Of a stretch of 64,000 nucleotides of DNA, positions 1 through 64,000 are shown piece after piece. The notes beneath the pieces were generated by a model. That model had not been told where the DNA came from and did not search any database. It was given only the letters and a program-made list of their open reading frames with translations. A program made the translations under genes and the position numbers. Positions within the stretch are counted from its first letter, which is position 1. Every line of letters begins with the position of its first letter. Origin of the DNA: Gimesia sp. (lineage in GTDB: Bacteria > Planctomycetota > Planctomycetia > Planctomycetales > Planctomycetaceae); contig PAJV01000050.1 of NCBI GenBank assembly GCA_002706765.1, positions 1 through 64,000 of the forward strand, read 5' to 3'.

Positions 1-1
1 G

Positions 2-1192
2 ACAGGATTCGATGCCCCCTGTAATACAGTATTATATATCGATAAGAGACTGCGTGACCACAATATCCTGCAAGCCATCGCTCGGGTAAATCGTTTGTTT
101 GATGGCAAAGACTTTGGTTTGGTCGTCGATTATCGAGGGATATTCGGGGCACTGGATGAGGCGGTAAAACAGTACGACTCGTTGAGTGGATTTGATGAGG
201 AAGATCTGGAGGGAACATTCAAAAATGTCGAAGAAGAGATCTCCAAGCTGAAAGAGCGACACACGAATGTCTGGTCCGTCTTTAAGGGCGTCCAGAACAG
301 GCAGGACTTGGAATCGATGCAGCAGCATCTTCGTCACGAAGATGTAAGACAAGACTTTTACGATGCCTTGAACGAATTTTCAAAGACACTGCAACTGGCA
401 ATGTCATCGGCTAAATTCCATGACGATACTCCGCAGGTTACTGTCCAGAGTTATCTCAATGACATGAAATATTTCCGTGATCTTAGGGCTACTGTCAAAC
501 AACGGTATAACGAGTCTATTGATTACAAGGAGTACGAAGACCAGATTCGAAACATGGTCGATAAATACATCGGTGCTGACGAAGTAAAATGGATTGTCGA
601 GCCGGTCAATATCTTTGAAGTGGATAATTTAGCCGAGGAACTCGAAGGGATTGAGGGCACGGCTGCAAAAGCGGACTACATCGCCTCACGGGTCAAGAAG
701 ACCTGTATTGAGAAAATGGAAGAAGACCCAGTTCTCTATCAAAAGCTATCGGAAGTTATTGACGAAGCGATTCAAGAATACCTCGAAAAGCGAATGAGCG
801 AGGAAACCTATTTCCAGAAAATGTTCGATGCTTGGAACGAGGCAAAAGATCAAGGCTCCTCAAAAGTTCCGGCAGAATTACGAAGTGATCCCGAAGCCAA
901 AGCATATTTCAGATTGTTTCAGGATGGATTTGAGAAGGCTGTTGGTGTTGAAAGAGACGATCTTGCTGGGATCGCTGCTGAAACAGCGTTGAAAGCCAAG
1001 AAAATCATCGATGAGAGAAAGATTAGAGACTGGACCGATAACCGTGATGTTGAGAACGCTATCCTGAATGATCTCGACGACCTAATGTTTGCAGCAAAAG
1101 GTCGCTACGATTTGTCTCTGACTGGTGATGATATTGATGAAATTCTTGAAGGCATCATTCGAGTGGCAAAACGTCGGGAAGTTCAGAAATAA
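2..1192 (+). CDS. hsdR: Type I restriction endonuclease subunit R, C-terminal part (5' partial)
   Basis: The reading frame is open from the first bases of the window. It carries the end of the HsdR motor: a TGFDAP segment, then helicase motif VI QAIARVNR (bp 71-94) followed by KDFGLVVDYRGI, all typical of HsdR. About 300 residues of helical C-terminal region follow, the part that in the family contacts the methylase core. The protein translocates DNA and cuts away from the recognition site as part of an HsdR2M2S complex. The nuclease domain, the Walker motifs, and any hsdM and hsdS genes must lie left of the window. It leads a tight operon: the next gene starts 35 bp downstream, followed by the YgjP-like peptidase, a known companion of hsdR. 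Confidence 0.92.
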   Translation, partial: TGFDAPCNTVLYIDKRLRDHNILQAIARVNRLFDGKDFGLVVDYRGIFGALDEAVKQYDSLSGFDEEDLEGTFKNVEEEISKLKERHTNVWSVFKGVQNRQDLESMQQHLRHEDVRQDFYDALNEFSKTLQLAMSSAKFHDDTPQVTVQSYLNDMKYFRDLRATVKQRYNESIDYKEYEDQIRNMVDKYIGADEVKWIVEPVNIFEVDNLAEELEGIEGTAAKADYIASRVKKTCIEKMEEDPVLYQKLSEVIDEAIQEYLEKRMSEETYFQKMFDAWNEAKDQGSSKVPAELRSDPEAKAYFRLFQDGFEKAVGVERDDLAGIAAETALKAKKIIDERKIRDWTDNRDVENAILNDLDDLMFAAKGRYDLSLTGDDIDEILEGIIRVAKRREVQK

Positions 1193-1227
1193 CGAAGATT
1201 ATGAATATCAGACCACAGGAAGCCTCA

Positions 1228-1875
1228 ATGCGTGTATTTGATAAAGTGGTTACAAGCATCTGTGTCATAGTGACCGCTTTCGCTGCTTGGTTCAGTTTCC
1301 GAGCAGCAGAGCAAACAAATGAGATTTCCCAAGAAGCGAATGAAATCACTAGACTTGCAATTGAGTATCAAAAGGAACAAGATCGAACTGAAATGAAAGA
1401 GAAGATTCTTCCAATGCTCAGGTTTCAGAAAGAATATGCCGTATACACTGTAGCTGCCAGAGATTTGATAGGGAGTTCTGTGGGAACAAACCGAGATCGG
1501 GAGGTTCACGATCTGATATTGCGGAATTTCGGCAATGGTCCAGCAATTGAATGCTATCTCTATTGGACTATTTATAATGCAGAAACGAACAAATTAATAG
1601 TTGAAGATTTTCGGACGAAGTTACCAAATGTGGACATAGCTGATAATGAACAGGTTTCAGTAATACTTCTGCCTGACAAATTGTTCGATGTGGCAAGAAC
1701 CAAAGGATCAATAACAATCCGATGCAAAGACAAGAACAGAAGCGAAGTCTCCTCAGCATACGATTTCAGTGGTTCATGGAGAAAAGATGGAGATCAAATC
1801 GAGTTAAATATGCTAGTGAATGAAAAACCAAGATCTGTTGGTTTCAGAGAATCGTTTAAGAGATTTGTGAAGTGA
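1228..1875 (+). CDS. Unknown membrane-anchored protein between hsdR and the YgjP-like gene
   Basis: No family is recognised. The protein (215 aa from the chosen start) begins with one hydrophobic segment (about residues 6-24), then a polar helical stretch rich in Q, E and N, then a mixed alpha/beta domain to the end. The layout suggests an N-terminal membrane anchor with a cytoplasmic domain. An in-frame ATG lies at 1201, but AGGAAG at 1217-1222 sits five bases before the ATG at 1228, so the later start is preferred. Its stop overlaps the GTG start of the next gene (1872-1875), which implies translational coupling. Placement inside an hsdR operon suggests a role in the same defence unit; this is inference only. 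Confidence 0.7.
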   Translation: MRVFDKVVTSICVIVTAFAAWFSFRAAEQTNEISQEANEITRLAIEYQKEQDRTEMKEKILPMLRFQKEYAVYTVAARDLIGSSVGTNRDREVHDLILRNFGNGPAIECYLYWTIYNAETNKLIVEDFRTKLPNVDIADNEQVSVILLPDKLFDVARTKGSITIRCKDKNRSEVSSAYDFSGSWRKDGDQIELNMLVNEKPRSVGFRESFKRFVK

Positions 1876-2582
1876 GTAGTAATACCATTAAGTACGGACG
1901 GAAGACTATTGATTTTCGCCTCATTCGTTCCAATCGCAAAACTTTGGCAATCGACGTTCATCCAGACCTGTCGGTTGTTGTGACCGCTCCGAAAGATGCT
2001 GCTGATTCTGCCGTGAGAGAAAAGATGCAAAAACGAGCGTCTTGGATCATTAAACAGCAGAGATTCTTCGAGAACTATCTCCCGACCATTCCTCCCCGTC
2101 GATACGTCAGTGGTGAGTCGCACCGCTATCTGGGACGACAATACCGTCTGCGTGTCCATAAAGGAAATGAAGATGTTGTCAAAATGGCACGGGGCCAGAT
2201 AAATGTCTACCTTAAAAATCCAAAGTATAAAAGCCGTATAAAGCCTCTTGTGACTGATTGGTTCCGTCAGCGTTCTGAGATCGTTTTTCGAGAGATATTT
2301 GATTCAGTGGTTGCGAAAGCCAATCGGCATGGGATTGAAGCCAATGACTTTGAGATCCGGCGGATGAAAAATCGCTGGGGCAGTTGCACGAATGAGGGAC
2401 GAATCCTGTTGAATCCCGACCTCATCATCGCTCCGAAAATGTGCATCGAGTATGTGATCGTCCACGAACTCTGCCACTTACAAGAGTATAACCATAGCCC
2501 AAGGTTCTACCGATTACTCAAGAAGCTGATGCCCGATTGGGAAAAGCGACGAGAGCGGTTGAATTCATGTGTGGTGGAGTAA
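1872..2582 (+). CDS. YgjP-like (DUF45/SprT-type) zinc metallopeptidase
   Basis: A 236-aa protein of the YgjP/WP0273 family. The C-terminal half has the conserved RRMKNRWGSC segment and the zinc site VHELCHLQEYNHS, where HELCH supplies two His ligands and the Glu, and a later His completes the pattern. The family's substrate is poorly known. Genes of this family are often next to type I restriction hsdR, as here, so it may act on the restriction complex or on trapped protein-DNA species (inference). The start is GTG at 1872, overlapping the previous stop. The mcrB gene follows after 25 bp, so these genes are probably one transcript. Confidence 0.88.
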   Translation: MSSNTIKYGRKTIDFRLIRSNRKTLAIDVHPDLSVVVTAPKDAADSAVREKMQKRASWIIKQQRFFENYLPTIPPRRYVSGESHRYLGRQYRLRVHKGNEDVVKMARGQINVYLKNPKYKSRIKPLVTDWFRQRSEIVFREIFDSVVAKANRHGIEANDFEIRRMKNRWGSCTNEGRILLNPDLIIAPKMCIEYVIVHELCHLQEYNHSPRFYRLLKKLMPDWEKRRERLNSCVVE

Positions 2583-2607
2583 TTAGTCAAGCTAAGGATA
2601 TTATTCT

Positions 2608-5262
2608 GTGACATCGACTAAAGACGAGTACGAAATCAAAGGCAAAGATGCCGAGGGCAAAGGAGTCTTTACGGATAATGGATTTATCGTAAAGCAAGGC
2701 TCACTTGCACGACGAGAAATCGTTCCCTCTGCACAGTCCACTGTCCCGCAAGTTCACCAAAGTCTAATTTCTGAAGGTGTGCTGGAGGAACACGGCGATA
2801 ATCTTCGGTTTGTCAAAGATCATATGTTCGATTCGCCAAGTGGTGCCGCTGCCGCTGTCTTAGGCCGATCGGCAAATGGTTGGAAAGAGTGGAAACGGGC
2901 TGATGGACAATCATTGAGTAAGGTCAAAAGGGTCACAAGGGATGACACATCCCCACTACTTAATGAAGCGAACCGTAACCAAATCATTGAACGTCATCAG
3001 CAGCTTGAGGAAGAGGGAAAACTCAGAACCAAACGGCAACTCGAAAAAGAATATGCCCTGTTTAGAGAATTATTCGGTCCATCGGTCTTGCAAGGGCTTG
3101 ATGGTGAGGCACTTTTAAACTTGATACACGACCATAGTAATCAAAATAGCTTAGTTTACTGGCTCGAATTCAAAAACGACGACGAATTTGAGACTCGAAA
3201 GTTCGGAAGTATTGCAGGTGGAAGTGCACTGAAATATATAATCTTCCGCCGCAAGGAGACCGGGAATTGGCAAGCAGGTAGCAAACAGGGAAATCTACCC
3301 GAAGACATCTCACTTGAAGATGCAATTGCTTATGCTCAAACTCATCGTGACCAGCTAATCAAGGGATGTGAATTGCTTGAAGCATTACCTCTAAATGCAA
3401 CGGACGATGAATACGCAGAACTCCAAGACCAGATGGATGAGTTAGCCCCAGACGTAAGCCGATTGGCATGGGGGCACAAATATTTCAGTCTGTTATTCCC
3501 AGATAAGCTAGATGATTACCATAGTCCAGACTATCAACGGTTTCATATCTTGAAACTACTACAAATGCCCCCAGAAGGCACAGGAAGATACATCTGTGCT
3601 GGACGCTTCGTTGCTGCTGCCAACGAAGTCAGTCTCAATATGAACCACTTCACATCCACTTTGAATTCTGTTCATGGTCGATTTCATCGCTACTGGCGGA
3701 TCGGTACTTCCTCGGGAAAGACTGGAACAAGTTACTGGCAGATGATGCAGGAACGGAGTTGTGTAGCAGTGGGATGGTCTAAGTTGGGTGATCTCTCTTG
3801 GGTAGAAGCCAAGAAAGAGTCACGCAAGAAGCTAAAAGATCTCTTAATGGAAAAGCACCCAAATCACCATACGACCATTGGACGTGAATGCTCCCAGCTT
3901 GTTCAGTTTGTCGCTGAGATCGCAGAGGGTGACATTGTTCTTGCGGCCAATGGAATGACTATTCTTGGGCTTGGTCGTGTTGCCGGGGGATATGAATTCC
4001 ATTCTGAGTTTGACTTTCCCCACCAGAGGCAAGTAGAGTGGCTTTCCACTGGTGAGTGGCAGATGCCTGAATCTAGTGAGGGGCTTCAATCAACCGTTCG
4101 GGGCCTCGGGAAGTTCAATGACAATCTGCTTGCTATTGAACAGCGTATTCAATCACCTGAGACACTTGATATTGGTGGCGGAAAGGACTCACATACGAAG
4201 AAGCCAATTCGCCTTTCAGGAATTCCCGGTCGTATTCATTCGGTTTTAGATCGTAAAGGTCAAGTGATTCTCTACGGACCTCCCGGCACCGGCAAAACCT
4301 ACTGGGCTGAAAAGACGGCGAACGACCTCGCAGCCATCTCTTCATTTGGAAAGCTGTTTGAATCTCTCAACGAGATAGAGAGAAAGACCATTCTTGGTGA
4401 CGGACAAAAATCTGGGCTGGTACGTCTCTGCTGCTTCCATCCCGCTTATGGGTACGAGGATTTTCTTGAGGGATACCGACCCGAGACCATTGACGGTCAG
4501 GTTTCCTTCACGCTCAGAGATGGGGTGTTTAAGGGCATGTGTCGGGATGCCACTGAATCTCCCGAACGCAATTTTTACCTGATCGTGGATGAGATCAATC
4601 GAGGTGACATTCCACGGATTTTTGGTGAGCTACTCACAACACTGGAAAAGGACAAGCGTAGTAAGCGGATTGTGTTGCCCGTAAGCCAAGAAGTATTTTC
4701 CGTGCCACGAAATGTATTTCTGATAGGTACGATGAACACGGCGGATCGGTCGATTTCACTGCTTGATGCAGCCCTTCGTCGCCGGTTTGGTTTCGTGGAG
4801 ATGATGCCTGATGGGAAAGTCCTCAAAGACTCTGCTGTTTCAGGAATTCCGTTGAGAGCTTGGTTCGATGCCTTGAATACCCGAATACGGGAACATGTTG
4901 GGCGTGACGCTAGGAACCTCCAAATTGGTCACTCCTATTTGATGCAAGGAGGAAGTCCACTAAAGGACTTTGCTTCCCTCAAGCGTGCCTTCCGAGACGA
5001 CATCATTCCCCTCCTAGAAGAATACTGCTACGAGGACTACTCAACGCTTGCCACGATTCTTGGGGATCAGCTTGTAGATTCTACTGAACAGCGAATTTGC
5101 CATGAATTATTTGATGAAGGCCAAGAGAGCGACCTCATCCAAGCACTGCTGGCACCTTGTCCAGAAATCTCTGCCTCTTCCGAAGCCGTGTCTTCGGAAG
5201 AATCGACTTTGGACCCAGAAGATTCAGAAGAAGATGAAGACGAGGAAACAGGAGATGAGTGA
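2608..5262 (+). CDS. mcrB: McrB-type GTPase/AAA+ restriction subunit with N-terminal DUF4357 and EVE-like domains
   Basis: 884 aa with a GTG start. Residues about 19-97 look like DUF4357, ending with the FDSPSGAAAAVLG and NGWKEWK pattern. Residues about 350-480 resemble an EVE/PUA-like reader (ERSCVAVGW, then GDIVLAANGMTILGLG and a QVEWL strand). The motor follows with Walker A GPPGTGKT near residue 556, and the McrB signature DEINRGDIPRIFGELL, which includes Walker B, near 655-675. GTMNTADRSISLLDAALRRR near 707 supplies sensor 1 and the arginine finger region. The acidic tail is a run of D and E. McrB binds modified DNA and drives the McrC nuclease. The mcrC start overlaps this stop by 8 bases. 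The two reader-like domains suggest a target other than plain methylcytosine (inference). Confidence 0.92.
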   Translation: MTSTKDEYEIKGKDAEGKGVFTDNGFIVKQGSLARREIVPSAQSTVPQVHQSLISEGVLEEHGDNLRFVKDHMFDSPSGAAAAVLGRSANGWKEWKRADGQSLSKVKRVTRDDTSPLLNEANRNQIIERHQQLEEEGKLRTKRQLEKEYALFRELFGPSVLQGLDGEALLNLIHDHSNQNSLVYWLEFKNDDEFETRKFGSIAGGSALKYIIFRRKETGNWQAGSKQGNLPEDISLEDAIAYAQTHRDQLIKGCELLEALPLNATDDEYAELQDQMDELAPDVSRLAWGHKYFSLLFPDKLDDYHSPDYQRFHILKLLQMPPEGTGRYICAGRFVAAANEVSLNMNHFTSTLNSVHGRFHRYWRIGTSSGKTGTSYWQMMQERSCVAVGWSKLGDLSWVEAKKESRKKLKDLLMEKHPNHHTTIGRECSQLVQFVAEIAEGDIVLAANGMTILGLGRVAGGYEFHSEFDFPHQRQVEWLSTGEWQMPESSEGLQSTVRGLGKFNDNLLAIEQRIQSPETLDIGGGKDSHTKKPIRLSGIPGRIHSVLDRKGQVILYGPPGTGKTYWAEKTANDLAAISSFGKLFESLNEIERKTILGDGQKSGLVRLCCFHPAYGYEDFLEGYRPETIDGQVSFTLRDGVFKGMCRDATESPERNFYLIVDEINRGDIPRIFGELLTTLEKDKRSKRIVLPVSQEVFSVPRNVFLIGTMNTADRSISLLDAALRRRFGFVEMMPDGKVLKDSAVSGIPLRAWFDALNTRIREHVGRDARNLQIGHSYLMQGGSPLKDFASLKRAFRDDIIPLLEEYCYEDYSTLATILGDQLVDSTEQRICHELFDEGQESDLIQALLAPCPEISASSEAVSSEESTLDPEDSEEDEDEETGDE

Positions 5263-6571
5263 GGATATCGTATCAATCTCCCTTTCTGAATGGGAAACAC
5301 TTTCACCTGCAACATGTGATAGACTTGACGGTTTGTTTCTGGAAAGTTCATCCAGTAGTCAGCGAGTAGCCGACGCCCTCAATACAAGCCGAATGTTACG
5401 CCTCAATGAGTTGAAAAACGGGCTGGAAGTGTCATCCTTCTCTCACGTTGGACGAGTTCGCATTGGCAACTTAAACATCACGATCCTTCCAAAATTGAAG
5501 TCGGCATCTTTACTCAGATTACTACGATACGCCTACGGATTTCGGCGTCTGGAATTGATCTCTGACTCCACACATCAAGTTGACCAATGTGGTTTTGAAG
5601 ATCTCCTCATCAGCCAGCTAAACGCTGAGGCTCAGGAACTCATTTCCAGAGGTTTGCAACGAGCATATGTTCGGCAAGATGAACGATTGGCTTCACTCCG
5701 AGGACGCATCAAAATAGACCGTTTGGCTTTAGATGGTGGAACTGCAACGGCCACCCTACCATGTCAGCATTTTCCCCGTCTTGAAGACACGCTATTAAAT
5801 CGTGTGTTACTCGCTGGTTTACGACTTGCAGGATCGGTGGCAAGTCTCCTCGATCTTCGCCGTGAATCGAGACGTTTGGCATCACTGCTGGAAGAGCAAG
5901 TATCACGGATCAATCTCGACGCTACTGTACTTGATCAAGCTGCCAGAAGAATCACTCGCCTTTCGACTGCTTATGTTCCAGCATTGTCGATCATTCGACT
6001 CTTGGTCGAATCTCAAGGGATTGTTTTAGAGGGGCGAACCATGACAACGATGCTACCGGGGTTCCTGTTTGACATGAACAGGTTTTTTCAGTCTCTTCTG
6101 TCCCGATTCCTAAAGGAGAACTTGGTAAATTGCTCCGTACGGGATGAACACGGTCTAAAAGGGATGATACGGTACAACCCCAAGCACAATCCAAAGCGAA
6201 GACAGTCGCCCACTCCGAAGCCAGACTACGCCATCATGCGACAAGGAAAGCTGGTGTCGCTCTTAGATGCCAAGTACCGAGATCTTTGGGAAAAGTCACT
6301 CCCACGAGAGATGCTTTACCAGCTTGTTGTCTATGCCATTAGCCATCGCCAGCAGTTGCAGAGCAGCATTCTCTACCCAACAACAAATCCATTGGCAAAG
6401 GAAGCACGGATCGATGTGACTGATCCAGTTTACGGCAAGCATCTTGGTCAAGTTTGTTTGCGACCAGTCAATCTGACGGAAATCGAGACGCTTGTGTCTT
6501 CGAATACAGCGGCATCACGAAGAGAGAGGGAGGGACTTGCGAAGCTATTGGCATTCGGAACAGAGGCTTGA
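5255..6571 (+). CDS. mcrC: McrC nuclease subunit of the McrBC-type system
   Basis: 438 aa. An N-terminal beta-rich region is followed by the McrC core (LRYAYGF; LASLRGRIKID) and a C-terminal PD-(D/E)XK nuclease with the pattern PDYAIM, then LLDAKYRDL, giving the PD...DxK catalytic residues. McrC stimulates the McrB motor and cuts DNA between modified sites. The frame is open upstream, but the ATG at 5255 has AGGAAACAGGAG just before it and overlaps the mcrB stop. This is the usual mcrBC arrangement and decides the start. Translation is probably coupled to mcrB. No terminator is obvious after the stop. Confidence 0.92.
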   Translation: MSEDIVSISLSEWETLSPATCDRLDGLFLESSSSSQRVADALNTSRMLRLNELKNGLEVSSFSHVGRVRIGNLNITILPKLKSASLLRLLRYAYGFRRLELISDSTHQVDQCGFEDLLISQLNAEAQELISRGLQRAYVRQDERLASLRGRIKIDRLALDGGTATATLPCQHFPRLEDTLLNRVLLAGLRLAGSVASLLDLRRESRRLASLLEEQVSRINLDATVLDQAARRITRLSTAYVPALSIIRLLVESQGIVLEGRTMTTMLPGFLFDMNRFFQSLLSRFLKENLVNCSVRDEHGLKGMIRYNPKHNPKRRQSPTPKPDYAIMRQGKLVSLLDAKYRDLWEKSLPREMLYQLVVYAISHRQQLQSSILYPTTNPLAKEARIDVTDPVYGKHLGQVCLRPVNLTEIETLVSSNTAASRREREGLAKLLAFGTEA

Positions 6572-6769
6572 GTTGTTACTTAAGATGTGAAATATGTGAG
6601 CTTTCGGTATGAGAATGGGGTATCGACGACAGCGATTATTGACAGTTTTTGATGGTCACTTCATTGGTTTTGTCTATGTTTCTGGTTAGACTCAATCACT
6701 GAGGCTGAGCAGCCTGAACCTGTTGTGTCAGACTACTCCTCAAAGACTTTTTTATGAATCGGATTGAAG

Positions 6770-6967
6770 ATGGCAGAAGGCACGATCAAAAAGCTTACGG
6801 ACAAAGGTTTTGGTTTCATCGACTTGGGGAATGGTGAAGACATGTTTTTCCATAGTTCGAACCTCGACGGGGTGAGCTACGACGAACTGCAAGAAGGACA
6901 ACGAGTGTCTTTCGATAAGGGACAAGGACCAAAGGGACCAAGAGCGGAAAACGTCAAGGTGATCTAA
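6770..6967 (+). CDS. Cold-shock domain protein (CspA family)
   Basis: 65 aa, the full length of a single cold-shock domain. RNP1 is KGFGFI and RNP2 is DMFFHSS, both intact; a GPKGPRAENV strand ends the fold. Such proteins bind single-stranded RNA or DNA and act as RNA chaperones. A TTG six bases upstream is in frame, but the ATG at 6770 matches the family N-terminus (MAEGTIKK). The gene stands alone, with about 200 bp of non-coding DNA before it and a strong hairpin terminator after it. It sits between McrBC and Qat, so it may be cargo or an old chromosomal gene. Nothing in the sequence ties it to defence. Confidence 0.93.
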   Translation: MAEGTIKKLTDKGFGFIDLGNGEDMFFHSSNLDGVSYDELQEGQRVSFDKGQGPKGPRAENVKVI

Positions 6968-6994
6968 ACGCCGAGACATTTCGAAAGATATGGA

Positions 6995-7021
6995 GTCGAC
7001 GAATCTCGTCGGCTTTTTTTA
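6995..7021 (+). terminator. Rho-independent terminator of the cold-shock gene
   Basis: GTCGACGA (6995-7002) pairs with TCGTCGGC (7006-7013) around a three-base loop, with one G-T wobble, and a T run starts at 7014. It lies 28 bp after the cold-shock stop codon. Confidence 0.85.
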
Positions 7022-7349
7022 TTGAACATGTCCTTGCTCTGCAAGCCGATCAAACAACCTGTTTTGTTCTGAGCAATCTCGATGTCTGGGGACAGGTCAA
7101 TCTCGACCGGGCCAGATATGTTGATGCTCTCGATGGCGTGAGGCTCAACGTCAGATAGACTCGGAACTTATGGCTAACGGGAACAAATCAAATACAGACA
7201 CACATTCTTAGATCAATGGCATTCTCTGGAAGGCGTGCGATACGTTCCGGGAGGCGGTTAATCCTTCAGAACTTCTTGGTCTGTGCCTATCAGGAAGGTC
7301 GGCTTCTTGGCGTCCGGTTTCAAGGTCCAGCCGTGGATGAAGAAGAGTT
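7022..7349. other. Non-coding gap between the cold-shock gene and qatD
   Basis: The two flanking genes converge here. Short open frames on both strands lack ribosome sites and family features. I see no terminator on the qatD side. Confidence 0.5.
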
Positions 7350-8105
7350 TCATGAATTCTCGACTCCATTGCGAACACCGACACTTGTGCACAGAGTATT
7401 ATAGTTCTCAGTGATCTGTGCTTCAACTTCGTCGGTCTTCTCACCCCACAAGTCGGCTATTCCTGAAATAACTTTCGCTACATCACTAGGTCGAGCCGCT
7501 GCCCTGCCGATCTTGATGTATGGTCCATCGGTTTCGGTCAGAATACGATCTCGTGGGACAGTTTCAACCACGATCTGACCCGACTTGGAATTGAGCATTG
7601 CAGTATTGACTGAAAAATAATGACCAGCATCGATTGCTCGTCGAAGTGTTGATATTGAGTCGCTGTACCAGTGAAACACTGCATTTGTAACTCCAAACTC
7701 TTCGAGCACTTCCAGCACGTCTTTGGCCGATTTGCGAGAATGAAGTGTTACATATCGGGCTGATTGGGAAAGGGCTTTAGCAATTTCCCGAAATGCTTGT
7801 AGTTGTACTTTCTTCGAGCCAATACCTTTTCTGGAATAATCCAATCCGATTTCACCTACGAATTCGACGTGCTCAAGAAGCGACAGGAAAAGCGGAAGTT
7901 CATCTATGTTTTCCGCTACTGCCAATGGATGAAACCCTAATGCTGGCCGGATGAAACGCATACTTCCGATGTGTTCAACCGCCACTTGGTAGTGGCTTGG
8001 GATGTTTGTAACTGCAATGGTTGTGATGCCAGCAGACTCACACTCGAATGCCAGAGCCATTGGATCAGGGAAGTGGTCGATGTGGCAATGAGTATCAATC
8101 AACAT
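7350..8105 (-). CDS. qatD: QatD, TatD-like metal-dependent nuclease
   Basis: 251 aa of the TatD/amidohydrolase type. Visible metal-site motifs are THCHIDHF at the N-terminus, VGEIGLDYS, TLHSRKS, and LTETDGPYI near the C-terminus; these are the usual TatD ligands (HxH, E, H, D). It is the last gene of a four-gene minus-strand operon and follows qatC after 11 bases. In the described Qat defence system (QueC-like protein associated with an ATPase and a TatD DNase) this subunit is taken to be the DNase effector. Its length is normal and all metal motifs are present, so it is probably active. Confidence 0.93.
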   Translation of the reverse strand: MLIDTHCHIDHFPDPMALAFECESAGITTIAVTNIPSHYQVAVEHIGSMRFIRPALGFHPLAVAENIDELPLFLSLLEHVEFVGEIGLDYSRKGIGSKKVQLQAFREIAKALSQSARYVTLHSRKSAKDVLEVLEEFGVTNAVFHWYSDSISTLRRAIDAGHYFSVNTAMLNSKSGQIVVETVPRDRILTETDGPYIKIGRAAARPSDVAKVISGIADLWGEKTDEVEAQITENYNTLCTSVGVRNGVENS

Positions 8106-8116
8106 GAATTATCGTT

Positions 8117-9463
8117 TCAGATCCCCGCCATTCGTTGAATGTTGTGTGTTGCTTTGTCACTGAGCAGTTGACGAATCTCATTCATCGCTCGAACTACCGT
8201 ATCTGCATGACTAAGCACTTCGAGTGGCGGCAATGGACCAGTGGCGAGAAGCATTTTCGCCACGTCCTCTCGTGAATGTTTCTTACGAAGAAACGAAAGA
8301 CAGGCTCTAAAGTCGTCAGCGGCTTCAGACTTTGGATCAGTCACTTTCACTTCGCCGTTACAGATATCGTTGCCGTAGGACTCGTTATCGAATCCGGCAG
8401 CGTGCAGGGCTGCTCTTCTATAAATACATGGCATACACTGCCCACACCCATCAGCGTCTCGACGAACCCACCAGCGAGTATGCCCCGGTTTAGCACAAGA
8501 TGTACTCTGGGGAGCGATTTTGGAAAGCAAGTCTATGTTCAGACAATTCAAAACCGCTTCCCCTTTAGTTTTCCCAATGAGTGGGTTATCAATCGGATGA
8601 TTCAGTCCGATTGCAGTTAGCCACTGACCTAATAGTGAAAGATAGTGGGGGTGTGCTGTCCTTGTAGAACAACTTCCACGCCGAGCAGGTGTTAGTGGAA
8701 CATTCAAAGCAATTGTGCCATTCTCAGGGATTAGCAAGGGAGTCCCATCTCCTAAATGAGAAGCCACAGAAATACCAAGTGCAATGAACAAGAGGGATCG
8801 ACTTCTCATCGTGATTTCAGAGCTTTTTTCCAAATTGCCAACCCCTACGAAGATCGATTCGCACTGATTTGGATATGTTTCTTCCAATGCCTTTAACAGT
8901 TGCTTCTGGTCTTTTTCGACACCGCCAATGTTAGGATCGTGGTGACCAACCAATGCGATTCTTCGGTCCTTGGACTCATGTAGTGCATCAATGGCTCCAA
9001 TGAGTGAATCAAGCCCGCCTGAAAAGAGACAGGCGACCTTACCACGAGCGTAACATGGTACAATTCGTGACATCCTTCGAGTCTGTTTTCTACGAATGAT
9101 TCTATTTGTTCGTTCGAAAAAAGTGAATCGCCAGCTATCACCACTAAGAAAACTCACACACTGATTGATCGTTTTAGATGCCTTCGACCATTCCTGTGCA
9201 TTTTTGACTGGAACCGCAACATTAAACGTCCGCTCCCAACCATTCTCCGCCTTTGATCGCAAAATCAGTTTGTCGAGAGCATAAACCGTCGCCGCAACAA
9301 GCAAAAAGTCTTGCGACACATCCGAGGGACTTCTGACAGACTTCAGCATTTGCGAAAAGTCAAAGTACAGTTCCGAAATGGAAGTACCATCAATACAGAT
9401 CGTGATCGTTGCACTCTCGTGCTTCGTCACATTCTTCGATGAGATTTCAACTACTGCATCCAT
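8117..9463 (-). CDS. qatC: QatC, QueC-like PP-loop protein
   Basis: 448 aa from the ATG at 9463. The PP-loop ATP site SGGLDSLIGA lies near residue 148. The C-terminal zinc site has Cys residues near 325 and the cluster CGQCMPC near 340, as in 7-cyano-7-deazaguanine synthase QueC. QueC is about 230 aa, and the N-terminal 140 residues here are the Qat-specific extension. In Qat it is thought to modify a target using QueC-like chemistry; the substrate is not visible. A longer in-frame start would overlap qatB, but the ATG at 9463 falls five bases after the qatB stop and is the natural choice. Confidence 0.93.
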   Translation of the reverse strand: MDAVVEISSKNVTKHESATITICIDGTSISELYFDFSQMLKSVRSPSDVSQDFLLVAATVYALDKLILRSKAENGWERTFNVAVPVKNAQEWSKASKTINQCVSFLSGDSWRFTFFERTNRIIRRKQTRRMSRIVPCYARGKVACLFSGGLDSLIGAIDALHESKDRRIALVGHHDPNIGGVEKDQKQLLKALEETYPNQCESIFVGVGNLEKSSEITMRSRSLLFIALGISVASHLGDGTPLLIPENGTIALNVPLTPARRGSCSTRTAHPHYLSLLGQWLTAIGLNHPIDNPLIGKTKGEAVLNCLNIDLLSKIAPQSTSCAKPGHTRWWVRRDADGCGQCMPCIYRRAALHAAGFDNESYGNDICNGEVKVTDPKSEAADDFRACLSFLRKKHSREDVAKMLLATGPLPPLEVLSHADTVVRAMNEIRQLLSDKATHNIQRMAGI

Positions 9464-9468
9464 TATAG

Positions 9469-10188
9469 CTACTCGAAAACGACCAATGTATTTTTCAAAA
9501 TGGTCTGTGCCATCTGATTGCCTTCTCGCCCAAACCAATTCACTTTCGTGAGATCCATATTTACGGTCTCGTTTGCTAGTCCAGACTTAATCACGTCACT
9601 GATTGAATTCAAAAAAGAATTTGCCTTAACATCACCGTGTTTCTGGACGAGTTGACCAAAGAATACACGGCAGAATTGCTCGAAGAGGTAGTTTCCGAAA
9701 TAGTGAATCATCAAGCCACCAAGCTTGTCACCGTGCATTTGGTCGGTCAGTGTCGTTTCAAGTTCTTCTGGTGATCTAGCATCTTTGCAAACTTCATCCA
9801 TCGTTTTTGACAGGGCATTCCTCGCATCTACCGAGTCGATGTCACCTTCACTTCCACCACACAGAGAGACGATTCCTAACAAAGTCTCAGTAACCGACTT
9901 GCCGATGAGATCCTGAAGACCGTTGTTTCGTAATGCAGTGTCGAGGCCATCACGAGCAACCGCTGAAACGAAACCGCCAAGGGACCGGGCGGCATTACGA
10001 GCGGTTTTACCGTTTCCAAGCTGCCCCCGGCCAGAAGACATGCGGTCTGAGCCACCATTCTCCGAGATATAGTCTCGAACAAGTTCACGAGCTTTGGTAG
10101 GCGTTGGAGCATGACCACCGTTACGAGTCACATCACTCTTGACGGTGCTCCAATTCGGCGGTGCGGAGTAGTCGGCTGATGTCCCCAT
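9469..10188 (-). CDS. qatB: QatB, unknown-function subunit of the Qat system
   Basis: 239 aa, second in the operon, between qatA (6 bases upstream) and qatC (5 bases downstream). The N-terminus is polar and disordered-looking (SAPPNWSTVKSDVTRNGG), then Gly- and Ala-rich helical segments. No catalytic motif is seen. The call rests on position between a KAP ATPase and a QueC-like protein, on size, and on this N-terminal style, which fits QatB. In the family its role is undefined; it may be the protein that QatC modifies (inference). Confidence 0.85.
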   Translation of the reverse strand: MGTSADYSAPPNWSTVKSDVTRNGGHAPTPTKARELVRDYISENGGSDRMSSGRGQLGNGKTARNAARSLGGFVSAVARDGLDTALRNNGLQDLIGKSVTETLLGIVSLCGGSEGDIDSVDARNALSKTMDEVCKDARSPEELETTLTDQMHGDKLGGLMIHYFGNYLFEQFCRVFFGQLVQKHGDVKANSFLNSISDVIKSGLANETVNMDLTKVNWFGREGNQMAQTILKNTLVVFE

Positions 10189-10194
10189 TTTTGA

Positions 10195-12153
10195 TCAACC
10201 CTTTTTCTTGTCGATTAAGGTGATCATCTTGCCTACCTGCGTATCGGTCTTCTTCAGAGATTCAATCAACTTGAGAAATGGCTTGGATACTTCAGGCTTA
10301 GCTTTGATCAGTGCAATGATGTCGCCGCCAACGGCAGGTGGGATAGCTGCTGGAGGTATCTCGCTGACCGTAGCAACCAGTTGGCTGACTGCACCGCTTA
10401 CATTTGCTTCGATGAGCGATCGAAGAGCATCATAAGCCGATTTTTCTGATGGATTATGTTTTGTGTTTCGATCCAACAAGTCATAGAGAATTTCAAGTTC
10501 AGTCTCATCAAACTCTCCTGCACTCTTGACAGCATCTACCCTCATAGCTGAGTTCTTACTGGTCAGCCCTTCGAGGACACGACGTACGATCTGCGGAACC
10601 AACGACATTCCAGTAATCGACGACTGCAAGCGGTCACGGGCTATCCAGAAGTAGTCCCGGAGGTCCACACCGGACAAAACTGGCTCCATCGAAAGCCAAC
10701 GTTTGAGTCTTGGATTTGACCAGTCTTCGGGGAGTGTCGGTTTATTCTTGTTCTCTTTGAATTCATCGGAAATGGCTTCTTCGAATTGTTCAATCTCTTT
10801 CGGCACTCCGTTTTGGGCCGCTTGCCACTCATAAAGCTCTCGGAATTTCTTGTCGTTCGAGTATTCAAGAATCATCAACTTTACAAGAATGCCGTCCTTG
10901 ATGTTCGTCAGATTGGCAACGCCTGCAAGTTTCTTTCGCAACACGAATGCATTCAGGAACCGTTTTACCTGCCTTGGATTCCCTTTCAGTCCTTCTGTGA
11001 TTAGCGGGGCTGCACTTGCTGAAAACGTGAGAGCACTTCCCAACCTTTCGGGAAGTTTTGCCCCTCCATTACCGTTCACGGCTTCCTTCACTGCTGAGTA
11101 CCCGAATACAGAATAGCGGTCCTCGGCTCGTTGAACATCACAGGCTGATACCGTCGAATTGAAAAGCTCTTCAGTTAGATGCGATTGGCAAAACAATAAC
11201 GCCATGTACGTCTCGATCTCGGTAGGCGAGAGCCGTGGAAGTCGGTATGGGTACTGAATCAGCTTTTCGAGATAGTCAGTGACAATAGTTGGAGCTTCGT
11301 CTTCGATCTCAACTTTGTCGTCGTGGTCTTTATATTTCCACGCTATGGCGTGCCGAACAATTCTTGGGTCAGCCCCGATGATAAATGCCGTATTCTCGAC
11401 GTTTAAAAAGAGTTTAATGGCTTCAAGATTCTCGATAATTCGCTCAGGAGAGCAACGGTCAAGATCATCGATCAGCACCACCAATGAATCGATGTCACTG
11501 TCTTTGAGAAGATGTCCAAACTTCTCACGAAAAGTCCGTACATCGAGTGGTCCTGCTTTCGAGGGATCATTTTTGATCAAATTCGCCCAATCAACTGACT
11601 CCCCGTCATTGTCGTCCCTCATTGATTCAGGCGTATCCTTGTCGGTATCCTCCCAATTCCAAGGAAGCGTTCCCCCAGCCGACGCTGCAATCGCAGGCAC
11701 GAGCGATGCTCCGCCTGTTGCATATGCTGCAATCGCTGGTAAAGCTACATGTTTAAGTCCAAGGTGGGCGACACGCATCCAGTTCACGCTCTTAAGTAGT
11801 GAAGCACATCGGTCCCGAACCTTTGGACCGAAGCGTTTGTGTTCACCGAGTGCTACCAATACTGAGCTAAGGATTGCCGACTTCGCATCGTCATACCCCT
11901 CGAAGAGCCATCCGTTGAAGTAAAGACAGGCAGTACGCTCGCATTGCTTGTGCTCCTGCGACCCATTCTCCCAGTTATCAGGATCGAATGACTCTTCTAG
12001 CATTTTCATGAGGCTCGTCTTGCCACCACCCCAGTCGGCAAACACACCGAGAGTGACAGGCAGAAGCTTGGGATCAGTTACAACAGATCGAATCAGGTCG
12101 GCGTGAACCCGGAAACCAAGCAAATCGAGTGATGTTTCGTTGTCAGTCCACAT
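10195..12153 (-). CDS. qatA: QatA, KAP-family P-loop ATPase
   Basis: 652 aa. The Walker A is ADWGGGKTS at residues 39-47 and the Walker B is VVLIDDLDRCSPER near 222-235, both in the spacing and wording of KAP NTPases. A hydrophobic, Ala/Gly-rich stretch (about residues 130-165) sits between them, where KAP proteins usually carry membrane helices, so membrane association is possible. RQVKRFLNAF near residue 400 is the KAP sensor-2-like segment. First gene of qatABCD on the minus strand; the promoter must lie in 12154-12494. Confidence 0.93.
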   Translation of the reverse strand: MWTDNETSLDLLGFRVHADLIRSVVTDPKLLPVTLGVFADWGGGKTSLMKMLEESFDPDNWENGSQEHKQCERTACLYFNGWLFEGYDDAKSAILSSVLVALGEHKRFGPKVRDRCASLLKSVNWMRVAHLGLKHVALPAIAAYATGGASLVPAIAASAGGTLPWNWEDTDKDTPESMRDDNDGESVDWANLIKNDPSKAGPLDVRTFREKFGHLLKDSDIDSLVVLIDDLDRCSPERIIENLEAIKLFLNVENTAFIIGADPRIVRHAIAWKYKDHDDKVEIEDEAPTIVTDYLEKLIQYPYRLPRLSPTEIETYMALLFCQSHLTEELFNSTVSACDVQRAEDRYSVFGYSAVKEAVNGNGGAKLPERLGSALTFSASAAPLITEGLKGNPRQVKRFLNAFVLRKKLAGVANLTNIKDGILVKLMILEYSNDKKFRELYEWQAAQNGVPKEIEQFEEAISDEFKENKNKPTLPEDWSNPRLKRWLSMEPVLSGVDLRDYFWIARDRLQSSITGMSLVPQIVRRVLEGLTSKNSAMRVDAVKSAGEFDETELEILYDLLDRNTKHNPSEKSAYDALRSLIEANVSGAVSQLVATVSEIPPAAIPPAVGGDIIALIKAKPEVSKPFLKLIESLKKTDTQVGKMITLIDKKKG

Positions 12154-12494
12154 GAAATTGTTTTCGCCACCTTCTTGCTAGTTCATTGCTTTCGTCGTCT
12201 GCCTACTTGTTCACGCTCGGTACTGTACATCACATTCCAGATATAGTCAACGCACTACATTGTAAGTTAGAAGTCAAGAATGGCCTCGTTCCTCTCATCA
12301 TAGAACAATTCACTCAAAAGAGAGATACTAAGCAGTGGCTATGTTTAGTGACAATTGGAACTTCGCTAAAGAAAGAACGGCTTGTAGGCATTCACCTTCC
12401 ACAAAGGAAAAGACGATTCTTCAATTGTGCCAAAGGGGCGAAAGCTGAGTATGGATAACGAATACTTTGAGTGACATCTTCGCTACAACATACA
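12154..12494. other. Upstream region of qatA, no gene seen
   Basis: This gap separates the start of qatA from the end of the upstream minus-strand nuclease gene. A 90-codon open frame on the plus strand starts with TTG, has no ribosome site and resembles no family. The qat promoter should be here, but I could not fix -35 and -10 boxes with confidence. Confidence 0.4.
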
Positions 12495-13298
12495 TCAAAA
12501 TAAGATATACTTCTCTTTGAACAAGATGAATTGCTGAAGAAGTAGTTGATTGTCGTTTTGGAAAGACGAAATGAGCCGCTCAACTACGTCTTCCAAGTAG
12601 GCAACCTTGACCTTTGCCTTCTGTTCGTCCCGCAAAATCTCATTGATGACCGGAATATCTTTTTGGAACAGTTCATTTCTCCTCGGCACAAGCAAACAAA
12701 AAACGTCAGACGACTCTGGAGAGAGAAACGATAAGTACCTGAAGAGTTGGTAGTACTGTTTGAATTTTCTGAATGTGAGGTGATCATTTCGAACAATGCT
12801 TTCAAGTTGTGGGGAATGCTTCTGAAAGATTCTGGCGTAGTCTACCTTCTTGCTGTTTGCTGCCCCAAACCCACGTTCTTTCAGTTTGACTTCGACAAAC
12901 ACTCTTCGTCCCGACGCACCTACCAAGAGTATATCTACATTAGTTTGATCGGGCATGACATACTCAAACTGAGAATTCTGAATCGGTTCGTCTTCAATCC
13001 TCAGAGCTTGAAGAAAAGGAGAATACCATTCAGCGACGTGGAATGGGAAAAAAAGATTGACCCCCATCGCTTGAGACGAGTTGAGATGCGGTAAATCTTC
13101 AATATTGAATGTGAATTGTCCAGATTCAAACCGACACTTAAACTCTTGTCGATACGGTTTCAAAAGATTCAAATAGCGTTGCTCAACAGGAAGGATGTGC
13201 TCATACTCACGATTTCTCCAGACACCATTTTCCACAACCTTGAGTTTTTCTCGTTTATATTTGGCAACATGCATTTTTAACTCGTCATCGTATGTCAC
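12495..13298 (-). CDS. PD-(D/E)XK nuclease-like protein (PGN_0703-type restriction endonuclease)
   Basis: 267 aa. The segment HLNSSQAMGVNLFFPF (residues 71-86) and the following core E112, D122 (VDILLVG) and E136-V-K138 (FVEVKLKE) fit a PD-(D/E)XK fold of the PGN_0703 type of putative restriction enzymes. All three acidic positions and the lysine are present, so it is probably catalytic. It lies just upstream of the qat operon on the same strand, with a gap of 341 bp, so it is likely an independent gene and not a Qat part. No partner methylase is next to it. The family name is from memory of its motif and less sure than the fold. Confidence 0.7.
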   Translation of the reverse strand: MTYDDELKMHVAKYKREKLKVVENGVWRNREYEHILPVEQRYLNLLKPYRQEFKCRFESGQFTFNIEDLPHLNSSQAMGVNLFFPFHVAEWYSPFLQALRIEDEPIQNSQFEYVMPDQTNVDILLVGASGRRVFVEVKLKERGFGAANSKKVDYARIFQKHSPQLESIVRNDHLTFRKFKQYYQLFRYLSFLSPESSDVFCLLVPRRNELFQKDIPVINEILRDEQKAKVKVAYLEDVVERLISSFQNDNQLLLQQFILFKEKYILF

Positions 13299-13344
13299 TC
13301 TATTAATTTCCTTTTAAAATTGATCAATCTACCATATATTTAAC

Positions 13345-13464
13345 ATGCCTAAACTGCAAAGGACTTATTCCTCCATCCACCGGCGAGAACTTGTATCTGG
13401 AATGGATGTGGATGACCTGAAGGAACTGGCTCAGTGGGTTGGACAGATACGTCATCGAGGCTGA
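13345..13464 (+). CDS. Possible 39-aa open frame, unknown
   Basis: ATG at 13345 to TGA at 13464. The product has a basic N-terminus and a helical end (MDVDDLKELAQWVGQ). No good ribosome site precedes it. It could be the surviving end of a larger lost gene or a chance frame. Confidence 0.25.
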   Translation: MPKLQRTYSSIHRRELVSGMDVDDLKELAQWVGQIRHRG

Positions 13465-13510
13465 ATGTCATAGCATCACCGAAACATTGTCCTCGTCCAA
13501 AGCAGAGTTT

Positions 13511-13879
13511 TCAGATTCGTGACCTTGTATGCCAATAAGCCCACAGCACAAACACCCCTTGCAACGGCAGTCGCAACAGGTGAATGATCGGTGAAGCCGG
13601 AAGAATATCCTGATTCTGGTAGAGATATACGTTGGCAGGAAACACGGCAACCAACAGGGCAATAATTCCCCACGCTGCTAGATGTGAATATTTCAGGATC
13701 AACAACAGAATCCCCAGTAGAATCTCACAAACGCCACTGATCAGTACCAGTTCTTTATGGAACGGGAGATAGGGCGGCATAATTTTCAGATAGAAGACTG
13801 GATTCACGAAGTGCATCGTGCCTGCCCCGATCATGAAGATCGCCAGCAGATATTTTGAGGTTGTTTTTAACCGACTCAT
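13511..13879 (-). CDS. DoxX-family small membrane protein
   Basis: 122 aa with four predicted membrane helices and the DoxX-like start KYLLAIFMIGAGTMHFVNP. The motif GVCEILLGILLL in the second helix is also typical. DoxX proteins take part in redox and sulfur-related membrane processes, mostly not well defined. The gene overlaps the DsbA-type gene upstream by four bases (ATGA at 13876-13879), so the two are translated together. It is followed by non-coding DNA with no clear terminator. It is unlike the surrounding defence genes and is probably cargo. Confidence 0.88.
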   Translation of the reverse strand: MSRLKTTSKYLLAIFMIGAGTMHFVNPVFYLKIMPPYLPFHKELVLISGVCEILLGILLLILKYSHLAAWGIIALLVAVFPANVYLYQNQDILPASPIIHLLRLPLQGVFVLWAYWHTRSRI

Positions 13880-14502
13880 GTTTGAACCTGCTTAAACGCC
13901 TCAACGAACGTTTCTGAATCCTGTGCCCCAGCCAATGTCAACTTCTGGTTGATAATAAAGAAAGGAACTCCATCAACTCCAAACTGCTGAGACATTTCTC
14001 TGGATTTTGCGATGAGATCCAGTCCTTCATCACTGTCCAGCATTGTTTCCACAGCCTGTCGGTCCAGACCTGCTTCAGTAACTACTTCAATGAGCGTCTG
14101 GTGATTACCAACATCCTGACCTTCCGTAAAATAAGCACGGAACAGTGCCTCAACGACTGCATCCTGACAGCCATACTGATCAGCAAACCATATGAGCCGA
14201 TGGGCATCAATAGTATTTGGTGTTCGATCATTTTTGTCGAAGGCGAAATGAATTCCTTCAGATTCACCAACGGCACTAACTTTGGCATCCAGCTCCATTG
14301 ACCGTTCCCAGCTACCAAACTTTCTGGTGCGATATTCACGCCGACTGATCCCTTCCTTTGGCATCGTTGGGTTCAATTGAAATGGATGCCATCGCACGCT
14401 GACTTGCACATCCGTAGCAGCAATCGCTTTCTCAAGTCGCCGTTTACCAATATAGCACCACGGACAAATTACATCTGAAATCACATCGACTGACACTTCC
14501 AT
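13876..14502 (-). CDS. DsbA-family (FrnE-like) thiol oxidoreductase
   Basis: 208 aa with the thioredoxin-fold active site C13-P-W-C16 (SDVICPWCYIGKR) and the C-terminal cis-Pro region VDGVPFFIINQ. There is no signal peptide, so it is cytoplasmic, as in FrnE and 2-hydroxychromene-2-carboxylate isomerase relatives. The helical insert (RTPNTIDAHRLIWFAD) fits FrnE-like proteins. Likely role: disulfide exchange under oxidative stress, with the DoxX protein as partner. First gene of a two-gene minus-strand unit. Confidence 0.9.
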   Translation of the reverse strand: MEVSVDVISDVICPWCYIGKRRLEKAIAATDVQVSVRWHPFQLNPTMPKEGISRREYRTRKFGSWERSMELDAKVSAVGESEGIHFAFDKNDRTPNTIDAHRLIWFADQYGCQDAVVEALFRAYFTEGQDVGNHQTLIEVVTEAGLDRQAVETMLDSDEGLDLIAKSREMSQQFGVDGVPFFIINQKLTLAGAQDSETFVEAFKQVQT

Positions 14503-14552
14503 TTCATCTCACTTATGTTCTATACAAATCGATTTGGTTTATCTTAACCAGC

Positions 14553-15251
14553 TCAGATTGTCTTTGAAAAATGCATTCGCAACTTCTCCAATGCTTCTTC
14601 TGGCATCCCCTGCCCCAAGTACATCCAGCCATGGAAGACAGGAATATCAACTTCAGCAATCTGTCTCAATTCGCCAAAAGTCACTGGACCTATTGTATCA
14701 CGATCAACACCGATCTCTTTCAACAGTAACCTGAACGGATTTGTTCGCTCCTGTTCTGGTTCGGGATTGGTTCTTTTGGGACCACTCTTCTTCTTTGGCC
14801 CTTTCTTCTGATTTGATACTTTCTCTGGTTTTTTGGTGTTTGTAACCGTCTGTTTTTTCACAATATTATGTTGTGACTTTCTGGGTATCTTTGCTTCCTT
14901 AGTTTTTATACTTTTCTTTTTTACGGAAGCCTGCTTTCTTGGTTGCGGTGCTTCAGTTGATTCGGCCTCTCGCAACCAATCCTGAACAGCCTCAGCTCTA
15001 TAACGAACTGACTGACCAATTCGAACACATGGTATCACTCCCTCAACAGTCATTTTGTGGAGATGTCGATCTGAAATCGCTAGACGTTCCGCTACTTCCT
15101 TTGCTCGCAACAGAAAACGGTCATCTGAATCAGAATCTTGCTCTGAGGTTATTGGATTTACAAGAAGTCCCCTGCTCTGTAAGTCACTGACCACTTCCTG
15201 TACGACAATTTTTACTAATCCATGGATGGCTTTTTCGAGATCGTTGGGCAT
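14553..15251 (-). CDS. Excisionase-like HTH protein with a long basic linker
   Basis: 232 aa. Residues 46-95 form a winged HTH of the MerR/excisionase type (LLRAKEVAERLAISDRHLHK, then VRYRAEAVQDWL). Residues about 103-170 are a Lys-rich low-complexity linker, and the C-terminal 60 residues form a separate helical domain (PVTFGELRQIAEVD). Excisionase-like proteins bend DNA or act as repressors on mobile elements; this one is far from the recombinase and longer than a typical Xis, so a regulatory role is as likely. It is divergent from the giant helicase gene and could control it (inference). No partner gene is on its strand within 50 bp. Confidence 0.72.
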   Translation of the reverse strand: MPNDLEKAIHGLVKIVVQEVVSDLQSRGLLVNPITSEQDSDSDDRFLLRAKEVAERLAISDRHLHKMTVEGVIPCVRIGQSVRYRAEAVQDWLREAESTEAPQPRKQASVKKKSIKTKEAKIPRKSQHNIVKKQTVTNTKKPEKVSNQKKGPKKKSGPKRTNPEPEQERTNPFRLLLKEIGVDRDTIGPVTFGELRQIAEVDIPVFHGWMYLGQGMPEEALEKLRMHFSKTI

Positions 15252-15480
15252 GACAGTGTCGTTGTTAAAAGAAATAAATTGTATTCCACCATTTAATCAA
15301 GGTGAGTGATTCCAAGGAAAATGCCATTTCAACCCGACGCATTTAACGGAACCCCGACTATTGAACGTAGTTTCACCACATGGTACTCTGGGAAATAAAT
15401 ATAGCTCCCATTTTGAGATAATTTAATTCCGGAAACCCGTGTGTAGTAGTTGTATAAATAAGTTGAAGAAGCAATATCTA

Positions 15481-18400
15481 ATGAGCAGTACATCAAATGA
15501 TCAAGAGTCAGTATTAAGCAGCCTTGAAGCCAGTAGAAAAAAACTACTGGATATGTCAAAACGAAATAAACTATTGAAATTTGATCTGGAATCAAAGAGA
15601 TCAAAAAAGATGGTTAGAATCATTGACTATCCACTATCGCTTCTCGCTGAGTGTCTTGTAGATATTGAAAAGAAATATTTCTTTGAACCAATCGATGAAC
15701 CGGATGAGCGGGAATATTTACAAATTAAAGATTCAGAAGGTAATAACTTCAAAAAGAAACCCGATCCAGAAGCATGGGCAAAACATCTGGGGATCAATAC
15801 TTCTTTTAATCTGCCACTTACTTCTGGAGATGAACAACCCAAATATCTACTGAAGTCTCTTCATTATCCGAGTGAGTTGGAGAAAATACTTCACGGTATT
15901 AGTAAGGATCAGATTAACGGTATTCAAGAGAAAGGAGTTAATAGCCTTTATCTTGCCTGTGGGTTTTTAAAATATTATGAAAGCGAATCAAGTGATTTAG
16001 CTATGTATGCTCCGCTTTATTTGATTCCCATAACACTTACACGTGATACTCTTGATAAAAAAACTCAGACCTATAAATACAGTTTGACATGGACCAATGA
16101 CGATATTCACTCAAATGTAAGTCTTCAAGAAAAAATCAGGCTAGAATTTAATTTACAGATACCTGATACCGATGAAATGTCAGCGAAGGAGTACATCGAA
16201 GCGATAGCAGGATTGTTAGGCCAACACTCAAAGAATCCAGTCCTCAAAAGATGGGAAGTCATCAACTGTGCTACGCTTGCCTTTTTTGATTTTACAAGAA
16301 TCGCAATGTATCAAGATCTTGATCCAAGTCGTTGGCCAGCCAATAGTCCAATTCAAGAACATCCCATTATTCAGCGTTTTTTCTCCTCATCGGAATTAGA
16401 AGAAGGGATAGTTGGATTTCAGTCTGAACATAATATTGATCAAATCAAAGATATACATGAGAAGTTCCCATTAATAGATGATGCTGATTCCTCTCAACAC
16501 AGTGCTTTGGTAGACGTTTTGGATCGAAAAAATCTAGTAATTGAGGGACCACCGGGTACTGGTAAATCGCAAACGATTACTAATATTATTGCTGCTGCTC
16601 TCTCGCAAGGGCAGAAGGTGCTATTTGTTTCCGCCAAGCAAGCTGCTTTAGATGTGGTTTTGAATCGCTTGAATAGGGCTGGACTCGGTAGTTTTTGTCT
16701 AGCTTTACATACCAACAACCTCCAAAAAGGAGAGATTCATAAATCAATCAAGCAAAGGCTAGATGAAAACTTTCGGCGACCAACTGAATTGAATTCGGAT
16801 ATCTCTCGTCTTGAAGATCATAAAGCAAAACTGCTTGAATACGCTGAGGTCATCAATACAAATTGGAAATCGACAGAACTTACCCCACACAAAATATTAA
16901 GTAAAGCAACATATCTTCGGGTTAAACTAAATGTAGATCCAGAATCTCTTCATCCGAAAGGGCACGATGGCTCTGTCCTTACTCCTCAAAATCGTAATGC
17001 TATTATTGATGCTGCACATGAAATTGTGATCCATTATCAAGAGCTTAAAAATGAAATGGGGGATTCCAAACCGTTATATGAGCATCCTTGGTACGGAGTA
17101 AAACGAACTAAGATAATCCCCAAAGATGCGAGGTTAATACTTAGTTTTCTTGAAGAGCATAATTCTAACTTAATTCAACTCAAAACGATTGCAGATGAGT
17201 TTGAACAATACCTAGGTACTGAATTAGGAAATATTTCATCCTATTTTCTGGCAGAACAAGCCCATGTTGAATTAAGGAGTCTCCCTAGTGATATCGATGA
17301 TGAATTACTCTCTGTTGCAAAAGAGATGACCACAGAGAGGATAAAAGTACTAGGACGCTACATTGAATTGAACTCAAAGATGAAAGAGAAACTTAATCAG
17401 CTATCAGTAAAACTTAAACATCGTGATAATTCCCATCATGAATACATCAAAAAATTCGAAAGGCTCATCGAAAATCTACTAGAGATCGGGATTGAGAAAG
17501 GCACATCATTATCAGAGTTGGATTCCACTGGTCAGTTGGTGACACAGGTGTATGACGAATTGCATATATTATTGGAACCCTTGATTCAAGTTAAAGATCA
17601 GCTAGGTGATAAATCTAATAATTTCTTAGAGCCTTCAATGAATGGATTAAAAGAAATAAAAGAGTTGATCAATGCAGCATATAAATTACCTTCTGATCTA
17701 TGGGATTGGCGAGATCCAAGTATGGAAGGCATTGAGGCAAATAAACTAATCCCCGAAATCAAAGTCATAATCTATGATTTATCTAAGAAAAAAGAAGCTC
17801 TCAAACAGTACTTTAATGTTGAAAACCATCTAAGCATAAAAGAACTGTCCGATTTAAGATTATATTTTCTTGAGAACCACAACAAGAAATTTAAATGGCT
17901 ATCGACTAGTTGGTGGAAGCATAAAAAACAATTGAAACAAATCTCATCTCGATCATGCGATGTTTCAATCTTGTATAAAAAAATCAAATATTTAATCGAA
18001 TTCAAAAAAGAGAATGAATCGTTCGAATCTAATGAAAGATATAGAAGGTTATTAGGTAAACACTTTAATGGGCTAGAAACACCAATCGAAAAGATTGAGC
18101 ATCTTAAGAATTGGTATTTCGAAATCAGACAACGTTATGGAAAGAGTCTTGGTGCACGAAAGATCTTTGGTGATTTAATAATAAGTCTTCCCTGTGAAAC
18201 ACTGGAATTATTGGTTTCGTTAAAAAGTGATGGATATGAGGAGCGGGTCGATCAACTAATTAACGGAATTGAAGGGATAAAAAAGACTTTCCCGAAAATT
18301 GGCGGGATGCGTGAGTCAAGTATGCTGCTGGAGAATGATAAAAGCGTATTTGAGGATCTACTTAAAATATTGAATCGATATTATAAGAATCATGATGAAT

Positions 18401-20985
18401 GTTTCGGCAATAAGAACCTTACTATATCTCAGGTCATGGATGAACTTGAAGCTTGGTATGAATTACAAGAGCTAGAAAATAATTTCATTGAACTTGAGAA
18501 TGATAATTTGTGGATTGATGAGTCAATTAAACTCTCCGACATAGATCAAATAGAACAAGGCTATCAACTTTTAAGGTGCCAAACTCTCTATGGGTTTTCT
18601 GACTACATCTTCAATAGTATTAAAACCAGTGGTTTATATGAAAAGATCACATCTTCAGAGACATCGGAAGTCTTTCAAGAACTTTCAGTATTTCAGAGTA
18701 AATTAGAATTATCTATTGAGCATGTAGATAAATCTTTATGTCAATTTATTGAAGCGACAGACCTAGACCAAGAAGACTGGGAGACGACTTGTACTGATGA
18801 TTTGACACAACAAATTAAGCGAAATGAATTTGCACTAGAAAAAAAAGAATGGCTAAATTCTGGAGTTGATTTACAACGAAATCTCCAGACTCTACAAGAC
18901 TATGGATTTGAACAAGTTGTAAATCAGATTGCTAAAGGTATCATCGTTCCAGAAAAAGTCGTCGATTCAGTAGAACTTGGTATCTATGATTATCTTGCAA
19001 ATGAAATATTCCAAGAAAACAAAGTTATTGCGTTATTTGCCGGTAAAAGGCAACTTGGGATACAAAGTAACTTTCGTCGGTATGATGAGTCTTTGAAGCT
19101 TTTGCAAAGAGACGAAATTGCTTGTTTAGCTGCTCAGAGAGAAGTGCCTCCCGGAAATGGGGGTGGTAAAGTATCAACATATAGTGATCTTGCCTTAATT
19201 CGACACGAGTGTTTAACGAAAACTAAAAGACACATTCCTATAAGGCAGCTTATCGAACGATCAGCTAAGGCATTGGTCGCCCTGAAGCCGTGTTTCATGA
19301 TGAGTCCATTAGCTGTATCACAGTATTTACGCCCCGGTATTGTCAATTTTGACATGATTGTTATAGACGAGGCTTCGCAACTCCGACCAGAGGAAGCACT
19401 AGGGGCGATAGCAAGGGGAAAACAGTTTGTAATTGTCGGTGACCCCAAACAGCTTCCTCCTACTGATACTTTCATGACAACCTATGATGATGAAGACGAT
19501 GATCGAGATACCATTACAGATTCAGAAAGTATTCTTGATGCAAGTATCTCTCTTTTCCAAACTAGAAGGCTACGTTGGCATTATCGGTCTCAGCACGAAA
19601 GTTTAGTTGCCTTTTCAAACAAAGCATTTTATGACAATGACTTGGTCGTATTTCCTTCACCTCATAAAAATAATGATGAGTATGGGCTCAAATTCAACTA
19701 TCTTCCAGAGGGAAAATATAGTTCAGGAATGAATCATCATGAGGCTCAGATCATTGCGACTGCGATCAAAGATCATTTAATTAATCGTAGTGAAGAGTCT
19801 CTTGGTGTAGTTGCCATGAATAGAAAGCAGGCAGATCTAATTGAAGATTATGTTGAGCGGCTAACTAAAGAGGATTCTCAGTTCTCTATGTTTTTCGAAA
19901 AAGATCGCCAAAAAACAGAACCACTATTTATCAAGAATCTTGAAAACGTCCAAGGGGATGAGCGTGATGTCATTATGATCTCATGTACCTATGGTCCTGA
20001 TAAAGATGTGGGGCGTGTGTTCCAACGATTTGGGGACATCAATAAGGATGGAGGGTGGCGAAGACTGAATGTACTGTTTACTCGCTCAAAAAAGAGAATG
20101 CTAGTATTTTCTTCATTGGAATCACATGACATTCTCATATCTGAGTCTACAAATCTAAGCATAAAAGCTTTTAAGGACTTTCTTGCATATGCAAAATCAG
20201 GAGTTGTTGAACAACCTGTATATTCTGGTCGAAAAGATGGGAGTGACTTTCAAATTGCTGTTAAAGATGCCTTAAGAAAAAGGGGCTATGAGTGTGAATC
20301 TGAAGTTGGAGTCGCAGGTTTCTTTATCGATTTGGCAGTAATAGACCCAAAGTCTCCCGGACGTTTTCTGATAGGGATAGAGTGTGATGGGGCGACGTAT
20401 CACTCTGCAAAATCAGTAAGAGATCGTGATAGACTCAGACAAATTATTTTGGAACGGCTTGGGTGGACTATTCGTCGGATATGGTCACCTGATTGGTTTA
20501 AGAATCCAGATGCGGAAATTGATACGATTGTTAATGCTTTGGAATACCAACAAAAGCAATTAAGTAAACTAGATTCTAAATCAACTCAAAAAGAAATAGA
20601 TGAGATTTTGAGCACTAGCAGACTTCAGAATATTCAAGAAAGCAAAGCCCATGAACCTGACAGCGATTTCGAAGAAGATGTGATTCAACTTTTATCTGAA
20701 AAAGGAATCGAGTGTGATTCCCAAGTAGAAGTAGGACAATACAGAATCGATATTGCCATTCGTAATCCATACAATTCAGGTCAATATTTATTAGGAATCG
20801 AATGTGATGGTGCAAGCTATCATTCTTCATACTTGAAACGAGCAGAAGATAGGGTTCGTCAAGATGCACTTGAAAAGTCTGGGTGGATTATTCATCGGAT
20901 ATGGTCTACCGATTGGTTTGAGAACCCCCGTAAAGAGATTGAGAAAATTGAAGATAAGATTGATCAGATGATAAATCAAAACTAA
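15481..20985 (+). CDS. DUF4011-SF1 helicase-Vsr-type nuclease giant protein (Hhe-like defence protein)
   Basis: 1,834 aa. Residues about 10-190 match DUF4011 (LLDMSKRNKLLKF near the start). A DNA2/NAM7-type SF1 helicase is split by a long insert: Walker A EGPPGTGKSQTITN near residue 353, and about 930 residues later Walker B VIDEASQLRPEEA near 1295 with GDPKQLPPTD. NVQGDERDVIMIS and RRLNVLFTRSKKRM carry the later motifs. The insert is mostly helical and coiled-coil-like. The C-terminus has two Vsr/MTES_1575-like nuclease domains in tandem. DUF4011-helicase-Vsr single proteins are known anti-phage factors (called Hhe). The start at 15481 is chosen over a GTG at 15439 because the latter adds a Cys-rich stub outside the family pattern. 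The gene is A+T-rich. Confidence 0.85.
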   Translation: MSSTSNDQESVLSSLEASRKKLLDMSKRNKLLKFDLESKRSKKMVRIIDYPLSLLAECLVDIEKKYFFEPIDEPDEREYLQIKDSEGNNFKKKPDPEAWAKHLGINTSFNLPLTSGDEQPKYLLKSLHYPSELEKILHGISKDQINGIQEKGVNSLYLACGFLKYYESESSDLAMYAPLYLIPITLTRDTLDKKTQTYKYSLTWTNDDIHSNVSLQEKIRLEFNLQIPDTDEMSAKEYIEAIAGLLGQHSKNPVLKRWEVINCATLAFFDFTRIAMYQDLDPSRWPANSPIQEHPIIQRFFSSSELEEGIVGFQSEHNIDQIKDIHEKFPLIDDADSSQHSALVDVLDRKNLVIEGPPGTGKSQTITNIIAAALSQGQKVLFVSAKQAALDVVLNRLNRAGLGSFCLALHTNNLQKGEIHKSIKQRLDENFRRPTELNSDISRLEDHKAKLLEYAEVINTNWKSTELTPHKILSKATYLRVKLNVDPESLHPKGHDGSVLTPQNRNAIIDAAHEIVIHYQELKNEMGDSKPLYEHPWYGVKRTKIIPKDARLILSFLEEHNSNLIQLKTIADEFEQYLGTELGNISSYFLAEQAHVELRSLPSDIDDELLSVAKEMTTERIKVLGRYIELNSKMKEKLNQLSVKLKHRDNSHHEYIKKFERLIENLLEIGIEKGTSLSELDSTGQLVTQVYDELHILLEPLIQVKDQLGDKSNNFLEPSMNGLKEIKELINAAYKLPSDLWDWRDPSMEGIEANKLIPEIKVIIYDLSKKKEALKQYFNVENHLSIKELSDLRLYFLENHNKKFKWLSTSWWKHKKQLKQISSRSCDVSILYKKIKYLIEFKKENESFESNERYRRLLGKHFNGLETPIEKIEHLKNWYFEIRQRYGKSLGARKIFGDLIISLPCETLELLVSLKSDGYEERVDQLINGIEGIKKTFPKIGGMRESSMLLENDKSVFEDLLKILNRYYKNHDECFGNKNLTISQVMDELEAWYELQELENNFIELENDNLWIDESIKLSDIDQIEQGYQLLRCQTLYGFSDYIFNSIKTSGLYEKITSSETSEVFQELSVFQSKLELSIEHVDKSLCQFIEATDLDQEDWETTCTDDLTQQIKRNEFALEKKEWLNSGVDLQRNLQTLQDYGFEQVVNQIAKGIIVPEKVVDSVELGIYDYLANEIFQENKVIALFAGKRQLGIQSNFRRYDESLKLLQRDEIACLAAQREVPPGNGGGKVSTYSDLALIRHECLTKTKRHIPIRQLIERSAKALVALKPCFMMSPLAVSQYLRPGIVNFDMIVIDEASQLRPEEALGAIARGKQFVIVGDPKQLPPTDTFMTTYDDEDDDRDTITDSESILDASISLFQTRRLRWHYRSQHESLVAFSNKAFYDNDLVVFPSPHKNNDEYGLKFNYLPEGKYSSGMNHHEAQIIATAIKDHLINRSEESLGVVAMNRKQADLIEDYVERLTKEDSQFSMFFEKDRQKTEPLFIKNLENVQGDERDVIMISCTYGPDKDVGRVFQRFGDINKDGGWRRLNVLFTRSKKRMLVFSSLESHDILISESTNLSIKAFKDFLAYAKSGVVEQPVYSGRKDGSDFQIAVKDALRKRGYECESEVGVAGFFIDLAVIDPKSPGRFLIGIECDGATYHSAKSVRDRDRLRQIILERLGWTIRRIWSPDWFKNPDAEIDTIVNALEYQQKQLSKLDSKSTQKEIDEILSTSRLQNIQESKAHEPDSDFEEDVIQLLSEKGIECDSQVEVGQYRIDIAIRNPYNSGQYLLGIECDGASYHSSYLKRAEDRVRQDALEKSGWIIHRIWSTDWFENPRKEIEKIEDKIDQMINQN
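20242..20958 (+). repeat. Tandem duplication of the Vsr-like nuclease domain inside the DUF4011 protein
   Basis: Two copies of about 95 residues (about 1588-1685 and 1728-1825). Copy 1 reads LIGIECDGATYHS and RRIWSPDWFKNP. Copy 2 reads LLGIECDGASYHS and HRIWSTDWFENP. Both keep the upstream Asp (FIDLAV and RIDIAI), so both may be active. A polar linker of about 40 residues separates them. Confidence 0.85.
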
Positions 20986-21264
20986 CAGAAATTACCGGCT
21001 AAAAAACATAATCCTCAGATAGACATCATTTTGTCAATTGGAATTAAGTATAGAAAAAAGAGAGTGATCCACAAACAATTAGATGCAAGACGCCATTTCA
21101 TCACAAAACCACAACACGAAGCATCGTTCGGATTAGTTGTTACCCAAGAAGAGTCGGGAGAAGTGGAAAAGAATATTGTAGCAGTACCGGCAAAAACAAT
21201 TTTGCTTTTGTTATAATTTTGTAACTCAATGTAAATTAACATCATTGCTATGATTGCTGTATAA
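20986..21264. other. Spacer between the DUF4011 gene and the helicase gene
   Basis: No clear gene. A 61-codon plus-strand frame with a TTG start (21031-21216) is basic at its start and hydrophobic only at its last residues. It has no ribosome site and I do not call it. The size allows a separate promoter for the helicase/GHKL pair. Confidence 0.4.
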
Positions 21265-24200
21265 ATGCCGGTCTCACAACCTTTCCATCTGGGACAAATC
21301 GTTCGCCTGAAATCTCAGCCAGATAAAATCGGTGCTGTTGTAGAAGTAAAAGAGTCAGCCCCGGAATATCAATATACCGTTCTTATCGATGGAAAGGCAT
21401 CCAATTATTTTACCTCACAGTTGATAGCTGATGACGAACCCAGTCAAATCAAGCAGGTTCTGTCAGCAACAGAATGTCAGGCACTTCTCACAGCCCGCTT
21501 AATCAATCACCCAAGCACATCAACGCTCTATTCATTAAATGCTGCCCGGATTGATTTTGTTCCGTATCAATACCGCCCTGTGCTTCGATTTCTTCGAGCT
21601 GACCGCCCCCGCCTGCTGATCGCAGATGGTGTTGGCGTTGGAAAGACCATAGAAGCAGGTTTGATCTTACGGGAACTACAGGCTCGACAGGAAATCAACT
21701 CTGTATTAATCATTTGTCCCCGACCACTCATTTCTGAAAAGAAGTGGCAGACAGAAATGAAGCGGTTCGATCAGAACTTTGAACATTTCGACGGAAAAAT
21801 GCTTCGTCACTGCATTTCCGAATGCGATCTTGATGGAGAATGGCCTGAAAGACACCAGTTTGGAATCATTCCATATTCAATACTTAATGAAGAAATTATC
21901 ACTGGGACTAGGAAAGACCGAAATTCAAAAAAGCCATGCCTGCTAGATCTTGATCCAGCACCTCATTTCGACCTTGTTATTGTGGACGAAGCCCACCGGA
22001 TCTCGAACCCCACTACTTATGGTCACGAAGCTGTTAAATATTTCTGCGATAACGCAGAAGCTGTCATATTTTTGACTGCCACTCCCCTCCAGCTTGGCAA
22101 TAGTGACCTTTTTTCACTATTAAATCTGTTGAGACCAGATGTAGTGATTGATCGTGATAGTTTCGATCACATGTCAGAGCCGAATCCCATGATCAATGAA
22201 GCGGTGAGACAAGCCCGTAGTGCCTCTGTTAAATGGCAATCCAAAGCGTTGGAAAGTCTGAAAAAGGCACAGTTGACCCCTTGGGGGACTTCAATGTTTA
22301 CTGGTAACCCCGAAGTGGATGAAATCACCGATAAGCTATCTTCTCCTGATGTCTCGGAACAGGAGAGGATTAAAATTATCGATCAACTTGAAAACCTGCA
22401 TTCGTTTTCGGGGATTATCAATCGTACTCGCCGACGTGATATTGGTGAATTTACGATACGACAATCCCACACAGTAGAAGTCCCTTTTACTGATTCTCAA
22501 AACACTTTGCATGATGCTCTTTTGAAAGTACAGTCAGAAATTCTTGCAGATTTGCACGGCTCCAGAAGTGTCAACTTCATGATGTCCACGATTCGCCGTC
22601 AGGCAGCCAGTTGCTTATATGGACTTGCACCATATATCAAAGACATTCTCTCACGACATGTTAGTGAAGAGGAACTCTCAGAAGTAGACATCGAAGATTT
22701 TGGGATCGAATCAGGTGATTTGAATTCTATCGCTGAAAGAATCCAATCAGTTATTGCTATGGCGAATAATCTGGACAAGAAAGATCCCAAGCTTGAGAAA
22801 GTGATTCAACTTGTAAACCAAAAGCAGGATGCCCAGATATATCCTAACCACCGAATCATGATATTTAGCTCGTTTCGACACACTTTGCATTACCTCAAAG
22901 AAGGACTGTTAAGTGCCGGGATTCGAGTCGGTCTAGTTCATGGTAATGTTCCTGATGAAGAACGCACAACAGTTCGTCACCGTTTCGAGCGACCTAAAGA
23001 TGATCCAGAAGCTCTCGACGTGGTTTTGTTTTCCGAAGTTGGGTGTGAAGGTCTGGACTACCAGTTCTGCGATTGCATCATCAATTATGACCTACCGTGG
23101 AACCCAATGCGAATTGAACAGCGAATTGGTCGTATTGATCGAAACGGACAAAAAAGCCAGTTTGTCAGCGTTTACAATATGATCACACCGGGGACAGTTG
23201 ATGCTGATATTTATGAACGTTGTTTAATGCGTATTGGAATATTTGAGCAGGCTGTGGGTGCCAGCGAGGACATACTCGGAAAAATCACAAAAGAGTTAAA
23301 TGAGATTGCTGTTAAATCAGAACTGACTCCCGCCGAACGTCAGGAACGTCTGCGACAACTGGAAGACAATGAAATACGCCAGCTTCTCGAAGAAGAGAAG
23401 TTGGAAGAAAAACAGCATGAGTTCTTCGGGATCTCTGTACCCTTAAAAGATCGATTCAATGCGGATGTTGATCATGCTACGAGTTATTGGCTGGAGCCGG
23501 AAGCAATTCAGAATATGCTCGGTACATATCTGGAGACGATCAACGAATCAGCGGCAATTCTTGGAAAAGCGGAAATCAAATCATTGCGTTTGAATGAAGA
23601 TGCACGCAGGAAATTGCTACAGGACGCTCGTATCCTTTCCAGTAATAATGATATTCAACAACGGAACTGGGAAAAATGGCTGAAAGGCAATGAACCACAT
23701 TTACCAATAACATTTGATGGAGAAACTGCCAATGAAGACCGTTCGGTTCAGTTATTGAGTCCGGTACATCCACTGACACGTCAGGCAGCCTTTTCATTTG
23801 ACACACATACGGACCCTGAAATTCACTTTTCTGTTACAGATAATAGGTTTACAGAAGGAGTCTACCCTTTTGCTATTTATCAGTGGGATTTCATTGGGTT
23901 AAGGCATGATCTGGAGCTTATAGTCATTTCAAGTAATGAAAGCATCTCCAGCCATTTCTTTGAATTAATGCAGGTTGCTAAAGACTCTGATTCTGGTAGT
24001 TCAGAAATGGATCTGACTACTCTTGAGTCACTCCACTATAACAGTTGGAAAGCTGCCCTTGTTTTCCATCGGGGGAAAGTTATCAAGCTGGCAGAATTTA
24101 AACGACAGAGTCTGAAAGCCAGTTATGAAGGTCGCATTTCTATGCTTAATGATCGCCTGCGGTCTGCAACTGAAAAGAAGATTCAACGAATGAGAGAAGC

Positions 24201-24345
24201 TGAAATCAATCGGGCTAATCGGGAATATGAAGAAAGGTCCGCTGAATTAAGCAGCAGGGTTGAGAACCCTGATATCAGGTATGAGCGGATTTTAGTGGGA
24301 ACGCTTGAAATCAAAAGCGGGGAGTATGAATGTCCAAAGAAATAA
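21265..24345 (+). CDS. SNF2/RapA-like SF2 helicase (candidate defence motor)
   Basis: 1,026 aa. The N-terminal 65 residues look like a small SH3/Tudor-type barrel (FHLGQIVRLKSQPDKIGAVVEV), as in RapA-type proteins. Motif I is GVGVGKTIEAG near residue 122, motif II is VDEAHRISNP near 238, motif III is FLTATPLQLGN, motif VI is QRIGRIDRNGQKS near 617. A charged helical tail follows, ending in a beta-rich domain. SNF2-like motors of this style occur in DISARM (DrmD) and Dpd (DpdE), but the partner genes of those systems are absent. The next gene starts inside this one (16-base overlap), so the two almost certainly work as a pair. The start codon has only a weak ribosome site. Confidence 0.82.
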   Translation: MPVSQPFHLGQIVRLKSQPDKIGAVVEVKESAPEYQYTVLIDGKASNYFTSQLIADDEPSQIKQVLSATECQALLTARLINHPSTSTLYSLNAARIDFVPYQYRPVLRFLRADRPRLLIADGVGVGKTIEAGLILRELQARQEINSVLIICPRPLISEKKWQTEMKRFDQNFEHFDGKMLRHCISECDLDGEWPERHQFGIIPYSILNEEIITGTRKDRNSKKPCLLDLDPAPHFDLVIVDEAHRISNPTTYGHEAVKYFCDNAEAVIFLTATPLQLGNSDLFSLLNLLRPDVVIDRDSFDHMSEPNPMINEAVRQARSASVKWQSKALESLKKAQLTPWGTSMFTGNPEVDEITDKLSSPDVSEQERIKIIDQLENLHSFSGIINRTRRRDIGEFTIRQSHTVEVPFTDSQNTLHDALLKVQSEILADLHGSRSVNFMMSTIRRQAASCLYGLAPYIKDILSRHVSEEELSEVDIEDFGIESGDLNSIAERIQSVIAMANNLDKKDPKLEKVIQLVNQKQDAQIYPNHRIMIFSSFRHTLHYLKEGLLSAGIRVGLVHGNVPDEERTTVRHRFERPKDDPEALDVVLFSEVGCEGLDYQFCDCIINYDLPWNPMRIEQRIGRIDRNGQKSQFVSVYNMITPGTVDADIYERCLMRIGIFEQAVGASEDILGKITKELNEIAVKSELTPAERQERLRQLEDNEIRQLLEEEKLEEKQHEFFGISVPLKDRFNADVDHATSYWLEPEAIQNMLGTYLETINESAAILGKAEIKSLRLNEDARRKLLQDARILSSNNDIQQRNWEKWLKGNEPHLPITFDGETANEDRSVQLLSPVHPLTRQAAFSFDTHTDPEIHFSVTDNRFTEGVYPFAIYQWDFIGLRHDLELIVISSNESISSHFFELMQVAKDSDSGSSEMDLTTLESLHYNSWKAALVFHRGKVIKLAEFKRQSLKASYEGRISMLNDRLRSATEKKIQRMREAEINRANREYEERSAELSSRVENPDIRYERILVGTLEIKSGEYECPKK

Positions 24346-27300
24346 CCTTCTTAGAGGAAGTAAGAGAAGACAGGGGTGATCTAGCAAGAGCAGCAAAGAA
24401 GCATCCGGGTTTCTGGGAGCACTTTGAAGACTTCTACCCAGACAGTGCTCATTTTATTTATGAGTTATTGCAAAATGCTGAGGACGAAAAAGCCACCTCT
24501 GTTTCCTTTTCATTGAATGAGCACAATTTAATATTCGAGCACAATGGTGATCCATTTAGTGAGGATGATGTCAGGGGAATAACTGATATAAGTCGAGGAA
24601 CAAAAAAAGATGACGAAGAAAAGATAGGACGCTTTGGAGTCGGATTTAAATCTGTATTTGCCTATACCAATACCCCAAGCATCTATTCTCCTACTTACTC
24701 ATTTAAGCTGGAGGAAAGAGTTCTCCCTGTTGAATTACCCAGAGATGAATCCCTTGGCAACAGTACTCGATTTGTTTTTCATTTAGGCTGTGAAACTAAG
24801 AGTTCTCAAGAAGCATACGAAGATATTTATAAGTGGCTTAGTGAGTTATCAGAAATTTCATTACTATTCCTGACACATCTTAAAGAACTTCATTGGTGTG
24901 ATTTGCATTTTCAAAGAATTAAACACTCAGAGTATCACTATGAAGTTCGAAAGAAACAAAAAAAGAAAACTGTTATTTCACAGCACTTTCTACGATATTC
25001 AGAGTTGGTGACTGGGCTAAATTCACAATATGTAAGTGTAGCGTTTCTGCTCACTTTGTTAGAGGAAAAAATACACTTCGATCCCAAAATACAATTGTCA
25101 CAGCAATTTAAAATTGTAGCTGCTGAACCGGGAACAGTATCAGTCTCATTTCCAGCGATTAACGAGACATCTGGGCTCAACTTTCACTTGCATGCACCAT
25201 TCATTACTGGGCGTAGTCGAGAGTCTATAAAAAGGGATCACAACGACAATAGACCTCTTTTCGAACAACTTGCTGAGCTTGTTTCGGGTTCACTATTTCA
25301 TATCAGAGACACAAACTTTCTTACAGCAGAGTTTCTATCTGTATTACCAAACAAGAAAGATAGCTTACAAGAACCATACACTTTAATTCGTGAAGCCATT
25401 TTAGAGACCATGAATGAGCAGCAACTTACTCCCACATACTATAAAGGATATGCCCCTGCTAAAACTCTGGTTCAGAGCAAGGCGTCATTAAAGCGATTGC
25501 TATCGAAAACAGATGTCAGTTTCTTATCAGAGTATTTTGAACGACGGAATGATCGGAATGAGTGGGCAATTGGTATTTCACAAAAGAATTCTCGTTTAGA
25601 TCACTTCCTCACTTCACTTGATATACCTAATTGGAAGAATGATGATTTCATTGACTTATTAAAACAAAATGCAAATATCCCTACGTATCAGATGAAGCCT
25701 GATGAGGAGTTACTTGCATGGTTAATATCTAAGTCTGATGTATGGATGCAATCATTGTATGCATTTCTTTATTCAGAATTGAACAATGAAGATAGATTCG
25801 GTGAACTTGAATCACTGTTGATTGTAAGAATGTGTGATGGTTCACTCAGAACAGGTTCAGGATCATATTTTCAAAGCGATGAAGACCAGAATGACACAAC
25901 ATTCCGTCGAGTCAATAAAAGTATTTATACTTCTGGGAAAAACGAAAAGATCAAAAAGAAAGCCAGAGAATTTCTAGTAGAAATTGGTGTAAGAGAGGTA
26001 GAAGAATCTGACTTAATAAAATCCATACTCGATGATCGATATAAACCTGATCGTCCAGATACCCACAAATATTTAAATGAGATAGGCACAAATACTTTAT
26101 CGAGCGACATGAAGAGATTCATTCATTTCCTAGAAGAAAATCCAAGAAATGCCCATTTATTTAAGAATTATTTTCTCTTTGAAACGGATGACGGAAGAGG
26201 TGCAAGGCCATCGTGGGTATATCTTGATACGCCTTTTTATCATTCTGGCCTTAAGCCATTCTATGGATCACTCAAAAAAGGATATGGATCTAGTAAATAT
26301 TCGCTTACTAACCGCTACTTAAACCTAGAAATCGATCCAGAGAGAATTGGCAAATTCGCAATAGCTGTTGGGGCAACGATTCGTTTGGTTCCAGATAAGA
26401 GTCCATGTTGTTGGAATCCATCATGGGATGAACTTTCAGATGTAGCCGGAAAGCGTCGTACATCTTCTAGTATTGACGAAGACTATGAAATTGAAGGTTT
26501 AGGTGAGGTATTAGAAAAACCATCAATCGAAATATCTTGTTTAATTTGGAAGACGCTGTGCTCCTTACCAGATCAACCAAATTATTTGGAAGCATGCTAT
26601 CAAAGAAACGAAGCTAACGGTGCTCGGTGTGCTCCTTCACAACTGGTTCATACACTTAGGAGTGCTAGTTGGATTCCACAAAATAACGATACTTTTGTTA
26701 AACCCGTGGATGCATCTGTTGAAATGTTACCTGATGGCTTCCCATATGATTCGGGGCAGAAATGGCTCAGTGCCGTAGAGTTTGGCCGAAGTGGTCAAAA
26801 AAGAAAAGAACAGCGAAGAACAGAGCAGAATATCGCCAATAAATTAGGCCTTTCTCTAGAGGATGTTGATATTGTCAAACAAAATAAAGAAGAGTTTGAG
26901 CAATTCAAAGAGCAAATAAAAAGAAAGGCTGCTAATAAACATACAATTGATAATTCAAGCTCTGGAAATATTGAACGCCGCCGCCAGAAAAATATCGAAC
27001 GATTGAAAAAGGCCCCAACAAAGAATACTACTAAGAGAGTTCGGTCTGTACGTGCATATTCCAAATCTGAATATGACGGTCATGCTCTACTGGATTACTA
27101 TTTTAATGTAGAAGAAGATCAGCCCTTTTGTCAGCTATGTTGTGACACAATGCCTTTTGTAAATCAGAAGGAGGAAGTGTTTGTTGAATATGTTGATCTA
27201 CTTTCCAAAAGGTGGGCGGATCATGTTGGTGTTCAACTACCAGTGATGACAGATCTCAAATTGGTTTTGTGTCCCGTCTGTAGCGAAATATATCAACAAT

Positions 27301-27485
27301 ACATTCATAAAGATGTCGAAGCTCAAAAACGTTTATTTAGCTACCTGCTGGAAGATCACGAAGATGATTTCATCATTTGTGATCGAGAAAAGCGACGAGA
27401 TGGAAAAGACAACACTCTCAGGTTTGACCAAAAACATTTAGATGGTATTCGAGTATGTCTGGAGTCCCTTACCCTCCCTGATTAA
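24330..27485 (+). CDS. Sacsin-like GHKL ATPase with degenerate HNH/zinc C-terminus
   Basis: 1,051 aa. The N-terminus is a histidine-kinase/HSP90-like ATPase of the sacsin type: N box ELLQNAED (residues 45-52), G1 HNGDPF (71-76), G2 GRFGVGFKS (100-108). A very long middle region has no motif I can name. Near residue 931 begins a Cys motif (FCQLCCDTMPF), matched by CPVC near 980, as in HNH zinc knuckles. The expected His-His after the first knuckle is replaced by VEYVDLL, so nuclease activity is doubtful. A basic segment (ERRRQKNIERLKK) precedes it. SD-like GGGGAG lies six bases before the ATG. The overlap with the helicase gene marks an operon. The pair may be a known but unnamed defence module; I cannot assign it. 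Confidence 0.8.
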   Translation: MSKEITFLEEVREDRGDLARAAKKHPGFWEHFEDFYPDSAHFIYELLQNAEDEKATSVSFSLNEHNLIFEHNGDPFSEDDVRGITDISRGTKKDDEEKIGRFGVGFKSVFAYTNTPSIYSPTYSFKLEERVLPVELPRDESLGNSTRFVFHLGCETKSSQEAYEDIYKWLSELSEISLLFLTHLKELHWCDLHFQRIKHSEYHYEVRKKQKKKTVISQHFLRYSELVTGLNSQYVSVAFLLTLLEEKIHFDPKIQLSQQFKIVAAEPGTVSVSFPAINETSGLNFHLHAPFITGRSRESIKRDHNDNRPLFEQLAELVSGSLFHIRDTNFLTAEFLSVLPNKKDSLQEPYTLIREAILETMNEQQLTPTYYKGYAPAKTLVQSKASLKRLLSKTDVSFLSEYFERRNDRNEWAIGISQKNSRLDHFLTSLDIPNWKNDDFIDLLKQNANIPTYQMKPDEELLAWLISKSDVWMQSLYAFLYSELNNEDRFGELESLLIVRMCDGSLRTGSGSYFQSDEDQNDTTFRRVNKSIYTSGKNEKIKKKAREFLVEIGVREVEESDLIKSILDDRYKPDRPDTHKYLNEIGTNTLSSDMKRFIHFLEENPRNAHLFKNYFLFETDDGRGARPSWVYLDTPFYHSGLKPFYGSLKKGYGSSKYSLTNRYLNLEIDPERIGKFAIAVGATIRLVPDKSPCCWNPSWDELSDVAGKRRTSSSIDEDYEIEGLGEVLEKPSIEISCLIWKTLCSLPDQPNYLEACYQRNEANGARCAPSQLVHTLRSASWIPQNNDTFVKPVDASVEMLPDGFPYDSGQKWLSAVEFGRSGQKRKEQRRTEQNIANKLGLSLEDVDIVKQNKEEFEQFKEQIKRKAANKHTIDNSSSGNIERRRQKNIERLKKAPTKNTTKRVRSVRAYSKSEYDGHALLDYYFNVEEDQPFCQLCCDTMPFVNQKEEVFVEYVDLLSKRWADHVGVQLPVMTDLKLVLCPVCSEIYQQYIHKDVEAQKRLFSYLLEDHEDDFIICDREKRRDGKDNTLRFDQKHLDGIRVCLESLTLPD

Positions 27486-27618
27486 ATCTTCTGATGCATA
27501 AAACAGAAAAATACGAAACACTGAATACACTCATATTTTCGTTCATTCCTAGATCGCAGCTTGTGAAAAGAGAGTTTATTAGATGTTTAAACCACAACGT
27601 GATATTTGAGGTGACGTG

Positions 27619-27780
27619 ATGAATAAAAAGATTCGTTGGGTTCGAACGCCGAAAGATAGATACTGCACAATCGCAGGGAATCTTTTTTTAATGAGTATTA
27701 CTTTAGCAGCGTGTTTATTTACTTTGACACTAAGTATTGGTGTTTTTTCCGCTACAATCAAATTGTTTTTTGCTAATTAG
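27619..27780 (+). CDS. 53-aa single-span membrane protein
   Basis: ATG at 27619, preceded by GAGGTGA at 27609-27615. The product starts with a basic stretch (MNKKIRWVRTPKDR) and has one long hydrophobic segment from about residue 19 to 51. The family is unknown. The positive-inside rule puts the N-terminus in the cytoplasm. Eight bases separate its stop from the next membrane gene, so the two form a pair. It lies 134 bp after the GHKL ATPase and could belong to that unit as a membrane effector, or be independent (inference). Confidence 0.6.
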   Translation: MNKKIRWVRTPKDRYCTIAGNLFLMSITLAACLFTLTLSIGVFSATIKLFFAN

Positions 27781-27788
27781 ATTAGTGG

Positions 27789-28208
27789 ATGATGGCTATA
27801 AATAAATCAGACGAAAATGAAGTTGTTGAAATGTGTGCTGAAGATCCCAATGACTCAATATGGATGAACACCTTCTTTCTGTGCCTGACTGGTTTCTTTC
27901 TTGCGAGTTGGATTCAGAACGTCATATTCGAAATGTGGCATGCTATAATCTATGGAAGTAAAATTATGAATGATCCAATGCCTATTGAATATGCAGTGGG
28001 TATTGTTGTGGCTATTTATGCGGCGTGTTTCTGGTGTGATTGGGAGAAGTATAATGAAGATAATTCTTGTGATAGCGGTTCCTTGGTGAGTACTATTACC
28101 GTTTACTCTATTCAAGGTATGCTTTGGGGGATGATGTTAGGAGGGTTATCGATACCTCTCCTTATTCTGTATGGACTCTACAAGTTAATTCTCTTAATCA
28201 TTTTCTGA
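27789..28208 (+). CDS. 139-aa multi-span membrane protein, unknown
   Basis: An acidic cytoplasmic start is followed by hydrophobic segments at about residues 26-45, 66-83 and 103-139; the last is probably two helices. Cys and Trp in the second loop (AACFWCDWEKY) stand out. No family is recognised. ATG occurs twice in a row (27789 and 27792). It follows the 53-aa membrane protein closely. Small membrane proteins placed after large ATPases in defence islands are often pore-like effectors; here that is only a suggestion. Confidence 0.6.
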   Translation: MMAINKSDENEVVEMCAEDPNDSIWMNTFFLCLTGFFLASWIQNVIFEMWHAIIYGSKIMNDPMPIEYAVGIVVAIYAACFWCDWEKYNEDNSCDSGSLVSTITVYSIQGMLWGMMLGGLSIPLLILYGLYKLILLIIF

Positions 28209-28331
28209 TTTTTCCCGTCACAAACACCCTGTATGATCTTTAAGTGGAAATCCCAACTACTTAGTTTGTCAAAAATAAACGGGCTATACATAGTAAGGCG
28301 TGAGACTAATCATTGAAATCCACGTCACCCC

Positions 28332-28505
28332 TCAAAACCCATCCCTCATCCACCCCACATCAACGTCCAAGTCTTCCTCCACCGATACAATCTCCTCTGC
28401 CCCCAAATAATCCACCAGCCCATTCTCGACGGATCTAGAATATTCATCTGGTGTCAGATAGTAGACTGATTCAGTTGTTGTAACGGTGATTGTTGGCTTT
28501 ATCAT
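28332..28505 (-). CDS. 57-aa acidic protein, unknown
   Basis: ATG at 28505 reading left to TGA at 28332. The product has a Thr-rich start and an acidic end (VEEDLDVDVGWMRDGF). It lies 33 bases after the 88-aa gene on the same strand and may be the third gene of the DUF2971 unit. The ribosome site is weak. There is no family match. Confidence 0.45.
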   Translation of the reverse strand: MIKPTITVTTTESVYYLTPDEYSRSVENGLVDYLGAEEIVSVEEDLDVDVGWMRDGF

Positions 28506-28538
28506 TTAGCTGGCAGGAAGCTGTTAAGGCTCTTCCTT

Positions 28539-28805
28539 TCATTGGGATTTAATCAAGTGGCGGATGGACTGTTTAAGTTGGTCTCGGATCTCATCATCAA
28601 CCAATAACTTTTGGATGTCTTCATTATCAATAGAGGGAGATGCATCTTCCATGAGGAAGCGTCGAACGATATCTTTTAGATCAGACGTAACTTCGTCAGG
28701 AACATCTCCATCTTGAGCTACATAGTCCCTGAGACGCTCCAGAAACACGTCGGCATGGATCTGGTGTAAGATTTCTTGATAGTCTTGTGGGATTGGTTCG
28801 GACAT
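28539..28805 (-). CDS. 88-aa helical acidic protein, unknown
   Basis: The protein is almost entirely alpha-helical and acidic, with segments such as EILHQIHADVFLERLRDY and DDEIRDQLKQSIRHLI. No motif is recognised. It starts six bases after the stop of the DUF2971 gene, so the two are co-transcribed and probably act together. Size and charge would suit a small partner or antitoxin-like protein, but no toxin features are visible in its neighbour beyond DUF2971. Confidence 0.65.
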   Translation of the reverse strand: MSEPIPQDYQEILHQIHADVFLERLRDYVAQDGDVPDEVTSDLKDIVRRFLMEDASPSIDNEDIQKLLVDDEIRDQLKQSIRHLIKSQ

Positions 28806-28811
28806 TCTTTC

Positions 28812-29585
28812 TTACGCAATCTGTTCAAAGTCAATTTGAAATCGAGTCTCGTTCATCTTCCCTTTGTAGAGTTGAACCATTTCATTGTGAGACCGAACAA
28901 TTTTGCTAATTCTTTCCATATCTTGAGGATCTGTTTTTGTTCCAAAGTAAACGGCTTTTAATGCCTGCGATGAATATTTAAGTTTACTGCCTGCGGATGG
29001 TCCGATAATTCTCCACTCACGTTCATATGACCAAGCAGTATACTTAGTCCTCAATAGCCTGACATAAGTCTCGATTGCGTCCTCATCATGAATGTAGAGC
29101 GGATTGATTTCTGGAAACTCGGTTACATAGTCAACTTTGCACACTTTCGAAAATGGTGATTCTTTAGTGTCAAATTCTAAGCAGAAGCCTTTGTGATGAT
29201 CTGCATAGTGAGACCATTGCAGAATTATTTCATTTGATTCTGAAAAACATGATACGCCTCCTTTTTTAGCGGACCTCAAAATACTCTCTTTAAGAGGCTC
29301 ATACATTTCATTGATTAGCTGATCAGATAATCTTTCAAATCCTTTTTGACCTTGATATTCAGGGGCAATAGTCAATTTTTCTTGTGGATTTTGCTTTTGG
29401 ATTATTTCATAGTATTTCTCGATATCTCCTTTACTGGGTCTGCTTAGTCTGAAATTAGGAGCAAAATCATATGGATCATTGAAATTGCAAGGTGCGTTTA
29501 GAAAGATCTCCTGATCTTCCAAACTCATGATGCTGTATTTGGACACTGAAGTGTATTTAAAAACTGATTCAGGTTGGTTGACCAA
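28812..29585 (-). CDS. DUF2971 domain protein
   Basis: 257 aa. The family pattern is clear: VFKYTSVSK, then FNAPCNFNDPYD-type wording (LNAPCNFNDPYD), GGVSCFSES, then WSHYADHHKGFCLEF and YEREWRII near the C-terminus. The biochemical role of DUF2971 is not established; these genes are common in defence and mobile regions. It heads a minus-strand unit with the 88-aa gene. It is full-length with no break. Confidence 0.9.
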   Translation of the reverse strand: MVNQPESVFKYTSVSKYSIMSLEDQEIFLNAPCNFNDPYDFAPNFRLSRPSKGDIEKYYEIIQKQNPQEKLTIAPEYQGQKGFERLSDQLINEMYEPLKESILRSAKKGGVSCFSESNEIILQWSHYADHHKGFCLEFDTKESPFSKVCKVDYVTEFPEINPLYIHDEDAIETYVRLLRTKYTAWSYEREWRIIGPSAGSKLKYSSQALKAVYFGTKTDPQDMERISKIVRSHNEMVQLYKGKMNETRFQIDFEQIA

Positions 29586-29703
29586 TTATCATCTCCTCTT
29601 TGAAAAAACACACAGATTTCGTCGTGGATGCGTACCTTCCCTGTTTCATTGTCCAAAAATGGCTAATTCAGGGGGATGATTTTGTTGTCTTCGATAGTTT
29701 TGG

Positions 29704-31605
29704 TCATGGTGGGGGCTTTCCAGCCATTTCTAAGACAGATCCTGTCTCATTTTCTATAACCTTTTGGTTATATCCCTTATGCAGGGAGAGGGGAGAGAGG
29801 GGAAAGGTATAGTTTCTTTCACCTACTTCCTTTTGCTCTCTGATCCAAATGCGTTTACATTGTCCTCTTCTATCTGGTGACCACCAGTAGCAATCATGAT
29901 CAACACAAATTAATTTATACCTGACAAGAATTGACCTAGCAGCAATGTATGTATCAGTATGCCAGTTTGGAAGTATGCCCTCTTCTGCTAACTCTTCCCA
30001 CCATGATTGAATGGTAAGCCTTGGACAATCTTTATTATCTTTTGACGCAGTCTGAATAATGGCAGTCAACACAATCAAGGTATCTCTTTTTACTTTGATT
30101 GTTTTTTTGTTTTCCTCACTGCCGCAGTAACCATAGGCGACCTTTGGAAATATGTGTGCCTTTGATTTCCACTCTTTAATATTTTCGTCAAGTATAGGAC
30201 GTTGTGATTTATCGCCGCATTTGGACGGATCAAAGCCATTGGCTGCAAAAGGTGCAATATCATTGTATCTTCTAACCCGATTATTTAATCCCTCTTGCCA
30301 GTCACCATTATAAATGTTGTGCTTGTAATCCAATTCCAGAAGTTCATCTGGCGACAATGGGCGTTTCGCCTTCCTGTTGCACCAGAATGCAAATAATCTA
30401 TTGCGTTCAAAAGCATCAGTTATCTTTCTGATGTCATCGAGTGAATCCGTTGCGGAGCAACCAAGGGATAAGTCTACCGGCGTAGCTGGTGGCGTGCTGG
30501 AGTGTAACGACAGCGGCAACTGAATCTTATCCGCTTCTTTTTTGGTTTGTTCTTCAGGTACAATATCAGGAGCCACTACAGGCTTAACTGAAATCACTGA
30601 AGCCGTCTGTAGAGGTTGTATGTCTATCAGTGCCTCTGCTGCTTTCTTCTTTTTCTTGTCATCGAATTGTGATAGGTATGCTCTGCCCTCTTCAACTTTT
30701 TCAGGGTCTAGCTTAGATGCAAGAGTTTCGATTTCTCGCACAAGAGAATTAAAATCATAATCTGGCAATGCGTTAAATTCGTTTAATCGTTCCTGATTCC
30801 AAATGTCTTTATCGTCCATACGATAGCATGGTGCTTGTCTTTGCCAGCAGGGCATCTTTGCAACGTTGGTCCCTGTATCCTGCCATGATTCGATTAATCT
30901 TGAATTACTTGACCAGCCTTTGATTTCAATTTCAGTTTTGATTTTCTCGCTAGCGAATACATCAGATAATACCTGCTGCATTCTCTTCATTGCTTTGTTG
31001 TATTGTTCTGCCTTTGGTGCATTACCGAGTTTCAACCAGCCGTTGTATCCGTTCATTGAATACCGCCAAAATGGTTGATCACCGAAGAGAGATTTAACCA
31101 GTGCAATTGCTTCCTCTAAATCATCCTGCCATTCTTTGTGACAATCCAAATCAAGATAAGGCAGCTTTTTACCTGCCATATTCTTGCACATATAATAAGG
31201 GGTTTTCTCTCCTCTTATGCACTGAGTTAATCGCTCTAAGGTATATGCGTTTAATTCGATGTAACTTTTTTCCTCGGAGTAACGATAGAATTGTTTCCGA
31301 GCATAATTTAACTCGTAGTTGAATTTTTTAAAGCCACCTTTTTTGTAGTCTGTCCAAGGGGTGCCGTCTTGGCGTCTGATTATAACTTGTGGTTTATCGA
31401 CGCCGGCATTCTTTTGCTCACACCATTTTGAACGGGCGACAAATTCAGCTTTGTTGATTGAAGGGCGTTTGTTGCTGCCGTCAAAATCAGCTAACGTCCA
31501 ATGTCGATGATCTATGTAGGGCAAAAAAGCCAGATGCGTACCAATTGCTAATGGATCAATTTTTGCGTTCTGATTGAATTGTGTAAAAAGGTTTGTATTT
31601 TCCAT
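29704..31605 (-). CDS. Primase-like replication protein of the element (putative AEP fold)
   Basis: 633 aa. The centre of the N-terminal half has LPYLDLDCHKEW (Asp at 152 and 154), then FWRYSMNGYNGWLKL near 179-193. An hhhDhD strand followed by an S-x-N-G-x-x-G strand is the order seen in archaeo-eukaryotic primases (AEP) of mobile elements. A low-complexity Pro/Thr-rich linker lies near residues 340-385. The C-terminal part looks like a winged helix (WWEELAEEGILPNWHTDTYIA-type order). It probably primes replication of the excised element. The assignment rests on motif order only. About 480 bp of A+T-rich DNA precede it and could hold an origin. Confidence 0.55.
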   Translation of the reverse strand: MENTNLFTQFNQNAKIDPLAIGTHLAFLPYIDHRHWTLADFDGSNKRPSINKAEFVARSKWCEQKNAGVDKPQVIIRRQDGTPWTDYKKGGFKKFNYELNYARKQFYRYSEEKSYIELNAYTLERLTQCIRGEKTPYYMCKNMAGKKLPYLDLDCHKEWQDDLEEAIALVKSLFGDQPFWRYSMNGYNGWLKLGNAPKAEQYNKAMKRMQQVLSDVFASEKIKTEIEIKGWSSNSRLIESWQDTGTNVAKMPCWQRQAPCYRMDDKDIWNQERLNEFNALPDYDFNSLVREIETLASKLDPEKVEEGRAYLSQFDDKKKKKAAEALIDIQPLQTASVISVKPVVAPDIVPEEQTKKEADKIQLPLSLHSSTPPATPVDLSLGCSATDSLDDIRKITDAFERNRLFAFWCNRKAKRPLSPDELLELDYKHNIYNGDWQEGLNNRVRRYNDIAPFAANGFDPSKCGDKSQRPILDENIKEWKSKAHIFPKVAYGYCGSEENKKTIKVKRDTLIVLTAIIQTASKDNKDCPRLTIQSWWEELAEEGILPNWHTDTYIAARSILVRYKLICVDHDCYWWSPDRRGQCKRIWIREQKEVGERNYTFPLSPLSLHKGYNQKVIENETGSVLEMAGKPPP

Positions 31606-32089
31606 CTTCGAATAACTTATATATCAGTGACTTTTGTTGTGATTATATAAGCTATTTCTCTATCGTTTTGCGATACGAAAAGCTGAAAAATCAAATAATT
31701 CCCTTTAGTTTTCGTTCCATCGGGCTAAGGGGGATTTTTTTTGAATTTTTTAAAAATGACTTTTATCAGGTATCGCATCTTCGAATTTAAAGCACCTCAG
31801 AACACCTCTTACTTGCACGTATTCGCACGAAACTCAGAAAATCGTTTTATTTGACGAATTGCATCTAAAATCGTTTAAAACCGCTATTTTAGGGCTGTAT
31901 TGAAGTGTCAGAAAGTCTGGAAGTGCTAGTTCTTCATTTTGTATAATAGGTCATTTGTGAAAAAGAAATCCGTTTCAGGGGGCTTGTCCGCCACTGTATT
32001 TCTAACGAGTTTCCTCCCCCACTAAATCATACTGCGTCAAAGGTACGTTCTACTTGACTGCATCAAACATACAAAGGTGAGAAAAGAAA
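31606..32089. other. A+T-rich non-coding region upstream of the primase-like gene, possible origin
   Basis: No gene is seen. The octamer ATCGTTTT occurs at 31662 and 31841, and the 7-base ATCGTTT at 31870. Long T and A runs lie near 31730-31760. Spacing is irregular, so these may not be true iterons. Position between a primase-like gene and a divergent small gene would suit an origin or a shared promoter region. Confidence 0.3.
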
Positions 32090-32428
32090 ATGATTTTTGC
32101 GTTTTATATAATGCGTCAGAATAGACTCAACTGGTACTGCTACAATTGTGAAGAATGGAGAGACGATTCATTTAATGAGGCTGGCTATGAAGCAGTAGAG
32201 GCAGAGACAGCAGAATTTGATTGCGACGACTCAGAAGAAGAATTGCGTCAATTGGCTGGTGTACTTGTCGATGCAGCAACAAAGGATATGTCAACCATGG
32301 GACTGTCTGTCACAGGACATGACATCAGATTCTCAACAACATATTTTTCAAGTGAACTGGTAATGTCACTGGCGATTTTCTGGCGGTCAGAGCCAGTTAC
32401 TATTAACTGGCAGCAAGAAGGCTTTTAA
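32090..32428 (+). CDS. 112-aa acidic protein, unknown
   Basis: ATG at 32090 follows GGTGAGAAAAGAAA, an acceptable ribosome site. An internal ATG at 32111 is an alternative start. The N-terminal part has a Cys pair (WYCYNCEEW) and a very acidic middle (AEFDCDDSEEELRQL), then a mixed alpha/beta end. No family is recognised. It is isolated, divergent from the primase-like gene, and probably belongs to the element's maintenance module. Confidence 0.55.
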   Translation: MIFAFYIMRQNRLNWYCYNCEEWRDDSFNEAGYEAVEAETAEFDCDDSEEELRQLAGVLVDAATKDMSTMGLSVTGHDIRFSTTYFSSELVMSLAIFWRSEPVTINWQQEGF

Positions 32429-32561
32429 TCATGTTTAAAGATGAATCAGGGACGATCAGTAAATCGGACTGAAGGTAAGTAGCGTATGTGATCGATCCTT
32501 AATAACTTTAGCATCATCACCTTTTTCGAAATCACCTATGCCGATACTGAGGAAATATTAT

Positions 32562-32621
32562 GACGGTTATTACTGAAAATAAAGTGCAGAGGTCAGTCTA
32601 ATGACGTGATTAATAACCGTC
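32562..32621. repeat. Inverted repeat, 11-bp arms
   Basis: GACGGTTATTA (32562-32572) and TAATAACCGTC (32611-32621) are exact reverse complements with a 38-base spacer. They lie in the non-coding stretch 32429-32848 of the maintenance module. They could be a protein-binding pair or a stem; there is no T run. Confidence 0.6.
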
Positions 32622-32768
32622 CCCATCATGTATCTCTACGGCATTTATGTCTTTTGGTTGCAGCAGGATATGGAGAACCTAGCTTGAGTTCTTAATAGTT
32701 ACCAAAATCAGAAACGAATCTTCATTAACAGCACTTGAATACGTAACAGTTCGAGTTTCAGAGAAGTT

Positions 32769-32815
32769 GGAAAACTGGAATTGTGGAAGTTAGAATTCCA
32801 GTTTTCCACAATTCC
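32769..32815. repeat. Two overlapping, mutually exclusive inverted repeats
   Basis: GGAAAACTGGAATT (32769-32782) pairs exactly with AATTCCAGTTTTCC (32794-32807). GGAATTGTGGAA (32777-32788) pairs exactly with TTCCACAATTCC (32804-32815). Both hairpins share bases, so only one can form. The block is 34 bp beyond the stop of the minus-strand AAA gene. It may be a switch-like terminator or an iteron-like binding site built from TTCCA units. Confidence 0.7.
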
Positions 32816-32848
32816 AGAAATTCGAGATGATGGAATATCGTTATCCTG

Positions 32849-33745
32849 TCATGAGGCTGTTTGCAACTCTCGAAGCCGCTTATAGAAGGTCGACTTTTTA
32901 AGCTGTGATTCTTTCATTTGGCGTTCTCGGTCGTTGGGAAATCGTTGGATCACTTCTTTAACTTTGCTTCTTTGCAATTCAATTTCATCAGCTTTGGTCA
33001 TGGGAATGCTCGACTCGACCATCATTTTATTAAGGCTTGTTCTTACCAAATCCTGCCATTGTGTCATTGAGTTACCATGCTCCCATTGACGACGATCTTC
33101 ATATGCTTTTGCCAAATGGCGTAAATCAAGCCGCTCATCGTATTGCCTTGTTTCAGCCACAATGAATTCGACAACTTCTTTGCACTCATCTGAAGTCAAA
33201 TCTTTATAGCCCTCCAGAGACAAATGAAACATGAAGGCGGCAATCTCTTCATCAGATGGTTCGTGTTCAAGCTGAACGAGACGGCTGGTTACGGCGTTTG
33301 CCAAAGGATCTTGCCTCAGAGGTACATTACTGATCGCAATAATCCCGCCTGAAAATTCGAACGAGATAGACTTATCTTTGCTTTTGTATGTAACCTTCCG
33401 TGGAACATCTGGATCTCCATCAAGGGCAGCCATCAAGATTTGCAGAGCGGCGGGTTGACCAAAGAGTGATGCGATGTCATCAAGAACAATAATGTGTTCC
33501 GGGTGTTCGTGGAGAAAATCGAACAGCCCCATTGGCGTCATACGAGCATTCCGTATAACGAAAGGAACACTCAGTCTTTCAAGCTCTTCTTTGACAGTGA
33601 ACGTCTTCGAAGTGCCGGGGCGACCGACGATATAGATTGCTGTGTGGTAGCACTCTGCCACACTTCGCACTCGGTCACGGATTAATTGAAGCTTCCTTCT
33701 ATAGCTTTTCTGAAGACCATCAATTCTCGCATCACTTTCATTCAT
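32849..33745 (-). CDS. AAA ATPase of the element's maintenance module
   Basis: 298 aa. Walker A is GRPGTSKT (residues 41-48) and Walker B is HIIVLDDI (84-91), followed by a sensor-like strand IIAISNVPL and an Arg-containing segment NAVTSRLVQL. The C-terminal 100 residues are helical with a final HTH-like part (KKSTFYKRLREL). Single AAA proteins of this kind in phages and integrative elements load helicases, act on DNA transactions or partition; which applies here is not visible. Two hairpins with A/T tracts lie in its 5' leader region, so its expression may be attenuated. Confidence 0.75.
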   Translation of the reverse strand: MNESDARIDGLQKSYRRKLQLIRDRVRSVAECYHTAIYIVGRPGTSKTFTVKEELERLSVPFVIRNARMTPMGLFDFLHEHPEHIIVLDDIASLFGQPAALQILMAALDGDPDVPRKVTYKSKDKSISFEFSGGIIAISNVPLRQDPLANAVTSRLVQLEHEPSDEEIAAFMFHLSLEGYKDLTSDECKEVVEFIVAETRQYDERLDLRHLAKAYEDRRQWEHGNSMTQWQDLVRTSLNKMMVESSIPMTKADEIELQRSKVKEVIQRFPNDRERQMKESQLKKSTFYKRLRELQTAS

Positions 33746-33821
33746 ACATAACTCCTTAAATTACTAGAGAAACGACACTGCCCACCAACTCACCTTGGTG
33801 TAAAGAGCAATGTCCAGAAAC

Positions 33822-33848
33822 AAAAAAAGCCGCCTTAATGGGCGGCTG
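33822..33848 (-). terminator. Hairpin with T run on the minus strand, in the leader of the AAA gene
   Basis: AGCCGCC (33828-33834) pairs with GGCGGCT (33841-33847) around a six-base loop. Seven A at 33822-33828 give a T run on the minus strand. It sits 77 bp upstream of the minus-strand AAA start, so it may act as an attenuator or insulator. Confidence 0.65.
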
Positions 33849-33872
33849 ATTCGACTGAAGTATCTGAAAACG

Positions 33873-33904
33873 AAAAAAGCCGTCCCGGTCAGGAACGGCT
33901 TTTT
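33873..33904. terminator. Bidirectional terminator between divergent genes
   Basis: AGCCGT (33878-33883) pairs with ACGGCT (33895-33900). The stem is flanked by six A on the left and five T on the right, so it can work on both strands. It shares the words AAAAAAGCCG with the hairpin 45 bp to the left. Confidence 0.7.
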
Positions 33905-34048
33905 GAATTTTTGTTTTATGTGTCTTTCTATAATAGTCGAAAATCTGAACTCTTTTGTAAGGGCAGACAAAAGCGTATATTGGTTTTGTCTTCGTCAAAA
34001 GTAACGAAATTGCTTAAAAACCCTGTTTTTAGCTGTAAGGAACACAAT

Positions 34049-34660
34049 ATGCCAAACGACGGTGGTTTAGCATGGGGAGCAAAAGCGGCACATGAAGAAT
34101 TTGCAACGAGCGGTAAAGCACTCAATCGCCCCTCGAACAAGCCTAAGGAGCGTGAACCATCGCTCGATGATTTTCGGCTTGAAGGCGAATCAAATGAAGC
34201 GGCCCAAAAACGATTCCGGGGCATTTCAAAACGGAATATCAACGCCATACTCGAACGGCGTCCAGCATCCGCAAGTGAGATTGGTGTTGAGGCTCGATGG
34301 CTGAGACGATTCAAAGAACACGGACTAAGCTATGTATCTTCTGCTAGTAAAGAGAAGCTAACAATTCTTGCTGATTATTTCAGCCTTCCCTCTTACCTTT
34401 ATTTATGGCGAGAATATCTAATCGATTCTATGTCTTTATCCCAGTCTGAAAAAGATCAAAGAAATACGTCGATGAATTCAGTTCACTCGAAGCTTTTAAA
34501 TAAACTAGAAGAGTTGTTGGATAGTGGCCGGTACGATCATCTCATACAGTTAATCGATGATCTTTATAAATATGAACTCAATCGATCAGCTAGAGAAGAG
34601 GATGAAAAGAAAAAGGCTGAAGCACAGAAAGATCAAGATATATTCGTCGAACTGATATGA
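34049..34660 (+). CDS. Putative DNA-binding regulator of the element
   Basis: 203 aa from the ATG at 34049, which has TAAGGA just upstream; the frame is open for 46 codons further, but that part overlaps the leader and has no ribosome site. A polar N-terminus leads to a helical core (ISKRNINAILERRPASASEIG, shortened: RRPASASEIGVEARWLRRF) and KEKLTILADYFSLPSYLYLW, which reads like the second half of an XRE-type HTH. The C-terminal tail is Lys/Glu-rich. It is divergent from the AAA gene and upstream of the recombinase. A repressor or control protein is the best guess; no firm family. Confidence 0.55.
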   Translation: MPNDGGLAWGAKAAHEEFATSGKALNRPSNKPKEREPSLDDFRLEGESNEAAQKRFRGISKRNINAILERRPASASEIGVEARWLRRFKEHGLSYVSSASKEKLTILADYFSLPSYLYLWREYLIDSMSLSQSEKDQRNTSMNSVHSKLLNKLEELLDSGRYDHLIQLIDDLYKYELNRSAREEDEKKKAEAQKDQDIFVELI

Positions 34661-34922
34661 GGAAATTATAAGAAATTAAGTTTAAAAGTATTGCCACGTA
34701 TTTTAACTCACAGGCGATCGTATAACGGGACAGCAGGTAAGTATTATCAAAACCAGAGACTAAAAATATTTTTCTATAACCTTATGCCCGTTCAAGGGTT
34801 GAGAACAAAATAATTTTGAGGACGTTAACAATTTGTGTCAACTTTGTATCAATAAGGTTAAGTGGTTCGAATCTGTTAGTCGGACCATCTGATAAATCAA
34901 ACCTTTTTTTAGGAGTTGAAAC

Positions 34923-36698
34923 ATGGAAAAAGCGATCGTCTATTACCGCATGTCGTCTGAGCAGCAGGAAGATAGTATTCCAAAACAGCGAGCCGAGATC
35001 GAACGAATTAAGAAACAGTTCAACTATGAAATTATCGCTGAATATGTCGATGATGGTTTGTCGGGGTCCAAGGATACGCACAAACGTAAGGACTATCTTC
35101 AAATGATTTCTGATATTGAAACTGGCTCTGTTAGCGAAGCCAGTGTACTTCTTCTTTGGAAAACTTCACGCTTCAGTCGTGAGAATCCACTTAAGGCAGC
35201 ACAATTTTATTTAATATTAGAACAAGCAGGTATTCACATTCACGATGCACAGCTTGGTCGACAGGATCTAAGCACAACAACAGGAAGAATTACGGTGATG
35301 TTCCAGTCGGAGCAAAACCACTCCTATGCGTTGGAAATCTCCGATAATAGCAGTGGAGGTCGTCGCAACCTTGCAAAGCAGGGATGGTGGGTTGCGGGAT
35401 CGATTCCATACGGATTCGATAAAGTATACGAAAATCGAGAAGGCTCAAACTCCATTAGAGGGAAGCGACGTGATCCTTCGGTAAAAAAACCTCGTGGCTG
35501 GCGATGCAAACTCGAAGTGAATGAAGAAGAAGCAATTTGGGTGAGATATGTCTTTGACGCATATGCAAATAAACAAGCATCACTTCGCAAGATTGCAAAG
35601 CATTTGAATCGAAATGGCGTCTTGGTTCCATCTGGTGCTCCTGAAAAGGGATGGACAAAGGACAATATCCGAGACATGATTCGAAATAAAGCTTACTGCG
35701 GATACGTCACCATTGGAAATGGGAGAAGGCTGCGAGAGCAAAAGGTATTCAACCGAGTTGGAAATATCAGCATCAAAACTCCTAATGTACCTGAAATTGT
35801 TAGCGAGGAACTATGGGACTTAGCTGTGCAAGTACTTAACAACCGTGGTAAGGCTCCTCATGAACACACCAATGCTAGTTTCAATGCATGGAAGGGTGTC
35901 TGCTACTGTGGCCATTGTGGGTATGCGTTGGATAGACGAACACGAGTAGCTTCTGGAAATAAACGTGGTTTTCTCGAAGGTAACCGATATGCTTACTTTG
36001 TCTGTAACACCTCAGCAAAGCAGCCGGGCAAAGGAAATTGCCACCAATGGCGAGTTCATGAGCACGAATTAGAAGAGATCGTTTTGGGGCATCTGGTACA
36101 TGAAGTTGACGTGAAATTCCTTCGATCAATGGAGCTAAAAAGTCGTGAATATTGTACCGTTCCACAGCGGGACCTTCTTCAAAAGAAGCTCGACAAGCTG
36201 ACTCAAAGAACGGAAAAAGCAATAGACCGGTTGCTCAACGTTCCAGACAGCATGCTGGAATTAGCAGAACGTAAAGTTCGAGAGTATCAGGAAGAAACTA
36301 ATCAGCTCAAAGCAGAAATTGCCACTCTCGACTTACAATCAAGTGACCTTGAACAGCCACAGGAAATCTGGGAAGCTCAAAAGGATGAATTCCTACAAAT
36401 TGATGAGCGGTTAACGTACACAGATAATGAACATGGTGGAATGTTTCCACAAAAGATGCGTCGGGTCCGAGCAAAAGTTGAAAAAGCACGCTTCGCCTGC
36501 TTCTTACAAGATCGTGGATTACAAGTGACATTCTACTGGCGTCCTGTGGAAACTAGTCCCCAACGGATTCGCCACCAAGCCAGAAAGACGTTATACCAAG
36601 TAGATCGGGCACGAGTCAATTCACGAGTTGCTGTAGAAAACCCCATAAATACCGAGGAAAACGAGGACAAAGCAAGAGCTGGGGGTGCGTACCAGTAA
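34923..36698 (+). CDS. Large serine recombinase (integrase of the element)
   Basis: 591 aa. The N-terminal resolvase domain has the catalytic Ser11 in YYRMSSEQQ and the usual SRFSR-like helix (KTSRFSRENP). A Recombinase domain follows (LRKIAKHLNRNGV; TKDNIRDMIRNKAYCG). A zinc ribbon (CYCGHCG, then a second Cys pair to about residue 375) and a coiled coil (about 410-460) complete the large serine integrase plan. AGGAG lies eight bases before the ATG. It catalyses site-specific integration and excision. Its last codons (GGAYQ-stop) run into the attachment junction, and the host gene on the other side is a cut radical SAM gene. That placement of integrase next to its att site is normal for the family. 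Confidence 0.95.
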   Translation: MEKAIVYYRMSSEQQEDSIPKQRAEIERIKKQFNYEIIAEYVDDGLSGSKDTHKRKDYLQMISDIETGSVSEASVLLLWKTSRFSRENPLKAAQFYLILEQAGIHIHDAQLGRQDLSTTTGRITVMFQSEQNHSYALEISDNSSGGRRNLAKQGWWVAGSIPYGFDKVYENREGSNSIRGKRRDPSVKKPRGWRCKLEVNEEEAIWVRYVFDAYANKQASLRKIAKHLNRNGVLVPSGAPEKGWTKDNIRDMIRNKAYCGYVTIGNGRRLREQKVFNRVGNISIKTPNVPEIVSEELWDLAVQVLNNRGKAPHEHTNASFNAWKGVCYCGHCGYALDRRTRVASGNKRGFLEGNRYAYFVCNTSAKQPGKGNCHQWRVHEHELEEIVLGHLVHEVDVKFLRSMELKSREYCTVPQRDLLQKKLDKLTQRTEKAIDRLLNVPDSMLELAERKVREYQEETNQLKAEIATLDLQSSDLEQPQEIWEAQKDEFLQIDERLTYTDNEHGGMFPQKMRRVRAKVEKARFACFLQDRGLQVTFYWRPVETSPQRIRHQARKTLYQVDRARVNSRVAVENPINTEENEDKARAGGAYQ

Positions 36699-36705
36699 CT
36701 GCAGC
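36688..36705. other. Right attachment junction (attR-type) of the element
   Basis: On the minus strand the radical SAM frame reads C-x3-C-S-Y and then continues as TGG TAC instead of the expected TGC TAC, and family likeness is lost from there. The crossover therefore lies within about 36691-36697, overlapping the recombinase stop codon (36696-36698). The exact core cannot be fixed without the left end or an empty site. Confidence 0.7.
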
Positions 36706-36919
36706 CATGCGCGCAGCCCCGGTAAGGATTCACACTATAACGAAAGTTGAGGTCGGGCGAATCGTTTTCTGAGACAATCGACCTGGAACTGTCGTCGATG
36801 TACTCAATCCGTCGGGGCTGGGACAGGTATTCATGGTCCCACTCCAACTGCTCCAGATCCGGTTCCGAGTACGTCGACTCAAACCGGTTGGGTGGATTAA
36901 GATTCGAACCGTGTCGCAT
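36692..36919 (-). pseudogene. Radical SAM protein (PA0069/SplB-like), N-terminal fragment cut by integration
   Basis: The fragment begins MRHGSNLNPPNRFE and has YIDDSSRSIVSENDSPDL and NPYRGCAHGCSY. In the intact family the last part is NPYRGCxHGCxYCYARP, whose C-x3-C-x2-C binds the 4Fe-4S cluster. Here only two of the three Cys remain; the third is changed to Trp at the junction and the rest of the protein is missing. The frame stays open into the antisense of the recombinase gene, but that stretch is not radical SAM. The remaining two-thirds of the gene should lie at the left end of the element, outside the window. The fragment is non-functional. Confidence 0.85.
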
Positions 36920-37238
36920 GGGTCACTCGATGCTTGATGAGAAAACGAAAGAAAGTGTGACTTCTATTTTATATGAGATCGCTACCTCTGGGGAAGCTTC
37001 AACTCTTGCAGAAACTCCTTACTTTCAGTGCCAGCGTAAAGCATTCCAGCCGCGACCAGGCCAGATCTACCACCGTTAACCTGTGCCTCTCAAACCGATT
37101 CCGATCATCAACAAGGCCCGTCCAGAAGCCGTCGGTTTCTTTTTCTGTCTGGCACTCAGATCTACGGTTTCTTCTCTTACCTGGAAATTGTTTGCAGTCC
37201 CGATACGGTGCTTGCTACAATCATAAACGATTTCACAT
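36920..37238. other. Non-coding gap between the radical SAM fragment and the DUF1501 gene
   Basis: The flanking genes diverge, so promoters are expected here. A 49-codon frame from the ATG at 36930 (MLDEKTKESVTSILYEIATS) has plausible composition but no ribosome site and no known family. I do not call it as a gene. Confidence 0.4.
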
Positions 37239-38618
37239 ATGACAAGTCTCCACGGGAGAACCGGTATCGTGCTCGAGATTCCCGGCATTCTGGAACGCGC
37301 TTTATCACGCCGCTGCTTTCTGCAGTCAGCCGGTTACGCTGCGATTGCCGCTGCGTTGAATCAGCGTCGACTCTCCGCCAGCAGTCGGTCATCCCAAACT
37401 CCAATCCGCGCCTGCGTGTTATTAATGCTTTACGGCGGTCCCAGTCAGATCGACACGTGGGACATGAAACCTGAAGCCTCTTCCGAAGTGCGCGGCGAGT
37501 ATCGCCCCATCAAAACCAGTGTCCCCGGTCTGATCAATTGCGAACACTTATCCGCCTGTTCCCGGATCATGCATCAGCTGACGGTCATTCGCTCAATGCA
37601 CCACGATCTGACCAATCACAATTCCGCCATGTATCAGGCGCTGGTTGGAAAGACTCCTTCCAGCAACAACGAGGTACTCGGCGAAAACCGCCTGGGGGAT
37701 TTCCCCAACGTTGCCGCCGCCATCAGTTATGCGACGGCCCGCGGTGCACTCACCAGAACCGGTAATCCTCTCATTAATGTCGCACTGCCGCATGTGATGC
37801 ACAACGTCGTCGATCTGCCAGGCCAGAATTCCGGTTTCCTGGGAGGCAGCCACGATCCGTTTCAGATCAACGCAGATCCGAATGCAGAGCAGTTCCACGT
37901 TCAGAATCTGCAGCGGCCTCCCGCCGTCAGTGAACCACGCCTGCAGGATCGTCGCGCCTTGTTGAAATCACTGGATCAGCTGGAGGTGGAACATGCTGAC
38001 CTGGAAAGTTATCAGCGACGTGCATTCGAACTGCTGCAGAACGGCTCCGTACAAAATGCATTCCGCATTGAACGCGAGCCCGCTTCCGTCCGCGAAACGT
38101 ACGGCCGACATAAACTGGGACAAAGCCTGCTGCTGGCGCGACGACTGGTTGAGTCGGGGGTGCGTTTCATCAACGTACACGACGGCATTCGAAACGGTCA
38201 GGATGTAAACTGGGACAGCCACGCCAACCTGTTTCCCAGGCATCGCGAACTGCTGGCGCCTTTCGACCAGGGTTTTGCAGCGTTTATTAATGATCTTGAT
38301 CAGCGCGGTCTGCTGGAATCGACGCTCGTCATCGCCATGGGAGAATTCGGTCGTACACCCCGCGTCAACGTGCATGGCGGACGCGATCACTGGCCCAATT
38401 GTTACAGTGTGGTACTGGCCGGAGGCGGGGTTCAACAGGGTACTACCTTCGGCGCCAGCGACTCTCTCGGCGTCTACCCACACTCCCATCCGGTAACGCC
38501 CGCCGATCTGGCAGCGACTATCTTCACCCGCTTTGGCATCAACCCTGAAATCGAGATCCAGGATCGCACCGGTCGCCCCTTTAAACTCTCTGAAGGAAAA
38601 TTCATTCCGATATTTTAG
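37239..38618 (+). CDS. DUF1501 (sulfatase-like) secreted protein
   Basis: 459 aa. A twin-arginine-like leader (LSRRCFLQSAGYAAIAAAL) is followed by the DUF1501 pattern: LLMLYGGPSQIDTWDMKP, the SMHHDLTNHNSAMYQALVG segment, NWDSHANLF, MGEFGRTPRVN and GGRDHWPNCYS near the end. DUF1501 is related to alkaline phosphatase/sulfatase folds and is expanded in planctomycetes, often next to DUF1549/DUF1553 cytochrome-like partners; no such partner is seen here. It is likely exported folded by Tat. The function is unproven. The start has a poor ribosome site, so it could lie slightly further in. Confidence 0.92.
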   Translation: MTSLHGRTGIVLEIPGILERALSRRCFLQSAGYAAIAAALNQRRLSASSRSSQTPIRACVLLMLYGGPSQIDTWDMKPEASSEVRGEYRPIKTSVPGLINCEHLSACSRIMHQLTVIRSMHHDLTNHNSAMYQALVGKTPSSNNEVLGENRLGDFPNVAAAISYATARGALTRTGNPLINVALPHVMHNVVDLPGQNSGFLGGSHDPFQINADPNAEQFHVQNLQRPPAVSEPRLQDRRALLKSLDQLEVEHADLESYQRRAFELLQNGSVQNAFRIEREPASVRETYGRHKLGQSLLLARRLVESGVRFINVHDGIRNGQDVNWDSHANLFPRHRELLAPFDQGFAAFINDLDQRGLLESTLVIAMGEFGRTPRVNVHGGRDHWPNCYSVVLAGGGVQQGTTFGASDSLGVYPHSHPVTPADLAATIFTRFGINPEIEIQDRTGRPFKLSEGKFIPIF

Positions 38619-38652
38619 ACCACCAGTCTATCCATGGCTATTTTGATTTCAT

Positions 38653-41055
38653 TCACTGCACACTCTGGCGGGTGGGTAAAAACAAGTGAAAACAGGCACC
38701 AGGCTTTGAATTCGAACTGAAACAGATTCGACCGCCGGCTGCTTCCACCAGCGAGCGACTTAAAGACAGACCAATGCCCAGCCCCCCTTTCTTGTTGGTG
38801 GTGAATGGCGTAAACAGATGGTCAACGAAATCTGCAGGAACACCACTCCCCGTATCGGCAATGACGACCCGGATCAGAGAGTCTTCAGCCGGCGAAACCG
38901 TGATCGTTAACGTGCGGGGAATCGGAGTATCAATCATCGCTTCCACGGCGTTAATAAACAGATTGGCCAGTACCTGTTCGATCTGAACGCGATCGGCATA
39001 GACTGCTGAAAACTTCGAATCGCAGTTGATCTTCACCTCGATCTGATGGTGTCGCAATTCATATTGAATCAGTTCCAGGGCATTACGGATGCTGTCCCGT
39101 ATATTAAACAGGATTGACTGCTGGGTCCGTTTTTCCGCCATCGATTTCAGCTTGCGGACAATCTCTCCCGAACGCAGAGACAGCTCTTCAATTTTCTGCA
39201 CGAGGTCGGTCACATCTCTTCCCTGGACTAACTGCTGCTTCATCGCGGCTGTGTAGTTTGCAATGGCCGTCAGCGGTTGATTTAGCTCATGCGAAATACC
39301 GGCCGTCAATTCCCCCATGACTGCCAGGCGGGAAGCATGCGCCAGGATATCCCGATATTCCTGTGCCGTTCTGGCGGCTTCATGGCGTTCCGTCAGATCC
39401 TGTACCGTCCCGTGCATCGAGATCGCTTCTCCCGCAGCATTTTTCTTCAGCACAGCCCGTTCCTGCACATAACGGATTTCGCCATCAGGACGAAAGATGC
39501 GATGCTCAATACTATAAGGTAAATCGTGTTCGAGTGCCTGCTCGACTGTCTGCGCTACCTGGGGGCGATCATCGGGATGAATGGTCTGAAGAAAGGATTC
39601 ATAATTCAGCACAAAACATTCTTTCTTCACTCCAAAAATACGATAGACTTCATCCGACCACCAGATCATATTATCCTGCAGATTCCATTCCCAGCTCCCG
39701 ATATGCGACAGCCTTTGCGCTTCGGAAAGTTTTTCATGCAGGGTTGATAATTCAAGTTCTGCCAGTTTTCGATGATTGATATCTTCAATCACCATGAGAA
39801 TTTCATCGGACAGATAAGGCAGCACCCGCGCACGATACCAGCGATTTTCCCCCCGATTGACCAGGCAGTAATCGATGGTTTCAATCTGCCTGGTATCCTC
39901 GACACGGCTGATGAGTGCCTTGACCTGGTTACCCACTTCACCCGGCAACAGACTTTCAATCCTGCTGCCGATTCGGAGGTCTGTGGACAGAATTAAAATC
40001 GATTTTTGTTGACTGTTGAAATTAACGACGACCCCATCTCGATTGAGTACCAGCACGGCATCGGGAATGGCATTGAACATCGCTTGCAGCTGCGCCGTCT
40101 TTCTGGCGAGCTCGGAGGTGCGTTCTTCGACACAACGTTCCAGCTCCTGATGTAATTCAATGGCGGCATCTTCTTCCTGTTTGCGCCTGGTGATGTCTTC
40201 GCCAATCCCGACGATACGCGTCATCTGGTTATTTTCATCAAAAACAGGGAATGCCCGCGCCAGCATCCACCGGATACTGCCATCCCTGTGAATAATTCTG
40301 AAGCGGGGAAAATCAGGATTAAACAGTTCGCCGGTTGACTTAGTTTTTATCTCGCGTTCAATCAGATCACGATCGTCGGGATGGAGGGAATTCATCCAGG
40401 ACCGGGGATCGTCATACAAACTCTGGCAGGTATTTCCCCAGATCACTTCATACATATGACTCGCATAAAAAACCTCACTCCAGTCAGGACTGCAGACCCA
40501 GAACAGTTCTTTGATGTTCTCGGAAATCTGTCGAAACATCTGGTTGCTCTCGCGGAGTGCCTGTTCGGTCTCCTTCCGCGCAGTAATATCCACGCCCACG
40601 CTCAGAGTGCCGATGATGCGGTCCGAATCATCTTTCAGTAACGAATTATGCCACGCGATCGACTTCAAACTGCCATGCGCCGTTTGTACTACATTCTCAA
40701 AGTATTCCACCGGCATGAGATCCCCCTGGATCAGCTTTCTAAACAAATCGCGAACTTCTTCACGATTCGAATCCGGAAGAAAATGGTCAAACCAGTTCTT
40801 GCCGATGATCTCAGATTCCTCCGCCTCCAGCAGCTGACAGCCTCGCTCGTTAATCAGAGAAATCGTTTGATTCGCATCGAGGCCAATGATCATTTCCCCG
40901 GCCAGATTAAAATACTGGCAGGCCAGATCATCTGCCTTACTCCGATTTCCTTCCGCCTGCTGCCGTTCCAGTTCCGCGACACGTTGACGCAGCGATTTCA
41001 CTTCTTCCAGAAGTTCAAATGTTGTAGATTCAGGCATGGCTTCCATCTCTGTCAA
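38653..41055 (-). CDS. Multi-PAS sensor histidine kinase
   Basis: 800 aa, no membrane helices, so cytoplasmic. A short coiled coil (residues 12-38) leads into about four PAS domains (about 45-165, 170-290, 308-425 and 430-555), each followed by linkers such as GVDITARKETEQAL and GIGEDITRRKQEE. The HisKA domain carries the phospho-acceptor His near residue 588 in GISHELNQPLTAIANY, as in FixL/DctB-type kinases. HATPase motifs are NLFINAVEAM (N), ADTGSGVP (G1) and GGLGIGLSLSRSLVEAAGG (G2). All catalytic residues are present. No response regulator is adjacent, so the partner is encoded elsewhere. It converges with the DUF1501 gene. Confidence 0.93.
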   Translation of the reverse strand: MTEMEAMPESTTFELLEEVKSLRQRVAELERQQAEGNRSKADDLACQYFNLAGEMIIGLDANQTISLINERGCQLLEAEESEIIGKNWFDHFLPDSNREEVRDLFRKLIQGDLMPVEYFENVVQTAHGSLKSIAWHNSLLKDDSDRIIGTLSVGVDITARKETEQALRESNQMFRQISENIKELFWVCSPDWSEVFYASHMYEVIWGNTCQSLYDDPRSWMNSLHPDDRDLIEREIKTKSTGELFNPDFPRFRIIHRDGSIRWMLARAFPVFDENNQMTRIVGIGEDITRRKQEEDAAIELHQELERCVEERTSELARKTAQLQAMFNAIPDAVLVLNRDGVVVNFNSQQKSILILSTDLRIGSRIESLLPGEVGNQVKALISRVEDTRQIETIDYCLVNRGENRWYRARVLPYLSDEILMVIEDINHRKLAELELSTLHEKLSEAQRLSHIGSWEWNLQDNMIWWSDEVYRIFGVKKECFVLNYESFLQTIHPDDRPQVAQTVEQALEHDLPYSIEHRIFRPDGEIRYVQERAVLKKNAAGEAISMHGTVQDLTERHEAARTAQEYRDILAHASRLAVMGELTAGISHELNQPLTAIANYTAAMKQQLVQGRDVTDLVQKIEELSLRSGEIVRKLKSMAEKRTQQSILFNIRDSIRNALELIQYELRHHQIEVKINCDSKFSAVYADRVQIEQVLANLFINAVEAMIDTPIPRTLTITVSPAEDSLIRVVIADTGSGVPADFVDHLFTPFTTNKKGGLGIGLSLSRSLVEAAGGRICFSSNSKPGACFHLFLPTRQSVQ

Positions 41056-41095
41056 TTTGAAATGCTGTCGTCACTGGCTGAGAATTAAACGGAAT

Positions 41096-42472
41096 CTAAT
41101 CTGCAGAAGATCGCATCTCCTCATCCGCATCGGTCGCCAAGCCGCGGCGTTCCAGCGTTCGTTCCAGCAGCATATCGTAAATCGGACGACTCCCCAGGGA
41201 CTGGGCAACGATGCTGGCTGTCATGCAGGTCACGATCATTGCCGGCAGCAGTTCAAAGCTGTCTGTCATTTCAGCGACGAGTACGATGCCCGTTAGCGGC
41301 GCCCGCACGGTCGCTGCAAACAGGGCCCCCATCGCTGCGACCGCAAAAGTACCCACCTGCAGATCTGCCTGGGGCACAAGTTCGTTCACCACGTAACCAA
41401 AGCTGGTGCCAATCAGTGCGCCGAGCGCCAGCATGGGTGCAAAAATACCGCCGGGCACGCCGATGGAATAACTCAGGAACGTCAGCGCTGCCCGCACAAC
41501 CAGCAATGCCAGCAGAAAACCGAGCAGGGGCGACTCCACGAAGATTTCTTTCACCAGCGCTTCCCCGCCGCCCACGTATTCGGGCGCGACAATCATCAGC
41601 ACACCGACCGCGGCACCCACTGCCGCCGCAATCATCAGCATTGTACGGCTGCTCAAGCCATCAGAGATCCGCAGGCACTTTAACATGACCGTGTTAAAAC
41701 CAGCACCCAGCACACCAATCAGCGCGCCCAGCAGCAGGTTCAACGACAATGTCAGCAGCAGATTGCCGGGCGGCTGAAATACCGGTAACGAATCCTGTAA
41801 CTGGACCGGCAGTTGAGGCAGCGTGCCGAATACCTGATCGTTGATCAGGTTCGCGGTGATACTGGCAATGATCACGGCGTGCAGCGCGACAAAGCTGTAT
41901 CGAAATCGCGGCCTGACTTCTTCGATCATAAACAGAATCGCGCCCAGCGGCGCACTGAAGGCCACACTCAGTCCCGCCGTGGCACCCGCGGCCAGTAATG
42001 TATTTAAAGTGTGCTTATCCGACCGCGCTTTTTCGCCCACAATCTGACCCACGCAACCGCCAAGGTGAATGGTCGGACCTTCCCGTCCGAGAACCAGTCC
42101 TGCCCCCATGGAAAGTACGCCACCAAAGAATTTTACCGGCAGCACGCTCCGCCAGCGGAGCGCCATCAGTTCGCCCATGACGCCTTCAATTTCCTGGATG
42201 CCGCTGCCGGCAGTCTCCGGCGCATATTTTCGCACGAGCACAGCAGCGGCGGCCACCATCGCCGCGCCGACCAGCCCGGCCACCAGAATTGTCAGGAATC
42301 CGGAATCAGAGAACGTCGCAGCGATCACCGCATAAATGCCGATCACCTTGTCGAGGCAATAATGAAAGGCCGAACCCACCGTGCCGACCCCCACTCCGAT
42401 CACCAGCGCCAGCAGATAGATCCACATCGCAGTCTTCAACTCTATATGCCGACTCTCTCCGCCTTCTTCCAT
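41096..42472 (-). CDS. ClC-family chloride channel/transporter
   Basis: 458 aa, about ten or more membrane helices. Selectivity-filter segments are visible: GSGIQEIEG (usual GSGIP), GREGPTIHLGG with the gating Glu, and GVPGGIFAPMLALGALIG. The GREGP Glu supports a gated or H+/Cl- exchange type. No C-terminal CBS domains, as in ClcA. The gene lies 40 bp before the histidine kinase start on the same strand, so the two may share a transcript. Confidence 0.95.
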   Translation of the reverse strand: MEEGGESRHIELKTAMWIYLLALVIGVGVGTVGSAFHYCLDKVIGIYAVIAATFSDSGFLTILVAGLVGAAMVAAAAVLVRKYAPETAGSGIQEIEGVMGELMALRWRSVLPVKFFGGVLSMGAGLVLGREGPTIHLGGCVGQIVGEKARSDKHTLNTLLAAGATAGLSVAFSAPLGAILFMIEEVRPRFRYSFVALHAVIIASITANLINDQVFGTLPQLPVQLQDSLPVFQPPGNLLLTLSLNLLLGALIGVLGAGFNTVMLKCLRISDGLSSRTMLMIAAAVGAAVGVLMIVAPEYVGGGEALVKEIFVESPLLGFLLALLVVRAALTFLSYSIGVPGGIFAPMLALGALIGTSFGYVVNELVPQADLQVGTFAVAAMGALFAATVRAPLTGIVLVAEMTDSFELLPAMIVTCMTASIVAQSLGSRPIYDMLLERTLERRGLATDADEEMRSSAD

Positions 42473-42579
42473 TCCTGTATCCTGTATCTGGTCAGTAGGA
42501 CGTTTTCCAGAACAACGCCGTTCACAGAGACAGCACGATAACAGGAATCGGAAAAAAATGGTACCTTTTTAATGCCCGA

Positions 42580-42870
42580 TCAAAAAAGCCATTTCAGGGG
42601 AATCCCCACCCAGAGAACTACGTATCCCAGAGCAAAGAAATAGCAGACCAGGATCCCGGACAGCAAACCTGTGAGAGGACAGCGCAATGCAGCACCTCCG
42701 GCAGTCAGAAAGATACAGGCGGCAATCCCTTTTCCAAACGCCAGCCGGATGTGATCCTGCGACAGGGAGAGCTCAATCACATTGACATACAGATGCACCA
42801 GCGCGACGGCCACCAGCATCGCCAGGGTCAGCACAGCCGACTTCGCAATTTTCATCTGCCCGGCTGTCAT
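42580..42870 (-). CDS. 96-aa membrane protein, unknown
   Basis: Three hydrophobic segments (about residues 12-30, 48-64 and 70-94) and almost no soluble part. No family is recognised. It is on the same strand as its neighbours, with about 57 bp to the gene upstream. Composition fits the host backbone. Confidence 0.65.
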   Translation of the reverse strand: MTAGQMKIAKSAVLTLAMLVAVALVHLYVNVIELSLSQDHIRLAFGKGIAACIFLTAGGAALRCPLTGLLSGILVCYFFALGYVVLWVGIPLKWLF

Positions 42871-42927
42871 GCGGTTTTATTCCTGTGAAAAATACAGAGG
42901 TGTTGAATAATCAGTTAATCTCCCACC

Positions 42928-43440
42928 TTAAACACCGCCTGTCAACATAAGCCATAAACCTGCCAGATTCAATACGAATGTCATCAGCACGACGCAGTAG
43001 CTGAAAATCACAACAGGCCCGTTGAGCCGAAAACCAGCCAGACATTGGTCGACAAGGGCAAGAGTCATCGTAATGCCAACGATCAATGTCAATCCGCATT
43101 GGAGAAACACGGTGAGATAGCCATCCAGGCCCGGTATCCACAGGTAGGAAAGCCCGTTCAGCAGACTGTAGATCGTAATCAGAGACAGCAGCGATCCACT
43201 GACCGGCGCAGCTGGTTCGATGTTATTTTTCTGAATGGTGCGCCGCGGCACCAGGCTCCACAGCAATATCCAGAATACGAGCAACCCCGCCAGACACCAG
43301 AATACAATTAGCCACTGCGTTTCGTCAGAGACGAACAAAAAATACAGATTCAGATTAAAAGCGAGCACCAGCAACACATTGATTGACAGCAACCATATGT
43401 CAACACGATCAAGCTTCAATCTCTGCGAGACTGTTTGCAT
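42928..43440 (-). CDS. 170-aa membrane protein, unknown
   Basis: Four hydrophobic helices (about residues 15-35, 43-63, 84-125 as a broad pair, and 140-165). A short polar loop with RRTIQKNN follows the second helix. No family is recognised. It lies 33 bp after the large AsmA-like gene on the same strand, so it may be co-transcribed with it. Confidence 0.7.
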   Translation of the reverse strand: MQTVSQRLKLDRVDIWLLSINVLLVLAFNLNLYFLFVSDETQWLIVFWCLAGLLVFWILLWSLVPRRTIQKNNIEPAAPVSGSLLSLITIYSLLNGLSYLWIPGLDGYLTVFLQCGLTLIVGITMTLALVDQCLAGFRLNGPVVIFSYCVVLMTFVLNLAGLWLMLTGGV

Positions 43441-43473
43441 CGGATCACCAGACTTCCGGGCCTCGCTTTCCGC

Positions 43474-46400
43474 TTACAGTCCCTGTTTACGTTTGAGTTT
43501 TTCCAGCCGTCTTTGCTCGCGGCGTTCTTCACGTTCTTTGCGACGCTCCTCGCGTTCCTTTTCGATTCGCTCCATCTCTTCCGGCGTGCGTTCAGGAATC
43601 AGACTTTGAATCTGTCGTCCCACACCACTTCCCAAAACGGCATCGAGAGCATTAAAGCCCATCTGTTTGGCATACTTGCCTACCTCACTCATATCGATTT
43701 CAGGCTTTTTCAGGGTGCCCCCAATGGGTAATCGCAGGGGCTGACTGACCAATGCTTTCACAAACGGTTTGTCGCTGTCCTCCGAAATCAGATTGCCGAA
43801 CCCGACTTCCGCTACCAGATCCAGAGATTCATCCAGCCCGACGGAACCGGTAGTGCGGACTGTTAAACCTTTCATCTGCACTTCGAACGGGGAATGGAAG
43901 ACCCTGCCGTCAATCATATGATAATGCAATTCCTGGTTCTGCACCTGCAGAAAGACCGAATCCGAACTGATCAGGCGGCTGGTGCGATTGATATTCACGA
44001 TCGACAGTACCTGATCGATTTTTTCCGCCAGCGCATCGAAGAGAGGCCCCGGTTTGACCTTGGTCGATTTGACGAGCAGTGTTCCCCTCGCTTCGCCGAG
44101 TTCCGGCTGATCGAGGGGAATGATCGCGTATTCCTGACTCAGCGAAAACTGACCCTGGATATTCGTGCTGTTCGCCAGCATCGGTGCGACGTATTTCAAC
44201 GAGTTGCGGGTCATCTCGGGAGTGAACTGAAAATTATCGATCACATTCCCTTTTTCAAATATCAGTGCTGCCGGTTTTACATCAAGCCGTACAACGGGCG
44301 CCAGCCGTAATCGACCGCCACTCACCTGTAGATCAATGGGCGTGATACGAATCTGGCCATCTTTAATAGTAGCCTCGATATTGGTTTTCCCACTGGTCAA
44401 GCCGCGAATATTGGCTTGTTCCCAGCCGATCCCTGCTTCACCTGTCAAATCGTTATATTGATCCGTCGGCACGAACAGGGGCCGCGTATTGGGATACAAA
44501 GGACGTGGCAACGGACTCAGGACAACTTCCCGGGCCTGATCATTCGGCGAACTGCCCAGAGGCCCATTGAGTGTGAAAGGCCGTGTCTCATGACCGACGA
44601 TATTGACATCGGGCCCCAGCCTGCTGCGGAGCAGGGGAGTCAGGTTCTCCCAGTCGTAGGTCACTTCCCCCGCCAGTCTGACCTGTTTGCGGGTCGACAG
44701 TTCTTTGATTTCCCCCCGGGCAGTCAGATCCAGCATGTCCGATTGAATCGACATCTCGTTCAAGGTGAGCGAGTCTTCTTTCAGATCCTGCAGCGTATCC
44801 CCTTCCAGGCGGACTTCGGGTTCCTGCCAGCTGATGGCCCAACCGGGATTCCGCTGGCTGGGTATAATTTTCTTCCCGGGAGCCACGGGCTCACGAATGG
44901 GTGCTTCGATAATAAATTCCGCAATCGTCGCTCTCCAGTTCGCCAGTCGCGATTCTTCGGTCACAACCACGTTGGCCTGTGCCTGGATCGTCCCGTAATA
45001 TCGCTGCTCAGGTGACTCTGCCGGATTCTGAAACCAGAGTGACAGCGCGTGCAGATCCCCATTCATTGACAGCGATCCCACAAAGGAAGGCATCTGAACT
45101 TCTTCGTTCGGAAGTTGTACTTCCAGTTTTTCTCCGTTAACGGCGAGTGCAGTGCCACGATAGGTCAGCTTCGATGCCTTGAGAGTCTTCTGCTTACCGT
45201 CCCAGCTTCCCGACGTTTTCAATTCTGCCCGAGGCTCACTGATCCACATGTCTGAGGTCTGAATCCTGACACCTGTCAGATCCAGCGAGGTATTATCGTG
45301 GACGAAATATTGATCGCCAATCGAAACCGAAGAAGCAAATTTGACGTCTCCTGCCAGCTGCAGATCCGGCCTGGCGAGGGGGCGCACGCGGTCAGCCCAT
45401 GAAGCCAGCTTACCCTGCAGTTGAATTTTGAAAGGAAGCAGTTGCTGCCGGGCGTCTTCTTTCGGCTGACGGTCGATGGTGGTCGGCGATTCCAGTTTTG
45501 CCTGGAACGCATCTTTACCGGCAATCAATGACACAATGAACCGCTCCACGTGAATCTGCTGTTCGTCTGTTTTGCCGGCACCATCTACGGTCAGTTTCAA
45601 TTCCGGCTCCTGCCAGCCACGCCGATCAGGCATCGCCAGTTGCAGGTGATCGAAGTTCAAAAATGATTCCGTCTCCCAGGACTCTCCCGTCACTTTGAAG
45701 TCGACTTCCCCGTTCATCTTGCCTTTCAAGGAGACCGTCTGCAGATCGACAAACTGATCCAGCCGTTCAGAAAGCTGATCCAGGTCGGCTTCCAGCCGCA
45801 GTTTCAGATCGCTGGTATTGCCGCTTCCCGTCACTTTCAGGAAATCGGATTCGCACTTCAACGAACGGATATCGAATGTATCAGGCCGTTTGACAACCTG
45901 CATCATTAACGTGATGGGCTGCTCCCAGCGAATTTCCTGTCCCTTATTGCGACCCGTCAGATCCGATGTCTTCAAGTCGATCATCCACGCCGTTTCCTGA
46001 TTCTGCTCCGGCTGCTGAGGATCAAAGTTGGAAACCTCGAAGTTGACCGTTCCGGAGGTAATCTGCATGCCGGGTCTCAGGTGCATCGTTTCCGGCAGCT
46101 GTTTTGCCGTTTCTGCCAGGTCCAGGTTGCCGGTCAGTTTGAGTTGGGAATTCAACAGGCCTGCCAGTTTTTCCTGTTTGCTTTCATCCTGCAGGTCATC
46201 CCAGTTGAGCTTGCCCTGCAATGCGACTTTGCCCAGCTGAGATTCGGCATTCGCTTCTTTGAAATACAAGATGCCATCCGCGGCCATCAGGTCGATATTG
46301 CCCTTCGCATAGTCGGTCGAGATTTCATCGTTGCCCAGTAGATCCGGCGCACCAAAAACGAGCGGCGCCGCTTCCCAGTTACCTTTGACGGCAAACCGCG

Positions 46401-47292
46401 GTGCTTCTTTCGTGCCCGACCATTTGATTTCCATCTCGGAATTCGAAATCCCATCCAGGTAGGCTCCAGGCGACAGCGCACTGACCAGGGGCATTAACTG
46501 CTTCAAATCGAATAAGCGGGTTTTAAACTTCAGTGAACCCGAGCGAGAGGCATCCGGTTCACCCGACTTGACCGCGCTGACCAGGAATTCCATTTCCGCG
46601 GGATTTTTAACTTCCGCATTTTCTGCCTGCGGTTCTTTCCAGCTGCCTTCCACCTTGACCGGATCGGTACGCAGTCGGGGACGAGTGACCGTGATATTCA
46701 TGCCGGTCAGATACGGTGTAGACTCTTCCCCTGCATTCACAACATTCATGTCGAGATCAGATAAATGCAGCGTTAATGACTGCTGCGGTCCGGTCTGGGG
46801 TTCTTCCTTCGCATCAGGGTCCCCCAGGGGATTTTCTTTGGTCCCTTTATTGATGATCGCCGTCAGCAGATCCTGGTTCGCGAGTCCCTGTTCGTTGACA
46901 TACGTGAGCGTCGTCACGTGATCCACATTCACATCGCCGACGCGTTTGCGGTCCGTCGCCAGTTCCCACAATGTTTTTTTCGTTTGAATCTGATCGATGC
47001 GGACCACATCGCGGCCTTCAAAATCTTCGAACGACACATTCTGAAATGTGACCGGCTCTCCCCAGCCGAGACTGACTTCGCCAGTGCGGATCTCGCCCGG
47101 ATAGTTTTTCAGAACGAGGGGCAGAATCGAATCTTTCAGCGAAGTTCGCGAGACGATCTGCGGGGCAAACCAGAGCAGCACACAGAATCCGATGGCCAGC
47201 ACCAGCAAGATGCGTCCCCATGAGCCACGCTGGATTTTCTGATCTTTGGTTGAACTGCTCTCAGACGATTTCGATTTTTCTGACTGCGACAT
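43474..47292 (-). CDS. AsmA-like giant membrane-anchored protein
   Basis: 1,272 aa from the ATG at 47292, which has AGGA eight bases upstream; an earlier in-frame ATG at 47358 lacks a site. One membrane helix (WGRILLVLAIGFCVLLWF) is followed by more than 1,100 residues of beta-rich repeats, and the tail is a charged R/E/K helix. An AsmA-like start (LVLKNYPGEIRTGEVSLGWGEP) and late segments such as SGGRLRLAPVVRLDVKP and QGQFSLSQEYAIIPL fit AsmA/TamB-type proteins, which may carry lipids between membranes. Planctomycetes have many long members. The role here is inferred from fold type only. Confidence 0.75.
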   Translation of the reverse strand: MSQSEKSKSSESSSTKDQKIQRGSWGRILLVLAIGFCVLLWFAPQIVSRTSLKDSILPLVLKNYPGEIRTGEVSLGWGEPVTFQNVSFEDFEGRDVVRIDQIQTKKTLWELATDRKRVGDVNVDHVTTLTYVNEQGLANQDLLTAIINKGTKENPLGDPDAKEEPQTGPQQSLTLHLSDLDMNVVNAGEESTPYLTGMNITVTRPRLRTDPVKVEGSWKEPQAENAEVKNPAEMEFLVSAVKSGEPDASRSGSLKFKTRLFDLKQLMPLVSALSPGAYLDGISNSEMEIKWSGTKEAPRFAVKGNWEAAPLVFGAPDLLGNDEISTDYAKGNIDLMAADGILYFKEANAESQLGKVALQGKLNWDDLQDESKQEKLAGLLNSQLKLTGNLDLAETAKQLPETMHLRPGMQITSGTVNFEVSNFDPQQPEQNQETAWMIDLKTSDLTGRNKGQEIRWEQPITLMMQVVKRPDTFDIRSLKCESDFLKVTGSGNTSDLKLRLEADLDQLSERLDQFVDLQTVSLKGKMNGEVDFKVTGESWETESFLNFDHLQLAMPDRRGWQEPELKLTVDGAGKTDEQQIHVERFIVSLIAGKDAFQAKLESPTTIDRQPKEDARQQLLPFKIQLQGKLASWADRVRPLARPDLQLAGDVKFASSVSIGDQYFVHDNTSLDLTGVRIQTSDMWISEPRAELKTSGSWDGKQKTLKASKLTYRGTALAVNGEKLEVQLPNEEVQMPSFVGSLSMNGDLHALSLWFQNPAESPEQRYYGTIQAQANVVVTEESRLANWRATIAEFIIEAPIREPVAPGKKIIPSQRNPGWAISWQEPEVRLEGDTLQDLKEDSLTLNEMSIQSDMLDLTARGEIKELSTRKQVRLAGEVTYDWENLTPLLRSRLGPDVNIVGHETRPFTLNGPLGSSPNDQAREVVLSPLPRPLYPNTRPLFVPTDQYNDLTGEAGIGWEQANIRGLTSGKTNIEATIKDGQIRITPIDLQVSGGRLRLAPVVRLDVKPAALIFEKGNVIDNFQFTPEMTRNSLKYVAPMLANSTNIQGQFSLSQEYAIIPLDQPELGEARGTLLVKSTKVKPGPLFDALAEKIDQVLSIVNINRTSRLISSDSVFLQVQNQELHYHMIDGRVFHSPFEVQMKGLTVRTTGSVGLDESLDLVAEVGFGNLISEDSDKPFVKALVSQPLRLPIGGTLKKPEIDMSEVGKYAKQMGFNALDAVLGSGVGRQIQSLIPERTPEEMERIEKEREERRKEREERREQRRLEKLKRKQGL

Positions 47293-47585
47293 GACTGATC
47301 CTGTATAGTGAGTCCGTTGTGCAGGATGAATCCGATGCTGGGCATTCGTGATAATCATCCGTGTCTGCTGTTCGGCTGCCCGCAGTGGTAACTATATGGG
47401 GATTTCCAGGCAGCGACAATGTTCTAACCATAAAGATTCCCACTGACCAGTTTGGAAAATCTTCAAAAACAGGCGATTTCCCGATCAGGATTTCCGCAAA
47501 ACAGTGTTATTCAACAGGGCGACTGCCTATGATAGAAAAAGCTGATACCGGAAATATTTCTTTGTCGATTTATCAATAAAAGTGA

Positions 47586-48197
47586 ATGAGAATGGAAACC
47601 TTAAAAGCAATTGAAGCAAGACGTTCTGTCAAATCATACGACCCCGATCACCAGATGACAGACGAGGAAATCAATAAACTCCTCTCTTACACACTCCTGT
47701 CACCGACTGCCTTTAATATTCAACACTGGCGATTTGTCGTAGTGAAGGATTCCGAATTGCGTAAGAAAATTCGCGAAGCTTCCTGGAACCAGGCACAGGT
47801 CACTGATGCCTCTCTGCTGGTGGTGATCTGTGCCGACATGAAATCCTGGCAGAAAGACCCGATGCGGTACTGGAAGAATGCGCCAGAGCCGGTACAACAG
47901 GCACTGGTACCCATGATATTGTCATTCTACAAAAACGAAGAACAGCTGGAGCGCGATGAAGCCCAGCGTTCCTGTGGTATGGCCGCCCAGACCATGATGC
48001 TGGTCGCCAAAGATATGGGCTATGATACCTGCCCGATGGACGGGTTTGACTTCGAAAAAGTGGCCGATCTGATCAATCTGCCCGAGGATTTCCTGATCTC
48101 CATGTTCGTCGTAGTCGGAAAACCGATTCGGCCTGCCAACGAACGGGGAGGGCAGTTATCGCTGGATGAAGTCCTGATTTACGATCGATTTGAATAA
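47586..48197 (+). CDS. Nitroreductase-family FMN oxidoreductase
   Basis: 203 aa. The FMN-site start ARRSVKSYD and SPTAFNIQHWRFVVV, and the C-terminal GYDTCPMDGF and VVGKP segments, are typical of the family. The family reduces nitro groups, quinones or related substrates with NAD(P)H; the substrate is not predictable. ATG at 47586 and 47592 are both possible starts. It stands alone, with a weak hairpin (CGGAAA/TTTCCG) after the stop that lacks a T run. Confidence 0.93.
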   Translation: MRMETLKAIEARRSVKSYDPDHQMTDEEINKLLSYTLLSPTAFNIQHWRFVVVKDSELRKKIREASWNQAQVTDASLLVVICADMKSWQKDPMRYWKNAPEPVQQALVPMILSFYKNEEQLERDEAQRSCGMAAQTMMLVAKDMGYDTCPMDGFDFEKVADLINLPEDFLISMFVVVGKPIRPANERGGQLSLDEVLIYDRFE

Positions 48198-48287
48198 AAA
48201 ACCATGCGGAAACCTCATTTTCCGTCTGCCGTTTGTTAAGATGCAGCCTATTGCTAACTTATATTTAGAAAATACGGTACATCAGAC

Positions 48288-49691
48288 ATGAACAACCAGC
48301 CGCCTACCAATTTCTTCACACGGATTCTTGCCAGTCTGGGACCTGCCATCATCACCGCCTCGGTGGTACTGGGGCCGGGCAGTATTCTGTCGGCTTCCAA
48401 AATCGGCCATACCTATGCTTACGAGATGAGCTGGGTGCTGGTGATTGCCGTGATCATGATGATCGCCATGACGGCGCTGTCCGCCCGACTGGGGATACAA
48501 CTCAAAGGCACGATCTGCGATGAACTGGCAGAACGCGCCGGACGGCCCGTGGCTGCGGCAACCGGTGTCATCCTGTTCCTGATCGCCGCCTGTTTTCAAT
48601 TCAGTAATAACCTGGGTGTACTGGCGGCCGTCGAACCGTTCCTGGAACCCCAGGTACAGGCGGTAGAAAATCCAGCAGCCGATGAAAAGCCTGCCGATGA
48701 AATTGATTCCGTAAAAAAAGTAGTTGATCCGCTAGCAGCTCAGGAACCCGCTAAGAATGCAAAGAAACCGGTGACAACGGCGTCTGCCTCCATTCCCATT
48801 CTGATTATTATCGGCATGAACGGCTTCATTATTCTGGCACTGTATGGCTTCAAGCACCTGTACGGCCTGATTGAGAAACTGATGAAGCTGCTGGTCGCTA
48901 TCATGATTATCGCCTTCGCCATCAATCTGTTCCAGGTAAAACCCGACTGGTTGAAAGCGCTCGCAGGCCTGATCCCTTCACTGCCCGAACAGGCTGCCAA
49001 CGGCGCCGGTATGAAAGAAGTCATGACACCCATCGTGGCAATGTATGCCACAACGTTCTCCGTCGCGGGGGCGTTTTATCAGTCTTACCTGGTACGCCAG
49101 AAAGGCTGGACCCGGGCGAATCTCAAACAGGGTCTCATCGATTCCACCCTCGGTATCAGTGTGCTGGGCCTGATCACCTTAATGGTACTGATCACCGCTG
49201 CGAAGGTGCTGTATCAGAATCCCGATGTGGTTACTTTAACGTCCGTCTCGGATGTCGCCACAAGCCTCGAACCTGGCTTTGGAAAATCAGCCATGGTTAT
49301 TTTCTCGCTGGGAATTTTCGCCGGGGCCTTCAGTTCGTTCCTCGTGAACGCCATGATCGGCGGTTCGATCCTGGCAGATGGTTTCGGACTGGGTGGTTAT
49401 ATCGATCAGAAATGGCCCAAACTATTCACCGTGTTCGCACTGGTGACAGGGATGACCGTTGCCATTTACACCAAAACCATGGGCCAGAAACCGGTAGGCT
49501 TGATCATCTTCGCTCAGTCGCTGACGGTGCTGGGTATTCCGATGCTGGCGATTGCCATGCTCTGGCTGGCGACCCGTGCCGACATGAAAGGCGAAAACGC
49601 CATTCCCGCCTGGATGAAAATCCTCGGCTTCATCGGGTTGATCACATCCATTCTGCTGGCGATCCGCACGGCCGTCAATTTGCTCAATTGA
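48288..49691 (+). CDS. Nramp-like membrane transporter with altered metal-site motifs
   Basis: 467 aa, about eleven membrane helices. The start LASLGPAIITASVVLGPGSI aligns with Nramp helix 1, but the canonical DPGN metal motif reads GPGS. In the helix 6 region (IVAMYATTFSVAGAFYQSYLV) the usual MPH is also missing. A hydrophilic insert of about 45 residues, rich in Ala, Asp, Lys and Pro, lies between helices 3 and 4 (about residues 122-163). The fold suggests cation transport, but manganese or iron is doubtful without these residues. Magnesium or another substrate, as in Nramp-related outliers, is possible. Confidence 0.82.
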   Translation: MNNQPPTNFFTRILASLGPAIITASVVLGPGSILSASKIGHTYAYEMSWVLVIAVIMMIAMTALSARLGIQLKGTICDELAERAGRPVAAATGVILFLIAACFQFSNNLGVLAAVEPFLEPQVQAVENPAADEKPADEIDSVKKVVDPLAAQEPAKNAKKPVTTASASIPILIIIGMNGFIILALYGFKHLYGLIEKLMKLLVAIMIIAFAINLFQVKPDWLKALAGLIPSLPEQAANGAGMKEVMTPIVAMYATTFSVAGAFYQSYLVRQKGWTRANLKQGLIDSTLGISVLGLITLMVLITAAKVLYQNPDVVTLTSVSDVATSLEPGFGKSAMVIFSLGIFAGAFSSFLVNAMIGGSILADGFGLGGYIDQKWPKLFTVFALVTGMTVAIYTKTMGQKPVGLIIFAQSLTVLGIPMLAIAMLWLATRADMKGENAIPAWMKILGFIGLITSILLAIRTAVNLLN

Positions 49692-49729
49692 TCAGACACA
49701 GAGCCCGGCACTCTCGCCATACAGTCCAC

Positions 49730-51352
49730 TTATTTTCCTTCTTCTTCCGCATGCCCGTTTTTACGCCAGCCCGTCGTCAGATGGTCGTCGGTCTGGGTTG
49801 GCGGTTCCAGGCGATGCACTTTCAGATGGTTAATCTGCAGCGTAGCAGTCTCGACATAGAAACCCAGCATCCCACTGCTGAACGTGGCGTTTGCCAGGGA
49901 TAACACCACCCCGCCATCAACACTCAATTCGTGATAACTGCCGAACGAGATCATTTGAATCTCAACATCTTCGGGATCCCTCACCCGCCAGAAGCCTTCC
50001 TGCAGTGATTCAAACTGCATCATGTTTTCGCCCGACTTCTCTTCTCCCGTTCGCCAGGAACGAAATTGTCCGATCCCTTTCAGGAGATCCAGCGAGAGGT
50101 AATAGCCGTCATAAGAATCTGCATCGATCCGGATCAAAATACCGCATTTGCCGTCCCCCTGCATCGAAATATGACACTTCAGACGAAAACAGTCGACCTC
50201 CTCATTGAACACAAAGCCCTGGTAGCCGGCCTGACTCTCCAGTTTCAAAGATCCATCGTCCACACGAAAGAACGATTCTTCATGGGTCCCTTTTAAAACA
50301 TGCAGGTGTTTTGAGTCGAGCTCTTCCAACTCGCGGTCATGAATTCCCTCATAGGTTGTGGGACGCAGCTGTCCATTGGCCAGACGCTCCAGGCGCTTGG
50401 GAGGCGGCAACAGGTTATTCGCCGTGCGATCATCGGGACGACTGGTATAAAAGTTCCAGAGTAGAATCCCTTTATCATCGCGACAGATGCGACCGGCATA
50501 ATTGCCTTGTGCCAGCAGCACATTGTCATAATAGTTCCGCCAGGGCTTTTCCAGACTCTCCGTATGCCAGTATCGGATCTTCGCATCTTCCCGCAGACTA
50601 CCGATCAGGTAATAATCGCCGTCGATCCGAAACAGATTCGGAACTTCGATATCATCATAGATCATCGGTGCATGCAGAGGCGGCAATGCCTGAAACTGGT
50701 TAGGCGCGACTTCTTCCATCAAACCCACGCAGCCTCGACGAACCAGCGGCCCTTCATTCACACGGGCCGACATCAACAGCCAGCTGTGATCCCCTTCACA
50801 AAAATAAAACGGATCACGAAAACTTACCCAGTTTCGTTCATTTTCAGGCGATGATTCGTAATACTCTTCCGCCGGCTCCAGGGGGAAACAGCTGTCAGGA
50901 TTCTGCTTCGCCTTGATGTTCGTGGCAACCACGGACTGCAGCTTCGCGCGGATCTCCAGAATGTGTTGGGGGTCATGCATGCCACGCCGATCCTCCCAGT
51001 TCACGTCTGCTTTCTCCCAGTGATACAGGTCCTCACTGCATGCCAGACCTATCCGCTGTACTTTCCCCTGATCACGCCGCGAGATACCGGTATAAAACAT
51101 CCGCCAGCGGCCCGGCTCATGCGGATCGGGTGTGACATGCATCGTCCACAGCATCAGATCGTCCCAGTTCCCCGGGTCGCCGATAAACAGCGCGTTATCC
51201 ACCCGCCGCCAGTTCAATGCATTATCACTGATCGCATGTGCGATGAAGTCATGGTTGGGAAGCACCAGGTGAAACAGGTGATACAACCCGTCATGGTACA
51301 CCACATCCACATCGCCAATGCTTTTACGGCTCCACGTTGATTCGGAAAACAT
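49730..51352 (-). CDS. GH32/GH43-like five-bladed propeller glycosidase
   Basis: 540 aa. The first half is a beta-propeller in the GH32/GH43/GH62 style: GDVDVVYHDGLYHLFHLV, then AHAISDNALNWRRV, FYTGISRRD and SEDLYHWEKAD. FRDPFYFCEGDHSWLLM and the later YLIGS strand add blades. The second half is a jelly-roll-like domain (GFVFNEEVDCFRLKC; ILIRIDADSYDGYYLSLD) resembling the C-terminal module of sucrose-active GH32 enzymes. There is no signal peptide, so it is probably cytoplasmic. The exact sugar is not predictable. It converges with the transporter gene. Confidence 0.82.
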   Translation of the reverse strand: MFSESTWSRKSIGDVDVVYHDGLYHLFHLVLPNHDFIAHAISDNALNWRRVDNALFIGDPGNWDDLMLWTMHVTPDPHEPGRWRMFYTGISRRDQGKVQRIGLACSEDLYHWEKADVNWEDRRGMHDPQHILEIRAKLQSVVATNIKAKQNPDSCFPLEPAEEYYESSPENERNWVSFRDPFYFCEGDHSWLLMSARVNEGPLVRRGCVGLMEEVAPNQFQALPPLHAPMIYDDIEVPNLFRIDGDYYLIGSLREDAKIRYWHTESLEKPWRNYYDNVLLAQGNYAGRICRDDKGILLWNFYTSRPDDRTANNLLPPPKRLERLANGQLRPTTYEGIHDRELEELDSKHLHVLKGTHEESFFRVDDGSLKLESQAGYQGFVFNEEVDCFRLKCHISMQGDGKCGILIRIDADSYDGYYLSLDLLKGIGQFRSWRTGEEKSGENMMQFESLQEGFWRVRDPEDVEIQMISFGSYHELSVDGGVVLSLANATFSSGMLGFYVETATLQINHLKVHRLEPPTQTDDHLTTGWRKNGHAEEEGK

Positions 51353-51512
51353 AGTTGAACTTTATGAAATGCGGTCGGTGAGATGAGGGACGGTTGAAAA
51401 CTTGAATCCAACTGTGACTGGCGGTCTTTTCTACGCGAAACAAAAAGGACCGTCAATCCATCTTACCGACTTCCCGCTGACGTTCAACCCGAGTGGAGCG
51501 AGTACGTTTCCC

Positions 51513-52772
51513 TCAAATCGAAACGTTCTCCAGTCCCGTCCTGACGCTCACGGGCGCCGGTTTCTGGTAGGGTTCGTAGTGGTTGATATACACCTCAAAC
51601 GGGGCAGGCACGTAATAAATTACACCCCGCCAGTCGATGGTGCGTGTGCGGATCGCCGCGATCAGACAACCGCAGAACAGGTAAGGCATCACCCAGAGAT
51701 ATCCCATCGTCTTGAGAGGATGACGCCGGAACTGACCGCCCCGCGACTGCACCAGTCGCTCAATGCGTGAGCCCAGGCGATAGATGGAAAACGCTACCGC
51801 TGCGCCGGCAAACCCCAATACTCCCGACACCAGTCCGGCTGCCAGCTGCTGTCCCTGGTAAAGAAACAGCAGCCCCAGCCCGACCAGTACTGTCTGGGCG
51901 AGCGCCGAAACAAATCCGAGTGTGGCTATGAACCAGAAGTGAGAATGATAAAACCGCGCGTTAACCAGCTGCCTCGTAATAAACCGCAGGCTGGAATCCA
52001 ATGCGATGGACTCCGCATTGAGCATCGTCGCTGCCGGCGAGAAGACCAGTTTCTGATTCAGGCGTTCGGCGATGGCTTTCAGTCCGGAATCATCCCACAT
52101 CATTTTTGAGAGTGTGTCCGAAAATCGTGGATCTTGAAATACAGCGCGACTCAGCGCGATCGAGCCACCCCAGGCAATGCCCATCGACAGCATCTGCAGC
52201 ACAGCCGCCGCATTCCAGGCATGCCGCACCAGAGTCCCCGCGTTCGTCGCCTGAGGCGCATACCAGCGGACCCCCGAAGCGACTCCCACCTCTGCATCTC
52301 GCAATGGTGACACCAGATCACGCAGCCAGTGACGGTGAGGCAGCACGTCAGCATCCAGCCAGGCCACCACTTCCACATCCGCGGTGACACTTTGAATGGC
52401 CTGAACCAGTGAGGCATTTTTCAGCCCGCAGCCGGAAACCTGCTGATCGCGAATCGTAACTTCACAGTTCGGATGAGGGTTCCTGCGCAGGTATTGTCTG
52501 ACAAAGCCCAGCGCCGGATCGCTGACATGGTCGACGACGATCTTGACTCGATAATCCGGGTAATCCTGATTCAGCAGGCCATCCAGACAATGCACCAGAA
52601 ACGGATCATTACCCCGCAAAGGCAGAATCACCGTCGCGACCGGCGTATAGCATTCACCAGATTGTGGGTCCAAAACGCCACGATACAGACGGGCGGCATG
52701 AGCGCCCCAGTAAAGATAGAGCGACCCGAAAATGATCAGACAGAGGGAACATAATGTTGCCAGCAGATACAT
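51513..52772 (-). CDS. Membrane glycosyltransferase, family 2/21 type
   Basis: 419 aa. An N-terminal membrane helix precedes a GT-A domain: VATVILPLRGNDP at the start, WLDADVLPHRHW with the metal-binding D-x-D-like Asp pair, and MWDDSGLKAIAERL. FITRQLVNARFYH lies where ceramide glucosyltransferase-like enzymes have their QxxRW region. Three or four C-terminal helices follow. It resembles ceramide/hopanoid-type glucosyltransferases such as HpnI, which act on lipids at the membrane. The acceptor is inferred, not seen. It is separated from the propeller gene by 160 bp. Confidence 0.85.
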   Translation of the reverse strand: MYLLATLCSLCLIIFGSLYLYWGAHAARLYRGVLDPQSGECYTPVATVILPLRGNDPFLVHCLDGLLNQDYPDYRVKIVVDHVSDPALGFVRQYLRRNPHPNCEVTIRDQQVSGCGLKNASLVQAIQSVTADVEVVAWLDADVLPHRHWLRDLVSPLRDAEVGVASGVRWYAPQATNAGTLVRHAWNAAAVLQMLSMGIAWGGSIALSRAVFQDPRFSDTLSKMMWDDSGLKAIAERLNQKLVFSPAATMLNAESIALDSSLRFITRQLVNARFYHSHFWFIATLGFVSALAQTVLVGLGLLFLYQGQQLAAGLVSGVLGFAGAAVAFSIYRLGSRIERLVQSRGGQFRRHPLKTMGYLWVMPYLFCGCLIAAIRTRTIDWRGVIYYVPAPFEVYINHYEPYQKPAPVSVRTGLENVSI

Positions 52773-53170
52773 GGTACCACCTCAATTGATGCAGGATCGT
52801 TAGGAATACAGCCCGTCGGGTCATAAACATCCTGTCTCAATCAACGGTAGCTTACTGTTCAGTCGCCATGTTAAACTGGGACAAATAAAAGTACAACAAA
52901 ATTCTCCGAAAGTTTCCTATTCTGGCCATCTTGACATAGTTCTCGACAGAAAGCCGTAGTATTGGTTGCTTTGTGAGGACTAGCAGGGGTTGAGGGCCCG
53001 CTTGCGATTGATCGATTCCAGCCTCTGATTCGAAGAAATGTCGTTATGGAAAGGCTTTATTGTCAGGAACCCGCCCGGACCTGATTCCTGAGACTCACGC
53101 GAGGTCGAGCTTTAACTGCAGCCGCAGTCATTTTCGACCTGCCCCGTTCCCCGATCTGGCTTCAACGACA
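52773..53170. other. Non-coding region, nothing recognised
   Basis: This stretch lies between the glycosyltransferase start and the end of the small exported protein gene. A plus-strand frame at 53060-53530 is antisense to that gene and looks spurious. No RNA or repeat stands out. Confidence 0.4.
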
Positions 53171-53674
53171 TTAATGCGTGACCTTCGAATCCGTTTCGTC
53201 GGCTTTTTGCTTCGAAGTGACTTGATCCAGCTTCTTTTGAATGCCGCTTCCCAACTGCTGATAAAGCGTTACTCTGTTCTCGCCCTGCAAATCGCGAATC
53301 AGCCGTTGGATTTGATCCCGAAGTCGTTTCGATTCGGCGGTTCGCCCGGCATCTTCAGCGGCCTGCATTGTTTCAATCTGCTGAAAAGCGGCCTGTTTCA
53401 CCACTGGCACTACCAGCAACATCTCCTCCTGGCCCTCGCTCCGTCCTGCACGGGACAACTCCGCGAATTGCGCCTCGCTCATTTTGAGCGACTCCAGAGA
53501 GGATTCGCGGAGACATTGTTCGATGTCTGAGTCTGCCAGTAAATCGATGGCTTGATCAGTCTGACCTGACTTTTGCAAATCAACCGCAGTCTCCAGTGGA
53601 CCGGGGTCGCTCGTCTGCTGACAGCTCAGAGGAACCAGGATCAGCAAGCCCAGGGTAACGATTCTTGAACACAC
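53171..53674 (-). CDS. Small exported or lipoprotein-like protein, unknown
   Basis: 167 aa from a GTG. A hydrophobic leader ending LLILVPLSCQQ looks like a lipoprotein signal, although Pro at -3 is unusual for a lipobox. The mature part is helical, rich in Gln, Glu and Lys (SGQTDQAIDLLADS; RLRDQIQRLIRDLQG), with a TPR-like start. No family is recognised. GAGGAG lies about 23 bases upstream of the GTG, too far for it. It would suit an ATT start seven codons earlier, which would add a Lys to the leader. The true start is uncertain. Confidence 0.65.
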   Translation of the reverse strand: MCSRIVTLGLLILVPLSCQQTSDPGPLETAVDLQKSGQTDQAIDLLADSDIEQCLRESSLESLKMSEAQFAELSRAGRSEGQEEMLLVVPVVKQAAFQQIETMQAAEDAGRTAESKRLRDQIQRLIRDLQGENRVTLYQQLGSGIQKKLDQVTSKQKADETDSKVTH

Positions 53675-54003
53675 AGACAGTTTATCAATCGGATCGGCTC
53701 CTCAGAAAAATGATAGACTGTATCCAGTTTTACTGTAGCGTCTCCAGGGCCATTTGGCCCGAGTATATTAGATTGAGAGACGCTATGGTTAAATGTGATG
53801 CGTTCTAAAACCGCACAGCAAGAGTTACTCTTGGATTCTTCTACCAGGCTGTATTCTATCAGAAACGCATTCTCATGCCGGAAGGATCATTCTAATTTCG
53901 ATGATTGTGTCACCTTAGACATGCTCGTAAATGCAGCGTTTTAAAACGGGACTCGATTCTGGCGCCGTTTCCAATTGAATGATCGAGTTCTACACCGCCG
54001 GTT
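53675..54003. other. Non-coding region, nothing recognised
   Basis: The gap lies between the small exported protein gene and the end of the PQQ-propeller gene, both on the minus strand. No open frame with a ribosome site is seen, and no strong hairpin followed by a T run. Confidence 0.4.
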
Positions 54004-55806
54004 TTACTTCACTACCGGCAGCTTATATGCGGCTGCCTCGGTGGAATTTCGCACGTATAACCGGTCGCCGCTCAACACCGGATGATTCCAGGTTTTGCCT
54101 TCCAACGCCTGGAATGTCGCCAGTTCTTTATGTTCTGTGGGGTCTGCTTTGAGTAATACGACGGCTCCCTCTTCGCCGATCACCAGCAGATGCCCGGAGT
54201 CTTTGACCAGCAGCACCTGGCCTTTCCCGTAACGGCCTCCTTTCCATTTGCGCTTCCCGTCTTTGAGATCGAAGCAGGTAAAGATCGCACCGTCAAAACC
54301 GTAAGCATGCCCGTCGTAGATCACACAGTCATTGAAGTCCGGCTTTAAGCCGGTTACAGCCCAGAGCTCTTCCGCCGCCCATTTCCCGTCTTTCTTGGTG
54401 ACATGAATTTTCTGCACCCCTTTGCCCATGCCGGTCGCGATCAGAATTTCATCCTCGCCCGCCAGTTGAGGCTGGAGCACTCTCTGCCCCTCAGAAGCGC
54501 AATCAAAACTCAGCAATACCGCACCATCGGCGGGATCCAGCAGGTTCAGCTCCTTATTCGTCAGCATTGCAATCACGGGCTGTCCGGCTATCGTCAACAG
54601 AGCAGGGGAGCTGTAAGAATGATCGCCGGCAGGAGCCGACCACTTCAACTCCCCCGTTTCCGTATCAAAGGCCAGCAGTCCCTTGTCTCCCTTTCCGCCC
54701 GCATGCACGATAACCGAACCTTCCACAACCAGCGGCGATGAACTGAACCCCCAGATCGGCGGTTCCCGGTCAGCCACCTGACGCACATCCTGCTGCCAGA
54801 TGATCTCCCCGTTGGCCGGGTCCAGTCGCAGCACATGCCCGCTGGCCCCCATCACATACAAGCCCCCGTCCGCCAGCGTCGGTGTCGCCCGTGGTCCGGG
54901 CCCGCCCAGCGCATCATAAAAACGCGTTTTAATCTCCTGCGTCCAGAGTTCCGCGCCCGTCTCGGCATCGTAGCAGACAATCAGTTCCTCTTCGCCCCGC
55001 TGCTCCTGGGTGAACAGCATCGGACCCGCGACCACAAACGAAGACCAGCCGGGCCCGATCGCTTTCTTCCATAACGGCGTCCCCACATCCGCATTCCAGT
55101 CGGCATCCAGGGACACACCGGTCAGCACGCTGTCACGCAACGCCCCTCGAAAGCCGGGCCACTCGGGTTCAGTCAGCGCCGCTTCCAGTTCTGCCGCCGT
55201 CAACGTAGCCTGATCTGCGGGAGCCGCATCCGCTCGCGACAGCATCCGTTCCTCCACGGTCGGCGTCCACCGCCAGGCCAGTTCCATATCATAGTCGCCC
55301 CACATTCCTTCGCTGCGGAGTAACAGTGAAAAGAGGAAGCCCAGCACCGAACAACCCACAATAATCACTGTCCGTTTCGCACTTCGCATGCGTGACACCA
55401 GCAACGCCGCAATCCCGAACAGACCCAGCCCCATCGGCCCGGTGACGAGCATCGCCCCCGGTCCTTGCATGGTAGGATCGATCAACGCCAGTGTCGTACC
55501 CGCTGCCACTAGCACAACGAACAGTCCGATCAGTTTTTCCTTCCACGTCGCCCGACTGGCCAGTACCCACCACACCAGAATCAGTCCACCAAAAATCAAA
55601 GGACCGAACACCGCCGCCATTATCGGCAGCGGAGAATCCGACTCCACCAGTCGCGGCATCAACCGCGTCACCACCATCCCGATCAGTAACAGAATCGGCG
55701 GCCAGATGCGCAGCGGCTTCCATTCGTTGACCGCAGAAGTCGTTTCACTGGCAGCAGGTTCTACGGGAGGTTTCGATTCGGTTTCCGGTTGATTGGTATC
55801 AGTCAT
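54004..55806 (-). CDS. PQQ-type beta-propeller protein with N-terminal membrane domain
   Basis: 600 aa from the ATG at 55806 (AGGG upstream); an earlier frame start at 55854 has a Cys-rich stub and is less likely. A Pro/Glu/Thr-rich start is followed by five hydrophobic helices (about residues 40-165) and then a beta-propeller with PQQ-like repeats: CYDAETGAELWTQEI, RLDPANGEIIWQQDV, AFDTETGELKWSAP and FDLKDGKRKWKGG. This membrane-plus-propeller type is common in planctomycetes. It lacks the residues of true quinoprotein dehydrogenases that I can check, so it is probably a binding or scaffold protein on the outer face of the inner membrane. Confidence 0.9.
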   Translation of the reverse strand: MTDTNQPETESKPPVEPAASETTSAVNEWKPLRIWPPILLLIGMVVTRLMPRLVESDSPLPIMAAVFGPLIFGGLILVWWVLASRATWKEKLIGLFVVLVAAGTTLALIDPTMQGPGAMLVTGPMGLGLFGIAALLVSRMRSAKRTVIIVGCSVLGFLFSLLLRSEGMWGDYDMELAWRWTPTVEERMLSRADAAPADQATLTAAELEAALTEPEWPGFRGALRDSVLTGVSLDADWNADVGTPLWKKAIGPGWSSFVVAGPMLFTQEQRGEEELIVCYDAETGAELWTQEIKTRFYDALGGPGPRATPTLADGGLYVMGASGHVLRLDPANGEIIWQQDVRQVADREPPIWGFSSSPLVVEGSVIVHAGGKGDKGLLAFDTETGELKWSAPAGDHSYSSPALLTIAGQPVIAMLTNKELNLLDPADGAVLLSFDCASEGQRVLQPQLAGEDEILIATGMGKGVQKIHVTKKDGKWAAEELWAVTGLKPDFNDCVIYDGHAYGFDGAIFTCFDLKDGKRKWKGGRYGKGQVLLVKDSGHLLVIGEEGAVVLLKADPTEHKELATFQALEGKTWNHPVLSGDRLYVRNSTEAAAYKLPVVK

Positions 55807-56166
55807 GACAAACCCTGCTGGGAGAAAAGAAGAGGGACAACTCACATTCCACATTGCCGGATCACAGAAGATCCCGCGCTGAACAGAATGGTTGTTTTCT
55901 GTAACTTTAACCAGTCGCTCCGCGGTGTCAAATGCACAAACCGTGATGCGAAACCAATCTCCTGTTTCGATTCACAGCTGCGCTGTTTTCACTCCCGCTT
56001 CCTGCCCGCCGGTCAACAGGAATACTTTCTCATTTATCTGATCTTAACCAGATAGAGATATCAAATTGAAACCGCACTCGTGACAATGGTACAACAGAGA
56101 GTGAGAGGCTTCCTCAAAACGACCAGGGGACCGGAGCGTCTCGATTTAACAGGAAGTAATCTGACC
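55807..56166. other. Divergent promoter region
   Basis: The PQQ-propeller gene and the 138-aa gene diverge from here. An in-frame extension of the latter back to 56080 has a GTG start with no ribosome site. No RNA or repeat is recognised. Confidence 0.4.
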
Positions 56167-56583
56167 ATGGATGATTTGCAATTTTTAAACGCATTCGAAA
56201 ACTGCACACTCCCCTTCGCTGACTGGACGCATCGCGCACATCTCCGCGTTGCTTATCTCTACGCTTCAAAATTTGATCTGCAGACCGCGACCGAAAAAAT
56301 GCGGGCCGGCATCAAAGCGTACAACAAAGCCACCAACACCCCGGAAGAACTCGAACGCGGCTACCACGAAACGATTACCGTCGCCTTCATGCACCTGGTC
56401 ACTGCCACCCTGCAACAGTCGGGACCATTTGAAAACTCCGAAGCATTCTGCGATGCCTGCGCCGTCTCACTCAATAAGCCGGTACTCCTCAAGTACTACA
56501 GCAAAAACCGCATCATCTCCATTAAAGCTAAACAGACTTTCGTAGAACCCGATCTGCAGTCTCTGCCTGCGGTAACTGAATGA
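56167..56583 (+). CDS. Conserved 138-aa protein, unknown
   Basis: The ATG at 56167 has CAGGAAG upstream and begins the conserved part; the frame extends to 56080, but those 29 residues look like leader sequence. The pattern LPFADWTHRAHLRVAYLY and ERGYHETITVAFMHLV occurs in a widespread but uncharacterised bacterial family. The conserved His residues (WTHRAH; GYHET) suggest a metal or ligand site. It is mostly helical and cytoplasmic. No operon partner is seen. Confidence 0.75.
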   Translation: MDDLQFLNAFENCTLPFADWTHRAHLRVAYLYASKFDLQTATEKMRAGIKAYNKATNTPEELERGYHETITVAFMHLVTATLQQSGPFENSEAFCDACAVSLNKPVLLKYYSKNRIISIKAKQTFVEPDLQSLPAVTE

Positions 56584-56728
56584 AAATCATTTCACACTTT
56601 CGAGTTCACAGGCTAGAATGAAATCTGTTTTTTTTAATACACTATTGAATCGGACTCAGTTTTTATCGCGCCGCATGTAAACTGTCGGAAGATCCGCATA
56701 CAATACCTGGAGATATTGGATTCACTCA

Positions 56729-57349
56729 ATGTGCATGAACCCCGAATCGACACCTGATGTACTTTCCTTCTGGCTCTGGTTTGAAAACAATCTGTCGAGG
56801 TTGAACAATTTTGAGGACCATCAGGCAGAACTGCTGGAGGAACTGAATGAGCGACTACAGGAAGTGGATGAGGGACTGGCGTTTGAAATTTCCAGACTGA
56901 ATTCAGAGGGAATTCGTGACCTGGTCTTCAGCGCCGATGGGATGAAAGAGACATTTCCTGCGGTGCTGGCACTGATTGAAAGCTCCCCCGACCTGCCCGA
57001 ATGGACGTTTACTCCGTTTCGCCAGCGGGTCGATGTCTCAGAGTTCGGCCTGAGGTTTGGTGACCGGGAATTGAGAGCCAGCGACTTCTATTTCTGGCTG
57101 CAGACCGAGGACGGAGCCATCGATCTGATTGTCTATGTTCCCGGTCTGACCGAAGAGAACCGTGATGAATTGATGGGCGCGGGTTTCATCCTGCTGGACA
57201 TGACACTGGGCGAATTCGACGTCACTTTGAATCTGCGCTATATCGATTTTCAACCCCTCCCCGAAGATCCGGAAGCCGACGACCTGCTGCCACTCACCGA
57301 ATTACCCCGAGAGTTCGACGAGCTCTTCAATGCTTTGAATGAAGAGTGA
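56729..57349 (+). CDS. Conserved 206-aa protein, unknown
   Basis: No function is known. The start VLSFWLWFENNLSRL followed by helices, then an alpha/beta middle (LPEWTFTPFRQRVDVSE; DLIVYVPGLTEENRDEL) and a very acidic end, matches uncharacterised bacterial proteins. Two ATGs (56729 and 56735) are possible; the ribosome site is weak. It is the last backbone gene before the A+T-rich RT locus, whose operator lies 44 bp after this stop. Confidence 0.7.
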   Translation: MCMNPESTPDVLSFWLWFENNLSRLNNFEDHQAELLEELNERLQEVDEGLAFEISRLNSEGIRDLVFSADGMKETFPAVLALIESSPDLPEWTFTPFRQRVDVSEFGLRFGDRELRASDFYFWLQTEDGAIDLIVYVPGLTEENRDELMGAGFILLDMTLGEFDVTLNLRYIDFQPLPEDPEADDLLPLTELPREFDELFNALNEE

Positions 57350-57392
57350 GCTGGAGTCAAAACAGCATGTCAAACGAAACATCCCTTTCTAC

Positions 57393-57410
57393 CGGTTAAT
57401 TTATTAACCG
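57393..57410. promoter_or_regulatory. Palindromic operator upstream of the RT locus promoter
   Basis: CGGTTAAT-TT-ATTAACCG is a perfect 18-bp palindrome with a two-base centre. It ends three bases before the -35 box. The locus encodes an XRE protein, so auto-regulation is the simplest reading (inference). Confidence 0.7.
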
Positions 57411-57413
57411 CTA

Positions 57414-57441
57414 TTGACATCTTATTTGGGTGTGATATCTT
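57414..57441 (+). promoter_or_regulatory. Sigma-70-type promoter of the RT locus
   Basis: -35 TTGACA (57414-57419), 16-base spacer, -10 TATCTT (57436-57441). Transcription would begin near 57448, giving an untranslated leader of about 265 nt before the first gene. Confidence 0.75.
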
Positions 57442-57447
57442 AACGAG

Positions 57448-57690
57448 CGCAACACAGTAAATGTTTTGCCTGTTCTTTGAAAATTTAAGATCGTTTGTTA
57501 GGGAACCTCCTTCGACCTTTGCGGGCTATCCCGAAAGGTGCCGCGTGCCGTTCGCGGTCGCGGACGACGTATGTCGTACGTGACCACCCGATTGGTGGTA
57601 CCAGTTGAGGGCTGCCGACGAATTTCTATTTTATTAGGAATTTTAGGTTGTTGACTCAATTTCCCGGGGGGATTTAAATCTCCTTCCATT
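57448..57690 (+). ncRNA. Highly structured leader/ncRNA of the RT locus (candidate RT template)
   Basis: Six stem-loops can be drawn. H1 57515-57539 (CCTTTGCGGG with CCCGAAAGG, one bulge). H2 57541-57557 (CCGCG/CGCGG). H3 57564-57577 (ACGAC/GTCGT), with a rival hairpin ACGTA/TACGT at 57567-57581. H4 57583-57599 (ACCACC/GGTGGT). H5 57621-57642 (AATTTCTA/TAGGAATT, one wobble). H6 57668-57683 (GGGGAT/ATCTCC, one wobble). No good open frame runs along it. A structured RNA just before an RT operon fits a retron msr-msd or another ncRNA template; I could not identify the a1/a2 arms of a retron or a branching G. Ends are estimated. Confidence 0.6.
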
Positions 57691-57713
57691 CCTTTATTAG
57701 GAGGCATTGTCCT

Positions 57714-57998
57714 ATGGACAAGACTAGCCAACGATCAGGCACCTGGCGAGCTTGTGAAGAACTCCATGCGATCGAAAATCGTATGGTTGCAATTCGCAAA
57801 TTGTTGAAATCGATTCAACATCAAAGTTCAACAGGTGGGGAAGCGATGGATGACGCGCTGAAAATAGCTCAGACTATCGAAGATCTTGCTTCGTATGGGC
57901 GAAATTCCAGTGCGGTGAATGCTCTCGAAATCGTATCTATTTTAGAAATTTCGCTTTCTATTTTGGATGCTGAAATTGACAGCTTCCTTACATCCTGA
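57714..57998 (+). CDS. 94-aa helical protein of the RT locus, unknown
   Basis: ATG at 57714 after an excellent AGGAGG (57699-57704). The product looks all-helical: a basic first half (ENRMVAIRKLLKSIQHQ) and a hydrophobic second half (ALEIVSILEISLSILDAEI). No family is recognised; it is shorter than the Avd accessory of diversity-generating retroelements and shows no likeness to it. As the first gene after the structured RNA it may bind that RNA or be the toxic arm of the unit (inference). The ribosome site AGGAGG can pair with CCTCCT at 57506-57511 in the leader. Confidence 0.7.
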   Translation: MDKTSQRSGTWRACEELHAIENRMVAIRKLLKSIQHQSSTGGEAMDDALKIAQTIEDLASYGRNSSAVNALEIVSILEISLSILDAEIDSFLTS

Positions 57999-58006
57999 GG
58001 TCAACT

Positions 58007-58025
58007 AGGGATCAGAAGGGTCCCT
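58007..58025 (+). promoter_or_regulatory. Hairpin between the 94-aa gene and the XRE gene
   Basis: AGGGATC (58007-58013) pairs with GGTCCCT (58019-58025), one wobble, five-base loop. There is no T run, so it is more likely an mRNA processing or stability element than a terminator. Confidence 0.5.
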
Positions 58026-58059
58026 TGCTCAATATACTGTTAGTAAGGAGTCAATCCAG

Positions 58060-58410
58060 GTGAATAACCTAGGAAAGACGATTAGAATAATTCGTCAAGC
58101 CAAAGGAATGAAACTAAATTCGTTGGCAAAAAGTGCCGGGGTAAGTGTACCTTTTTTGAGCCTAGTTGAAGGAGGAGATAGACAACCATCCTTACATGTA
58201 CTGAGAAAACTCGCAGAAGGATTAAGTATTCCTTCTGAAGCACTTATATTGATGAGTGTCGGCAATAATTCAGAGCTCACTTCTTCTGATGAAGTAACTA
58301 CTGAAATCACTAAAAATGTTGATCGTTTGATCAAACTCGAAGAAAAGTTGGAACTACTTTTACAAGCTAGCGAGGGCACGGATGAACCCAAAGTCAATCA
58401 CTCCAGCTGA
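58060..58410 (+). CDS. XRE-family HTH regulator of the RT locus
   Basis: 116 aa from a GTG with AAGGAG nine bases upstream. Residues 1-70 form a standard XRE HTH (IRIIRQAKGMKLNSLAKSAG, then LSLVEGGDRQPSLHVLRKLA). The C-terminal 45 residues form a Glu/Lys-rich coiled coil (RLIKLEEKLELLLQ), likely for dimerisation. The RT gene starts inside its last codons (29-base overlap), so expression is linked. It is the likely ligand of the palindrome at 57393-57410. HTH proteins accompany one described retron class (type VI). Confidence 0.9.
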   Translation: MNNLGKTIRIIRQAKGMKLNSLAKSAGVSVPFLSLVEGGDRQPSLHVLRKLAEGLSIPSEALILMSVGNNSELTSSDEVTTEITKNVDRLIKLEEKLELLLQASEGTDEPKVNHSS

Positions 58411-59428
58411 AATCGCTGCTGCAATGAAAATGACAGAACGACAGCTTTGGACGTTCACTCGCAATTTCGAGAAGTTGTTCAAGCCGACTCGAGAAATCAT
58501 GATAGGAAGTAAAAAAAGAGCAATAGATGCGCCTCGAGATTCGGCAAAAAAGAAGCTGAAATTATTACATAAATGGTTTTTTGAAAAAAAACTATTTCAC
58601 CCATCAGCTCACGGTGGAGTCAGACACCGTTCTTGTTTCACAAGTGCTCAACAACATCTAGGGAAAAAATTTGTATGGACTCGCGATGCATCAGATTGTT
58701 ATCCGTCTATTACACCTGAGATGTTTTTTTATGAGTTAAAACGAATTGGATTCCGCCAAGATACTGCTACATTATTGACACGATTATGTACTGTTCGTGG
58801 TAGCATTCCTCAAGGATCTCCTGTAAGCAATGATGCGATAAACCTCTATTTCTGGCGTATTGATCAGTTCCTTAAGTCACTTTCTGGAGCGAATGATTTA
58901 TCGTATTCAAGAGTGGCTGACGATTTTGTCCTCTCAGGATATAAAAAATACTTAGGGGATAATATTTTACTTCGATTAGAGGGTATGCTGCAGCAGTTTG
59001 GGATTCAGATCAATGACAAAAAACGTAGGAAATCTGGATTTCAAAACCGGTCAAATCCTCAACTAGTTCATAGCATAAGAGTCGACTTACGGCGCGGTAC
59101 CAAAATCTCGCAAGAACATAGAACCAAGATAATAGATCTTGCTAATTCATATGAAGCTGCCTGCAAGCGTGTGCAGCCTTCATCATTAGAGCCTATCGCT
59201 CACAAAAGACAGCAACTAATTGGATATCTTCATTACTCAAGACAAGCAGATTTATCGCCTATTAAGCATCTCAAATCCAAAATTCAAAACGGTGATAGAA
59301 GAGTTTCGAGAATACTCAAAAATCTGCACATTTCCGCTTTCAAAGGAAAATGGTGGTTAGTAAGTTCAAAAAGAAATGAACCCCGAAGATTGAAGTCGAT
59401 TTGGATGAAGCGTTTAGAAGCAAACTGA
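58382..59428 (+). CDS. Divergent retron-like reverse transcriptase
   Basis: 348 aa, the size of a retron or short unknown-group RT; no intron maturase domain. Palm motifs are present: GGVRHRSCFTSAQQH (residues 78-92; SAxxH where retrons have NAxxH), first Asp D102 in TRDASDCYPSI, PQGSPVSN (143-150), and V178-A-D-D181 with two catalytic Asp. Differences from typical retrons are V for Y in YADD, N for P after QGxxxS, and LVHS (228-231) where the VTG of retron RTs is expected. A basic C-terminal region follows. It is co-expressed with the XRE gene through overlap and is preceded by a structured RNA. The DNA is A+T-richer than both flanks. It is probably active as a polymerase; the class is unsure. 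Confidence 0.88.
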   Translation: MNPKSITPAEIAAAMKMTERQLWTFTRNFEKLFKPTREIMIGSKKRAIDAPRDSAKKKLKLLHKWFFEKKLFHPSAHGGVRHRSCFTSAQQHLGKKFVWTRDASDCYPSITPEMFFYELKRIGFRQDTATLLTRLCTVRGSIPQGSPVSNDAINLYFWRIDQFLKSLSGANDLSYSRVADDFVLSGYKKYLGDNILLRLEGMLQQFGIQINDKKRRKSGFQNRSNPQLVHSIRVDLRRGTKISQEHRTKIIDLANSYEAACKRVQPSSLEPIAHKRQQLIGYLHYSRQADLSPIKHLKSKIQNGDRRVSRILKNLHISAFKGKWWLVSSKRNEPRRLKSIWMKRLEAN

Positions 59429-59611
59429 ATATATAGTAAAATTAATATGCTATTATAGAATCTGATTCATTTTACATTACCATTCCTACTTCAGATTAAA
59501 TCCTCTTCACAACCCATCCCTTTTTCTTTACATCTTCACCCCCACCCGGCATCATAGTGTGAACGTCTTTTAAGAAATCACTCCTGTTCCCCTGAATGAA
59601 GTGAGGCGGCT
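59429..59611. other. Right flank of the RT insert
   Basis: A+T-rich non-coding DNA changes to the backbone composition within this stretch. No direct repeat with the left flank (57350-57392) was seen by eye. Confidence 0.4.
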
Positions 59612-60379
59612 ATGCTGGTGAAGAAGTTGAAAGACAAACTGATCAAAGGCGAAACCGTGTATGGCTCGCTGTTTCAGTACTCCGTTGTGCCGGCGATGGT
59701 GGAATCGATTCCCGAAAACTCGCTCGACTTTGTGATCGTCACCCCCGAACATACGACCCTCGATCTCGCGGAGTTCCTCCCCCTGCGATATGCCCTCAAC
59801 TCCAAAGGCATCGCCTGCCTGGCCCGCACGCACAGTCGCGATGCCGCCGATGTCGCCCGCGTCTGTGATACCTTTGATGGCGTGGTCGTTCCCTACGTCG
59901 AAGAATACGAACAGGCCCAGCAACTCGCAGCCGCCGCCGTCTATCGACCGCTCAAAGGAATCGTGCTGGATGAAGTTCTCAAGACCGGCATATTCGTCAA
60001 TCAGAAAACCGCTGATTACATCGAGAAACGCAACGAGAACACACTCTTCATTCCGATGATCGAATCGGTGCCCGGCATTCAGAACCTGGAAAAGATCTGT
60101 TCGATTCCCGGCGTGCATGCCGTCTTCGTCGGTCCCGGCGACCTGACCGCCAACATGGGAATCCCCGGGGAATACGACAGCCCCGAGTTGATCGCCGCCA
60201 TCCAGAAAGTCATCGACATCGCCAATCAGCAGCATGTCGCCGCGGGCTGCTGGTTTGGCACTACCAGACAGGCCGTCCGCACCATCCGCCAGGGCGCCCG
60301 CCTGGTCGTCTACGCCAACGACGGACTCATGATGCAGCACGCCATGCAAACCGCCTTCAGCGAACTCCGCAAAGGGTAA
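59612..60379 (+). CDS. HpcH/HpaI-type aldolase
   Basis: 255 aa, full length for the family. The TIM-barrel metal and substrate segments are visible: FVIVTPEHTTLDL, CLARTHSRDA, IPMIESVPGIQNLEKI (metal-binding Glu) and FVGPGDLTANMG (metal-binding Asp). Family members split or form 2-keto-3-deoxy sugar acids or 4-hydroxy-2-oxo acids with pyruvate. The substrate is not predictable and no pathway genes are adjacent. ATG at 59612 follows GAGGCG. Codon use is backbone-like, in contrast with the RT gene before it. Confidence 0.93.
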   Translation: MLVKKLKDKLIKGETVYGSLFQYSVVPAMVESIPENSLDFVIVTPEHTTLDLAEFLPLRYALNSKGIACLARTHSRDAADVARVCDTFDGVVVPYVEEYEQAQQLAAAAVYRPLKGIVLDEVLKTGIFVNQKTADYIEKRNENTLFIPMIESVPGIQNLEKICSIPGVHAVFVGPGDLTANMGIPGEYDSPELIAAIQKVIDIANQQHVAAGCWFGTTRQAVRTIRQGARLVVYANDGLMMQHAMQTAFSELRKG

Positions 60380-60748
60380 ACGAACACAAGCCACAACCCA
60401 CAGGTGATACCGGATGCAATCCGGTACGAGCGCAGCGAGCAGGAAACTGTCAGAGCAAGCGACCAATCCAGCAACAGAAAACCAGCCACGCAGCAGCGAA
60501 CCCGTATGTCCGCACCCTACTGCAACCGGGATCGAAATGATCCTCTTAACGACACGTCTTCACCCATAACCTCCTGTTGTCTCCGCCAACACCGAATTAC
60601 ATTCGGGGCCATCTGGATTTTTACTTCACACCAACCAGAACCAACGCCGGTGTGCCACTGATCGGCTTGTCCGACAGTGCTGGTTCAATACCAGTTCAAA
60701 GCTTCCGATACACCAAAAAGCAGGAACTGTTCTATTTAAATCAATGCT
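60380..60748. other. Non-coding gap between convergent genes
   Basis: The aldolase and ceramidase-like genes converge here. Plus-strand frames in this stretch have no ribosome sites and run on as antisense of the ceramidase-like gene. No clear terminator is seen. Confidence 0.4.
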
Positions 60749-62296
60749 TCAATTCTTTCGTTCAATCCTCCGTCCCCGGTTCACCAGATTGTTATTATCT
60801 GCCTTTGCTTTCTCAATTGCCGTTCGCTGCCGTTCATTGTAAAAGTCCGTCGTTAACGGCTTGCGTCGCTGTCCCGAAATCAGTTCAAGCAGGCCCAGCA
60901 GTGTGCCTACGATCTGAGGTTCCGCCCCTGTCTCCAGACCCGCGGTCCGCGCCGGCCAGGTCGTGTAACCGCCCAGGTAATGCTGTTCGGGCGGAGGAAT
61001 GTAACCGGCGGCGCCGTTCGCCAGACTCATGTTGAAGGTATAGCGAAACGGACTTTGTGCTTTGAGCTTCAAGCCGGTAATCGCGTAGACTTCATTGGGA
61101 ATCGCCGTGATCGCCAGATCGCCGATACAGATCACCTGCAGAATCAGCTCTTCCACCGGATGCGCTTCAATCCACAGCGCCTGCTCGGCGTAAACTTCCG
61201 GTCGATTCGCCGGACGCCGCTCGCCTCGTTTCGCATTGATCGCTTCCGCCCAGGCCAGTCGCTCAGGAGTCGGCAATCGACGATTTAATACAACCGTCGC
61301 CTGCGCCATTTCCAGCTCGGGAGTACCACTGCCATAAATGATTTTCTGATACGCGTTCAGAGCAATCTCCGCCAGCTCACCCGCATACTGGTCGAGACCA
61401 TAATCGCTGCGGCGCGGCTTCGAGTAATCCATCCACTGCAGATCACCCGATGTACCCTGCGACATCGCCGCCACGAACGGTTTTTCAGGATCGCCGGTTT
61501 TCCCGATCTTCGCTTCCAGCAGTTGACAGAATTTACCGTAATAATCGGACGAGAATCCGCCCCGGGCTCCGAAGTAATGCATCGAATAATTCGCCAGCAG
61601 ACCCAAGGGTCGTTTGCCATCGGCTGACTGAATACTCAACAGCGACAGCCCCGGATCCGCAGGTCCCGCAGGACAGACGTAATCGGGATTCTGATGACCG
61701 GGGTGCATCATCGCCCGCACCGTTTTGTCTCCGAAAGGATCTTCGCCCGGCTGGTCAGGCTGCCTTAACCAGCGTCGACAGTGCGTATGGGCCGGCGCAT
61801 CAACGGACGTGTAACCAATCCGCGCCGGTTCCCGATTCGCATACGCTTTCGCAATCCCTTCCGCCAGCTTCGGTGGCAGAAACCGCTCGTAGGTCGGATC
61901 GCTGTTCGTGCCCAGACAGAGATTCATCACGCTCGGCGCGGTATGCGTGTGTGTCGAAGAGATCAGAATCCGGTCAACAGGAATGCCCGTTTTTTGACTG
62001 GCGAGTATCTTCGCCCGATCACAGATGTCGCGCGGAATCATGCAGGAATCAACGACGACAATCGCCACCGTCGTCTCCCCCGACTGCAGCACAAAACAGC
62101 GGGCATACAACCGGTCCAGCACTTTGTCCTGATTGATTTCCAGGAACTGGCCATTCTGCAGAGCCGGCAGCTTCTCAGGCGTGATATCAATTGCAGCGAC
62201 ACCCGCCGAGATCGCACCAGATCCCTCGGCAGGAAGAATACACAGCAATAACATCAGGCTCAAAACAGACGACATCATCAATGAAACACATCGCAT
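60749..62296 (-). CDS. Neutral/alkaline ceramidase-like secreted hydrolase
   Basis: 515 aa from the ATG at 62296, which follows GGAGAG by nine bases; the longer frame to 62329 lacks a site. A signal peptide (VLSLMLLLCILPAEGSG) leads into the family pattern: AAIDITPE, VVVDSCMIPRDI, ILISSTHTHTAPS with the zinc His residues, and NYSMHYFG near residue 250. The enzyme is shorter than ceramidases of about 700 aa and lacks their C-terminal Ig-like domain, as do many planctomycete relatives. The substrate may not be ceramide. It follows the SGNH hydrolase gene by 48 bp, suggesting a two-gene export unit. Confidence 0.9.
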   Translation of the reverse strand: MRCVSLMMSSVLSLMLLLCILPAEGSGAISAGVAAIDITPEKLPALQNGQFLEINQDKVLDRLYARCFVLQSGETTVAIVVVDSCMIPRDICDRAKILASQKTGIPVDRILISSTHTHTAPSVMNLCLGTNSDPTYERFLPPKLAEGIAKAYANREPARIGYTSVDAPAHTHCRRWLRQPDQPGEDPFGDKTVRAMMHPGHQNPDYVCPAGPADPGLSLLSIQSADGKRPLGLLANYSMHYFGARGGFSSDYYGKFCQLLEAKIGKTGDPEKPFVAAMSQGTSGDLQWMDYSKPRRSDYGLDQYAGELAEIALNAYQKIIYGSGTPELEMAQATVVLNRRLPTPERLAWAEAINAKRGERRPANRPEVYAEQALWIEAHPVEELILQVICIGDLAITAIPNEVYAITGLKLKAQSPFRYTFNMSLANGAAGYIPPPEQHYLGGYTTWPARTAGLETGAEPQIVGTLLGLLELISGQRRKPLTTDFYNERQRTAIEKAKADNNNLVNRGRRIERKN

Positions 62297-62344
62297 GATT
62301 ACACACTCTCCAGTCAGTTGAAAAAACAAAGTCGCTGCGATTCG

Positions 62345-63181
62345 TTACTGCTTCTGTTCCGGTTTCGCCTGTTTCGCCCGCAGCAGCTTCGCCATGTACG
62401 TAGCCGTTTCATCGGCAATCACATTGTAGCCCGCCAGGTTGGGATGACGGTCCCCATACCAGCCGGGCAGATCACCGAGAATTGGGTCCAGTTCGTTCGC
62501 CATCACTACCACACTGCCACCGATCACGAACGGCTTCACCAGTGCATGGTATTTTTCCGGAACCTTCTCCAGCGGATAACGCCGATAGGTGAGCATGTTC
62601 TGCCCTTTCTTCAGCTCTTCTGCGTAACGGGGATAAATATCGAAGACTTCCAGGTTCTCTTTCTTCGCGACGTCAAATACCAGGTCGTTGATTTTTTTAC
62701 TGTCCGCTTCATTCGCAAACGGAATCACCGTCATCGGAATCAGCAAGGCGTTGGGATGATCTTCACGCAGCCGCGCCAGCAGCTGATGAAAATCTTTGGG
62801 AAAATTCTCTGTGAAGTTCTCGCGTCGTGCCCGGTCGTTCAAACCGTACCGGATGAAGATATAATCCAGGCCCGGCAGTTTGGCAGCATCCCGATCATAG
62901 CGGCCCGAATCAAACAGCCGCTTGATATATTCGCCACTCAAACTCGAATTGATCACATCACAGGACGGCAGATCCCCTTCCGCAGCCAGCAGTTGTTCCA
63001 GCACCTGTTCCAGATGCGGCCCTTTCGGCTTCAGTTTGCGGGGAATACTTCCCTCCGTCGTACTGTCGCCGAGTAACAGGATCTGTACCTTTCCTTCGTG
63101 CTCCGCGTTCACAGTGACGGGAACAGACAAGATCGAGATCACAGTCATTAAAACATATAGAGATAGTCGTCGCAGCATCAT
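62345..63181 (-). CDS. Secreted SGNH/GDSL-type hydrolase
   Basis: 278 aa with a signal peptide (LSLYVLMTVISILSVPVTVNA). Block I is LLLGDSTTEG (nucleophile Ser), block III is RYGLNDRARR (Asn of the oxyanion hole) and block V is YGDRHPNLAGYN (catalytic Asp and His). All catalytic residues are present. It is likely a carbohydrate or lipid esterase in the periplasm. A C-terminal Lys/Gln-rich tail follows. First gene of a minus-strand pair with the ceramidase-like gene. Confidence 0.92.
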   Translation of the reverse strand: MMLRRLSLYVLMTVISILSVPVTVNAEHEGKVQILLLGDSTTEGSIPRKLKPKGPHLEQVLEQLLAAEGDLPSCDVINSSLSGEYIKRLFDSGRYDRDAAKLPGLDYIFIRYGLNDRARRENFTENFPKDFHQLLARLREDHPNALLIPMTVIPFANEADSKKINDLVFDVAKKENLEVFDIYPRYAEELKKGQNMLTYRRYPLEKVPEKYHALVKPFVIGGSVVVMANELDPILGDLPGWYGDRHPNLAGYNVIADETATYMAKLLRAKQAKPEQKQ

Positions 63182-63805
63182 CAGAGAAGTCCTGTAGGTA
63201 AGTGGAAGGAAGCAGGCGGGGTCGCAACATCATCAGGAACGGAACAGGTCCGTCGCATCTTCATTATGGTGCACTCTTGAAGCAAGTGCAATTTACAACC
63301 GGAGTTTTGGTCAATCTGTCTGCCCGTTAACGGCCGCATCTCCCGTGTGAACAGGATCGAATCTCTGCAGAAGTTGACCGCTGAGCGGTAGTCAGACGCG
63401 CACTGCTCAAGCGACATTCCCGCACAAATTGATCTTGACCGCTGCGCGCCGTCGGCGATAAGCGCTATTCTGAGTCGCGCGCGTGACCAGTTTACAGAGC
63501 ACTGAAACAGGGCGAACCACTTCCGGAGGTTCACGCGAAATCCGGCGGTTTTTTCCCGATCTTCACTGCCTGAAACAGCACCAGTTCCCGATGTATGCCT
63601 GCGGGTCGCCACACATCGCAGAGTTTCGTCCCGGTACCGCCTCAGCACCGCCGCACATCGGTCCCCTGTCAACCCGTATCGCCACCTCGTTTTCTGACGA
63701 ACCCTCTTGACCGCGTCGCGCCCTTCGCGAAGATTTATTGAACTCGGGATGCACGCCATCATCCACCTTGTCAGAATTCCATCATTACAGAAAGCACTTT
63801 GAAAC
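63182..63805. other. Non-coding region upstream of the SGNH gene
   Basis: A 245-codon minus-strand frame covers this stretch, but its Arg/Cys/Ser-rich composition and lack of motifs make it a likely shadow. The flanking genes diverge, so two promoters are expected; none is clear. No RNA or repeat is recognised. Confidence 0.45.
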
Positions 63806-64000
63806 ATGACCGACTCCCCTTCCGAACCGCGTGTCCGTACCAGTCGCCAGAGATCAGAACAGATTGTACGACTGATTAAAAAAATGATTGGTCGTGGCTC
63901 CCTTGTCTCAGAAATCAAAACCGCGATCGCCGGGGAATTCCAGCTCAGCCGTCGTTCCGTCGAACGCTATATAACCCGTGCCCGCAGCGAGATGCTGAAT
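63806..64000 (+). CDS. Putative HTH protein, N-terminal part (cut by window end)
   Basis: 65 codons from the ATG at 63806. The start is polar and Arg-rich, followed by a helix-turn-helix-like run: EQIVRLIKKMIGRG, then SEIKTAIAGEFQLSRRSVER and YITRARSEM. The order (helix, short turn, recognition-like helix with Ser-Arg-Arg-Ser-Val) suggests DNA binding, as in phage terminase small subunits or HTH regulators. The rest of the gene is outside the window, so no family can be given. Confidence 0.55.
   Translation, partial: MTDSPSEPRVRTSRQRSEQIVRLIKKMIGRGSLVSEIKTAIAGEFQLSRRSVERYITRARSEMLN

What the first reader, a model, noticed from the sequence alone, without database searches (positions are those of the whole stretch)
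57393..59428. RT locus with structured RNA, 94-aa protein and XRE regulator: candidate undescribed RT-based defence unit
Seen: operator, promoter, about 250 nt of hairpins, a small helical protein, an XRE protein overlapping a 348-aa RT, all A+T-rich and inserted between backbone genes. Established: retrons and several unknown-group RTs use an upstream ncRNA as template and act against phages; one retron class (type VI) has an HTH partner. Inference: this is a retron-like or DRT-like unit. The RT motifs and the extra 94-aa gene do not match any set I know.
Basis: partly seen in the sequence, partly recalled or inferred. Interest (0 to 1): 0.85.

Follow-up and report, generated by a model that had tools for sequence, protein, structure and literature searches.

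The report
Planctomycete type VI-like retron with boxA
This is a small inserted gene set, a reverse transcriptase with a regulator, a small protein and a structured RNA, that looks like a divergent relative of known bacterial anti-virus units called type VI retrons, with an unusual transcription signal at the front of its RNA.

Summary
In detail: operator, promoter, structured leader RNA, 94-aa gene, XRE gene and 348-aa RT lie in a 2.17-kb insert (57355-59520); a same-genus genome has 47 nt there. The gene set is not undescribed: PADLOC's best models are HTH_VI and RT_VI, and one paper describes type VI retrons as RT + DNA-binding protein + small auxiliary protein. I collected nine intact relatives, all Planctomycetota (searched mainly there). 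All ten loci keep leader RNA, a 94-101-aa basic/acidic protein, XRE and RT in order. Their RTs form one clade (100/100) on a long stem; whether it joins type VI is unresolved. All ten replace the retron VTG motif by (V/I)H(S/G/N). I found two features in no held paper: the small-protein family, without library match above cut-off, and a promoter-proximal boxA-like element. Leaders are more stable than shuffles (mean z -2.8). My guess that a retron a1/a2 stem hides the ribosome-binding site was tested and not supported. Most likely this is a tripartite antiphage unit in which an RT-RNA/DNA complex controls the small protein; msDNA, defence and toxicity are untested.

The parts
57355..59520 (.). 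whole insert (2166 bp) absent from a same-genus relative, which has 47 nt at the site
   Evidence: blastn against L131: window 55213-57354 = L131 10-2126, window 59521-60418 = L131 2174-3069
57390..57413 (.). palindromic operator touching the -35 box; likely site of the XRE protein (inference)
   Evidence: inverted repeat, 91% complementary; AT-rich sequence at the same place in the nine relatives, a clear dyad by eye in L051 and L110, imperfect in the others (no statistic)
57414..57441 (+). sigma-70-type promoter TTGACA-16-TATCTT
   Evidence: TTGAC at the same place in all ten loci
57471..57486 (+). boxA-like element TGTTCTTTGAAAATTT
   Evidence: 10 of 11 match to the L. pneumophila Lens CRISPR boxA; only match in the own genome to a pattern drawn from this element and its relatives; similar element in 10 of 10 loci
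57442..57713 (+). structured 5' leader RNA, candidate msr-msd (start approximate)
   Evidence: 57440-57713 z -3.5; mean z -2.8 over ten loci, control 0.006
57506..57511 (+). CCTCCT, candidate partner of the ribosome-binding site
   Evidence: pairing probability about 0.3-0.56 per base in the window; not above shuffles over the set
57583..57599 (+). hairpin ACCACC/GGTGGT, followed by a recurring GTTGAGG-like motif (57604-57610)
   Evidence: fold; similar hairpin plus motif in L103, L104, L110, by eye
57604..57660 (+). long hairpin, candidate msd template
   Evidence: fold; assignment as msd is inference
57666..57687 (+). last hairpin before the ribosome-binding site; terminator-like in the window
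57699..57704 (+). AGGAGG, ribosome-binding site of the 94-aa gene
   Evidence: sequence
57714..57998 (+). 94-aa protein, basic N-part and acidic C-part; candidate effector or RNA/DNA-binding partner
   Evidence: homologous gene in 10 of 10 loci; charge split in 10 of 10; no library hit above cut-off
58007..58025 (+). hairpin between the 94-aa gene and the XRE gene
   Evidence: hairpin at about the same place with different letters in the ten loci, but stability not above shuffles
58060..58410 (+). XRE/Cro-type regulator (HTH_VI), 116 aa
58382..59428 (+). reverse transcriptase, 348 aa (RT_VI best model), catalytic VADD kept, SAQQH at NAxxH, VHS at VTG

Best explanation
It is a type VI-like retron unit of a divergent branch so far seen only in Planctomycetota; it looks and probably works like a type VI retron, while membership by descent is open. 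SHOWN: gene order, homologous relatives, structured leader RNA, a boxA-like element, a dyad next to the promoter, presence/absence between close relatives. INFERRED: the XRE protein binds the dyad and sets transcription of the whole unit; Nus factors at boxA keep RNA polymerase going through the untranslated structured leader; the RT binds this leader and copies part of it into msDNA; the RT-RNA-DNA complex (perhaps with the XRE) keeps the small protein inactive; phage infection disturbs the complex, the small protein is freed or made, and the cell stops growing before phage release.
For: RT_VI is the best PADLOC model for the window (8e-38) and for the eight other branch RTs scanned (L051, L098, L099, L103, L104, L107, L108, L110; L109 not scanned). 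The XRE is HTH_VI, 4.8e-20. Type VI is described as RT + DNA-binding protein + small auxiliary protein (PMC8541194 passages). 10 of 10 loci have leader RNA, small gene and XRE upstream of the RT. In 198 genomes of the class the small-protein profile hits strongly (E<1e-30) in 3, which all hold the RT. RNA z mean -2.8 against 0.006 in RT-gene controls. boxA match sums of 84 and 91 exceed all 1000 shuffles. Catalytic DD kept in all 36 RTs aligned. Empty site in a close relative.
Against: RT_VI beats the next model by only 9 bits (128.3 against 119.1 for RT_III-A). Three RT trees do not put the branch inside the type VI group. VTG is replaced in 10 of 10 and NAxxH in 10 of 10. No Rfam match to the leader, and no type VI covariance model was available. 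A retron a1/a2 stem could not be shown, and hiding of the ribosome site is not above chance. The boxA regions were centred on an element that I had picked by eye; 5 of 10 loci are not significant singly for the Lens consensus, and in L098 its best match lies elsewhere. No direct evidence for msDNA, toxicity or defence. The branch's small protein shows no detectable homology to those of the other type VI-like loci compared.
Confidence: 0.62

Rival explanations
1. It is a retron type of its own: a separate RT lineage that recruited (or kept from an old ancestor) an XRE gene and a small gene, and so only resembles type VI.
For: Clade 100/100 with stem length 1.6-2.0; neighbours weakly supported (a type IX row at 34/80 or 92/83); VTG and NAxxH replaced in 10 of 10; small-protein family without detectable kin in other type VI-like loci.
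Against: RT_VI best in the nine branch RTs scanned; HTH_VI for the two branch XREs scanned, window and L051; the tree that holds the branch together with VI and V is not rejected (p 0.41; p 0.23 with VI alone after removal of four rows).
Confidence: 0.3
2. The small protein is not the effector but a nucleic-acid-binding partner of the RT (as Avd is for DGR RTs, recalled), and the XRE or the RT complex itself is the sensor or effector.
For: Basic N-part (+2 to +10) and acidic C-part (-4 to -9) in 10 of 10; co-occurrence with the RT in the sample.
Against: In phage type VI-like loci the same position holds short cationic/hydrophobic peptides, which look more like membrane toxins; no structure could be predicted.
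Confidence: 0.3
3. The leader is an ordinary 5' UTR riboregulator of a toxin-like small gene, and the RT uses some other template.
For: The leader ends at the small gene's ribosome site; long-range pairing of that site is predicted in window, L108, L109, L110 (with CCUCC) and L051 (with UGAUCUCC).
Against: Hiding of the site is not above shuffles over the ten loci (mean unpaired 0.284 against 0.285); the RNA is at the place where retron ncRNAs lie (recalled).
Confidence: 0.12
4. It is a DRT/unknown-group RT unit rather than a retron.
For: RT next to a structured RNA and a small gene.
Against: Retron models score far above the Drt2, Drt3a and Drt4 models, which stay below cut-off.
Confidence: 0.04

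Closest known systems
Type VI retrons (Mestre 2020 scheme, paper not held; PADLOC RT_VI + HTH_VI)
   Same: RT preceded by an overlapping or adjacent HTH gene, a small gene before that; best profile for both RT and HTH
   Different: RT forms its own clade; VTG and NAxxH replaced; small protein of a different family; boxA-like element at the leader's 5' end; found only in Planctomycetota here (searched mainly there)
Phage-borne type VI-like units (Shewanella MuM16-1, Klebsiella ST147-VIM1phi7.1, P2_2H1, Burkholderia KS5, Pasteurella Pmp14, Yersinia vB_YenM_56.17)
   Same: small ORF - XRE - RT order with a leader before the small ORF
   Different: small ORF codes for a short cationic/hydrophobic peptide (unannotated in some records); no clear boxA by eye, and in L065, L067, L111, L112 a 5' hairpin followed by AACATTT
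boxA-led CRISPR arrays
   Same: boxA upstream of a long untranslated defence RNA (PMC7862264 passages)
   Different: here the RNA is a retron-type leader in front of coding genes
Type V retrons
   Same: the one type V RT row fell inside the type VI group; the Alteromonas type VI-like RT scores RT_VI 270.7 and RT_V 266.7 bits
   Different: the type V row is an RT followed by a retron Se72 effector, no XRE before it

Membership tests
Type VI retron | RT scores best with the type VI RT model | tested here: met
   RT_VI 8e-38, 128.3 bits, next 119.1; best in the eight other branch RTs scanned
Type VI retron | adjacent HTH protein of the type VI model | tested here: met
   HTH_VI 4.8e-20 in the window, 4.6e-17 in L051; the other eight branch XREs were not scanned by hmmscan, but align with it
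Type VI retron | small auxiliary protein gene | tested here: met
   10 of 10 loci; definition from PMC8541194
Type VI retron | RT inside the type VI clade | tested here: inconclusive
   not inside in three trees; joint clade with VI and V not rejected (p 0.41), nor with VI after removal of four rows (p 0.23); the test that left the V row outside gave p 0.008
Retron (general) | RT motifs NAxxH and VTG (recalled) | tested here: not met
   (S/A)AxxH and (V/I)H(S/G/N) in 10 of 10; of the 26 other retron-type rows 19 have NAxxH and 21 xTG, so the motifs are not strict; type IX and Alteromonas rows have VHG
Retron (general) | structured upstream ncRNA | tested here: met
   z -1.9 to -4.4 in 10 of 10
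Retron (general) | a1/a2 inverted repeats flanking msr-msd | tested here: inconclusive
   summed duplex -197.5 against -186.9 +- 11.2, 74 of 500 shuffles as low; own pairs -19.7, mismatched pairs -18.7 on average; only one placement tried
Retron (general) | msDNA production | not testable with these tools
   needs expression and gel or sequencing
Retron (general) | antiphage defence | not testable with these tools
   needs phage assays
DRT / unknown-group RT | score over curated cut-off of a DRT model | tested here: not met
   Drt2 38.9 of 390, Drt3a 19.1 of 200, Drt4 17.5 of 450 bits
boxA antiterminator | promoter-proximal match to boxA | tested here: met
   sums over ten loci 84 and 91 against shuffle maxima 75 and 80; loci are related, regions were centred on the element, and a 12-base boxA pattern with one mismatch occurs 8 times in the 64-kb window
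boxA antiterminator | same element in the host's own rRNA leaders; Nus binding | not testable with these tools
   no 16S gene found in own or genus genomes

The most novel reading that the evidence does not exclude
A retron type peculiar to Planctomycetota, with its own RT lineage lacking VTG, a new small bipolar effector family, and a template RNA made on an antiterminated (boxA/Nus) transcript; the first retron whose RNA supply would depend on the rRNA-type antitermination machinery.
Probability: 0.3. Interest if true: 0.65.

Novelty: new variant of a known kind. Interest (0 to 1): 0.5.

Why it matters
I found no held paper that tells how type VI retrons work or what their small protein does. 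A branch with ten divergent intact copies, a conserved small protein and clear RNA landmarks gives a family on which RNA boundaries, the role of the small protein and RT-RNA recognition without VTG can be tested. A boxA at the head of a retron RNA would link this class to ribosomal-RNA-type antitermination, as reported for CRISPR arrays (PMC7862264 passages).

Tried and rejected
Hiding of the ribosome site as the control principle: suggestive in single folds, not above shuffles over ten loci. a1/a2 stem between the post-boxA segment and the ribosome site: inconclusive. Intergenic hairpin before the XRE: same place, different letters, stability not above shuffles. A conserved terminator after the leader: a strict scan found a match in 1 of 10 leaders, L098; a looser scan calls one in the window. 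Homology of the branch's small protein to those of L036, L037, L111, L116, L123: none detectable. Pfam GIT1_C/Talin matches of the 94-aa protein: below cut-off, in 1 of 10 members, rejected. The first AU test (p 0.008) was set aside because a type V row that sits inside the type VI group had been left out of the tested set. Covariation on the leader was not run: MAFFT alignments were too divergent.

Rows dropped: broken locus L040 (found by its XRE) was left out of the ten-locus counts; near-copies L069, L100, L101, L105, L106 of loci already counted were not counted again. Of the 29 loci L006-L034, ten entered the first tree and nine the second. L112 and L007 were left out of the second tree; the third tree also left out L122, L123, L116 and L051. 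L119 and L121 were cut to their RT part for the trees only.
Full report
What is there. At 57355-59520 lies a 2166-bp insert. In same-genus genome G136 the flanks are collinear (83.6% and 90.7% identity) with 47 nt between them. Six other same-genus loci carry other ORFs after the 206-aa gene. The insert holds an inverted repeat touching the -35 box, a promoter, a leader of about 270 nt, a 94-aa gene, an XRE gene (GTG start) and a 348-aa RT that overlaps it by 29 nt. The RT/XRE bins are 36-41% GC against 46-62% around; the leader/94-aa bin is 47%. I saw no recombinase or transposase among its ORFs.

What the genes are. Pfam: HTH_3 and RVT_1 above cut-off; nothing above cut-off for the 94-aa protein. 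PADLOC: HTH_VI 4.8e-20 for the XRE, RT_VI 8e-38 for the RT; the RT's margin over RT_III-A is 9 bits. NCBIfam: retron St85 RT at 116 bits, under its cut-off of 235; DRT models far under theirs. PHROGs, PADLOC and NCBIfam have nothing convincing for the 94-aa protein. Rfam has nothing for 57340-58100 up to E 5.

Relatives. A two-row RT alignment found L098 (Pirellulales MAG, 51%), L099 (Phycisphaerales MAG, 36%) and L100 (30%, same as L051) in the genome collection; the window RT alone had found none, and viral contigs gave none. tblastn of the RT against plasmids and phages gave no record covered to 80%. Whole-genome searches with a four-row RT profile, made only within this phylum, gave 4 of 397 genomes of the class and 6 of 298 of the class of G479 at E<=1e-60. 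Removing duplicates leaves ten intact loci: window, L098, L099, L051, L103, L104, L107, L108, L109, L110. In 392 genomes of the phylum, 5 had E<1e-120 with a profile (A2) that had been built from these five loci and one phage; the next match was 8e-60; three of the five (G285, G304, G332) belong to the other type VI group. In all ten loci a homologous small gene (94-101 aa, L107 with a TTG start) and an XRE gene precede the RT. The small-protein profile hits E<1e-30 in 3 of 198 genomes of the class (G000, G552, G626), all with the RT; three further hits (1.3e-4 to 9.1e-4) carry a stop or lie in long ORFs. None of the 14 other same-genus genomes listed has the RT. So the unit is rare and sporadic.

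Other type VI-like loci. Thirteen further loci were looked at: L022, L035, L036, L037, two plasmids (L116 Alteromonas, L123 Riemerella) and seven phage records (L065, L066, L067, L111-L114). By mechanical ORF listing or annotation all 13 have a small ORF upstream (48-161 codons as listed) and 12 of 13 an HTH gene before the RT; in L114, an unverified 4.6-kb contig, I saw none. RT_VI was the best model in the nine scanned, by 4 bits over RT_V in L116; L111-L114 were not scanned. The phage small ORFs are short cationic/hydrophobic peptides; in MuM16-1 the one I list (48 codons) is not the annotated p31.

RT phylogeny. In three trees (30, 36 and 32 rows) the branch is one clade, 100/100, on a stem of 1.6-2.0 changes per column, and not inside the type VI group; its nearest neighbour, a type IX row, has 34/80 or 92/83. 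A type V row falls inside the type VI group. Holding the branch with type VI and V is not rejected (p 0.41), nor with type VI after removal of four rows (p 0.23); holding it with VI but leaving the V row outside was rejected (p 0.008), which I attribute to the V row. So membership in type VI by descent is open, and I call the unit type VI-like. All 36 RTs keep the catalytic DD. All ten branch RTs have (S/A)AxxH and (V/I)H(S/G/N); of the 26 other rows 19 have NAxxH and 21 xTG, and the type IX and Alteromonas rows also have VHG.

The RNA. The ten leaders, from boxA to the small gene's start codon (180-289 nt), fold with z -1.9 to -4.4, mean -2.8; 246-nt stretches in the RT genes of the same loci give a mean of 0.006. 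By eye they share hairpins in a similar order, with a GTTGAGG-like motif in window, L103, L104 and L110, and a last hairpin before the ribosome site; divergence was too high for a covariation test. At their 5' end all ten have a boxA-like element (window TGTTCTTTGAAAATTT; L108 and L109 with TCGTTG for TCTTTG). Best-match sums are 84 against a shuffle maximum of 75 for the boxA of the L. pneumophila Lens CRISPR array (PMC7862264 passages), and 91 against 80 for the E. coli rrn boxA (recalled). Against this: the scored regions were centred on the element that I had picked by eye, the loci are related, 5 of 10 are not below p 0.05 singly for the Lens string, in L098 its best match lies elsewhere, and a 12-base boxA pattern with one mismatch occurs 8 times in the 64-kb window. 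A longer pattern drawn from the element and its relatives occurs once in the own genome, here. Comparison with rRNA leaders was not possible. A search for papers with both retron and boxA returned one irrelevant poster volume.

Against my own idea. In the window, L108, L109 and L110 the ribosome site is predicted to pair with an upstream CCUCC, and in L051 with UGAUCUCC, but over the set the site is no less accessible than with shuffled leaders (0.284 against 0.285), and complementarity between the two segments is not above shuffles or mismatched loci. I therefore do not claim an a1/a2 stem or translational gating.

The small protein. Ten members share R28, L31, A48, I55, E56, A67 and L84, and nearly always E21, K29, D47 and E78. 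The N-part is basic (+2 to +10) and the C-part acidic (-4 to -9) in 10 of 10. No PDB sequence matches below E 0.4; structure prediction failed and was then switched off. Its role as effector is inferred from its place in the unit and from the toxin-like peptides at the same place in phages; a nucleic-acid-binding partner role is nearly as likely.

Literature. Mestre 2020, which defines type VI, is not held; its content is taken from PMC8541194 (passages). I also saw passages of PMC8934634, PMC7862264, PMC9122126 and PMC12548924. Searches around type VI retrons and retrons in planctomycetes listed, judging by titles and abstract beginnings, no paper that treats this branch; most subscription papers and all bioRxiv-only preprints are outside the library.

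Verdict.

Noticed in passing
L040 (G313), minus strand, about 1300-2120: A relative of this unit whose XRE is 46% (global) to 58% (BLAST) identical to the window's, but whose RT and small gene are interrupted: apparently a decaying copy.
   Followed up: partly
58007-58025 and the same place in nine relatives: Hairpin between the small gene's stop and the XRE gene with different stem letters in each locus, followed by a short recurring ATAGACTG-like motif; stability alone not above shuffles.
   Followed up: partly
site after the 206-aa gene (56729-57349), before the HpaI-type aldolase gene (59612-60379): Empty in L131; in L132 and L137 about 1 kb of other ORFs (a 191/192-aa cysteine-rich and a 102-aa one) lies before the aldolase, and L133-L136 also have other ORFs there (aldolase beyond the fetched stretch in L134-L136), so the site may be variable.
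   Followed up: partly
L132-L137: A 100-102-aa ORF beginning M(N/R/T)Q(T/A)ELI recurs after the 206-aa gene in six same-genus genomes.
   Followed up: no
L122 in the RT tree: A type V retron RT (with Se72 effector) falls inside the type VI RT group, so type VI as scored by profile may not be one clade.
   Followed up: partly
own genome C27:4019-4642, C63:14317-14955, C30:8728-9318: Three further RVT_1 loci in the own genome, not typed here.
   Followed up: no
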